Shown: positions 1 through 32,930, counted from the first letter of the stretch. The stretch: DNA of 32,930 bases from Elusimicrobia bacterium RIFOXYA2_FULL_39_19 (GCA_001800285.1 MGVC01000058.1:1-32930), one strand, 5' to 3'. The notes: generated from the sequence alone by a model not told the origin. Translations and numbers: made by a program.

Positions 1-181
1 CCCTTTTCCTATTTATCCTGCTTTCTGTTCTTTCCACACTGTTTAATTTGCCTCAGGATTACTACGCCTATACTTCCCCATAGATTATAAAGACCCGGAG
101 ATGGCATGGTATTTTATTTTCTGATTACCCGTTTTGAAAATTGTGCAGGTATAAACTCGGGGCATTTCATGGAGGCAGGAA

Positions 182-1354
182 TTACAACTTATTCAATGTG
201 TCATGTATGTCCTGCCAGTTTATAATAACAAATTCTTTTCTTTCTTGTTTTTGTTCTCCGTTATAAATAATATAACTTTTTTGATTGTTTTTTTTATTTG
301 CTATTTTGTTCCAATAATTAATACCTGAAAGATAATCTTCGTTAAATGTTTTACCAGCTTTTATTTCAATAGGTACAATATTATTGCCGGATTCTAAAAG
401 ACAATCAATTTCATTCCCGTTTTTATCTCTCCAAAAATAACAATCGGGATCCAGTCCGCGATTTGTCTTATGTTTGAATATTTCTGACATAACGAATGAT
501 TCAAAAATTCCCCCTTTCAGATAGTGGGTTTCTAATTGCTTTTTATCTTTTATGCCAAGTAAAAAACATGCAAGGCCGGTATCATAAAAATACATTTTAT
601 GCATCTTTACCAGCCGTTTATTAAAATTTTCATGATAGGGCTTTAAAAAGAATATTATGTAGCTTGATTCCAGAATAGAAAGCCAGGCTTTTACAGTATT
701 GTGTGTAATACCACAATCAGATGCTATAGAAGATAAATTTATTAACTGGCCTGTCCGGCCTGCGCAGATTTTCAGGAATTTTTGAAAAGTATTCAGGTCT
801 GATATATTTTTAATCATTCTGATATCTCTTTCAATATAGGTCTGTATATAATTCGGATACCAGTCCGATGGTTTGATTTTTCGGTCATAAATTCTTGGAT
901 AAAAACCGGTGTAAATGTATTTGGCAGAACTTTTGGACGCATATTTTGTTAGCTCTAATTCTTCTGTGCTAAACGGCAAAAGTGTTAAAATTGCTGTGCG
1001 TCCTGCCAGCGTTTGAGAGACATTCTCCTGCAACAAATAGTTTTGTGACCCGGTAAGAATAAAAAAACCATTTTGACGCTTATTATCAACGACTGTTTGT
1101 ATATATGAAAATAAATCCGGAACTCTCTGTATTTCGTCAATTATTGCTCCGTTTTTACAATCTGATAAAAAACCCCTGGGGTCAGATGCGGCATAGCTTC
1201 TTATATCAGGATCTTCAAGAGAAAAGTATTTTTTTTGTGGAAATGCACTTTTAACCAGGGTGGTTTTACCTGATTGTCTGGGGCCAGTTAATGTGACAAC
1301 AGGGAATTTCTTTGACAAATAGAGTAACTTATTTAGTATTTTTCTTTTAATCAT
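182..1354 (-). CDS. DUF4143-type AAA ATPase
   Basis: A 390-aa protein of the widespread AAA_14 plus DUF4143 family. Visible are a Walker A (GPRQSGKTTL, about residues 24-33), a Walker B (AIIDEIQRVP, about 69-78) and the LTGSQN sensor-like motif (about 100). The middle carries a winged-helix-like section, and the C-terminus has a PD-(D/E)xK-like signature (FWRDKNGNEID followed by PIEIKAG, about 308-335). The length is normal for the family and the gene is intact. The family is often found as isolated accessory genes and its role is not established; nucleic-acid handling or a link to mobile-element or toxin-like functions is only inferred from the nuclease-like fold. It stands alone under its own consensus promoter, whose -10 box ends 8 nt before the ATG, so the mRNA is probably leaderless. 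Confidence 0.9.
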   Translation of the reverse strand: MIKRKILNKLLYLSKKFPVVTLTGPRQSGKTTLVKSAFPQKKYFSLEDPDIRSYAASDPRGFLSDCKNGAIIDEIQRVPDLFSYIQTVVDNKRQNGFFILTGSQNYLLQENVSQTLAGRTAILTLLPFSTEELELTKYASKSSAKYIYTGFYPRIYDRKIKPSDWYPNYIQTYIERDIRMIKNISDLNTFQKFLKICAGRTGQLINLSSIASDCGITHNTVKAWLSILESSYIIFFLKPYHENFNKRLVKMHKMYFYDTGLACFLLGIKDKKQLETHYLKGGIFESFVMSEIFKHKTNRGLDPDCYFWRDKNGNEIDCLLESGNNIVPIEIKAGKTFNEDYLSGINYWNKIANKKNNQKSYIIYNGEQKQERKEFVIINWQDIHDTLNKL

Positions 1355-1362
1355 GGTAATTG

Positions 1363-1391
1363 ATTATACGAATACATGGACAAATTGTCAA
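1363..1391 (-). promoter_or_regulatory. Consensus sigma70 promoter of the DUF4143 gene
   Basis: On the minus strand TTGACA (1391-1386), a 17-nt spacer and TATAAT (1368-1363) form a perfect consensus promoter. Only 8 nt separate the -10 box from the ATG at 1354, so initiation about 7 nt downstream falls at the start codon and leaves no room for a Shine-Dalgarno sequence. Confidence 0.8.
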
Positions 1392-1505
1392 TTACATTTA
1401 CATATTGTCCTTTTACGGCATTTAAAGGCCGTGCAATGCAAACCACTTACTTTTTCCAGCTGTCTCTGCAAGATGAGCCACTTACGACTTACGGCCTTTC
1501 TGCCT

Positions 1506-1862
1506 TTAGTACCCCAGGGACCGGATTTCTTTTTCTGAAAAACCAAAGTAGTGGGCTACTTCATGGATTACTGTTTTTGAGATTTGTTTTTCTATTTCCG
1601 CGGGAGCAGTATACATTTTTTCAAAACTGTCTTTGTAAAGTTCTATACGGGTGGGTTCTGTAGCTATGGTATGTAAATGGCCTAATGGTATGCCTACGAA
1701 TACGCCAAAGACTACTACGTTTTTAAATCTGTTTTTTACTTCCTGCGGGGCTTTTTCACGCGCTAAAACTGAGATTTGTTTTTCTTTCAGAATTTTGCTG
1801 AATTTTTCCGGCAGGTTGGCAAGGGATTTTTCTATGTTTTGTTCAAATTCTTCCATTTCCAT
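1506..1862 (-). CDS. Zincin-like metallopeptidase family protein
   Basis: A 118-aa protein resembling the small bacterial 'possible zincin' metallopeptidase family (PF06262). The C-terminal helix carries HEVAHYFGFSE (about residues 100-110), a HExxH zinc-binding motif with the family's trailing G-F/I-S-(D/E) signature. The central IPLGHLHTIATEPTRIELYK segment corresponds to the family's conserved P-x-R-I-x-L-Y-x motif. The length is typical. Two in-frame ATGs lie 6 nt apart (1862 and 1856) and neither has a strong Shine-Dalgarno, so the exact start is uncertain. The substrate is unknown. No partner gene is adjacent; about 200 bp of non-coding DNA separates it from the prepilin gene. Confidence 0.82.
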   Translation of the reverse strand: MEMEEFEQNIEKSLANLPEKFSKILKEKQISVLAREKAPQEVKNRFKNVVVFGVFVGIPLGHLHTIATEPTRIELYKDSFEKMYTAPAEIEKQISKTVIHEVAHYFGFSEKEIRSLGY

Positions 1863-2062
1863 GAAATGTTTTCCCTTGGGAAGTGAAGCACTAGGGGCTT
1901 ACGCCCATAGCAACTGCTTCATCTTCGGCAAAACCCGCCGAAGCACAACCCCTGGCACTAACCGCTTCTGCAACATTCAAGGCTCTTTGCCGCATAGTTC
2001 GTCATGCAAAACCTGCCGAAATTGAAATAATGCGGCCGCTACTAACCAATTAACTCTGATTT
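1863..2062. other. Intergenic stretch with small palindromes
   Basis: Two hundred bases with no credible gene. It holds short GC-rich inverted repeats: CTTCGGC and GCCGAAG (about 1931-1951) and GGGGC/GCCC (about 1893-1906). These could form weak hairpins, but no U-tract follows, so I do not call a terminator. An antisense reading frame across this region is an overlap artefact. Confidence 0.4.
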
Positions 2063-2566
2063 TCAGTAAGAAGACCAGATGGTTCCTTCAAGGTCGGTGT
2101 GGGTACAGCCTATCCATACATCGCCCCATTCTACAGTGCCCATTGCCACATCAATGCCGTCTTCTATCTCGCAGTACATCCACTGGCCGTGATCAGTAAA
2201 CATGCCCGCCTGGCCGTACCCCTGTGAATAGGCATCTGTTACTGCGCTTTGGCCTACTACAGATGTTGCCACGTGGCCGTTTGCCGGAAGCTCACACTTG
2301 GGAATTTCTTTTATATATTTGGGAACCAGTGAAACATAAAGAGAGGTTGTAGGATAAAACGCATTATTATCAATGTAATAAATATGCACCGCTGATTTTA
2401 GGTTGGCTAATGACCCTTTTGTTTTTGCTTCTCTTGCTTTGGTAATAAACTGCGGTATTTTAGGCGCTATAACACCGGCCAAAAGCCCTAAAATTACAAT
2501 TACTACCATCAATTCAATCAGAGTAAACCCTGCCGCTGCTTTTTTTACTTTAGAAATTTGTTTCAC
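2063..2566 (-). CDS. Type IV prepilin-like protein (GspG/PilA-like)
   Basis: A 167-aa secreted pilin or pseudopilin. The N-terminus has the class III signal: a short basic leader ending in G13, then FTLIE with the invariant Glu at +5, then the hydrophobic assembly helix (MVVIVILGLLAGVIAPKI). Prepilin peptidase should cut between G13 and F14. The globular domain has three cysteines and several W/Y-rich stretches, and follows the PulG-like plan (SLANLKSAVHIYYIDNNAFYP). The start is GTG at 2566, chosen because AGGAGA lies about 8 nt upstream. It follows the CBM9-like gene by 15 nt and is probably co-transcribed with it. No assembly ATPase, platform protein or secretin lies nearby, so it is an orphan pilin locus. 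Confidence 0.93.
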   Translation of the reverse strand: MKQISKVKKAAAGFTLIELMVVIVILGLLAGVIAPKIPQFITKAREAKTKGSLANLKSAVHIYYIDNNAFYPTTSLYVSLVPKYIKEIPKCELPANGHVATSVVGQSAVTDAYSQGYGQAGMFTDHGQWMYCEIEDGIDVAMGTVEWGDVWIGCTHTDLEGTIWSSY

Positions 2567-2581
2567 CTGGTCTCCTGTCGT

Positions 2582-3226
2582 TTAAAAAATTATTTTGCCA
2601 AAATATTCCGGCCGGTGAAAATCCGGTTTGGGCGCCTGAATAGACAGCCAGCTTGCGTATTGGTCATCTGTTTTGCCGCCGCAACGGAAAAAATTTGCTT
2701 TCCATTCCTGCCCTGATAATGCGCCTATTTTTACTTTTATAAAATCTTCTATCATTTTTACGGGTACTTCTACTTCTAACAACCATTGTTTATCATCTGC
2801 TGACTCTGCTTTGGTTTTGCCGGTTACGGATTTAAATATTTTTATCTGGCTTGCATGTTCCGGGTTGACAAGAATTCTACTGTAACGGTCCGGGCCGTAA
2901 CCCAGCAATACTGTGCCGCAGCAGTTCATTTCAAGGTTAATATAACTGCCTGTACCCGGGTCTGCAAAAAATTCTACACAGCTGTCTAAACAAACCAGGC
3001 TGTTAAGGGCTGTATTTTCAGAATAGCTGTGTTTGTCTTCGCAGACAAACAGTAGAAATATGGAAGTATTATTATGCAGAAGTTTTACTGAAGTTTTTTG
3101 CTTATCCCCGCCTTTATACCACGGGTAATTATCTATGGTTAGTTCATTTGCGCTTTCCCACTGGCTCTTGTTAATATTGCCGTCAAGAATTAGCGGTGCA
3201 TCAATCTTTTTAACTGTATACTGCAT
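2582..3226 (-). CDS. CBM9-like carbohydrate-binding domain protein
   Basis: A 214-aa protein resembling the CBM9-like module (DOMON-related beta-sandwich). The N-terminus has the family opening (DAPLILDGNINKSQWESA, residues about 9-26), the middle has LFVCEDKHS and LDSCVEFFADPG, and the end has WLSIQAPKPDFHRPEYFG. It is a stand-alone module with no visible signal peptide and no catalytic domain, which is common for this group. Sugar binding is inferred from the family only. The start is ATG at 3226 with AAGGAG 7 nt upstream. The gene is preceded by a conserved structured leader RNA (3234-3360) shared with two other genes in this window, and is followed 15 nt later by the prepilin gene. Confidence 0.78.
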   Translation of the reverse strand: MQYTVKKIDAPLILDGNINKSQWESANELTIDNYPWYKGGDKQKTSVKLLHNNTSIFLLFVCEDKHSYSENTALNSLVCLDSCVEFFADPGTGSYINLEMNCCGTVLLGYGPDRYSRILVNPEHASQIKIFKSVTGKTKAESADDKQWLLEVEVPVKMIEDFIKVKIGALSGQEWKANFFRCGGKTDDQYASWLSIQAPKPDFHRPEYFGKIIF

Positions 3227-3233
3227 TTTTTTT

Positions 3234-3360
3234 CTCCTTAAATGTCTCGCAGGACGTGTGTGACCTGCAACCCTTCCAAGCAGGTGGCCGCAGGTACGAA
3301 TAAGGTTACTGACATTTACCCCGATGTTTTGGACTATTTTGTATGTTTGAAATAGTCCAG
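3234..3360 (-). promoter_or_regulatory. Conserved structured leader RNA, copy 1 (CBM9-like gene)
   Basis: Read on the minus strand, P1 is a 10-bp hairpin (3359-3350 with 3339-3330) holding GGACTATTT/AAATAGTCC. A conserved linker follows (CGG-GTAAATGTCAG..ACCTTATTCGT). P2 has outer stem ACCTGC/GCAGGT (3295-3290 with 3268-3263), a 3-nt bulge, inner stem ACCT/GGGT and loop GCTTGGAA (3281-3274). The linker AAATGTC is perfectly complementary to GACATTT immediately before the Shine-Dalgarno AAGGAG (3239-3234), suggesting control of ribosome access. P1 begins only a few bases after the stop codon of the upstream gene. See copies at 30400-30496 and 32649-32781. Confidence 0.7.
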
Positions 3361-3366
3361 TCTGGG

Positions 3367-3816
3367 TTATTCCTTATTTACTTTTACGCTTATGCCTATT
3401 TGCTTGGCCAGGCCGTAAAGTATCTGCTCTGCGGTGCAAAAACCCAGGCGGATTAATATTTCGCCGGTTTTTTCTTTAAATTTTCCCTTTCTCTGCTCTT
3501 CCAGTGCCGTTTCCAGCTGTTCAAAAGTAATTATTCCTGTATCTATGAGCGTTTGGCCTATCTGCTTCTGGGACCGTATTTTAGTCAGGTCCTCTTCGCT
3601 CATGTTTTGTTTCTGCACTACCAGGTTACTGAAATCAAACCAAATCTTGTAAATGTTGCCTTTTTCATCTACGCCCTGCACTTCCAGCGCCCTGTTTGTA
3701 TGTTTGTCATTTTCTTCGTAGGCTATTCTTACCAGGTCTTCAAGAGAGTTAAATTCCATTTTTGTGTTATCATAAAAAGACAGCTTACCCAGCGCTTTTT
3801 TAATAACAAATTTCAT
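3367..3816 (-). CDS. MshEN-domain (T2SS/T4P GspE N-terminal) protein
   Basis: A 149-aa protein. Its C-terminal half (about residues 80-145) matches the N-terminal domain of type II secretion / type IV pilus ATPases (T2SSE_N/MshEN): IGQTLIDTGIITFEQLETALEEQ, then GEILIRLGFCTAEQILYGLAKQIGI, the two helical half-repeats typical of that fold. No ATPase domain follows, so it is a stand-alone module. In related proteins this domain can bind cyclic di-GMP; whether this copy does is unknown. The N-terminal 75 residues resemble nothing I recognise. A TATAAT box ends 6 nt before the ATG, so a leaderless transcript is likely. The nearby orphan prepilin fits a pilus-related role, but this is inference. 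Confidence 0.75.
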   Translation of the reverse strand: MKFVIKKALGKLSFYDNTKMEFNSLEDLVRIAYEENDKHTNRALEVQGVDEKGNIYKIWFDFSNLVVQKQNMSEEDLTKIRSQKQIGQTLIDTGIITFEQLETALEEQRKGKFKEKTGEILIRLGFCTAEQILYGLAKQIGISVKVNKE

Positions 3817-3822
3817 TCAATT

Positions 3823-3851
3823 ATTATAATATATAAAAAGGTTTTTGTTAA
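3823..3851 (-). promoter_or_regulatory. Promoter of the MshEN-domain gene
   Basis: On the minus strand TTAACA (3851-3846), 17 nt, TATAAT (3828-3823). The -10 box lies 6 nt from the ATG at 3816, so a leaderless mRNA is expected. It is divergent from the ABC ATPase promoter in the same 89-bp intergenic gap. Confidence 0.65.
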
Positions 3852-3867
3852 TACTGTTTTAAATTTA

Positions 3868-3896
3868 TTGACTTAAAGGGTTTAATTTAATAGATT
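3868..3896 (+). promoter_or_regulatory. Promoter of the ABC ATPase gene
   Basis: TTGACT (3868-3873), a 17-nt spacer and TAGATT (3891-3896). The -10 box ends 9 nt before the ATG at 3906 and no Shine-Dalgarno is present, so again a nearly leaderless message is predicted. Confidence 0.65.
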
Positions 3897-3905
3897 TAAT
3901 GTACT

Positions 3906-5006
3906 ATGGCAAAAGTTGAATTAAAAAACATTAATAAAAAATTTTGGAAAACTACTGCTTTGCATGATTTCAGTCTTGAAATTGAAGACAAAGAATTCTG
4001 TGTTTTAACAGGCCCGTCCGGTTGCGGAAAAACTACAATTTTGCGCATTATTGCAGGTTTAACAGCACAAAACAAAGGCGAACTTTTTATTGATGGCGCT
4101 AACATGGAACATATTGCCCCAAAAAACCGCGATATAGCCATGGTGTTTCAAAATTTTGCGCTTTACCCGCATATAAATGTTTATGAAAATTTGGCGTTCG
4201 GCCTTAAAATGAGAAAAACACCTGATACAGAAATTCAACTGCGCGTAAAAGAAGCCGCTGATATCCTGGATATAGGCAGTCTGCTGGATAAAATGCCGAG
4301 ACATCTTTCCGGGGGCGAAAAACAACGCGTTGCTGTAGGCAGAGCAATTGTAAGAAAACCAAAACTATTTTTATTTGATGAACCTCTTTCAAATTTGGAT
4401 GAAAGATTAAGGATACAAATGCGCGCTGAATTCAAAAAAATTCATTTCCATTTAGGTGCCACTATTCTTTATGTCACCCATGACCAAACTGAAGCCATGG
4501 TACTGGGCAGTAAAATCTGCTTAATGAAAAAAGGTGCCATTGAACAATACGACAAGCCCCTGGAACTTTATAATCACCCGAAGAATAAATTTATTGCGAA
4601 CTTTTTCGGTTACCCGCCCATGAATATTATAAGTGCAAATATTCAGCAGCACGGCAGCCATATTTACTTAAAAAATGATGATTTTAACTTAAAACTTCCT
4701 GAAAGTGTAAACAACAAACTATACAACTGCATTAATAAAGATGTGTTTTTCGGTATAAGGCCGGAAGACGTTTTTTTAAAACAGGATTTTAGCAAACAAA
4801 TAGATGAAAATACTGCTGTTTTGCCTATAATATTTGTTGAACCCATGGGGTCGGAAACAAACCTTCATTTAAGCAGTGAAAACAAATCTTTTATTGTCCG
4901 TGTGAAAAAAACCGAAACTTTTGAACCTGCCAGCAATATAGAAATTGCCTTAGATATGGACAAAATCCATATTTTCGACAAAACTTCAGAAACCGCATTA
5001 ATTTAA
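3906..5006 (+). CDS. Sugar-type ABC transporter ATP-binding protein (MalK/UgpC/MsmX-like)
   Basis: A 366-aa ATPase of the CUT1 importer family. Motifs in order: Walker A GPSGCGKTT (about residues 38-46), Q-loop VFQNFALYPH (about 80-89), signature LSGGEKQR (about 135-142), Walker B LFLFDEPLSNLD (about 155-166), H-loop YVTHDQTEA (about 189-197). A C-terminal regulatory TOBE/OB domain follows (about 235-360: FFGYPPMNII, FGIRPEDV, EPMGSETNLHL). Length and architecture are normal. No permease or binding-protein gene is adjacent, so it probably energises one or more importers encoded elsewhere, as MsmX does in Bacillus. Substrate is not predictable beyond carbohydrates or related osmolytes. Confidence 0.92.
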   Translation: MAKVELKNINKKFWKTTALHDFSLEIEDKEFCVLTGPSGCGKTTILRIIAGLTAQNKGELFIDGANMEHIAPKNRDIAMVFQNFALYPHINVYENLAFGLKMRKTPDTEIQLRVKEAADILDIGSLLDKMPRHLSGGEKQRVAVGRAIVRKPKLFLFDEPLSNLDERLRIQMRAEFKKIHFHLGATILYVTHDQTEAMVLGSKICLMKKGAIEQYDKPLELYNHPKNKFIANFFGYPPMNIISANIQQHGSHIYLKNDDFNLKLPESVNNKLYNCINKDVFFGIRPEDVFLKQDFSKQIDENTAVLPIIFVEPMGSETNLHLSSENKSFIVRVKKTETFEPASNIEIALDMDKIHIFDKTSETALI

Positions 5007-5038
5007 TATTCCTTACTTACACAATTAATTTTAATTAT

Positions 5039-5069
5039 TGTAACTTTTTACTGTTTCAGTTGTATATAA
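5039..5069 (+). promoter_or_regulatory. ECF-type promoter, copy 1 (sigma factor autoregulation)
   Basis: TGTAACTTT (5039-5047), exactly 12 nt, then TTGTATATAA (5060-5069). The AAC-containing upstream element is typical of ECF sigma recognition. The same two boxes with the same spacing occur at 5660-5691 and, on the minus strand, at 13402-13433. The downstream box ends 10 nt before the ATG of the sigma gene, leaving no Shine-Dalgarno. A TATAAT is embedded here (5065-5070), so basal sigma70 use is also possible. Confidence 0.75.
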
Positions 5070-5079
5070 TATAGGTATT

Positions 5080-5664
5080 ATGGACCAGAACAACCAAAAA
5101 GACAACGAAGACCTGTTTCTTATAAAAGAAGCCCTGGAAGGAAACAGGGATTCTTTTGGCCTGCTTGTTGATAAATATAAAAATAGTTTATTTAATCTGG
5201 TTTATAAGTACATGGGTAACAGTTCAGATGCTCAGGACATCTGCCAGGACACTTTTATAAAAGCATACACACACCTAAACGAATACAAAATCAACTATAA
5301 GTTTTCAACCTGGCTGTTTACTATTGCCGCAAATCTGTCAAAAAATAAACTAAAAAGAAGAAAATTTATTTTCTTTTCAATAGATAAACCTATTCATACT
5401 GATGAAGAAAATATTATCGCAGAACCTGAAGATAAAACCTCTAATAACGATACGTTTATGCTCAAGCTGGAACAAGCTGGGCTGGTAACTGAAATGCTTC
5501 AGTCCCTACCGGCAGATTACAAGATACCTTTTCTGCTCAGACACGAAGAAAATCGTTCATTGGAGGAAATAGCGCAAATTACCAATCTTTCAGTAGGGGT
5601 AGTAAAAATCCGTATTCACAGGGCCCGGATGCGCCTCTTAAAAAAATACAAAGAAAAGCTGTAA
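5080..5664 (+). CDS. ECF sigma factor (RpoE-like)
   Basis: A 194-aa ECF-family sigma factor. Region 2 is visible at about residues 17-100 (NSLFNLVYKYMGNSSDAQDICQD, then FSTWLFTIAANLSKNKLKRRK), with the -10-recognition helix. Region 4 is at about 135-190 (LPADYKIPFLLRHEENRSLEEIAQ, then VVKIRIHRARMRLL), the -35-binding helix-turn-helix. No region 3 is present, as expected. It is followed 42 nt later by a zinc-binding anti-sigma gene, the usual arrangement. Its own promoter contains the motif TGTAACTTT-N12-TTGTATAT, which recurs before the anti-sigma gene and before a distant paralogue of the operon's third gene, so autoregulation is strongly indicated. There is no Shine-Dalgarno before the ATG. 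Confidence 0.93.
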   Translation: MDQNNQKDNEDLFLIKEALEGNRDSFGLLVDKYKNSLFNLVYKYMGNSSDAQDICQDTFIKAYTHLNEYKINYKFSTWLFTIAANLSKNKLKRRKFIFFSIDKPIHTDEENIIAEPEDKTSNNDTFMLKLEQAGLVTEMLQSLPADYKIPFLLRHEENRSLEEIAQITNLSVGVVKIRIHRARMRLLKKYKEKL

Positions 5665-5691
5665 CTTTCAGCCGGTTTGATTGTATATTAA
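5660..5691 (+). promoter_or_regulatory. ECF-type promoter, copy 2 (anti-sigma gene)
   Basis: TGTAACTTT (5660-5668), 12 nt, TTGTATATTAA (5681-5691). The -35 box overlaps the TAA stop codon of the sigma gene. This gives the anti-sigma gene and downstream genes an internal sigma-dependent promoter. An AGAGGG Shine-Dalgarno-like stretch lies shortly before the ATG at 5707. Confidence 0.75.
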
Positions 5692-5706
5692 CTAGAGGGT
5701 AAACTT

Positions 5707-6312
5707 ATGAAATTTAAAGACGTATCCAACAAACAGCTAAATGAGTATTTTGACGGCGAGCTCAATGAGAAAGAAAACCTCCATGTATGCGGGCATGTTA
5801 AAAACTGCCCTATCTGCATGGAAAGGCTTGAGCTTTTTAAAAAAGTTTCAGACTTGATAGAAAAAATGCCAAAGAAAAACGCACCGCTGGGTTTTACTGA
5901 AAAAGTACTGGCTAACCTGCCGGAAAAACCAGCGGCAAAAGCGCCTTTTTTCAGGTTACCGGCTTTAAATACCCTGTCTTATGCTGCCATTTTTTTGATG
6001 ATTTCAGCTTCAGCGGTTTTTTTCGGTTCAAAACACTATTTCTATAAAACAGTAAATGTTACCTTTGAAATAGCTATGGCTGATGCCAGTGTAGTTACCC
6101 TGGCAGGTGACTTTAATAACTGGAACATGTACGCTACGGCATTAAATGATAATGAAAATGGCGTCTGGTCTGTTACTTTACCGCTGAAAAAAGGCACTTA
6201 TCAGTATTCAATTATTGTTGACGGGAAAAAATGGTACCCGGACCCGCAAAGTGAAATAACAATAAACAAAAAAATTAAAATTAATGTACCAACAAATATA
6301 CAAACAATATAA
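5707..6312 (+). CDS. Membrane anti-sigma factor with external CBM48/AMPK-type glycan-binding domain
   Basis: A 201-aa predicted single-pass membrane protein. The cytoplasmic N-terminus carries the zinc anti-sigma (ZAS) signature H30-x3-C34-x2-C37 inside a helical domain that would bind the ECF sigma factor encoded just upstream. A hydrophobic segment spans about residues 87-112. The external part (about 116-198) is an AMPK1_CBM/CBM48-like domain: VTLAGDFNNWN, GVWSVTLPLKKGTYQYSIIVDG, KWYPDPQS. Such domains bind alpha-glucans in glycogen-related enzymes and AMPK. I infer that this anti-sigma factor may sense a glycan or other envelope ligand through it. Binding residues were not checked one by one, and the domain could be purely structural. 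Confidence 0.88.
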   Translation: MKFKDVSNKQLNEYFDGELNEKENLHVCGHVKNCPICMERLELFKKVSDLIEKMPKKNAPLGFTEKVLANLPEKPAAKAPFFRLPALNTLSYAAIFLMISASAVFFGSKHYFYKTVNVTFEIAMADASVVTLAGDFNNWNMYATALNDNENGVWSVTLPLKKGTYQYSIIVDGKKWYPDPQSEITINKKIKINVPTNIQTI

Positions 6313-6335
6313 AACAGTTCAGGAGGAGGCTTGTT

Positions 6336-6923
6336 ATGAAGAAAATACTAATTTTTACGCTAGCCCTGATTGCGTTTACAGGAATTTTATTAAACGCCGC
6401 TGATAAACAGCAGTCAGAAACGCAGCTCAACACTTCAGCCAGAGAAATGTCCCAGATGTGCACTGCTGCCCAAAGCCGTTATACTGAGCAGGAAGTAAAT
6501 ACAATCTGCGATGCGGCAAAAGAAGCCGTACAGGCAGGCGCCACACAAAGAGAACTGGTAAAAATGGCCAGATCATTAATGCTGAAAAATATTTCAGCCC
6601 AGGACCTGGCAGCAACCATGGATATGGTAAAACTTGCAGTCAAAGAAGGATTATCCCCGCAAGAAGCCAGGACCGCAGTAGCCCTGCAGGCGCTAAACAG
6701 CTTAAACAATAACCAGACAGGCTCTACTTTATGCAATCAGATAGCTGTTGCTCTGACCTCAAGGCTGGCAGCCCGCGGAGAAAACCTGGAAGAATCCAAA
6801 AAAATGTTTCTCACAGTTAAAGAAAAAGTTGAGGAAACTATAAGAGAGCGTTACGGAAACTCTGTATCGCCGTCAATTAATGCTCCTTCTTCAGGAGATA
6901 CTAAAAGAAAACCTAAAAGATGA
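6336..6923 (+). CDS. Secreted helical protein of the sigma operon (paralogue of the 12.7-kb gene)
   Basis: A 195-aa protein with a signal peptide (about residues 1-21, ending LLNAA) and a strong Shine-Dalgarno (AGGAGGAGG) before its ATG. The mature protein is rich in Gln, Ala and charged residues and probably helical. It ends in a basic tail (KRKPKR). It is a clear paralogue of the 209-aa protein at 12728-13357: both share motifs such as EVN.IC.AAK.AV.AG.TQRE, QDLAAT.D.VK, LNSL..NQTG and ARGENLEE.KKMFLT. I do not recognise the family. Both genes lie behind the same ECF promoter motif, so they are likely sigma-regulated envelope proteins. It overlaps the next gene by ATGA. Confidence 0.8.
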   Translation: MKKILIFTLALIAFTGILLNAADKQQSETQLNTSAREMSQMCTAAQSRYTEQEVNTICDAAKEAVQAGATQRELVKMARSLMLKNISAQDLAATMDMVKLAVKEGLSPQEARTAVALQALNSLNNNQTGSTLCNQIAVALTSRLAARGENLEESKKMFLTVKEKVEETIRERYGNSVSPSINAPSSGDTKRKPKR

Positions 6924-8047
6924 ATTTAAAAACTTTTTCGGTACTGTTGGCAGCCCTGACACTTTTACCTATGCATTCATTATCCGCCGGCTTTAAAGCT
7001 ACGCTTAAGTCAGATATTGAAATCGGTAATGAATGGATAGGTAATATCTATAAGGACTACAGCGCCCTGCCGGACCGCGCCGGGCTGTTAAACATAAACT
7101 TTCATAGTTCGCTTAATTATGCGCCGGCTGTTTTTTCCTGGTGGGATTACCAGCTGTCTATGAAAAAATACAGCGACTATGACTTTTTTGATTATAACCT
7201 GCACACTATAACCGGAAAAATGCTTAAAAATTTCGGTGACTGGGGTTCACTGGAATTTAAAATTCTTTACCAGTCTTATCAGCAGGATAATTACACTCCT
7301 TATAACTTCAACAACCTGTATGCATTTCCGGAACTTAAATATTACATTACAGATTACACAATTCTTAAAATCGGCAGCCCTGTTTCAGCTGTTACTTACC
7401 CTAATTACATACTGGATTTCAACTCTTCAGGATCATCTTTAAAAATTATTCAGGAATTCAATCTTTTTACTACGCTTGAATTAAACGCTCTTTCAACAGT
7501 AAAAACTTATCCTGAGTGGAAAATTTTTACCAGCACTGACGGCATATTAAGCTCAAACCAGAAATCCAATGAAATTGAATTAGGGCTTACGCTGGCCCAT
7601 GTAATGCAGAAAGGCCAGGCCGGAGCTTATTATATTTATAACCAGCTGGAATCAAACGCAAATTTTATAGACTTCGGTTCAGATTTAACAACAGGAACGG
7701 GAGATGAGTCACTGATAAACAGTTATTACGACAATTACAGCCAAAAAGCAGGTTTGTTTTTCCAGTATGAACTATTTTCCAAAATAAATCCGGTCATATC
7801 CGCCTTTATAAAAGAAACGTATTATGATTCCCGCCTTGCAAGAAATTCTTCCGGAAACTTTTTACAAGACAAACGTAAAGATACAAACACTTCCCTGACA
7901 GCATCTTTATCTTTTCCTGTGGCAAGAATTGACACTACTACCCTGGATTTAAAAATCAGCTGCACCAGCGAAACCAATGTATCAAATGATTATTTTTATG
8001 ATTACAGGAATGACACTACAGCCTTATCTGTTTATTGCAGGTTTTAA
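6920..8047 (+). CDS. Predicted outer-membrane beta-barrel protein
   Basis: A 375-aa protein with a signal peptide (about residues 1-23, ending SLSA), then alternating amphipathic strands rich in Tyr, Asp and Ser, and a final strand ending in Phe (ALSVYCRF). A C-terminal aromatic residue is typical of BAM-inserted barrels. No specific family is recognised and substrate is unknown. The ATG overlaps the TGA of the preceding gene, so it is translated as part of the sigma operon. Its 3' end overlaps the convergent PorV-like gene by 24 nt. An envelope-stress or glycan-response output is plausible from context. Confidence 0.78.
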   Translation: MNLKTFSVLLAALTLLPMHSLSAGFKATLKSDIEIGNEWIGNIYKDYSALPDRAGLLNINFHSSLNYAPAVFSWWDYQLSMKKYSDYDFFDYNLHTITGKMLKNFGDWGSLEFKILYQSYQQDNYTPYNFNNLYAFPELKYYITDYTILKIGSPVSAVTYPNYILDFNSSGSSLKIIQEFNLFTTLELNALSTVKTYPEWKIFTSTDGILSSNQKSNEIELGLTLAHVMQKGQAGAYYIYNQLESNANFIDFGSDLTTGTGDESLINSYYDNYSQKAGLFFQYELFSKINPVISAFIKETYYDSRLARNSSGNFLQDKRKDTNTSLTASLSFPVARIDTTTLDLKISCTSETNVSNDYFYDYRNDTTALSVYCRF

Positions 8048-8959
8048 CTTGAAGGAAAGCGAAACATTATAAGTATAACCTAAAACACCCATCATAGATG
8101 TACCAAAATCAATTAAAATATCGTTAGTATAAATACCAAACCCAGCCGACATAGAAGAAAGGTCATAACCGGTTTTATATCCCGCCCTGAGAGAAAACTT
8201 ACCCGCAAACGCATACTCAACGCCAAAATGCATTTTAAATGCAGGGTCTTCGCTAAATTGCAGCGCATCGGCGCTTACAGTAACATTTTTTCCGTACTTT
8301 TTTGACGTATAAGAAACTCCGGCACGGTTTATCTGAGGTAATTTTTCCCCTTCATCACCCGCCAGGGGGCTTTTAAGGTTTGCTCCCATATTCTGCAGGC
8401 ACAACCCGAAAGATATTCTTTTTCCAGGAGTATTTTTTCTGTAAAGTATACCGGCATCAAAAGGGCAGGCTTCGTTTTTGAATTCTTCTGCAATAACCGA
8501 TGAAAGATATTTAATATTTATACCGGCACTAAAACCTCCGCCAAGATTTTTTGCCAAAGCAGCCGTATAAACCGAATCTTCCAATGCTTTTACGTTATTA
8601 ATTGAACCATCAATATTATAAATTTCTGCTTCTCCGGCACTAAAAGCAGTAAAGTTTCCCGCAAAGGCGTATTTGTTTTTGTAAGAAGCATGGAATCCGG
8701 CGCTGTAATACGAAAAATCAAGCACTCCTTTTATATATGTAGTAGAAAACTCCCTTCTATCATATCTTATCAATCCTGCAGGATTATAATAGACCGCATT
8801 TATATCGTCAGCAACTGCTGTAAAAGCATCGCCCATAGATGCCGCCCTGGCACAAACCGGCTGAATAAGCGTTAACCCTGACGAACTGCCGGCTGCAGCA
8901 AAAAACGCTGAAACTTTAACAAAAGCAAAAAAAGTAATTATAAATATTCTTTTTTTCAT
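8024..8959 (-). CDS. PorV/PorQ-family outer membrane protein
   Basis: A 311-aa barrel of the PorV/PorQ (UPF0164) type. The signal peptide is followed by the family's hallmark N-terminal stretch (ARAASMGDAFTAVADDINAVYYNPAGL, about residues 37-63) and regularly spaced beta-strands (FAGNFTAFSAGE, FSAGINIKYLSS, FSLRAGYKTGYD). In type 9 secretion, PorV shuttles cargo carrying a C-terminal sorting domain. Here the gene directly follows, with an ATGA overlap, a 1220-aa secreted repeat protein whose C-terminus resembles such a domain, which supports a cargo-barrel pair. No other T9SS gene is in the window, so a dedicated system is inference. Confidence 0.85.
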   Translation of the reverse strand: MKKRIFIITFFAFVKVSAFFAAAGSSSGLTLIQPVCARAASMGDAFTAVADDINAVYYNPAGLIRYDRREFSTTYIKGVLDFSYYSAGFHASYKNKYAFAGNFTAFSAGEAEIYNIDGSINNVKALEDSVYTAALAKNLGGGFSAGINIKYLSSVIAEEFKNEACPFDAGILYRKNTPGKRISFGLCLQNMGANLKSPLAGDEGEKLPQINRAGVSYTSKKYGKNVTVSADALQFSEDPAFKMHFGVEYAFAGKFSLRAGYKTGYDLSSMSAGFGIYTNDILIDFGTSMMGVLGYTYNVSLSFKLKPAINR

Positions 8960-11900
8960 TGTTTTATTATTATTTTCTTTTTTTCCTTTATGCCCGGAGC
9001 CTGAAAATAAAGAATATATACACCCCGGCCCGCAATTTCACCGCCGGTATTTTTACCGTTCCAAATCTCAGTATAAGTACCCAAATCTTTGGTTTCATCA
9101 ACAAAAGATTTTACCAGGCGGCCGTCCAATGTATAAAGTTTCAGTTTTACCGCACCTCTGGTTAAAATGTTATACCAGATAGTTGTAGTTTCTCCGTTAT
9201 GCGGATTAAAAAGGTTATTTACCGGCCGGCAATATTCTTCAGACTGGTTAATTACTCCAAAAAGGCCTGTAAAATCTGTACCGGTTTTATCGGTATCTGT
9301 ATAGACAAGTAAATCTTCAGGGTTGAAGTTCCACCCTGTTTTTGAAGGCTTAAGCAGATAATTTCCGGTAAGAAGATTTTTTATTTCATAATAACCGCTG
9401 ACATTTGTCAGCAGAGTTCCGGCAGCCGTACCGGCCACATTTACAGTTACTCCGGGCAGAGCGCTTCCGGCGCTGTTTTTTATATATCCCGAAATTTTAT
9501 AAAGCAACGCTGAATTTGTGCCGGTAAAATCCTGGTTGTCTTTATTGCCGTCAAGCGATGAGTATATTTTATTTATGGCATTAAAAGCACAGCCGGTTTT
9601 TGCAGGTGTGACTGTATAACAGCCGAAACACTCAAGATTAAAAAATTCATAATAGCCGTTACTGTCTGTTACTGACACAACATCTGATTGGCCCTCATGG
9701 GTTAAAGTTACATCGGCACCGTTGATGCCCTGCAACCCGGCATTTTTCAAATAGCCTTTTATATAAAATGTTACTGAACTCCCGGTAAAATTCTGGCCTG
9801 TTATATCTGCGTTAAGGTTTGAATAACTATAACTTAAAGGTGTAAATAAGTATCCGGTTTTTGAAGGCGTGACTGTATAACTGCCGGATGAAAGGTTTAG
9901 AAATTCATAATACCCCAGGGAAGAAGTGGTGTAACTTGCCGAAACATTACCTGACAAAACTACCGTCGCCGCATCTATGCCGGCACCGGAAACAGTTTTC
10001 ACATAGCCTTTTATGGAACAAACCGCTGAGGAAGTAGAAACAACAGCAGAAAAATTCTGATTTGTATTATTGGAATTTAGAGGATTAAAATTTTTATTGC
10101 CCGGAGTAAAAACCCAGCCGGATTTTGACGGCGTAACATTGTAAGTGCCTGATGAAAGGTTTGGAAATTCGTAGTAACCGTCTGTCAGGGATACATAACT
10201 GCCGCTGTTAGTTCCGGAAAGGGAAACTACCGTACCTGCCAAACCAGCAGAATCCGAGGCTCTTTGCACATAACCGGAAATATAGTAAGTGTTTCCTGAA
10301 ATTAATGCTGCACAGAAATCCTGATTTGTAAGATTTGAATTAAGCGGAGAATACGTATAATTTATAGGATTGAAACCATACCCGGTTTTAGATGCGCAAA
10401 TATAATAACTGCCGGTAATAAGCCCGGAAAATTCATAATAACCGCTTGAAACAGTAACACAAAAATCATCCGCATAACCGCTGAGCGTAATAGTAGCACC
10501 CGCTATGCCTTCTGCTGAAGAATTTTTTACATAACCTTTTATAGAATAAGTCTCGGTGGACCCCTGCAGATAAGCGTACTTTAAATTAAAATTATCCAAA
10601 TCAATATAACTTATATGAGCGCCGTTTTGCCGGTCCAGCGAAAGACTGCAGAACTCGCCAGTATTTCCGGAATTATCAACAGTCTGTGTTTCCCAGCTGC
10701 TGCCGTTATAAAATGCATATTTAAGGTCTCCGTTGGTCCAGTCATAATAGGCAATGCGGGCTCTGTCTGTGCTGTCAAGTTCAAGAGATGTATGCCACCC
10801 GGTATCACCGGTAGAATCTACTGTTTCAAGGTTCCAGGAACCGTTTATTTTTTTTGCGTATCTCAAATCGCCGTTATCCCAGTCATAATAACTTATGCAG
10901 GGATTGTTATAAGCGTCCAATTCCAGGGAAGCATAAATACCTGTATCGCCGGTGCTGTCTACTGTTTCATAATGCCAGCCGGTTGAATTTTTGTAAGCGT
11001 ATTTCAAATCTCCCTGCGTATAATCATAAAAACTTATATGCGGATAATTATTCTCATCCAGCGCCAAACTACTATAACTGCCGGAATCGTTGGTGGAGTA
11101 AACAGTTTCATAGGCCCAGACTGTACCGTTATACGCGGCATACTTTAAATCGCCGTTTGCAAAATCATAATAACTTGCATGCGGATAACCATTTGAGTCC
11201 AGCGCCACCGAACTGTACTGGCCTATGTCCCCGGAGGAATCAACAGCAGCCGGCGTTTTCCAGCCTGATTGCTGATTCCAGTTTATGTAACGTAAATCAT
11301 TGCTGGTCCAATCAAAATAAGTTATATGCACGCTGTTATCACGGCCTAAAGCAATGGCGGTGTATTCACCTTTATCATCGGTAGAATCAATTGTCTGCAC
11401 GCTCCAGAAAGAGTTTGTTTTTTTTGCATATTTCAAGTCGCTGGGATTTCCGTCAATTGTAGTCTTGTTCCAGGACCCGTTATATTTAGCATATTTCAAA
11501 TCAAAGTTTTTTGAATCAAAATAACTTATATGTATGTTATTGTTAGAAGGGTTTACGGCAATAGAAGTGTATCTGCCGGTTTCATTTGTATCTACTGTTT
11601 CTTTGGCCCAGGAGCCTGTAGTATTTTTTGCAAATTTCAGGGAACCGTTTGAAACATCATAATAACTTATGTAGGCATAATTTAAATTATCCAGCGCAAT
11701 GGAAGTGTATTCACCTACAAAAGCGGTATTATCTACAATAGCGGTAACCCAGCTGGCGCCGGTTTTGTATGCATATTTTAAATACCCGCTGGCCCAGTCC
11801 TGATAACTTATATGGGGTTTATTATTTGAATCAAGGGCAATTGAGGTGAACCAGCCGCGTGTACCGGCAGAATCAATAGTTTCTTTTGACCATGCAATAC

Positions 11901-12618
11901 CGTTATATTTGGCATATTTTAATGAAGTACTGCTTTCGTCAAGATAACTTATATGCGCATTATTAGAACTATCAAGCGCTAAAGAACAAAACCTGCCTAC
12001 TTCACCATTTGAATCTATGGTTTGGGTACTCCAGGAAGTTCCGGACCATCTGGCATATTTCAGGTTACCGTTAGAATAATCATAATATGCTATATGCGGA
12101 TTAGAACTTTTATCAATTTTTATTGAAGTATATTCACCTGCATCATCAATACCGTCAACTATCTGAATATTCCACGATGAACCTGTCCATTTAGCATACC
12201 TTAAATCTCCGTAAATATTATCAAAGTAGCTGATATGCGGATAACCAAAACCATCAACAGCAATAGAAGCATGTTTGCCGGTGCCGCTTACAGGATCTAC
12301 AACCTGGACTTCCCATGAAGCACCGTTATACTTTGCATATTTTAAACAGCTGTTGGTCCAGTCATAGTAGGCAATATGGGCATAACCGCCGGCATCCAGA
12401 GCAACAGCACTGTACTCACCGGCAAAACTGCCGGCATAATAACTAATATGCGGATATCCGGAAGTATCAACCGCCAGTCCTGAATATAAACCAACATTAC
12501 CGGAATTATCAACAGTAGTAGTTTCCCAGGCGCAATAGCTTTTTATGCCTGTTAATAAAAATATATAAACAAAAATAATAATTTTGTAAATGTTATTATG
12601 ATTTATCATTGCATTCAT
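8956..12618 (-). CDS. Large secreted repeat protein: propeller-like repeats, five CNA-B/carboxypeptidase-like domains, FlgD/T9SS-like C-terminus
   Basis: A 1220-aa exported protein. After a signal-like hydrophobic N-terminus (to about residue 29) come about 14 tandem repeats of roughly 46-48 aa with the pattern G.YTSIALD..N.PHISYYD..NGDLKYA...G.SW..ETVDS. They are likely propeller blades, running to about residue 690. Five carboxypeptidase-regulatory-like domains of about 85 aa follow (each begins like IKGYVKN and contains GYYEF.NL.SG.Y.V.PSKTGY.F.P). The last ~85 residues form a FlgD-Ig/T9SS-like domain (LKLYTLDGRLVKSF, then IWNGKN, GRGVYILYF). It is translationally coupled to the PorV-like gene. 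Repeat 1 lacks its second half and an extra half-repeat follows repeat 8, which looks like repeat recombination. ATGs at 12618 and 12609 are both possible starts. Confidence 0.88.
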   Translation of the reverse strand: MNAMINHNNIYKIIIFVYIFLLTGIKSYCAWETTTVDNSGNVGLYSGLAVDTSGYPHISYYAGSFAGEYSAVALDAGGYAHIAYYDWTNSCLKYAKYNGASWEVQVVDPVSGTGKHASIAVDGFGYPHISYFDNIYGDLRYAKWTGSSWNIQIVDGIDDAGEYTSIKIDKSSNPHIAYYDYSNGNLKYARWSGTSWSTQTIDSNGEVGRFCSLALDSSNNAHISYLDESSTSLKYAKYNGIAWSKETIDSAGTRGWFTSIALDSNNKPHISYQDWASGYLKYAYKTGASWVTAIVDNTAFVGEYTSIALDNLNYAYISYYDVSNGSLKFAKNTTGSWAKETVDTNETGRYTSIAVNPSNNNIHISYFDSKNFDLKYAKYNGSWNKTTIDGNPSDLKYAKKTNSFWSVQTIDSTDDKGEYTAIALGRDNSVHITYFDWTSNDLRYINWNQQSGWKTPAAVDSSGDIGQYSSVALDSNGYPHASYYDFANGDLKYAAYNGTVWAYETVYSTNDSGSYSSLALDENNYPHISFYDYTQGDLKYAYKNSTGWHYETVDSTGDTGIYASLELDAYNNPCISYYDWDNGDLRYAKKINGSWNLETVDSTGDTGWHTSLELDSTDRARIAYYDWTNGDLKYAFYNGSSWETQTVDNSGNTGEFCSLSLDRQNGAHISYIDLDNFNLKYAYLQGSTETYSIKGYVKNSSAEGIAGATITLSGYADDFCVTVSSGYYEFSGLITGSYYICASKTGYGFNPINYTYSPLNSNLTNQDFCAALISGNTYYISGYVQRASDSAGLAGTVVSLSGTNSGSYVSLTDGYYEFPNLSSGTYNVTPSKSGWVFTPGNKNFNPLNSNNTNQNFSAVVSTSSAVCSIKGYVKTVSGAGIDAATVVLSGNVSASYTTSSLGYYEFLNLSSGSYTVTPSKTGYLFTPLSYSYSNLNADITGQNFTGSSVTFYIKGYLKNAGLQGINGADVTLTHEGQSDVVSVTDSNGYYEFFNLECFGCYTVTPAKTGCAFNAINKIYSSLDGNKDNQDFTGTNSALLYKISGYIKNSAGSALPGVTVNVAGTAAGTLLTNVSGYYEIKNLLTGNYLLKPSKTGWNFNPEDLLVYTDTDKTGTDFTGLFGVINQSEEYCRPVNNLFNPHNGETTTIWYNILTRGAVKLKLYTLDGRLVKSFVDETKDLGTYTEIWNGKNTGGEIAGRGVYILYFQAPGIKEKKKIIIKQ

Positions 12619-12667
12619 AGTTTATTAACTATAATAAAATATTTCAAATTATATGTATGGTACCAAA

Positions 12668-12705
12668 AGATAAAACCGCCGTGTTAAAGCACGGTGGTTT
12701 TATCT
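12668..12705 (-). terminator. Rho-independent terminator, symmetric
   Basis: A near-perfect 16-bp inverted repeat (12668-12683 with 12690-12705, one G.U pair, 6-nt loop) followed on the minus strand by a T-rich run. It ends the 209-aa gene. The A-rich opposite flank may also make it work in the other direction. Confidence 0.8.
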
Positions 12706-12727
12706 GTAATTTACGGATTAAAAAATA

Positions 12728-13357
12728 TTATCTTTTGTTTTTTCTGTTCTGATCTCCTGTTTCTGGCGTGTTAGCCGGAGGAGTGGCTGCTTCACCGTAA
12801 TTTTCACGGATTTGTTCTTCTACTTTTTCCTTTAAAGTAAGGAACATTTTTTTTGCTTCTTCCAGGTTTTCGCCGCGGGCGACTACTCTTGCGCTGAGTG
12901 CAACTGCTATCTGGTTTGAAAGCATAGCGCCTGTCTGATTGCTGTTTAAGCTGTTGACTGCCTGAAGCATTACTGTATTTCTTGCTTCTTCCGGTGTAAG
13001 TCCTTCCTTAATAGAAACCTTTACCAAATCAATGGTTGCCGCAAGGTCCTGGCCGGTAATGTTTTTTGCCATAAGAGCTTTAGATAATTTTACCATTTCT
13101 CTCTGGGTTGTGCCTGCTTCAACTGCATCTTTTGCCGCTTCACAAATTGCATTAACTTCCTGTGTAGTAAAACGGTCCTGGGTAGCGGTGCAAAGCTTAT
13201 CCATCTCTTTTGTAGCTGTGCAAAGCTGATCCTGGGTTTGCAGCTTGTCCTGGGTCAGGAGCTGGTCTGGAGTTTCCGGAACAACCCTGTCTTCTGCTGT
13301 TAAAAAACCTGAACTTAACATAACTACTGCTAACATTGCTAATCCTGCTTTTTTCAT
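12728..13357 (-). CDS. Secreted helical protein under ECF promoter (paralogue of the 6.3-kb gene)
   Basis: A 209-aa protein with a signal peptide (about residues 1-21, ending FLTA) and a Shine-Dalgarno GGGAGG before the ATG. It is a paralogue of the third gene of the sigma operon (6336-6923), sharing most of the central ~130 residues and the basic C-terminal KNKR. It differs by an extra N-terminal repeat-like stretch (LLTQDKLQTQDQLCTATKEMDKLCTATQD) with a short TQDxL periodicity. It stands alone, flanked by a terminator downstream and by a copy of the ECF promoter motif upstream, so it is likely a distant member of the same regulon. Function unknown. Confidence 0.8.
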   Translation of the reverse strand: MKKAGLAMLAVVMLSSGFLTAEDRVVPETPDQLLTQDKLQTQDQLCTATKEMDKLCTATQDRFTTQEVNAICEAAKDAVEAGTTQREMVKLSKALMAKNITGQDLAATIDLVKVSIKEGLTPEEARNTVMLQAVNSLNSNQTGAMLSNQIAVALSARVVARGENLEEAKKMFLTLKEKVEEQIRENYGEAATPPANTPETGDQNRKNKR

Positions 13358-13401
13358 CTTAATTTCCTCCCTTTTTTGAATTTAGGCTTTTCGCCTTTCA
13401 C

Positions 13402-13433
13402 TTAATATACAATTGAACTTAAGAAAAGTTACA
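13402..13433 (-). promoter_or_regulatory. ECF-type promoter, copy 3 (209-aa gene)
   Basis: On the minus strand TGTAACTTT (13433-13425), 12 nt, TTGTATATTAA (13412-13402). Box sequences and spacing are identical to copy 2. It leaves a leader of about 40 nt with a normal Shine-Dalgarno before the ATG at 13357. Confidence 0.78.
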
Positions 13434-13467
13434 GCTCTGCTTAACCTAATATTTAAAACAGGCCTGC

Positions 13468-13496
13468 TTGACAACATTATTGTTTTTGTTTATAAA
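13468..13496 (+). promoter_or_regulatory. Promoter of the Gld-like ABC operon
   Basis: TTGACA (13468-13473), 17 nt, TATAAA (13491-13496). It would give a leader of about 75 nt before the ATG at 13579. No clear Shine-Dalgarno precedes that ATG. Confidence 0.6.
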
Positions 13497-13578
13497 CATA
13501 GAAACGTACTGCGTAACCAAATGTAATTTTAATACGTCTTAAGTAGTAGAAACCAAAAAATAGTGATTAATTCCTGCA

Positions 13579-14511
13579 ATGATTAAATTAGAAAATCTTA
13601 CTAAGTACTACGGTGAAAATCTGGCGGTAGCTAATATTTCTTTTGAAATTGCTCCCGGACAGATTATAGGTTTTTTGGGGCCTAACGGGGCAGGCAAATC
13701 TACTACTATGCGCATGCTTACCGGATATTTAATGCCTACTTCCGGGAAAGCAAGCGTTTTAGATTATGATATTGTTGAAAACACACTGGAAGTAAAACAA
13801 CTGATAGGGTACCTGCCTGAAACAAACCCCGTTTATGAAGAAATGACTATCCCTGAATACCTGCGGTTTGTGGCAGAAATAAGAAACTACAACCCTGCGC
13901 AGATAGATACCCGTATAAAAGAAGTAGTTGAGCTTTGTGCTCTTAAAGATATGCTGCATAAAAATATCGGTGAGCTTTCCCGCGGGTATAAACAAAGGGT
14001 GGGTTTTGCATCCGCTATTTTTCATGACCCGAAAGTGCTGATACTTGATGAACCCACCAGCGGCTTAGACCCCAACCAGGCGCGGGAAGTGCGTGAACTT
14101 ATAAAAGAACTTAAAAAAGAAAAAACTGTTATTCTTTCCACGCATATTCTTTCAGAAGTTACGGCAATCTGCGACAGGATAATAATAATTAATAAAGGCA
14201 TCATAGCCGCTGACGGCACGCCGGCCGAACTGTTAGCAGGGTCGCAAGGCAAAGAAAATGTTTATCTGGAATTTATGGCTGCTAATACATCTTCCGCTGA
14301 TTTAGAAATGGCATTAAAATCAATTGATGGCATACAGGAAATAACATTAAAAAATACGAATGAAAATGTTTATTCGTTTGAAATTGTTTCCGCAATTGAT
14401 TTGCGTGCTGAAATATTTAAAACAGCTGTAAAAAACAACTGGGTTCTCCTTGAAATACGCAGACAGCACGCTACTCTTGAAGAATTGTTCAAGCAGCTGA
14501 CAGAAAAATAG
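13579..14511 (+). CDS. ABC transporter ATP-binding protein (GldA-like)
   Basis: A 310-aa ATPase of the ABC-2 export type. Walker A GPNGAGKST (about residues 34-42), signature LSRGYKQR (about 134-141), Walker B VLILDEPTSGLD (about 153-164) and H-loop STHILSE (about 187-193) are all intact. The C-terminal ~90 residues form the small accessory domain common in this family. The following genes (ABC-2 permease, ABC_transp_aux protein, DUF4340 protein) match the widespread GldA-GldF-GldG-DUF4340 arrangement. In Flavobacterium the homologues are linked to gliding, but in most phyla the exported substrate is unknown. It ends in a plain TAG. Confidence 0.92.
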   Translation: MIKLENLTKYYGENLAVANISFEIAPGQIIGFLGPNGAGKSTTMRMLTGYLMPTSGKASVLDYDIVENTLEVKQLIGYLPETNPVYEEMTIPEYLRFVAEIRNYNPAQIDTRIKEVVELCALKDMLHKNIGELSRGYKQRVGFASAIFHDPKVLILDEPTSGLDPNQAREVRELIKELKKEKTVILSTHILSEVTAICDRIIIINKGIIAADGTPAELLAGSQGKENVYLEFMAANTSSADLEMALKSIDGIQEITLKNTNENVYSFEIVSAIDLRAEIFKTAVKNNWVLLEIRRQHATLEELFKQLTEK

Positions 14512-14516
14512 CGATA

Positions 14517-14620
14517 AAGTGTTTACGTGGATAAGTCCGTCTTTGGGATTCAGACGGGACCCCGTCTGATAATGCAAGACGGGTGATTAGTAAAAGATTT
14601 AATTAAACACGTAACCACTT
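14517..14620. repeat. Palindromic intergenic element with attenuator-like hairpins
   Basis: A 104-bp element between the GldA-like and GldF-like genes. Its ends are 13-bp inverted repeats with one mismatch (14517-14529 and 14608-14620). Inside are four mutually complementary segments: GTCCGTCT (14535-14542), AGACGGGAC (14552-14560), CCCGTCT (14561-14567) and AGACGGG (14577-14583). Segments 1:2 and 3:4, or 2:3, can pair. No U-tract or leader peptide is evident, so a MITE-like or RNA-processing role is as likely as attenuation. Confidence 0.5.
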
Positions 14621-14648
14621 AAGCACATATTCACTTGTTTCTAAAAAT

Positions 14649-15353
14649 ATGAAAAACATATCAATAATTTTAAAAAAAGAACTGAGAGCCTACTTTAATT
14701 CCCCTATTGCTTACATAGTAATAGTGCTTTTTCTTATGCTTTCCGGCTACTTTTTTTCTTTACAGCTTTTTGTCAGCAATAATGCCAGCGTAAGGCCGGT
14801 AATAGATTTAATGCCTCTTATGTTTTTGTTTTTTGTGCCGGCTATTACCATGCGTTTATTTTCAGAAGAAATAAAATCAGGTACTATTGAAATATTATCC
14901 ACCCTGCCGTTAAAAGAAGAAGAAATAATATTAGGCAAATACCTTTCTGCGGTTGCTCTTATTGCTATCTGTGTTATTACCACGCTCTTTTACCCGTTTC
15001 TTGTTTTTTTACTGGGCCGGCCGGACCTGGGCCAGATTTTCAGCGCTTATATGGGCACCATATTAATAGGAAGCACGTTTGCGGCCATAGGCATTTTCTG
15101 TTCCTCCATATCAAAAAACCAGATTATTTCCTTTATAGCAGGGTTTGTTATCTGCTTTGTATTTTACATTATCGGGCAAACCGCCATGTTTTTGCCGGGC
15201 CTGCTGGCAGACATAGCCAATTATACCGGTATTAGCGCGCACTTTGAAAATTTTACCCGCGGCGTTGCGGATACCCGCGACATTTTATACTTTTTAAGCA
15301 TTATTACATTGTTTCTTTATGCCACACTGGCAGTCCTGAAAACAAAAAAATAA
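14649..15353 (+). CDS. ABC-2 type permease (GldF-like)
   Basis: A 234-aa membrane protein with about six hydrophobic segments (about residues 20-40, 58-75, 105-130, 140-162, 168-190, 213-230). The conserved family motif FSEEIKSGTIEILSTLP.KEEEIILGKYL (about 77-104) is characteristic of GldF-type permeases. It follows the ATPase after 137 nt containing a palindromic element. No Shine-Dalgarno is visible before the ATG. It should form the membrane channel for the adjacent ATPase. Confidence 0.9.
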   Translation: MKNISIILKKELRAYFNSPIAYIVIVLFLMLSGYFFSLQLFVSNNASVRPVIDLMPLMFLFFVPAITMRLFSEEIKSGTIEILSTLPLKEEEIILGKYLSAVALIAICVITTLFYPFLVFLLGRPDLGQIFSAYMGTILIGSTFAAIGIFCSSISKNQIISFIAGFVICFVFYIIGQTAMFLPGLLADIANYTGISAHFENFTRGVADTRDILYFLSIITLFLYATLAVLKTKK

Positions 15354-15432
15354 CTTCTCGACTCAGCCCCAATCATAGAAAAGGGGCTTCGCTCGAAGAA
15401 TAAATATTTAGCGTTCGAGTGTAATCGAGAAC
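15354..15432 (+). repeat. Dispersed palindromic repeat family B, copy 1
   Basis: About 79 bp beginning CTTCTCGACTC and ending GTAATCGAGAACC. It contains CGCTCGAAGAATAA and GCGTTCGAG. The reverse complement of 18199-18263 matches this layout element by element (CTTCTCGA, CTCGAAGAATAA, GTTCGAG, TCGAGAACC). The ends are mutually complementary, so the element can fold on itself. The two copies, in opposite orientation, flank the GldG and DUF4340 genes. Confidence 0.65.
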
Positions 15433-15471
15433 CAAACGGTTTTTTAGAATTTTTGACTTTAAATAGTAATC

Positions 15472-15633
15472 GAAACAATTTTGAACGATTTCTGATGTTT
15501 TAGTTTAAATAAAATGAAAAGATTTTCAACTGTTTGACGAGCTATGTTTTAGTCTGTGAGGAGTTTTGAAAATCTCATTTTATTTAAACGGTCTGAAAGG
15601 AAAAACATCAATAAAAGTGAATAAATTGTTTAA
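15472..15633 (+). repeat. Dispersed palindromic repeat family A, copy 1
   Basis: About 160 bp with outer inverted ends (AAACAATTT type) and a long inner inverted repeat: GTTTAAATAAAATGA with GATTTTCAA, opposed by TTGAAAATC with TCATTTTATTTAAAC. The reverse complement of 30193-30360 aligns along its whole length, including TGATGTTTTAGTT, GATTTTCAACTGTTTGACG and GAGTTTTGAAAATCTCATTTT. The upstream TTG reading-frame start of the GldG-like gene lies inside this repeat. Confidence 0.75.
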
Positions 15634-15658
15634 AAAAGAAAATATTTTTAATAATAAA

Positions 15659-17224
15659 ATGAAAAAAAATATCTACTACTCCCTTACAGGTATCCTAATC
15701 CTCTCGGCAATTCTACTGGTAATAAACCTTATATCAAACTATATCTTTTTAAGGTTTGATTTTACCGATGAAAAGATTTATTCTCTTTCAAAAGCCAGCA
15801 AAAAAATAGCCGCTTCTTTGCCTGATAAACTGATAATTAAAGCTTACTTTTCCAAAGAACTGCCGGCAGAATATTCCATAAACAAACGCTACCTGCAAGA
15901 CCTGCTGGCAGAATACAAAACCTACTCCAAGGGCAACGTTTCCTATGAATTCATAGACCCCCTGGCAAAAAACGAAACCCTGGAAGAAATACGCCAGCTG
16001 GGCATCCCGCCGGTAAGATTTACCACTTTGGCGCGCGATAAATACGAAATAAAAGAAGGCTTTATGGGCCTGGTTTTTATACACGGAGAAAAAAAGGAAG
16101 TAATACCCATAGTAAAATCCATGGAAGGCATGGAATATGACATTACGTCAACCATAAAAAAATTAGTTGCCCCGGAACTTAAAACCATCGGTTTTACTGC
16201 CGGCCACAGCGAAGCTAATGAAACCGACAGCGAAGTAGAAGCTTATCTGAAATCCCAGTATAACGTAAAATATATTGATACCACAAAAGAAAAGGAAATC
16301 CCGAAAGATGTTTCATCACTGCTTATTGTGTCTCCAAAAAAGGAATTCACGGCAAAAGAAGTATTCATGCTTGACCAGTATCTGCTCAAAGGAAAACCTA
16401 TTGCCTTTTTAACAGAAAAATATGTTGCTAATATGCAGTCATTCTACGCTTCACAGGTAATCAATGGGCTTGACGGCTTTCTGGAATATTACGGCATAAA
16501 AATAAAACCTGCATTAGTTCTGGATACCCAATGCCAGAAAATAGCAGTCCGCTCTGTGCAGGGAATGTTTATTATGCAAAACGTTGTAGAATACCAGTTT
16601 TTACCCATAGCAACGGACATTGATAGAACCAACCCTATTACAAAAAGCATGGACTCTCTGACTTTTGCCTTTATAAGCCCCATAGAAATAACACAAAAAG
16701 ATAACTTTGAAATAAAACCTTTTGTTAAATCTTCCAGAGACAGTTGGTGCACTGAAAAAGTATTTTCTATAAACCCATTTATGCAGACTAAAAGAACAAA
16801 AAGCGATATTCAGGGGCCGTTTACTTTGGCAGTTACCGTACTGCCGAAACCAGGCAAAAAATATATAAGTTATTTTTCTGATAAAACACCCGTTGAACTT
16901 GCCAAATTAGCCGGCAATGTACAGATACAAAAAGAATCTTCTGATTTAGGCAGAATGCTGGTACTTCCTAACTCAGGTTTTATAAAAGATAACCCGGTTT
17001 TGTTTTTAAATATAGTTGACTGGGTCAGCCAGGATGAAGCGCTTATTTCCATAAGGTCCAAGGGATCGCCTTTCCGGCCATTAAAGAAAACTTCTGATTT
17101 TGTAAGAATACTTGTGAAATATTTGGCAATTTTCCTTATGCCTGTACTGGTTATAGGTTACGGCATTTACCGCTGGAAAGCGCGTAACACAATAAAAAAG
17201 AATTTGAAATCCCTGTATGCGTAA
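15659..17224 (+). CDS. GldG-like ABC transporter auxiliary protein
   Basis: A 521-aa membrane-anchored protein (ABC_transp_aux / GldG family). One N-terminal transmembrane helix (about residues 8-30) precedes the family motif LRFDFTDEKIYSLSKASKKI, then a large extracytoplasmic domain (DPLAKNETLEEIRQLGIPPVRF, GFTAGHSEANETDSE, TVLPKPGKKY) and a C-terminal transmembrane helix (about 490-510, IFLMPVLVIGYGIYRW). The frame is open upstream to a TTG at 15566, but those 31 codons lie within a dispersed repeat that also occurs at 30.2 kb. The ATG at 15659 gives the normal family N-terminus, so I chose it. It overlaps the next gene by 8 nt. Confidence 0.85.
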   Translation: MKKNIYYSLTGILILSAILLVINLISNYIFLRFDFTDEKIYSLSKASKKIAASLPDKLIIKAYFSKELPAEYSINKRYLQDLLAEYKTYSKGNVSYEFIDPLAKNETLEEIRQLGIPPVRFTTLARDKYEIKEGFMGLVFIHGEKKEVIPIVKSMEGMEYDITSTIKKLVAPELKTIGFTAGHSEANETDSEVEAYLKSQYNVKYIDTTKEKEIPKDVSSLLIVSPKKEFTAKEVFMLDQYLLKGKPIAFLTEKYVANMQSFYASQVINGLDGFLEYYGIKIKPALVLDTQCQKIAVRSVQGMFIMQNVVEYQFLPIATDIDRTNPITKSMDSLTFAFISPIEITQKDNFEIKPFVKSSRDSWCTEKVFSINPFMQTKRTKSDIQGPFTLAVTVLPKPGKKYISYFSDKTPVELAKLAGNVQIQKESSDLGRMLVLPNSGFIKDNPVLFLNIVDWVSQDEALISIRSKGSPFRPLKKTSDFVRILVKYLAIFLMPVLVIGYGIYRWKARNTIKKNLKSLYA

Positions 17225-18146
17225 AAACATCCCCTTCCTTATTATAACGCTTGTTGCATGCCTGTTTGTTTTAGGCATAATTAAGCTATCCGAAAAAATA
17301 AAACCTTTATTTAAACCGGCCTTGAATGTAAAAATAGAAAATATTGTTTCGTTTGAAATTTCATCCGCGCAGGGCTGGTACTCTTTTAAAAATGAAACAG
17401 GAGTATGGAATGTAGCGCAGGTAACCAAACCTGATACAGCGCCTGTTTATTATCCGGCACAAAAGGCCGCAACAGATCTTTTAGAAAGACTGCGAAAAGC
17501 GTCTTTAACAGATATAATTTCTGAAAACACCGGCAGATATACTGAGTTTGAACTTAACGAATCAAGCGCAATAAAAGTAAGTATAGTAAACTCAAAGAAA
17601 AAGAAAAAAGTATTTTATATAGGCAAAAACGGGTATGATTTTGAACATTTTTACTTCCGGTTTGAAAACAAACCGCAAGTCTGGCTGATAAAGGGTATTA
17701 CAAAATGGGCTTTTGAAGGAGACTTAACTTTCTGGAGAGATAAAACCCTGACAGCTTTTAATAAAGACAGTTTAACGCAAATAAAACTAACCAATTACAC
17801 AAAAAAACCGAAAGAAATAATATTATTTTCAAAAACATCCGATTATTGGCTGATTAATGATAACGAAAAAGAAATACCAGCGCAGAATTCGGCTAATTTA
17901 AACCAACTGCTTGCCAATTTTTCTTCTTTAGAAGCGGATGGTTTTGCCAAGCCGGATGAAAAAATGAAATCCGTTGCTTATGAGCTGGAGCTAAAAACAA
18001 AGGACACCTCAAAAATCATTTCTTTTTCCCCTGCTGTAAATAACACGCACCTTGCCAGGGTAAAAGACAACCCTACGCTTTTCAAAGTATCCGGCTACAA
18101 ACTTACCGATTTTAAGAAATCCAAATCAGAGTTTAGTAAACAATAA
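17217..18146 (+). CDS. DUF4340-domain protein of the Gld-like ABC operon
   Basis: A 309-aa protein with an N-terminal membrane anchor (about residues 4-24, IPFLIITLVACLFVLGIIKL) and an extracytoplasmic region with two DUF4340-like stretches. One covers about 40-170 (FEISSAQGWYSFKNETGVWNV to WRDKTLTAFNKDS), the other about 175-300. DUF4340 proteins commonly accompany GldG-type auxiliary proteins, and the 8-nt overlap with that gene indicates translational coupling. The molecular role is unknown; it presumably sits beside the exporter on the outer face of the inner membrane. Confidence 0.85.
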   Translation: MRKNIPFLIITLVACLFVLGIIKLSEKIKPLFKPALNVKIENIVSFEISSAQGWYSFKNETGVWNVAQVTKPDTAPVYYPAQKAATDLLERLRKASLTDIISENTGRYTEFELNESSAIKVSIVNSKKKKKVFYIGKNGYDFEHFYFRFENKPQVWLIKGITKWAFEGDLTFWRDKTLTAFNKDSLTQIKLTNYTKKPKEIILFSKTSDYWLINDNEKEIPAQNSANLNQLLANFSSLEADGFAKPDEKMKSVAYELELKTKDTSKIISFSPAVNNTHLARVKDNPTLFKVSGYKLTDFKKSKSEFSKQ

Positions 18147-18481
18147 ACATGGTTTATAGGTTGATAAGAAAATCTTATCACTGCTGTCCAAATTAGCCGG
18201 TTCTCGACTTCGCTCGAACACTAAGAAACATTATTCTTCGAGTGAACGCAGTGAATCGAGAAGTTAAAACTTATATTTGAAAAACGCTTTGAAAAACACA
18301 ACTCCGGCAAATCCTATTGGACAAGCCGTTATAAGAATTGGAAACTAATATATAAAAAGAATATCCAACCAAAACGGAAGCATTGAAAAGAGAGAGATAC
18401 CTCAAAAACTTAAAGGGCGGTAATGAATTTAAAAAAATTGTCAGAATTTTTTAGTTTTTAAAGCATTTTAAATGATTTTTC
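18147..18481. other. Non-coding gap upstream of the initiator tRNA
   Basis: About 335 bases with no credible gene. It holds repeat family B copy 2 (18199-18263) near its start and otherwise AT-rich sequence ending at the tRNA promoter. I see no terminator with a clear stem and T-tract for the upstream operon, unless the repeat serves that purpose. Confidence 0.5.
18199..18263 (-). repeat. Dispersed palindromic repeat family B, copy 2
   Basis: About 65 bp, GGTTCTCGACTTCGCTCGAAC to GAATCGAGAAG. It is the inverse-orientation relative of 15354-15432, with the central part diverged in length. Complementary ends (TTCTCGA/TCGAGAA) suggest a hairpin or cruciform. Confidence 0.65.
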
Positions 18482-18510
18482 TTGACTTAAATGGTTAAAT
18501 GTGATATCCT
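18482..18510 (+). promoter_or_regulatory. Promoter of the initiator tRNA
   Basis: TTGACT (18482-18487), 17 nt, TATCCT (18505-18510). The tRNA 5' end at 18516 is only 6 nt past the -10 box, so the primary transcript may have almost no 5' extension for RNase P to remove. Confidence 0.7.
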
Positions 18511-18515
18511 ATGTC

Positions 18516-18589
18516 CGCGGGGTAGAGCAGTCCGGCAGCTCGTCAGGCTCATAACCTGGAGGCCGTTGGTTCAAATCCAACCCCCGCAA
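18516..18589 (+). tRNA. tRNA-fMet (CAT), initiator
   Basis: A 74-nt cloverleaf: acceptor CGCGGGG/CCCCGCA, D-arm, anticodon loop CTCATAA and T-arm GTTGG-TTCAAAT-CCAAC, with discriminator A. The C1 x A72 mismatch at the end of the acceptor stem is the bacterial initiator hallmark. CCA is not encoded. The usual three G-C pairs at the base of the anticodon stem are altered: pair 29-41 is A-U, with G30-C40 and G31-C39 retained, and 27-43 is U.G. Confidence 0.95.
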
Positions 18590-18591
18590 TG
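18578..18591 (+). repeat. tRNA 3'-end direct repeat, copy 1
   Basis: CAACCCCCGCAATG spans the T-arm/acceptor 3' end of tRNA-fMet. An identical 14-bp copy lies at 18851-18864, 273 bp downstream. This is the geometry of an attL/attR pair for a tRNA-targeting integrative element, although the interval is too short to hold an integrase. Confidence 0.6.
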
Positions 18592-18599
18592 AAAATACG

Positions 18600-18628
18600 A
18601 AAAGCCACATGAAAATGTGGCTTTTTTA
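18600..18628 (+). terminator. Terminator of the tRNA-fMet gene
   Basis: AAGCCACAT-gaaa-ATGTGGCTT with an A-run before and a T-run after, 11 nt past the tRNA. It is a classic Rho-independent terminator and likely bidirectional. Confidence 0.85.
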
Positions 18629-19029
18629 TTTTCATAAAGAAGGATTTGAAGCCGACCTGAGCGCTGCCTGGAATGGCAGATAAAGCGAAGGCGGCTGGGT
18701 GTACACTGTGATGAATAAATCACAGTATTTTGTACACGCCAGCGAGTCGGTGAGCTGGCAGGCCCGCAGGGACGGTGGAGGAGCAAAGCGACGGGGGAGA
18801 AAAAATCTTTAGCGGAGCGTAATCCTCCGAAGCTTCATGCGTAGGATGGACAACCCCCGCAATGGATTCGACTCGTTTCACGATTTGTTGGCAAAATACG
18901 CCAAAGCGCTCACCATAAATGAATTGTAAAAGCGCTGAAACGATTTACATATAGGAGAATCCACCCTGAGCGAAGTGTTTAGTCTTTCGCTCACCACAAG
19001 TCGAAGGGGTGAAGAAAGAAGAAGCTAAT
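18629..19029 (+). ncRNA. Non-coding structured region downstream of tRNA-fMet (candidate)
   Basis: Four hundred bases without a gene but dense in complementary segments. Hairpin 1 (18694-18743) stacks GCTGG, GTGTACA and CTGTGAT against their complements with one 5-nt bulge and a 6-nt loop. Domain 2 (18864-18962) nests GGATTC/GAATCC, CGTTTCA/TGAAACG (18874-18880 with 18936-18942), TTGGC/GCCAA (18888-18892 with 18900-18904) and AGCGCT/AGCGCT (18905-18910 with 18931-18936). A terminator follows at 19030-19062. It may be a small RNA or a non-mobile repeat. I recognise no family. Confidence 0.35.
18851..18864 (+). repeat. tRNA 3'-end direct repeat, copy 2
   Basis: CAACCCCCGCAATG, identical to the 3' end of tRNA-fMet at 18578-18591. 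Nothing upstream of it resembles the rest of a tRNA, so it is an isolated 3'-end duplication. Confidence 0.6.
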
Positions 19030-19062
19030 AAAAAAACCGCAATCATATGCGGTTTTTTTTAT
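19030..19062 (-). terminator. Bidirectional Rho-independent terminator
   Basis: AAACCGCA (19034-19041) pairs with TGCGGTTT (19048-19055) around a 6-nt loop, with A-run and T-run flanks. It ends the 718-aa gene on the minus strand and could also end a plus-strand transcript from the structured region downstream of the tRNA. Confidence 0.85.
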
Positions 19063-19098
19063 TTTCAAGCTATTTACCAGTTGTTTTAAGAAACCTTT

Positions 19099-21255
19099 TT
19101 AATATACCACTCCTACTATATACCAGTAATATCCGGGAGAAGGGGTTGTTTTTTTAGCTACCCCTCCAACATTCACAAAAAAACCGCTGCCGTATTTATT
19201 AACATCCAGGCAATAATAGGATATGCTGGTGTAGTTTGCTTCAAGGTATGCGGAATATGGTATGGTCTTCTGCCAGACAGCGGTACCAGCAGAATTATAT
19301 TTGATAACTGAATTGTTTGAACCAAAAACATAAATATTGTTTGAAGCATCAACGGCTATGTCACCACCGCCTACCAAAGCACCTGTTTTCTGCCATACAA
19401 CGCCGCCGTTTGTGTCATATTTAATTATAATATTTTCTGAACCCGTTACCCCCACAACATAAATATTGCCGGAGCTGTCTACTGCCAGGCTGTTGCCTAA
19501 CCCGGCAAATTGTTTAGCCCACACCAGGTTTCCTGAAGAATTGTATTTGCATGTAATACATTTTGTAATACCGGTAGAAGTATTTGTAGCTATACCCGTT
19601 ACATAAACATTGCCGGAGTTATCAACGCCTATATCTGTTGCCATACAGTCATATCCGGAGGTAGTAGAATAAATTACCATCCAGATACTGGTTCCATTCT
19701 GGCTGCTTTTTAAAATAACATAAGACCCGTCGCCGGTACCCAGCGCGCTTCTGCCGGCTACATAACTATTAAAGTTTTTATCAACCGCTATTTTCATACC
19801 CATATCAGACCTTCCGCCACCGGTATTGTAGTACTGGCTCCAGAGCAGGTCTCCAAAAGTAGAATATTTTACTATAAATATGTCTATTGAACCGCCGTTT
19901 GTGCGATAACCGGTAACATAAATTTTGCTCAGAGAGTCTGTGTCTATGCCCATACCGCATTCGTAAATAGCATTTGATGCCACAAAATCCCGGCTCCAGA
20001 CCCTGCTGGATAAAATAAGATTGTATTTTGTATTTAGGGCATTCATTTCAAAAGTATTGCCTGACAGATAAGAGTAAAAACCTGTTGCACAGATCCATTC
20101 CCTGGTATCAACCGCAATATCATATAAGCAGGCATCCGTGCTGGCATATCCGTTTGTGACTAAATAAAAATAATCAAAAGCTAAAGGATTAGGAGACCCG
20201 TTTACCACGCTGCCTATGACTGATTCACCTATGATATTTACTGCGGTTATTGAAATATAGTAAGTTACACCGTAAGTTAAACCTGAAAAATTGTACGGGC
20301 TTGTAACACCGGTAATTACTGTAGAATTAGTTTTAGTTACTCCGGAAAATGTTGTGTAATAAAGCACGTAGGATGTTGCATCGTCAACGGAGGTCCAGCT
20401 GATGGTCAGCTTGCCGTTGCCCACTGACACTGTAGTGCCCGTGGGAGCCGTGGGGACAGTTTCTTCCTCATCTTCTCCGTCATCACTGCCGCCGCCAACT
20501 TTTGTCATTACAATAGCATTTGCGTCTGTTTCAATACCGCCGTCCCAATATACACACCAGGCAGCCGGTATAACATTTGTAATACTGCCTACTAATTTTC
20601 CGTCAACCAAATTAAAAGTCCATCTGGTATTATCCGTAGGGTTTTTAGCCGTAGTTCCTGTGACCCCTTCATGAGTATAAAACGTTATAGTGTTACCGTC
20701 AATAGTACCGTTATAATAAATTAAGGGCAAAGAAAGATCTGAAGGCCAGTCCCCAAAACCTGAGTTATATAAAGCGGTCCAGGTAAGAGGGTCTGCTGTT
20801 GGATTGTTTTCCAGTCCGGTTGAAGGCGCATCATTGCCATTATGCAGGTCATATTCCTGCGGCCCTATAAGATATCTCCATGATTTCTGAGCGTCATAAA
20901 TTTTTACTCTTGCGGCATTTCCTGTGCGTTCAATTACAAATTTAAATAATTTCTGTTCTTCTTTCCATCTTTGCCTGCCCAATGAATGCGGGTCATAATC
21001 CCCGTTTTCATCAATATCCATAATATAGTCATTATCAAAGGAATAAATAGTGGCAGTGCTTTGGAATACCCAGGTACCTGCAATCGGGTCCGAATTGGCG
21101 GCAGATGACGCAGTAGTATCAACTATTTTGCCCTGTTTTACCGCTTCTTCTACGGTTTTCTGCACGCCCTGTGCGGTACCAAAACCCACGAACCAGGCAT
21201 GAGCGCCTGTTGCGGAAAGTAACATCACAATAAAAACTAATAATATTTTTTTCAT
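19099..21255 (-). CDS. Secreted FN3 / SBBP-repeat protein
   Basis: A 718-aa exported protein. The signal peptide spans residues 1-20 (ending GAHA). Residues about 55-250 form a novel or lipocalin-like beta domain (DPIAGTWVFQSTATI, GTIDGNTITFYTHEG, RWTFNLVDGKLVGSI). An acidic linker (DDGEDEEE) leads to one fibronectin type III domain (about 267-356). The C-terminal half has SBBP-type beta-propeller repeats (DNSGNVYVTG, KYNSSGNLVWAKQF, DSSGNIYVVG, DASNNIYVFG). No T9SS-like C-terminal domain is evident, so it may use another route or stay periplasmic. A weak AAGGAAA precedes the ATG. Confidence 0.85.
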   Translation of the reverse strand: MKKILLVFIVMLLSATGAHAWFVGFGTAQGVQKTVEEAVKQGKIVDTTASSAANSDPIAGTWVFQSTATIYSFDNDYIMDIDENGDYDPHSLGRQRWKEEQKLFKFVIERTGNAARVKIYDAQKSWRYLIGPQEYDLHNGNDAPSTGLENNPTADPLTWTALYNSGFGDWPSDLSLPLIYYNGTIDGNTITFYTHEGVTGTTAKNPTDNTRWTFNLVDGKLVGSITNVIPAAWCVYWDGGIETDANAIVMTKVGGGSDDGEDEEETVPTAPTGTTVSVGNGKLTISWTSVDDATSYVLYYTTFSGVTKTNSTVITGVTSPYNFSGLTYGVTYYISITAVNIIGESVIGSVVNGSPNPLAFDYFYLVTNGYASTDACLYDIAVDTREWICATGFYSYLSGNTFEMNALNTKYNLILSSRVWSRDFVASNAIYECGMGIDTDSLSKIYVTGYRTNGGSIDIFIVKYSTFGDLLWSQYYNTGGGRSDMGMKIAVDKNFNSYVAGRSALGTGDGSYVILKSSQNGTSIWMVIYSTTSGYDCMATDIGVDNSGNVYVTGIATNTSTGITKCITCKYNSSGNLVWAKQFAGLGNSLAVDSSGNIYVVGVTGSENIIIKYDTNGGVVWQKTGALVGGGDIAVDASNNIYVFGSNNSVIKYNSAGTAVWQKTIPYSAYLEANYTSISYYCLDVNKYGSGFFVNVGGVAKKTTPSPGYYWYIVGVVY

Positions 21256-21406
21256 GGCTTTTCCTTACATTTCACACGTAAAATCTATAGTACACGAGCG
21301 TGCTGGTCAAAGTATTCATTCTTACATTCGCTCAGCAAGCTGAGGCCACTACAATGTTTTTTAATATTCGGCCTTATTCGCTGTCATTCGGCTTTTATTT
21401 GGCCAT

Positions 21407-22153
21407 TTAGAACAAGTATACGTTCAACCCTGTATTAAAAATAAGGCCGTAATCACTAAACCCGTTATTTACAAAATTTTTCTGCCATACAGAAACATAA
21501 TATAGCCCGCCGTCAAAATATAATGCCAGACTGCCGAATTTTTTCTGTACCCCAAAAAACGCACCGCCTTCCACGCCGGCGGCAAACCTGGAATCTGAAG
21601 TACCTAATTCAAAACCCGAATACAGCGTTTGCCCGGAATAAATACGCAAAGCGGTAACTTTTGTATCACCGGAAATCTGATATTTTAATTCAACGCCTTT
21701 TATTCTTATGTTTGCACCGGTATAATTTAAACCAAAACAAAAGATTTTATCATCATCTGAACCACTGGAATCATAAGACGCTTCTTCTTTTACAATGGGT
21801 GCAGTTTTAACAGGTGTCTGTCTAACTGGCACGGGCCGTACAACCGGCGCGGGCTGTACGACCGGGGCGGGTTGTGCAACCGGTACGCTCTGTACAATTT
21901 TTGATCCGCAACTAATGCAAAATTTTGCTGTACCCTGGTTTTTTTCGCCGCATTGTGTACAGAATATTACAGCGGGCGCAGCGGGTGCAACGGCTGAAGG
22001 CTATGGCTTAGCGATTGGAGTTTCCTGAATGGGTGCGGTTTGTGTTTTTTTGGGTTTTTCCGGTTCGGGTTTCTTAAAAAAGGATTGGGTATATGCGTTT
22101 ACTGTAAAAATGGTTACTAAAAGAAAGGTTAGGGTTGCTATTTTGCGGTTCAT
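21407..22153 (-). pseudogene. Zinc-ribbon / beta-barrel protein gene interrupted by an in-frame TAG
   Basis: One continuous reading frame of 249 codons from ATG 22153 to the stop at 21407, except for a TAG at codon 51 (22003-22001). Codons 1-50 give a signal peptide (MNRKIATLTFLLVTIFTVNAYTQ) and a Pro-rich linker. After the TAG come a second Pro/Ala linker, a zinc ribbon (CTQCG, C65/C68, and FCISCG, C79/C82), a PVVQPAPVV repeat, then a barrel-like domain (from about residue 130: FCFGLNYTGANIRIKGVELKYQI) ending in LF. The ATG at 21832 would start downstream of the zinc ribbon and lacks a Shine-Dalgarno. TAG serves as a normal stop elsewhere in the window, so this is probably a recent nonsense mutation or a sequencing error. 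Confidence 0.75.
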
Positions 22154-22263
22154 TCCTGCTTCCGGAGCCTTTTTTTACGGCGTGTAGTAATTATCTACCT
22201 TAATTATAGCCCTTGTACCTCATAAAGTCAACCGTAATTCTTTGCTTTATTTTAGAACAGCCG

Positions 22264-22296
22264 GTGTTAACAATAGGCGCACACTGTTAAATAACA
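22264..22296. promoter_or_regulatory. Candidate operator upstream of the XRE-cupin gene
   Basis: TGTTAACA (22265-22272) is a perfect 8-bp palindrome, and TGTTA-AA-TAACA (22285-22296) is a second inverted repeat, just upstream of the -35 box. The GTGTTWACA core recurs twice before the M20-like gene, suggesting a shared regulator, most simply the XRE protein itself. Confidence 0.45.
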
Positions 22297-22297
22297 C

Positions 22298-22326
22298 TTG
22301 ACATTTGTCTTTTCATAGGTTATAAT
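22298..22326 (+). promoter_or_regulatory. Consensus promoter of the XRE-cupin gene
   Basis: TTGACA (22298-22303), 17 nt, TATAAT (22321-22326): a perfect sigma70 consensus. The Shine-Dalgarno AGGAG (22333-22337) begins about where transcription should start, leaving a very short leader. Confidence 0.85.
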
Positions 22327-22343
22327 ATGTTTAGGAGAAAGTT

Positions 22344-22895
22344 ATGAATTTATTAGGAATTAACATTAAGCGTTACCGCGAAACAAAAAGCATAACACTG
22401 AGAACCCTTGCAAAAAGCCTGGATATCAGCCCGAGCTTTTTATCTCAAATTGAAACCGGAAAGGCGGTTCCTTCTTTAGATACACTTAAAAAAATATCAG
22501 ACTCCCTTTCTACAACAATCGGCAACCTTATAGGTGAGGACCAGAAAGAAAATGCCTCACCTTTGCTTCGCCTTGAAGACAGAAAAAGTATAAATAAAAT
22601 CAGTTCTGGCATGGATATGTATCTTTTGACGTCTCCTGACCAAAACAAACAAATGGAACCCCTGCTATTTAAAATGAATGAAAAAGCATCATCCGGCAAA
22701 ACCCTTTACAGGCACTTTGGCCAGGAATTTGTACTGGTTATAAAAGGTTCTCTGGAAATATCGCTTAATAATACTGTCTATGCCTTAAAAAAAGGTGACA
22801 GTTTATATTTTAATTCAAATACACCACACTCATTTAAAAATACTGAAAAAGGCGAAACGGAAGCCATTTGGGTTGTAACTCCGCCGACTTTTTAA
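22344..22895 (+). CDS. XRE-family transcriptional regulator with C-terminal cupin domain
   Basis: A 183-aa regulator. The N-terminal helix-turn-helix (residues about 4-60: IKRYRETKSITLRTLAKSLDISPSFLSQIETGKAVPSLDTLKKISDSL) is the standard XRE fold. The C-terminal cupin_2 domain (about 105-180) shows FGQEFVLVIKGSLEISL, KKGDSLYFNSNTPHSFKNT. This architecture (SutR/PuuR-like) often senses a small metabolite and controls its catabolic genes. It heads a cluster with an M20-like and two acetate-kinase-like genes (first intergenic gap 68 nt). Repeated GTGTTWACA sites flank it on both sides. Confidence 0.93.
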   Translation: MNLLGINIKRYRETKSITLRTLAKSLDISPSFLSQIETGKAVPSLDTLKKISDSLSTTIGNLIGEDQKENASPLLRLEDRKSINKISSGMDMYLLTSPDQNKQMEPLLFKMNEKASSGKTLYRHFGQEFVLVIKGSLEISLNNTVYALKKGDSLYFNSNTPHSFKNTEKGETEAIWVVTPPTF

Positions 22896-22910
22896 TTTTT
22901 TTTGTTCTCT

Positions 22911-22950
22911 GTGTTTACATATACAATACAGTGTTTACAAATACAGCACA
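22911..22950 (+). repeat. Tandem 20-bp repeat upstream of the M20-like gene
   Basis: GTGTTTACATATACAATACA (22911-22930) is followed directly by GTGTTTACAAATACAGCACA (22931-22950): 16 of 20 positions are shared. A related GTGTTAACA.....GCACA occurs at 22264-22283 before the regulator gene. The helically phased repeat (about two turns) immediately before the Shine-Dalgarno suggests cooperative operator sites. Confidence 0.6.
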
Positions 22951-22963
22951 CGGGAGGTGCGCA

Positions 22964-24160
22964 ATGAAAGAACTGATAGCCGGGAGGCTGGAAGGGCTGC
23001 AACCGCAGATGAAAGGTTTTGCAAAAAAACTGGAGGAGCTTTCAACTACAAACAGAAAGCTTGCGGATTTTAATGATGTTGTTGTTGAAGAAATGAAACA
23101 GCTGGATTTTGATGAGTTCCGGCAGGATAAGTTTGATAATACTATGGGGATAATCAAAGGGTACAGGCAGGAAAAAGATATCGCCATAATATTCCATACA
23201 AACTACACCCAAAAAGACTCAACGCAAAGCAGCTGCAGTTATCAGCCGGGTGTTATTACCGCTCTTTACTCAGCGGCACTGCTAAAAAGAACCCTGCTTC
23301 CTTTGTACGGCGATATTATTGTATGCGGAGTGCCCAGATCTAACAGCTGTGAATTCGGTATAAAGTACTTATTTAATTCATTTCTCGCCAAAAGGGCAAA
23401 AAGGCTTAAGGGCATTATTCTCTGCGAGCCTACAGACATGAATGTGTATCTTGGGCATAAAGGCAGAATGGAGTATGAAATTTCAGTCAGGCTGAAACTG
23501 ACCAATAATTTTTTATCCAGCACGGGAGTAAATATGCTGGGCACCATGTTCCCGCTTATACATGAACTGGAAAATGTTTCAAACAATATGCCTTCAAACT
23601 GTACGCTGGGTAAATCATCGCTTAGAATAAAAGATGTCCGGTTTACCGGCACTCAGCCTAATACAGAAGAAAATGAGTTTAAAATTATTGTTGACAGGGC
23701 CTATATACCTGAGGAACAGCAGGAAAATATTCTGGAACGCGCAAAACTTATTGCAGAATCCGTTTATAATAAGGAAACCGCGGTAAATGTTCAAACTATG
23801 GTAGCAAGCGAAAAAATAAAAACAGGTTCAGGCATTAAACTTGTTTCAAAAAAAGAAACCAAACCCTGGACTATGGCCGCCAACCATCCCTTTGTGCTTG
23901 AATCCATGCAGGCGCTTACAGATAACGGGTTTAAAACGGATGTTGGTTACTGGAAAAAAACTTTTACGGAAGGTTCGTATACCTTTGCCGAATTAGGTAT
24001 TCCTACCTTAGGTTTTGGCCCCGGCCGGGAAGATATGGCTGATGATTTTACAAAAGAAAAAACAGGCAGTTTAATAAAAAATGCCGTACATGCGCAAACC
24101 ATGATGATACACAGAAATATAGGAATGCCTGTTTTAGGATGGAACTCCGATGAATTATGA
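22964..24160 (+). CDS. M20-family peptidase-like protein lacking metal ligands
   Basis: A 398-aa protein with the overall plan of M20 metallohydrolases (YgeY/ArgE/DapE type). CEPTDMNVYLGHKGRMEYEISV (about residues 154-175) and the terminal FGPGRED are clear family landmarks. The catalytic metal site looks destroyed: the usual H-x-D is HTN (78-80), the region expected to supply the bridging Asp reads SSCSYQPG, the expected Glu-Glu pair is replaced by PRSNSCE, and no histidine follows FGPG. Only Glu155 of the 'EPT' motif remains. Hence probably a pseudoenzyme or a different chemistry. The start is ATG 22964, supported by GGGAGG; the frame is open further upstream but without such a site. It overlaps the next gene by 11 nt. 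Confidence 0.8.
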   Translation: MKELIAGRLEGLQPQMKGFAKKLEELSTTNRKLADFNDVVVEEMKQLDFDEFRQDKFDNTMGIIKGYRQEKDIAIIFHTNYTQKDSTQSSCSYQPGVITALYSAALLKRTLLPLYGDIIVCGVPRSNSCEFGIKYLFNSFLAKRAKRLKGIILCEPTDMNVYLGHKGRMEYEISVRLKLTNNFLSSTGVNMLGTMFPLIHELENVSNNMPSNCTLGKSSLRIKDVRFTGTQPNTEENEFKIIVDRAYIPEEQQENILERAKLIAESVYNKETAVNVQTMVASEKIKTGSGIKLVSKKETKPWTMAANHPFVLESMQALTDNGFKTDVGYWKKTFTEGSYTFAELGIPTLGFGPGREDMADDFTKEKTGSLIKNAVHAQTMMIHRNIGMPVLGWNSDEL

Positions 24161-25373
24161 ACTTAACGTTTTAGTAATTAATTGCGGCAGTTCATCGCTT
24201 AAATTCCGGATAATACACATGCCTTCGGAAACAGAGCTGATTTCCGGCGAAGCTGTAAGAGTGGGCATAAAAACCAATCTACCTTCTTCTATTAACTACA
24301 GCATAAAAGGCAAAAATAAAACCATGCAGGTACCCATGCCTGATCATTCAGCCGCTTTCCAGGAAGTAACAAAACTGTTAAAACATGTTGAAAAAATTGG
24401 GTTTGACTGCATAGCTCACAGATATGTTCATCCGGGAAATTATTTTCATAAAACTATAAAAGTTGATGGGCACATAATAGAAAAACTTAAAAACACCCTG
24501 TGCCTGGCGCCGATACACAATACCGTATCTTTAAGACTTATAGAAACCTGCGCCAGGGAATGCCCCGGCATAAACCAGTATGCAGTTTTTGACACGGTAT
24601 TTCACAAAACCATTCCTGACGAAGCTGCTTCTTACGCGCTTCCGGCAAATTTGGTAAATAAATATCACTTTAGAAAAACAGGCTTTCACGGTATTTCCCA
24701 TAGATACATTATGGAAGAAACCTTCAAACATTTTGCCGGCGCCCGGGACTCTTTGAAAATTATAAGCTGCCATCTTGGCAGCGGAGGTTCAAGTTTATGC
24801 GCCATAGAAAACGGCAAATCCATTAACAACTCTATGGGGTTCAGTCCGCTTGAAGGGCTGATGATGAATACCCGTTCAGGTGATATTGATATAGGCATAC
24901 TGCTTTCTATTATGTCGCTAAATAATATATCGGCAGGCGAAGTAGAAAACATGCTGAATTTCAAAAGCGGCATTCTGGGTGTTTTTACCGAATCATCGGA
25001 CATGAGAGATATTGTGAAAAGATACCGTGATGATGCTAAAGCCAGAATGGTATTTGAAATGTATGTAAGACGCGTAAGAAAGTATATCGGCTACTACAAT
25101 CTTCTGCTAAAGAATACGGATGTGCTTGTTTTTACGGACACTCTGGGTATTGAAGTGCCCCTTATCAGAAAAAAAGCCTGTGAAGGGCTGGAATGTTTCG
25201 GCATTATGCTTGATTCGAAAAAAAACGTACAGCCGCAAAGAGGTTTAGCTGATTTATCTGACAGTAAATCTAAAGTTAAAATACTGGCCATCCCGACAAA
25301 TGAAGAAATTATGATAGCCAGAGAAACTTATAAGGAATTCCCCAATGATACTCATTATAAACCCGCAAATTAA
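24150..25373 (+). CDS. Acetate kinase-like protein with altered nucleotide-binding motif
   Basis: A 407-aa acetokinase (ASKHA) family member. Catalytic landmarks are kept at almost the numbering of the archaeal enzyme: N11 in NCGSSS, R91 (AHRYVHPG), D148 (FDTVFH), H180 (FHGISH), R242 (TRSGDID) and E386 (PTNEE), plus the phosphate-2 loop CHLGSGGSS. The highly conserved ADENOSINE motif (GGIGEN in typical AckA) reads instead TDTLGIEV (about 329-336), so nucleotide binding must be changed or lost. The ATG overlaps the preceding gene, with AGGATGGA upstream. It could act on another acyl group (propionate, butyrate) or need its neighbour as a second subunit. Confidence 0.85.
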   Translation: MNYELNVLVINCGSSSLKFRIIHMPSETELISGEAVRVGIKTNLPSSINYSIKGKNKTMQVPMPDHSAAFQEVTKLLKHVEKIGFDCIAHRYVHPGNYFHKTIKVDGHIIEKLKNTLCLAPIHNTVSLRLIETCARECPGINQYAVFDTVFHKTIPDEAASYALPANLVNKYHFRKTGFHGISHRYIMEETFKHFAGARDSLKIISCHLGSGGSSLCAIENGKSINNSMGFSPLEGLMMNTRSGDIDIGILLSIMSLNNISAGEVENMLNFKSGILGVFTESSDMRDIVKRYRDDAKARMVFEMYVRRVRKYIGYYNLLLKNTDVLVFTDTLGIEVPLIRKKACEGLECFGIMLDSKKNVQPQRGLADLSDSKSKVKILAIPTNEEIMIARETYKEFPNDTHYKPAN

Positions 25374-26433
25374 AAAAACAGTTATTACTGCTTTTAAGCC
25401 GTCCGCAGAAAAAAGCATTTCTTTTGACCTGAATACCACGGTGCCTTATGCGCAGCAGCGGGCACAACTAAAAAAAATAGCCGCTAAGCTTACTGCAAAA
25501 ACAAAACTAAAAGCTATTGCTTTCAGGCTGCATTATGCCGGAAAAGAGTTTGAAAAACCTGTATTTATCAGCAAATCAGTAATTGAGAAATTTGCGGCGG
25601 GCGTTTTTGCTTTTCCTCTTTATATGCCCCAGGTAATAAACTCTATTGAGCTTTTTATGTCAGAAATACAAAATGTGCCCTGCCTGGCATTTTTTGAAAC
25701 CTCGTTTTTTTCCGGCTTGCCGGAAAACGAAAAATCATACCCGATAGGAAAACATTATTTCAACTCAACGGGTATAGAAAAACGCGGCTATCACGGTATC
25801 TGGCACGAAGAAAATGCGGGAATGTTCGGCAAAAATGAAAAGATTATTTCCGTAGTGCTGGATAAACAAACCACGGTCTGTTCCATACAAGGCAGAAAAC
25901 CTATGGCTGTCAGTCTGGGCTATACGCCGCTTGAAGGTATAATGTCTTTAAAAAGCTGCGGTGACATAGACCCCGGGATTGCCGTTTACCTGATGAAGGA
26001 ACAGGGCTATTCGGTTTATAAAATTGACGATATTTTAAAAAACGAAAGCGGCTTTTATGGCATGACCGGCAATAACATGCCTATAGCGGAACTCATACAG
26101 CTTTACGGCAGGGATGATTCCGTAAAATTGGCTTTTGATGTGTATAAAAACCAGATTCTTAAATATATTGGTGACGCTATAGCTGTTTTACACGGCTTTG
26201 ACAGAATTATATTTGCCGGAGGAAATGTTAAACCGCTTTCAAGGATAATTTACAGAATTATGAAGGATATATCGTTCTTAGGTTTAAGTATAGGCAGGCT
26301 GCCCTGGGAATATAAAACAAAATTAATAAAAATCGCTTCCGGTGATTCCTTGAAAAGCGCTTACATTAATTCTCAAAGCACTGAAGAAATATTGTTTAAA
26401 AAAACAAAAATAATATTATCCCGGAAGGGTTAG
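25345..26433 (+). CDS. Degenerate acetate kinase paralogue
   Basis: A 362-aa relative of the preceding protein. Shared landmarks include RLHYAGKEF (R61, equivalent to R91), GYHGIWHEE (H150, equivalent to H180), GYTPLEGIMSLKSCGDIDPGI, and IFAGGN in the adenosine region. The N-terminal NxGSSS is gone (INPQIKK), FDTxFH is FETSFF, TRSGD is LKSCGD (the essential Arg is lost), and the phosphate-2 loop is LDKQTTVC. It is therefore unlikely to be an active acetate kinase alone. It overlaps the upstream gene by 29 nt, with AAGGA before its ATG, indicating coupled synthesis and possibly a heteromeric complex. Its TAG stop overlaps the convergent glycosyltransferase stop. Confidence 0.82.
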   Translation: MILIINPQIKKTVITAFKPSAEKSISFDLNTTVPYAQQRAQLKKIAAKLTAKTKLKAIAFRLHYAGKEFEKPVFISKSVIEKFAAGVFAFPLYMPQVINSIELFMSEIQNVPCLAFFETSFFSGLPENEKSYPIGKHYFNSTGIEKRGYHGIWHEENAGMFGKNEKIISVVLDKQTTVCSIQGRKPMAVSLGYTPLEGIMSLKSCGDIDPGIAVYLMKEQGYSVYKIDDILKNESGFYGMTGNNMPIAELIQLYGRDDSVKLAFDVYKNQILKYIGDAIAVLHGFDRIIFAGGNVKPLSRIIYRIMKDISFLGLSIGRLPWEYKTKLIKIASGDSLKSAYINSQSTEEILFKKTKIILSRKG

Positions 26434-28769
26434 TTTATTTTCAGGGCGTCGTTTTCCAGCGAAAGGGCGGATACGTTTATATCAAAAGCATTATCCCAGG
26501 AAGTTTTTAAACCGTAAACCTTTGAAAACTGGTTTTCATACAAGTAATTCGGTATGGTAAGAACCCGTGCAAGGGTTATATACTCCACATCCATTTTTAG
26601 TACCGCATCCTGCTGGTTATATTTCATTTTAACAGCAAGCCCCAGGGGTACCCCTTTTATTTTACCGCTAAATATCAGTTTCCCGTTTGTAAAAGTAAGT
26701 TCCTCTACTGCTACTTCCTTATTATTAGCCCTTATAAGATTTCTTATCTCTATACCCTGTATTTCAAGCACGGGTTTTAAACTGCCTATATGTATAAACA
26801 ACAGCTGATCCTTTTCAAGCAAGGCCGGCATATTGATAATTACATCTGCTAATTTGATTGAAAGGTTTTTTATGGGCAGGTTTTGCAATATGATATTTTT
26901 TCCGGTTATTGTTACAGATTTGAAAATGCCTTTTTTTGTTTCTGTTTCTGAAATTGGTTTTATTTCTACTGACAAGTCCCCTTTCAAGCCTAACTTTTCA
27001 AGCTCGCTTTTAATTTTGCCGGTAATCAAAGCTGTACTGCAGGGCTTATTGGCATAAATGCCCGGCTGTAATTTATAGATAAATGCGGTCGTGCCGTCTG
27101 GCAGGGGCGTTGAAAGTATTTGTTTGAAATTCCCTGCAATATAACCAGCCTTGTTTTCAAATTCCTCCACTACTTTAAGCTGCTCCGGATAATTTACCAG
27201 CCCTTTTTCACCAGTTTTATATATGATGAAATCTGTCAGCTCAGTAAAGCGTCCTTCAAAACTGTAAAAATATACTTTTGTGTTTTCCGGCAATTTTTCT
27301 TTAACATAAAAAGAAAATGCACCTTTATGAAAATAGGCGTCATTGGCAAGCAGGACCGTTCTGGAATAACCGCGGGATTTATCCGTGTTTGCAATTATGG
27401 TATTTATGCATTCCTGTATTTTCCAGTTATCCCCTGCTGCTGAATAAATGGGTTGGGTAGGTATGTAATATTGAAGACTGTGCTGGAATTTAAAAGGGAA
27501 AAAAGCATTTGTAAAAAAACAAACTGCAGAAATTAGTGTAATTAGCGCGGTAATAATAGTACGCGTATTTTTATTATTTATATAAACAATCCAGTGAACT
27601 GCAAGCAGAGTCATAAGCATTATAAGCGGATAATTATATCTGCCGTCTTTGTTGCTGAGAAATGTAAGCACTATAATACCGGGCAAAATCCAGATTAATA
27701 CTCTGACATTATTTTTGTGCCTTTTATAAATTAAAAAAATAAACCCGGTAATAAGCGTGATATAATGAAAGAATGAAAACTGTACTCCCAGCATTTTTAT
27801 ATAGTAGGTCAGGGCAGAAAATGTAAACAAATCCGGGTCTTTTTCCACTTCTATGGCATGGCTTAATGTCCACAAAAATTTTGTAGCAAGTTTGAAAACG
27901 TGCCTTAAATACCACGGGCCGAATATCAGCCAGGCCATGAGTGCCATAATAATAAAGTTAAACAACGGCGCATATTGTTCATCACTGGCTGTTTTGCTTA
28001 ATAACAGAATTATCAGCAGAAAAAGGAAAGCAATATAAGTAACGGAATACATGCCTATAATAAAAGGAAACATAAAAACCAGAAATAGGCAACACAGAAT
28101 GCTTAAAACAGCAATCTGGAAAAACTTTCTTTTCTTTTCAGGTGTTAAATCAGTAAACAGTTCTTTAAAAATAATAAACAGGTAGTACAATAAGGCCGGG
28201 GTCATAAAAAAAGCATAAGTCCACTTTACCAGAGCGCCTATGCCAAACAACAAGCCCAGTATTACCGAATACTTTCTATTTTTAAAGTTATCACTTTTGA
28301 GGTAAATGTAAATACTGAAAGTTAGTATGCCTGCTAAAGTAATTTCTATCAGGCAGGTATAAAGACAAAACAGCCAGAAAGGTGTGCTGGTAGCTACTAC
28401 CGCCGCCAGTAAACCGGCTTCTTCGCTGTAAAGCATTTTGCCTATCTGCCAGATACTATAAATTGATAAAAACAGGAAGAAAAGATTTATAAAAATGAAG
28501 TTATGGGCCCCAAATCCGAAGATTAAATGAAAGGGAACCATCAGTAAATGGTAAACCGGAGGATAATAAGTGGAAATGTCTAAAATTCTTTTAAGAATAT
28601 CTGTTGACGGGTGTGTGATTATCTGCAGGTAATCGTAACTTAAAGAAAGGTGGTACTCCTGGTCATAGGACGGCGGGCGCGTATCAATTTTCATCCAGAC
28701 AAACGAAGCAATTGTATGAAAAAGAAATAATATCAGAATTATGTGTTTACCGCTGAACTTTGTTTTCAT
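26430..28769 (-). CDS. GT-C membrane glycosyltransferase fused to a DUF2993-like domain
   Basis: A 779-aa protein. Residues 1 to about 430 hold about ten transmembrane helices and an acidic first external loop (KIDTRPPSYDQEYHLSLSYDYL), the plan of GT39/GT83 polyprenyl-phosphate-sugar transferases. After a periplasmic stretch, the C-terminal ~200 residues look like a DUF2993/LmeA-type lipid-binding domain (GIFKSVTITGKNIILQNLPIKNLSIKLADVIIN, ELTFTNGKLIFSGKIKGVPL). I know no such fusion; the domain match is by pattern only. The frame extends 13 codons upstream to a TTG, but that TTG is the -35 box of a good promoter, so I chose ATG 28769. No Shine-Dalgarno is present; a leaderless mRNA is likely. 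Confidence 0.8.
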   Translation of the reverse strand: MKTKFSGKHIILILFLFHTIASFVWMKIDTRPPSYDQEYHLSLSYDYLQIITHPSTDILKRILDISTYYPPVYHLLMVPFHLIFGFGAHNFIFINLFFLFLSIYSIWQIGKMLYSEEAGLLAAVVATSTPFWLFCLYTCLIEITLAGILTFSIYIYLKSDNFKNRKYSVILGLLFGIGALVKWTYAFFMTPALLYYLFIIFKELFTDLTPEKKRKFFQIAVLSILCCLFLVFMFPFIIGMYSVTYIAFLFLLIILLLSKTASDEQYAPLFNFIIMALMAWLIFGPWYLRHVFKLATKFLWTLSHAIEVEKDPDLFTFSALTYYIKMLGVQFSFFHYITLITGFIFLIYKRHKNNVRVLIWILPGIIVLTFLSNKDGRYNYPLIMLMTLLAVHWIVYINNKNTRTIITALITLISAVCFFTNAFFPFKFQHSLQYYIPTQPIYSAAGDNWKIQECINTIIANTDKSRGYSRTVLLANDAYFHKGAFSFYVKEKLPENTKVYFYSFEGRFTELTDFIIYKTGEKGLVNYPEQLKVVEEFENKAGYIAGNFKQILSTPLPDGTTAFIYKLQPGIYANKPCSTALITGKIKSELEKLGLKGDLSVEIKPISETETKKGIFKSVTITGKNIILQNLPIKNLSIKLADVIINMPALLEKDQLLFIHIGSLKPVLEIQGIEIRNLIRANNKEVAVEELTFTNGKLIFSGKIKGVPLGLAVKMKYNQQDAVLKMDVEYITLARVLTIPNYLYENQFSKVYGLKTSWDNAFDINVSALSLENDALKIN

Positions 28770-28779
28770 TGCTGGTTTT

Positions 28780-28808
28780 ATTCTATATTTTATCCACTTT
28801 TTTGTCAA
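28780..28808 (-). promoter_or_regulatory. Promoter of the glycosyltransferase gene
   Basis: On the minus strand TTGACA (28808-28803), 17 nt, TAGAAT (28785-28780). The -10 box lies 10 nt before the ATG at 28769, giving a leader of at most a few bases. Confidence 0.7.
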
Positions 28809-28893
28809 TAAACCGCCAATTCCATTATTTGAGAAAAACCATTCTAATTGCTATAATTAAAAAACCAAAAATAAATTTTCACAGGAGGCTGTA

Positions 28894-30165
28894 ATGGCAA
28901 ATCAAAACAAACCCTTGGATGTTACTATAGTAGGCGGAGGCATGATAACCAATGACCTTATCCTGCCGTCGGTATACCACATGCAGAGGCTGGGCACGGT
29001 AAATCACATAAATGTCTGTGCGCTTAATAACCTGCCTTTAAAAGCACTTAAAGAAAATAAAGAAATTTTAGACGCTTTCCCCGGCCAGGATTTTTCTGCA
29101 TACCCGGCTCTTTCTGAAGACCCGAAAAAGAATTCCCCGGCGTTGTATAAGGAAGTTCTGGCAAAAATGGCTCCCCGACAGGCTGTAATAGTAGCTATGC
29201 CGGACCAGTTTCATTATGAAGTAGTTATGGAAGCTTTGAAAAACAACCAGCATGTGCTTTGCGTAAAACCTCTGGTTTTAAAATATGAACAAACAGTAGA
29301 AATTGAAAAACTGGCGCAGGAGAAAGGGCTTTTTGTAGGTGTTGAATACCATAAACGCTTTGACCGCCGGGCTTTAATAGCAAAGCGCGCCTATAAGCTG
29401 GGCCATTTCGGTGATTTTGTAATAGGTGAAGCAAAGATGATTGAACCTTACTACTACCGCAGTTCAAATTTTCAGAACTGGTTTACCTGCGAAAATACAG
29501 ACCCGTTTGTGTATGTAGGCTGTCATTATGTTGACCTGGTATATTTTATAACAGGCCTTAAACCCGTTGAAGTAACGGTATCCGGCGTAAAAGGCAAGTT
29601 CCCAAACGGCAATGAAGGTTATATGTGGGCCAATGGAAGGGTGCGGTTTGAAAACGGCGCTTTGTTAAATGTGACGGACGGCCTGGGTTACCCGGATGAT
29701 GCCGCCGGAAGCAACGAGCAGTGCCTGTCAATGTTTTTTGAAGGAAAAAATAAATCAGGATTGATAAAACATGATGACCAGTTCCGCGGGGTAAGCCACA
29801 GTTATTTAGACGGTATTGGTTCTTCCGGGTCTTTTTTTAATTTTATTAACCCGGATTTTTACAGGCTGGTCCTCTGGGAAGGCAAAGGCTATAAACCCAT
29901 CGGTTACGGGTATGATTCTGTGGCCGCTACTATAAATACTGCGCATAGAATTGAAAATGAAGTAGCCGGTATGCCGGAAGATAAGGCGCTTAAAGCCAGG
30001 CAGGCTATTATAAAGGAAGTAGATGAGAAAGGGCTTATTGCCACGCCGGCAAACAGTTTTATAAATGAGCTGGTAGTGGAAGCGGCTAGGATGTCTATAC
30101 TTAAAGACGGGATGCCCGCTAAGATAACCTACGGCGCAAAACCCAAAGTAGAACTGAGAGCGTAA
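28894..30165 (+). CDS. Gfo/Idh/MocA-family oxidoreductase
   Basis: A 423-aa NAD(P)-dependent sugar or cyclitol oxidoreductase. The N-terminal Rossmann motif is VTIVGGGMITNDLILP (about residues 10-25). The family's E-K-P motif appears as VKPL (about 128-131), keeping Lys but not Glu. The C-terminal catalytic helix is GCHYVDLVYFITG (about 209-221), with the active-site His. The length is somewhat long for the family. AGGAGG is ideally placed before the ATG. It is monocistronic, downstream of the divergent glycosyltransferase, and followed by a repeat. The substrate cannot be read from the sequence. Confidence 0.9.
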   Translation: MANQNKPLDVTIVGGGMITNDLILPSVYHMQRLGTVNHINVCALNNLPLKALKENKEILDAFPGQDFSAYPALSEDPKKNSPALYKEVLAKMAPRQAVIVAMPDQFHYEVVMEALKNNQHVLCVKPLVLKYEQTVEIEKLAQEKGLFVGVEYHKRFDRRALIAKRAYKLGHFGDFVIGEAKMIEPYYYRSSNFQNWFTCENTDPFVYVGCHYVDLVYFITGLKPVEVTVSGVKGKFPNGNEGYMWANGRVRFENGALLNVTDGLGYPDDAAGSNEQCLSMFFEGKNKSGLIKHDDQFRGVSHSYLDGIGSSGSFFNFINPDFYRLVLWEGKGYKPIGYGYDSVAATINTAHRIENEVAGMPEDKALKARQAIIKEVDEKGLIATPANSFINELVVEAARMSILKDGMPAKITYGAKPKVELRA

Positions 30166-30399
30166 ATTCAATAGTTAATAAGGTTTTTAATTATTGAAAC
30201 AGTTTTCACGCTCTTTTTGATATTTTCCCTTAACGGTCGTTGAAAGAAAATGAGATTTTCAAAACTCCGTTCCCGCTTTAGCGGGAGCGTCAAACAGTTG
30301 AAAATCTATTTCATTTTCTTTCAACTAAAACATCACATGTCGCTAAAAACTGTTTCAACATTATTTTAAATATTATTAACAAATTGAATTTTAATAGGG
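30166..30399. other. Intergenic gap before the PC4-like gene
   Basis: No gene is seen. It contains repeat family A copy 2 (30193-30360), then an AT-rich segment leading into the structured leader of the PC4-like gene. I find no confident promoter here; AT-rich candidates are too many to choose from. Confidence 0.5.
30193..30360 (-). repeat. Dispersed palindromic repeat family A, copy 2
   Basis: About 168 bp with 13-bp outer inverted repeats (TTGAAACAGTTTT near 30195; AAAACTGTTTCAA near 30346) and inner arms GTTGAAAGAAAATGA...GATTTTCAA around a central GCGGGA-type hairpin. Its reverse complement aligns end to end with 15472-15633. Confidence 0.75.
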
Positions 30400-30496
30400 A
30401 GAAAAGGTGATTACGGGCAGTTACAATACTCGTGCCTGCTGAAACACGATTGGAAGTGTAGCAGGCCAGTATCGCTTTGTCAAATGGTAAAAGGAG
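30400..30496 (+). promoter_or_regulatory. Conserved structured leader RNA, copy 2 (PC4-like gene)
   Basis: P2 is GCCTGCT/AGCAGGC (30434-30440 with 30460-30466), 5' bulge GAA, inner stem ACAC/GTGT (30444-30447 with 30456-30459) and loop GATTGGAA (30448-30455). The preceding CAGTTACAATACTCGTGCC matches the linker of the other two copies. AAGGAG (30491-30496) follows. A P1 hairpin is not clear here. Confidence 0.7.
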
Positions 30497-30501
30497 AAAA
30501 A

Positions 30502-30963
30502 GTGAAAAAAACGTTTTCGGAAGATAATAAAGGAATTTTTATGAATAGCACCCTGGTAAGCAGGGTGGCTAAAAACAAAACGGAAGAGATAAGGATATCG
30601 GTTTTAAAAAATAATAAGATTGACCTGCGTATTTACTTTAATTTTCCCAATGAGCCGGAACCCAAACCTACCAAAAAAGGCCTGTGGCTTTCTTTTAAGT
30701 ATATGCCAAAAGTTATAACGGCCCTGGAAAAATTAATTAAAAACCCTAAGGAAGCGCTGGATGTGGAGCTGGATACTACTGAAAAGGAACAGATAAAGAT
30801 TTATAATCTTGAATATAACGGCAAAATGTTTACACATATCCGCTCTTTCTACCAGAAAGACGGGGCTTTTGCCCCGGGAAAAGGCGTGTCTTTTTCTGAA
30901 AATGCTTTTCCCGCGCTGTTAGAGGGTTTAAAAAAAGCCTGCGAACTTAACGGAAAGGTATAA
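30502..30963 (+). CDS. Tandem PC4/p15-like (ssDNA-binding coactivator fold) protein
   Basis: A 153-aa protein made of two PC4-like units. Unit 1 (about residues 25-85) reads EIRISVLKNNKIDLRIYF, then PTKKGLWLSFKYMPKVITALEKL. Unit 2 (about 95-150) reads QIKIYNLEYNGKMFTHIRSFYQKDGAFAPGKGVSFSENAFPALLEGL. Both follow the pattern (strand)-IR.f...-KG..l....-helix of PC4/YdbC proteins, which bind single-stranded nucleic acid as dimers; a fused pair could form the dimer fold within one chain. The start is GTG 30502, because AAGGAG is 5 nt upstream. The in-frame ATG at 30484 lies inside the leader and has no Shine-Dalgarno. Confidence 0.75.
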   Translation: MKKTFSEDNKGIFMNSTLVSRVAKNKTEEIRISVLKNNKIDLRIYFNFPNEPEPKPTKKGLWLSFKYMPKVITALEKLIKNPKEALDVELDTTEKEQIKIYNLEYNGKMFTHIRSFYQKDGAFAPGKGVSFSENAFPALLEGLKKACELNGKV

Positions 30964-30994
30964 CCCGCAAAGGACTGCTTACCCTTGCTGCTTT

Positions 30995-32596
30995 TTACCT
31001 CTTTATTGCCGGCGCTACGTGTACTCTGCTATTTTTTATCTGCTTGTTGTTAAGCCCCGATATAATTTTTGCCGCATTTTCTATTGGCACTTCAAAAAAC
31101 GAAAATTTATCATGTATGCTTATTCTCTGAATTAAATGCCCCTGAATACCCGTTTCATTTCTTATGGCATCCACTAAATCTCTGGGGCCGATGTTCTGCA
31201 GTTTGCCCAGTGTGATAAACAGCCTGGCTTTGCCTTCCGGCGCGCCGGTGTTGCGTAAATCGTCCATATCAAAATCTTCACCGCCGGCAGATTCTTCCTT
31301 GTTTTTTACACCCACTACCGTTATTTTTAGTAACGCCGCCGCCACATCAATGGCTGTCAGCTCATCTTTTAATATATTTTCAATCTGCAATACATATTTA
31401 TTCAGGTTGCCGTCAGAAATAACTTTCTTTATGCGTTCCATTAAAATATTGCTTCTTATGCCTTCCACGTCATCGGTAGACGGCACTCTCTGGCGCTGTA
31501 TTTTTACTTTTGAATATCTCTGTATATCTTTGAGTTTTCCGTATTCGCTTCCTGAAACAAAGGTAAATGCTTTCCCCGGTTTTCCCGCGCGGCCGGTACG
31601 GCCAATTCTATGCACATAATATTCTTCATTCTGCGGAACGTCGTAGTTAAACACCGCTTCAATATCATCCACGTCTATTCCGCGGGCCGCCACGTCTGTA
31701 GCTACCAGAATTTCTATAGACCCTCTTCTAAACTTGGACATTATGCGGTCTCTCTGCACCTGTTTCATGTCACCGTGCAGTTTTTCCGCCAGGTAGCCGC
31801 GCGCCTGGAGGTGGTCTACCAGCTCATCAACTTTATTTTTTGTATTACAGAAAACCAGCGCCAGTTTAATATTATAAAAATCCAGTATTCTTGAAAGCGC
31901 TTCCAGTTTTGAGGCTTCGTTTACTTCACAGTAATTCTGTTCAGTGTTGGGCACGGTAAGTATTTCGTGCACTACTTTTATCATCTGCGGTTTTTTCTGG
32001 TATTTTGCTGTAAGCGTTAAAAACTGTTTAGGCATTGTAGCAGAGAAAAACATAGTCTGCTTTTCTTTGGGCATGCCTTTTAATATAAGCTCTATGTCTT
32101 CAATAAAACCCATATCCAGCATTTCATCGGCTTCATCAAGCACTACCATATTTACGGACTGCACCTTCAGGGTTTTGCGCTGAAGATGGTCTATCACTCT
32201 GCCGGGTGTTCCTATAATAATCTGCGCGCCGTAATTAAGCGCGTGAATCTGCCTGTCTATTGGCTGCCCTCCATAAACCGGCACCACGTGCAGGCCTCTT
32301 TTATATTTTGAAAGTTTTTTAAACTCTTCCGCCACCTGAATAGCAAGCTCTCTGGTAGGGCAGAGAATAACTGCCTGTAAATCTTTTGATTTTACGTTTA
32401 TTCTTTCCAATATCGGTATGCCAAAAGCCAATGTTTTTCCTGTGCCGGTCTGCGCCTGCCCGCAAATATCTTTTCCCTCAAGTAATACCGGGATAGCCTG
32501 CGACTGTATGGGAGTGGCTTCTTCAAAACCCATATCAGTAATGGCCTTGCTTAATTCTTGCGACAACTTCAATTCTGAAAACTTTAAATTCTGCAT
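30995..32596 (-). CDS. DEAD-box ATP-dependent RNA helicase with DbpA-type RNA-binding domain
   Basis: A 533-aa helicase (CshA/DeaD type). Motifs: Q (ATPIQSQAIP), I AQTGTGKT, Ia PTRELAIQ, Ib GTPGRVIDH, II DEAD, III SAT, IV LVFCNTK, V ATDVAARGIDV, VI HRIGRTGRAG, all intact in two RecA domains (to about residue 370). A linker leads to a C-terminal DbpA-like RNA-binding domain (about 455-530: RLFITLGKLQNIGPRDLVDAI, HDKFSFFEVP). Such helicases remodel rRNA and mRNA, often at low temperature. AGAGGAG precedes the ATG at 32596. Upstream are a short overlapping reading frame and the conserved leader RNA. Confidence 0.95.
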   Translation of the reverse strand: MQNLKFSELKLSQELSKAITDMGFEEATPIQSQAIPVLLEGKDICGQAQTGTGKTLAFGIPILERINVKSKDLQAVILCPTRELAIQVAEEFKKLSKYKRGLHVVPVYGGQPIDRQIHALNYGAQIIIGTPGRVIDHLQRKTLKVQSVNMVVLDEADEMLDMGFIEDIELILKGMPKEKQTMFFSATMPKQFLTLTAKYQKKPQMIKVVHEILTVPNTEQNYCEVNEASKLEALSRILDFYNIKLALVFCNTKNKVDELVDHLQARGYLAEKLHGDMKQVQRDRIMSKFRRGSIEILVATDVAARGIDVDDIEAVFNYDVPQNEEYYVHRIGRTGRAGKPGKAFTFVSGSEYGKLKDIQRYSKVKIQRQRVPSTDDVEGIRSNILMERIKKVISDGNLNKYVLQIENILKDELTAIDVAAALLKITVVGVKNKEESAGGEDFDMDDLRNTGAPEGKARLFITLGKLQNIGPRDLVDAIRNETGIQGHLIQRISIHDKFSFFEVPIENAAKIISGLNNKQIKNSRVHVAPAIKR

Positions 32597-32643
32597 TTTC
32601 TCTCTCCTCTCATAAGTGGTGAAAAATACGCTACTCGCAGCAT
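32584..32643 (-). CDS. Possible 19-aa upstream peptide overlapping the helicase start
   Basis: ATG 32643 follows the leader's GGGAG by 5 nt and opens a 19-codon frame (MLRVAYFSPLMRGERKCRI) that ends out of frame inside the first codons of the helicase gene. The arrangement would allow translational coupling. It could equally be chance, as the helicase has its own Shine-Dalgarno within this frame. Confidence 0.3.
   Translation of the reverse strand: MLRVAYFSPLMRGERKCRI
32612..32634 (-). repeat. 23-bp direct repeat flanking the helicase leader, copy 1
   Basis: On the plus strand ATAAGTGGTGAAA then AATACGCTAC. It matches 32792-32814 at 21 of 23 positions, exactly 180 bp apart; the leader RNA lies between the two copies. 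Confidence 0.65.
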
Positions 32644-32648
32644 CTTTT

Positions 32649-32781
32649 CTCCCTTTTAAGTGTTTGTCCGAAGGACATGTGTTGCCTGCTATCCTTCCAA
32701 TCGGATATCAACAGGCACGAATTAGGTCGCTGACATTTACTCCGACGGTTTGAATTATTTATTGTATTTGAAATAATCCAG
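32649..32781 (-). promoter_or_regulatory. Conserved structured leader RNA, copy 3 (helicase gene)
   Basis: On the minus strand, P1 is TGGATTATTT/AAATAATTCA (32780-32771 with 32760-32751). The linker CGGAGTAAATGTCAGCGACCTAATTCGT (given in parts in copy 1) is conserved. P2 is GCCTGTT/AGCAGGC (32716-32710 with 32690-32684), bulge GAT, inner stem ATCC/GGAT, loop GATTGGAA (32702-32695). P3 is TGTCC-TTC-GGACA, then GGGAG (32653-32649). P1 shows a compensatory change against copy 1 (C-G to U-A). Confidence 0.72.
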
Positions 32782-32791
32782 TCAGTGGGTT

Positions 32792-32814
32792 ATAAGTGGT
32801 GAAAGATACGTTAC
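32792..32814 (-). repeat. 23-bp direct repeat flanking the helicase leader, copy 2
   Basis: On the plus strand ATAAGTGGTGAAA then GATACGTTAC, the upstream partner of 32612-32634. Confidence 0.65.
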
Positions 32815-32930
32815 CCCGATTTTTCCTTTTACTAACGGTCATCGGGATACTGTTATGTTAATGTCAAGCACAAATGCAAATTAAGCAAAATTCTTTGCCA
32901 TTCAAAAAGCAAACACTAAAAAGGCAACTT

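Follow-up and report, generated by a model that had tools for sequence, protein, structure and literature searches.

An operon of Elusimicrobia bacterium RIFOXYA2_FULL_39_19 raises the question of why a bacterium would retain, behind a regulator of their own, two acetate kinase homologs and an M20 hydrolase homolog that seem to have lost catalytic residues. The locus lies in the 32,930-nucleotide stretch of DNA that we analysed (GCA_001800285.1 MGVC01000058.1:1-32930; hereafter the window). An earlier note, made from the sequence alone, regarded the genes as a co-regulated set of largely degenerate enzymes, perhaps forming a complex with shared active sites, or sensing or assembling a small acylated compound. 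We asked which of the proteins are degenerate, how widely the set is conserved, and what reaction it might support.

Results

Organization and regulation of the locus

Four intact ORFs, all on the plus strand, follow a perfect sigma-70 promoter (TTGACA-17-TATAAT, 22298..22326, with TTGACA at 22298 and TATAAT at 22321; 12 of 12 positions match the consensus). The first (22344..22895) encodes a 183-residue XRE-cupin transcription regulator with Pfam HTH_3 and Cupin_2 domains and a PuuR-like C terminus (TPPTF). After a gap of 68 nt comes the M20-like gene (22964..24160), whose ATG at 22964 is preceded by GGGAGGTG; a start at 22868 was rejected as an artefactual upstream start. This gene overlaps AckA1 (24150..25373; PF00871, 5.6e-110) by 11 nt, and AckA1 in turn overlaps AckA2 (25345..26433; PF00871, 3.9e-46) by 29 nt. 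Elsewhere in the window, the opposite strand upstream of the operon (19099-21255) encodes a large protein that is secreted and includes a fibronectin-type-like stretch, a tRNA gene occupies 18516-18589, and the genes of two small secreted paralogs of about 200 aa, very similar in sequence, lie on opposite strands with some 6 kb between them (6336-6923 and 12728-13357).

The promoter is overlain by a palindrome, TGTTAA-N7-TTGACA (22285..22303, plus strand), which is exact in the window and has the -35 hexamer as its right half. Upstream of the XRE-cupin gene it recurs with at most two mismatches in 15 of 15 loci of types I and III (defined below) and with at most one in 13 of them, against a shuffle mean of 0.025, and a second copy often stands 30 bp upstream of the first. 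The promoter itself partly accounts for the TTGACA half, so that what counts as independent evidence is the left half, at its fixed spacing, together with the second copy. In the window genome the operator is essentially unique to the operon; just one further exact copy exists, inside a histidine-kinase ORF, and it was discarded as a second target. The palindrome is probably the autoregulatory site of the XRE-cupin protein, and its presence in both operon types suggests that the same regulator class controls both. The regulator resembles PuuR-type XRE-cupin proteins in joining a helix-turn-helix to a cupin, in its TPPTF-like end, which is a PuuR feature, and in having a site at its own promoter, but it scores below the NCBIfam PuuR cut-off (67.4 vs 211 bits) and accompanies acetate kinase genes. 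A link to polyamines, considered on account of the PuuR-like regulator and of the carboxynorspermidine-type genes that neighbour a single type II locus, was dropped because it is not conserved.

Conservation of the gene set

The order XRE-cupin, M20-like, AckA1, AckA2, overlaps included, recurs in about 12 genomes of Omnitrophota, a phylum other than that of the window (Elusimicrobiota). When an AckA2 profile was run across the phylum, the true AckA2 family (at least 351 bits) stood apart from ordinary acetate kinases (at most 209 bits); a scan of 84,980 species located orthologs in Omnitrophota, and 384 Omnitrophota genomes, searched in turn, yielded more. Including the window there are 13 loci of this kind (type I), 11 of them complete with all four genes and two cut by contig ends, and the close spacing is kept, a conservation of gene order far above chance. 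Identity between the window and the first three Omnitrophota sets is 48-49% for the M20-like protein, 52-54% for AckA1, 42-43% for AckA2 and about 60% for the regulator, which is 58-64% identical to those of type I Omnitrophota operons and 56-61% to those of type III. For one pair of close relatives, dN/dS is 0.18 for the M20-like gene, 0.12 for AckA1 and 0.13 for AckA2, which means purifying selection on each of these genes. The earlier note had held that the four genes are regulated together and are not in simple decay, and had proposed looking for the same order in other genomes and for selection among relatives. It was right that the set is conserved, selected and co-regulated, and simple decay is ruled out by dN/dS and operon conservation. 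It knew of no described system with this gene set, and our literature search yielded no description of one, nor of an AckA paired with a pseudo-enzyme. In Elusimicrobiota outside the window, an M20-based search for the operon returned canonical YgeY relatives only, and a search of plasmids for AckA2 returned merely ordinary kinases with less than 60% identity.

The four-gene set is a real conserved unit, but it represents just one (type I) of three kinds of operon, and only AckA1-AckA2 is common to all. Across 725 genomes (341 Elusimicrobiota and 384 Omnitrophota), every AckA1 scoring at least 455 bits has AckA2 immediately downstream; one lower match that we inspected (L148, 435 bits) is a canonical kinase. 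Because this pair is constant while the other partners vary, we take AckA1-AckA2 to be the invariant core. Type II loci (n = 9; six Elusimicrobiota, three Omnitrophota) carry AckA1, AckA2 and a FolE2-like protein (PF02649) and have no XRE-cupin gene; in Elusimicrobiota a divergent LysR gene precedes them. The FolE2-like gene was read after AckA2 in seven of the nine (including L035 11635-12426, L036 7448-8239 and L140 9191-9976), crude ORF calling leaving it unresolved in L088 and L090. Its product lacks SLCPCS, the Cys motif of FolE2, and is a further degenerate enzyme that accompanies AckA1-AckA2. Type III loci (n = 5, all Omnitrophota, one cut by a contig end inside AckA1) run XRE-cupin, PAS-GGDEF, Pta (PF01515, 1e-95), AckA1, AckA2. 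In four of these operons, which have a regulator of the same kind, Pta lies directly upstream of AckA1, an indication that acetyl phosphate is the substrate. The PAS-GGDEF protein between the regulator and Pta (L143 4618-5574; also L144, L145 and L147) may link acetate metabolism to cyclic-di-GMP signalling. One genome (G270) holds two AckA1-AckA2 copies (L089 1451-2422 and L090); one of its AckA1 genes covers profile positions 59-403 only, and its 5′ end may be damaged.

AckA1 and the Entamoeba enzyme

AckA1, listed previously among the degenerate enzymes, turned out to keep 14 of 15 hallmark acetate kinase residues (list from PMC4390882). The NxGSSS motif, R91, H123, D148, H180, R242 and E385/E386 are retained, and FTDTLGIEV stands where GGIGEN is expected; the alignment thus upholds the claim that R91, D148, H180, R242 and E386 were kept and GGIGEN lost. 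Aligned to the M. thermophila enzyme, the protein keeps N7, S10-S12, K14, R91, V93, H123, D148, F179, H180, P232, R241 and E384, and with them the whole acyl/phosphate catalytic set (N7, S10-12, R91, H123, D148, F179, H180, R241, E384). The acetate pocket (V93, I122, F179, P232) is intact, the L122 position being Ile as in the acetate kinase of Entamoeba histolytica (EhACK). Type II AckA1 proteins of Elusimicrobiota have Gly for Val93 and Gly or Ala for Pro232.

Two motifs set AckA1 apart from ATP-type enzymes. PHOSPHATE2 reads HLGSGGSS (24771..24794), with an extra Gly that is the same one-residue insertion as in EhACK (HLGTGGSS; PMC5517563), and this extended loop is absent from every canonical acetate kinase compared. 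In ADENOSINE, FTDTLGIEV (25131..25157) replaces the ATP-type FT(A/G)GIGEN, with its Gly331-Ile/Val332 and GEN, so that Asp stands at 330 and Gly is missing at 331; the EhACK counterpart is FTDQMGLEV. HLG[ST]GG and FTD[TSD][LIV]G occur in all 24 aligned AckA1 sequences, from all three operon types, and the Asp, like the loop, is absent from the canonical kinases compared. EhACK is the sole acetate kinase shown to use PPi/Pi (PMC5517563). Gly331 is invariant in ATP-using acetate kinases (PMC4390882), and published work takes its loss, the Asp and the extended loop as specific to EhACK and putative relatives (PMC5517563, PMC4390882); Dang and Ingram-Smith found the loop and Asp confined to Entamoeba and four Anaerolineaceae sequences (PMC5517563).

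EhACK (EC 2.7.2.12, PDB 4H0O) and AckA1 also share Thr or Ser for Asn211, non-Gly residues at 239 and 331, and the catalytic set. They differ in that EhACK is described as a single enzyme, whereas AckA1 is always followed by AckA2 here, and in that window-type AckA1 has Lys14, absent in EhACK, and Thr-Leu for the Gln-Met that occludes the adenosine pocket of EhACK, other AckA1 proteins having other residues there. The putative PPi-dependent enzymes of Anaerolineaceae (Ornatilinea, Longilinea, Flexilinea and Leptolinea) share the loop and the Asp at 330 and, like type II and III AckA1, carry Asp rather than Gln at the 323 position (PMC5517563). Since these candidates also differ at the Gln, we do not treat Gln-Met as defining, and our claim stays that AckA1 works like EhACK.

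Phylogeny places EhACK inside the AckA1 clade with support of 100/99 on all columns, and the grouping persists with both motif regions removed (99/95 and 100/100 in two trees). Against the PDB, a type II AckA1 matches EhACK first, at 395 bits, the next structure scoring 313; in a single-sequence search with the window AckA1, Thermotoga AckA (295 bits) outscores EhACK (251 bits). Motif swaps have converted neither ATP enzymes to PPi use nor the reverse (PMC5517563), and the donor therefore cannot be read off from motifs with certainty. Given this and the slightly nearer Thermotoga enzyme, PPi/Pi use by AckA1 is a strong but unproven prediction.

The host genome holds two more PF00871 genes outside the operon. 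Among the acetate kinase paralogs of the host and its relatives is a separate divergent group, outside the operon (L002, at G000:C44:31740-32909; L019; L006/L013) with an altered PHOSPHATE1, such as NRVNT, and Gln, Arg, Met or Ala for Asn211.

AckA2 and the M20-like protein

AckA2 has the acetate kinase fold (Foldseek to acetate kinases, E = 4e-28, besides the Pfam match) and little of the active site. The AckA2 sequences aligned have none of NxGSSS, HLGNG, the Arg of LOOP3 (R241) or the region around E384, and AckA2 is predicted to be non-catalytic; D148 is replaced by Glu, an Arg equivalent to R91 is kept, and LOOP3 bears a conserved CG(D)(I)D signature. The loss of NxGSSS and the key Arg had been recognized before, but the AGGN that was said to remain in that region is not conserved in orthologs. 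Three type III AckA2 proteins consist of roughly the C-terminal domain alone (234-248 aa), the domain that reportedly holds the dimer interface of acetate kinases. Such C-terminal-only forms, with the obligate adjacency to AckA1, favour a role as a subunit. The position of AckA2 in trees is unsafe, as the tool warned of long branches meeting.

The M20 fold of the third protein is supported by a Foldseek match (E = 2e-18) with a model of modest confidence; a PDB sequence search with its profile gave no match. Its best family match is YgeY, the selenium-linked M20 hydrolase (TIGR03526 / NF009555; 5.9e-35), with which it shares EPT and the overall order, but it falls far below the NCBIfam cut-off (120.9 vs 321 bits). 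Alignment to the phylum's canonical YgeY-type proteins shows that the bridging Asp, both EED Glu residues, the final His and the His of the lid domain are gone. Of the ligands that make up the dinuclear site (H-x-D, D, EE, E, H), D, EE and the last H are missing from 12 of 12 proteins, and the EPT Glu persists. Most metal ligands are indeed lost, as had been claimed, but the Glu of EPT is not the only survivor: the first His (His78) also remains, as it does in most orthologs, which often have the whole H-x-D. Orthologs strongly conserve a C-terminal tail, RNIGMPTFGWSSDEI, that is new with respect to YgeY. Hydrolysis by this protein is unlikely on these residues, and we would guess, with low confidence, at ligand binding or scaffolding.

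Discussion

We consider it somewhat probable that the operon encodes a heteromeric enzyme converting acetyl phosphate and Pi to acetate and PPi, with AckA2 as a dead subunit and the M20-like protein as a dead accessory, under control of the XRE-cupin regulator. AckA1 would act without a nucleotide, as EhACK does. AckA2 would take the place of one subunit of the usual acetate kinase dimer, giving an obligate AckA1-AckA2 heteromer in which it stabilizes or regulates AckA1. The M20-like protein would be a YgeY-type hydrolase retained as a ligand-binding or scaffold subunit, type II operons having the FolE2-like protein in its place and type III operons Pta and PAS-GGDEF. The regulator may bind TGTTAA-N7-TTGACA over the -35 box and repress the operon as long as it lacks its ligand, which is probably a precursor or product of the acetyl phosphate pathway. 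A complex that handles a small acylated compound, along the lines of the earlier note, is plausible, the compound now being best read as acetyl phosphate. As in the standard Pta-AckA pathway, acetyl phosphate would be the intermediate, and Pta is paired with AckA1 in type III; the differences are an AckA1 without the nucleotide motif, the extra AckA2, and a dedicated regulator and operator. Among the 12 type I genomes searched, 11 have Pta, the window genome having PduL instead, and all 12 have a membrane pyrophosphatase, which is a matter of consistency, not enrichment. Acetyl phosphate can thus be made, and PPi used.

Several other readings draw on the same observations. The operon could be a sensor: AckA1 would bind acetyl phosphate, or hydrolyse it slowly, and the XRE-cupin protein would be informed of acetyl phosphate or acetate status through AckA2 and the M20-like protein. 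Two of the four proteins being dead enzymes, the regulator at the head of the operon, the PAS-GGDEF protein of type III, and a standard AckA elsewhere in the genome, by which AckA1 would not be needed for bulk flux, all fit such a role; but AckA1 keeps a near-full catalytic set in all types, beyond the needs of a sensor, Pta in type III suggests flux, and type II has no XRE-cupin gene, so that we regard it as unlikely. We give still less credence to an AckA1 that has lost adenosine binding and uses a different donor, for instance polyphosphate or some other small phosphoryl compound, or that acts on an acid other than acetate, supplied through an operon-specific partner. Another donor has been raised for the Anaerolineaceae relatives with Asp for Gln at 323 (PMC5517563), and the altered pocket of type II Elusimicrobiota AckA1 would suit another acid, yet the acetate pocket is kept in the window and Pta neighbours AckA1 in type III.

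That AckA1 is an ordinary ATP-dependent kinase whose adenosine motif drifted neutrally beside decaying paralogs is very improbable. Its PF00871 score does equal that of many normal enzymes, but neutral drift sits poorly with a single derived motif in all AckA1 proteins and EhACK, with the replacement of a Gly331 otherwise invariant in ATP enzymes, with dN/dS of 0.12-0.18 on genes supposed to be decaying, and with an operon order preserved across two phyla. A PPi-forming AckA1-AckA2 enzyme could be extended to an undescribed energy-conserving module, in which the obligate heteromer, with interchangeable dead-enzyme accessories, keeps the energy of acetyl phosphate as PPi for the membrane pyrophosphatase, and whose lineage donated the Entamoeba enzyme. 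We think this doubtful as a whole. Silencing of the acetate kinase in Entamoeba gave no support for a major role as a PPi source, which makes the energy-storage idea speculative.

PPi-dependent acetate kinase has been proven in Entamoeba only, with a few putative bacterial counterparts, and over 20 bacterial relatives, forming a clade, can now be set beside it. Because these come with an obligate dead paralog and a tie to Pta, the question of the donor is testable with recombinant proteins. The findings bear on the recruitment of pseudo-enzymes as subunits, on a bacterial origin of the amoebal enzyme and on the part of PPi in the energetics of uncultured anaerobic phyla, and they suggest a new route in anaerobes from acetyl phosphate to acetate and PPi.
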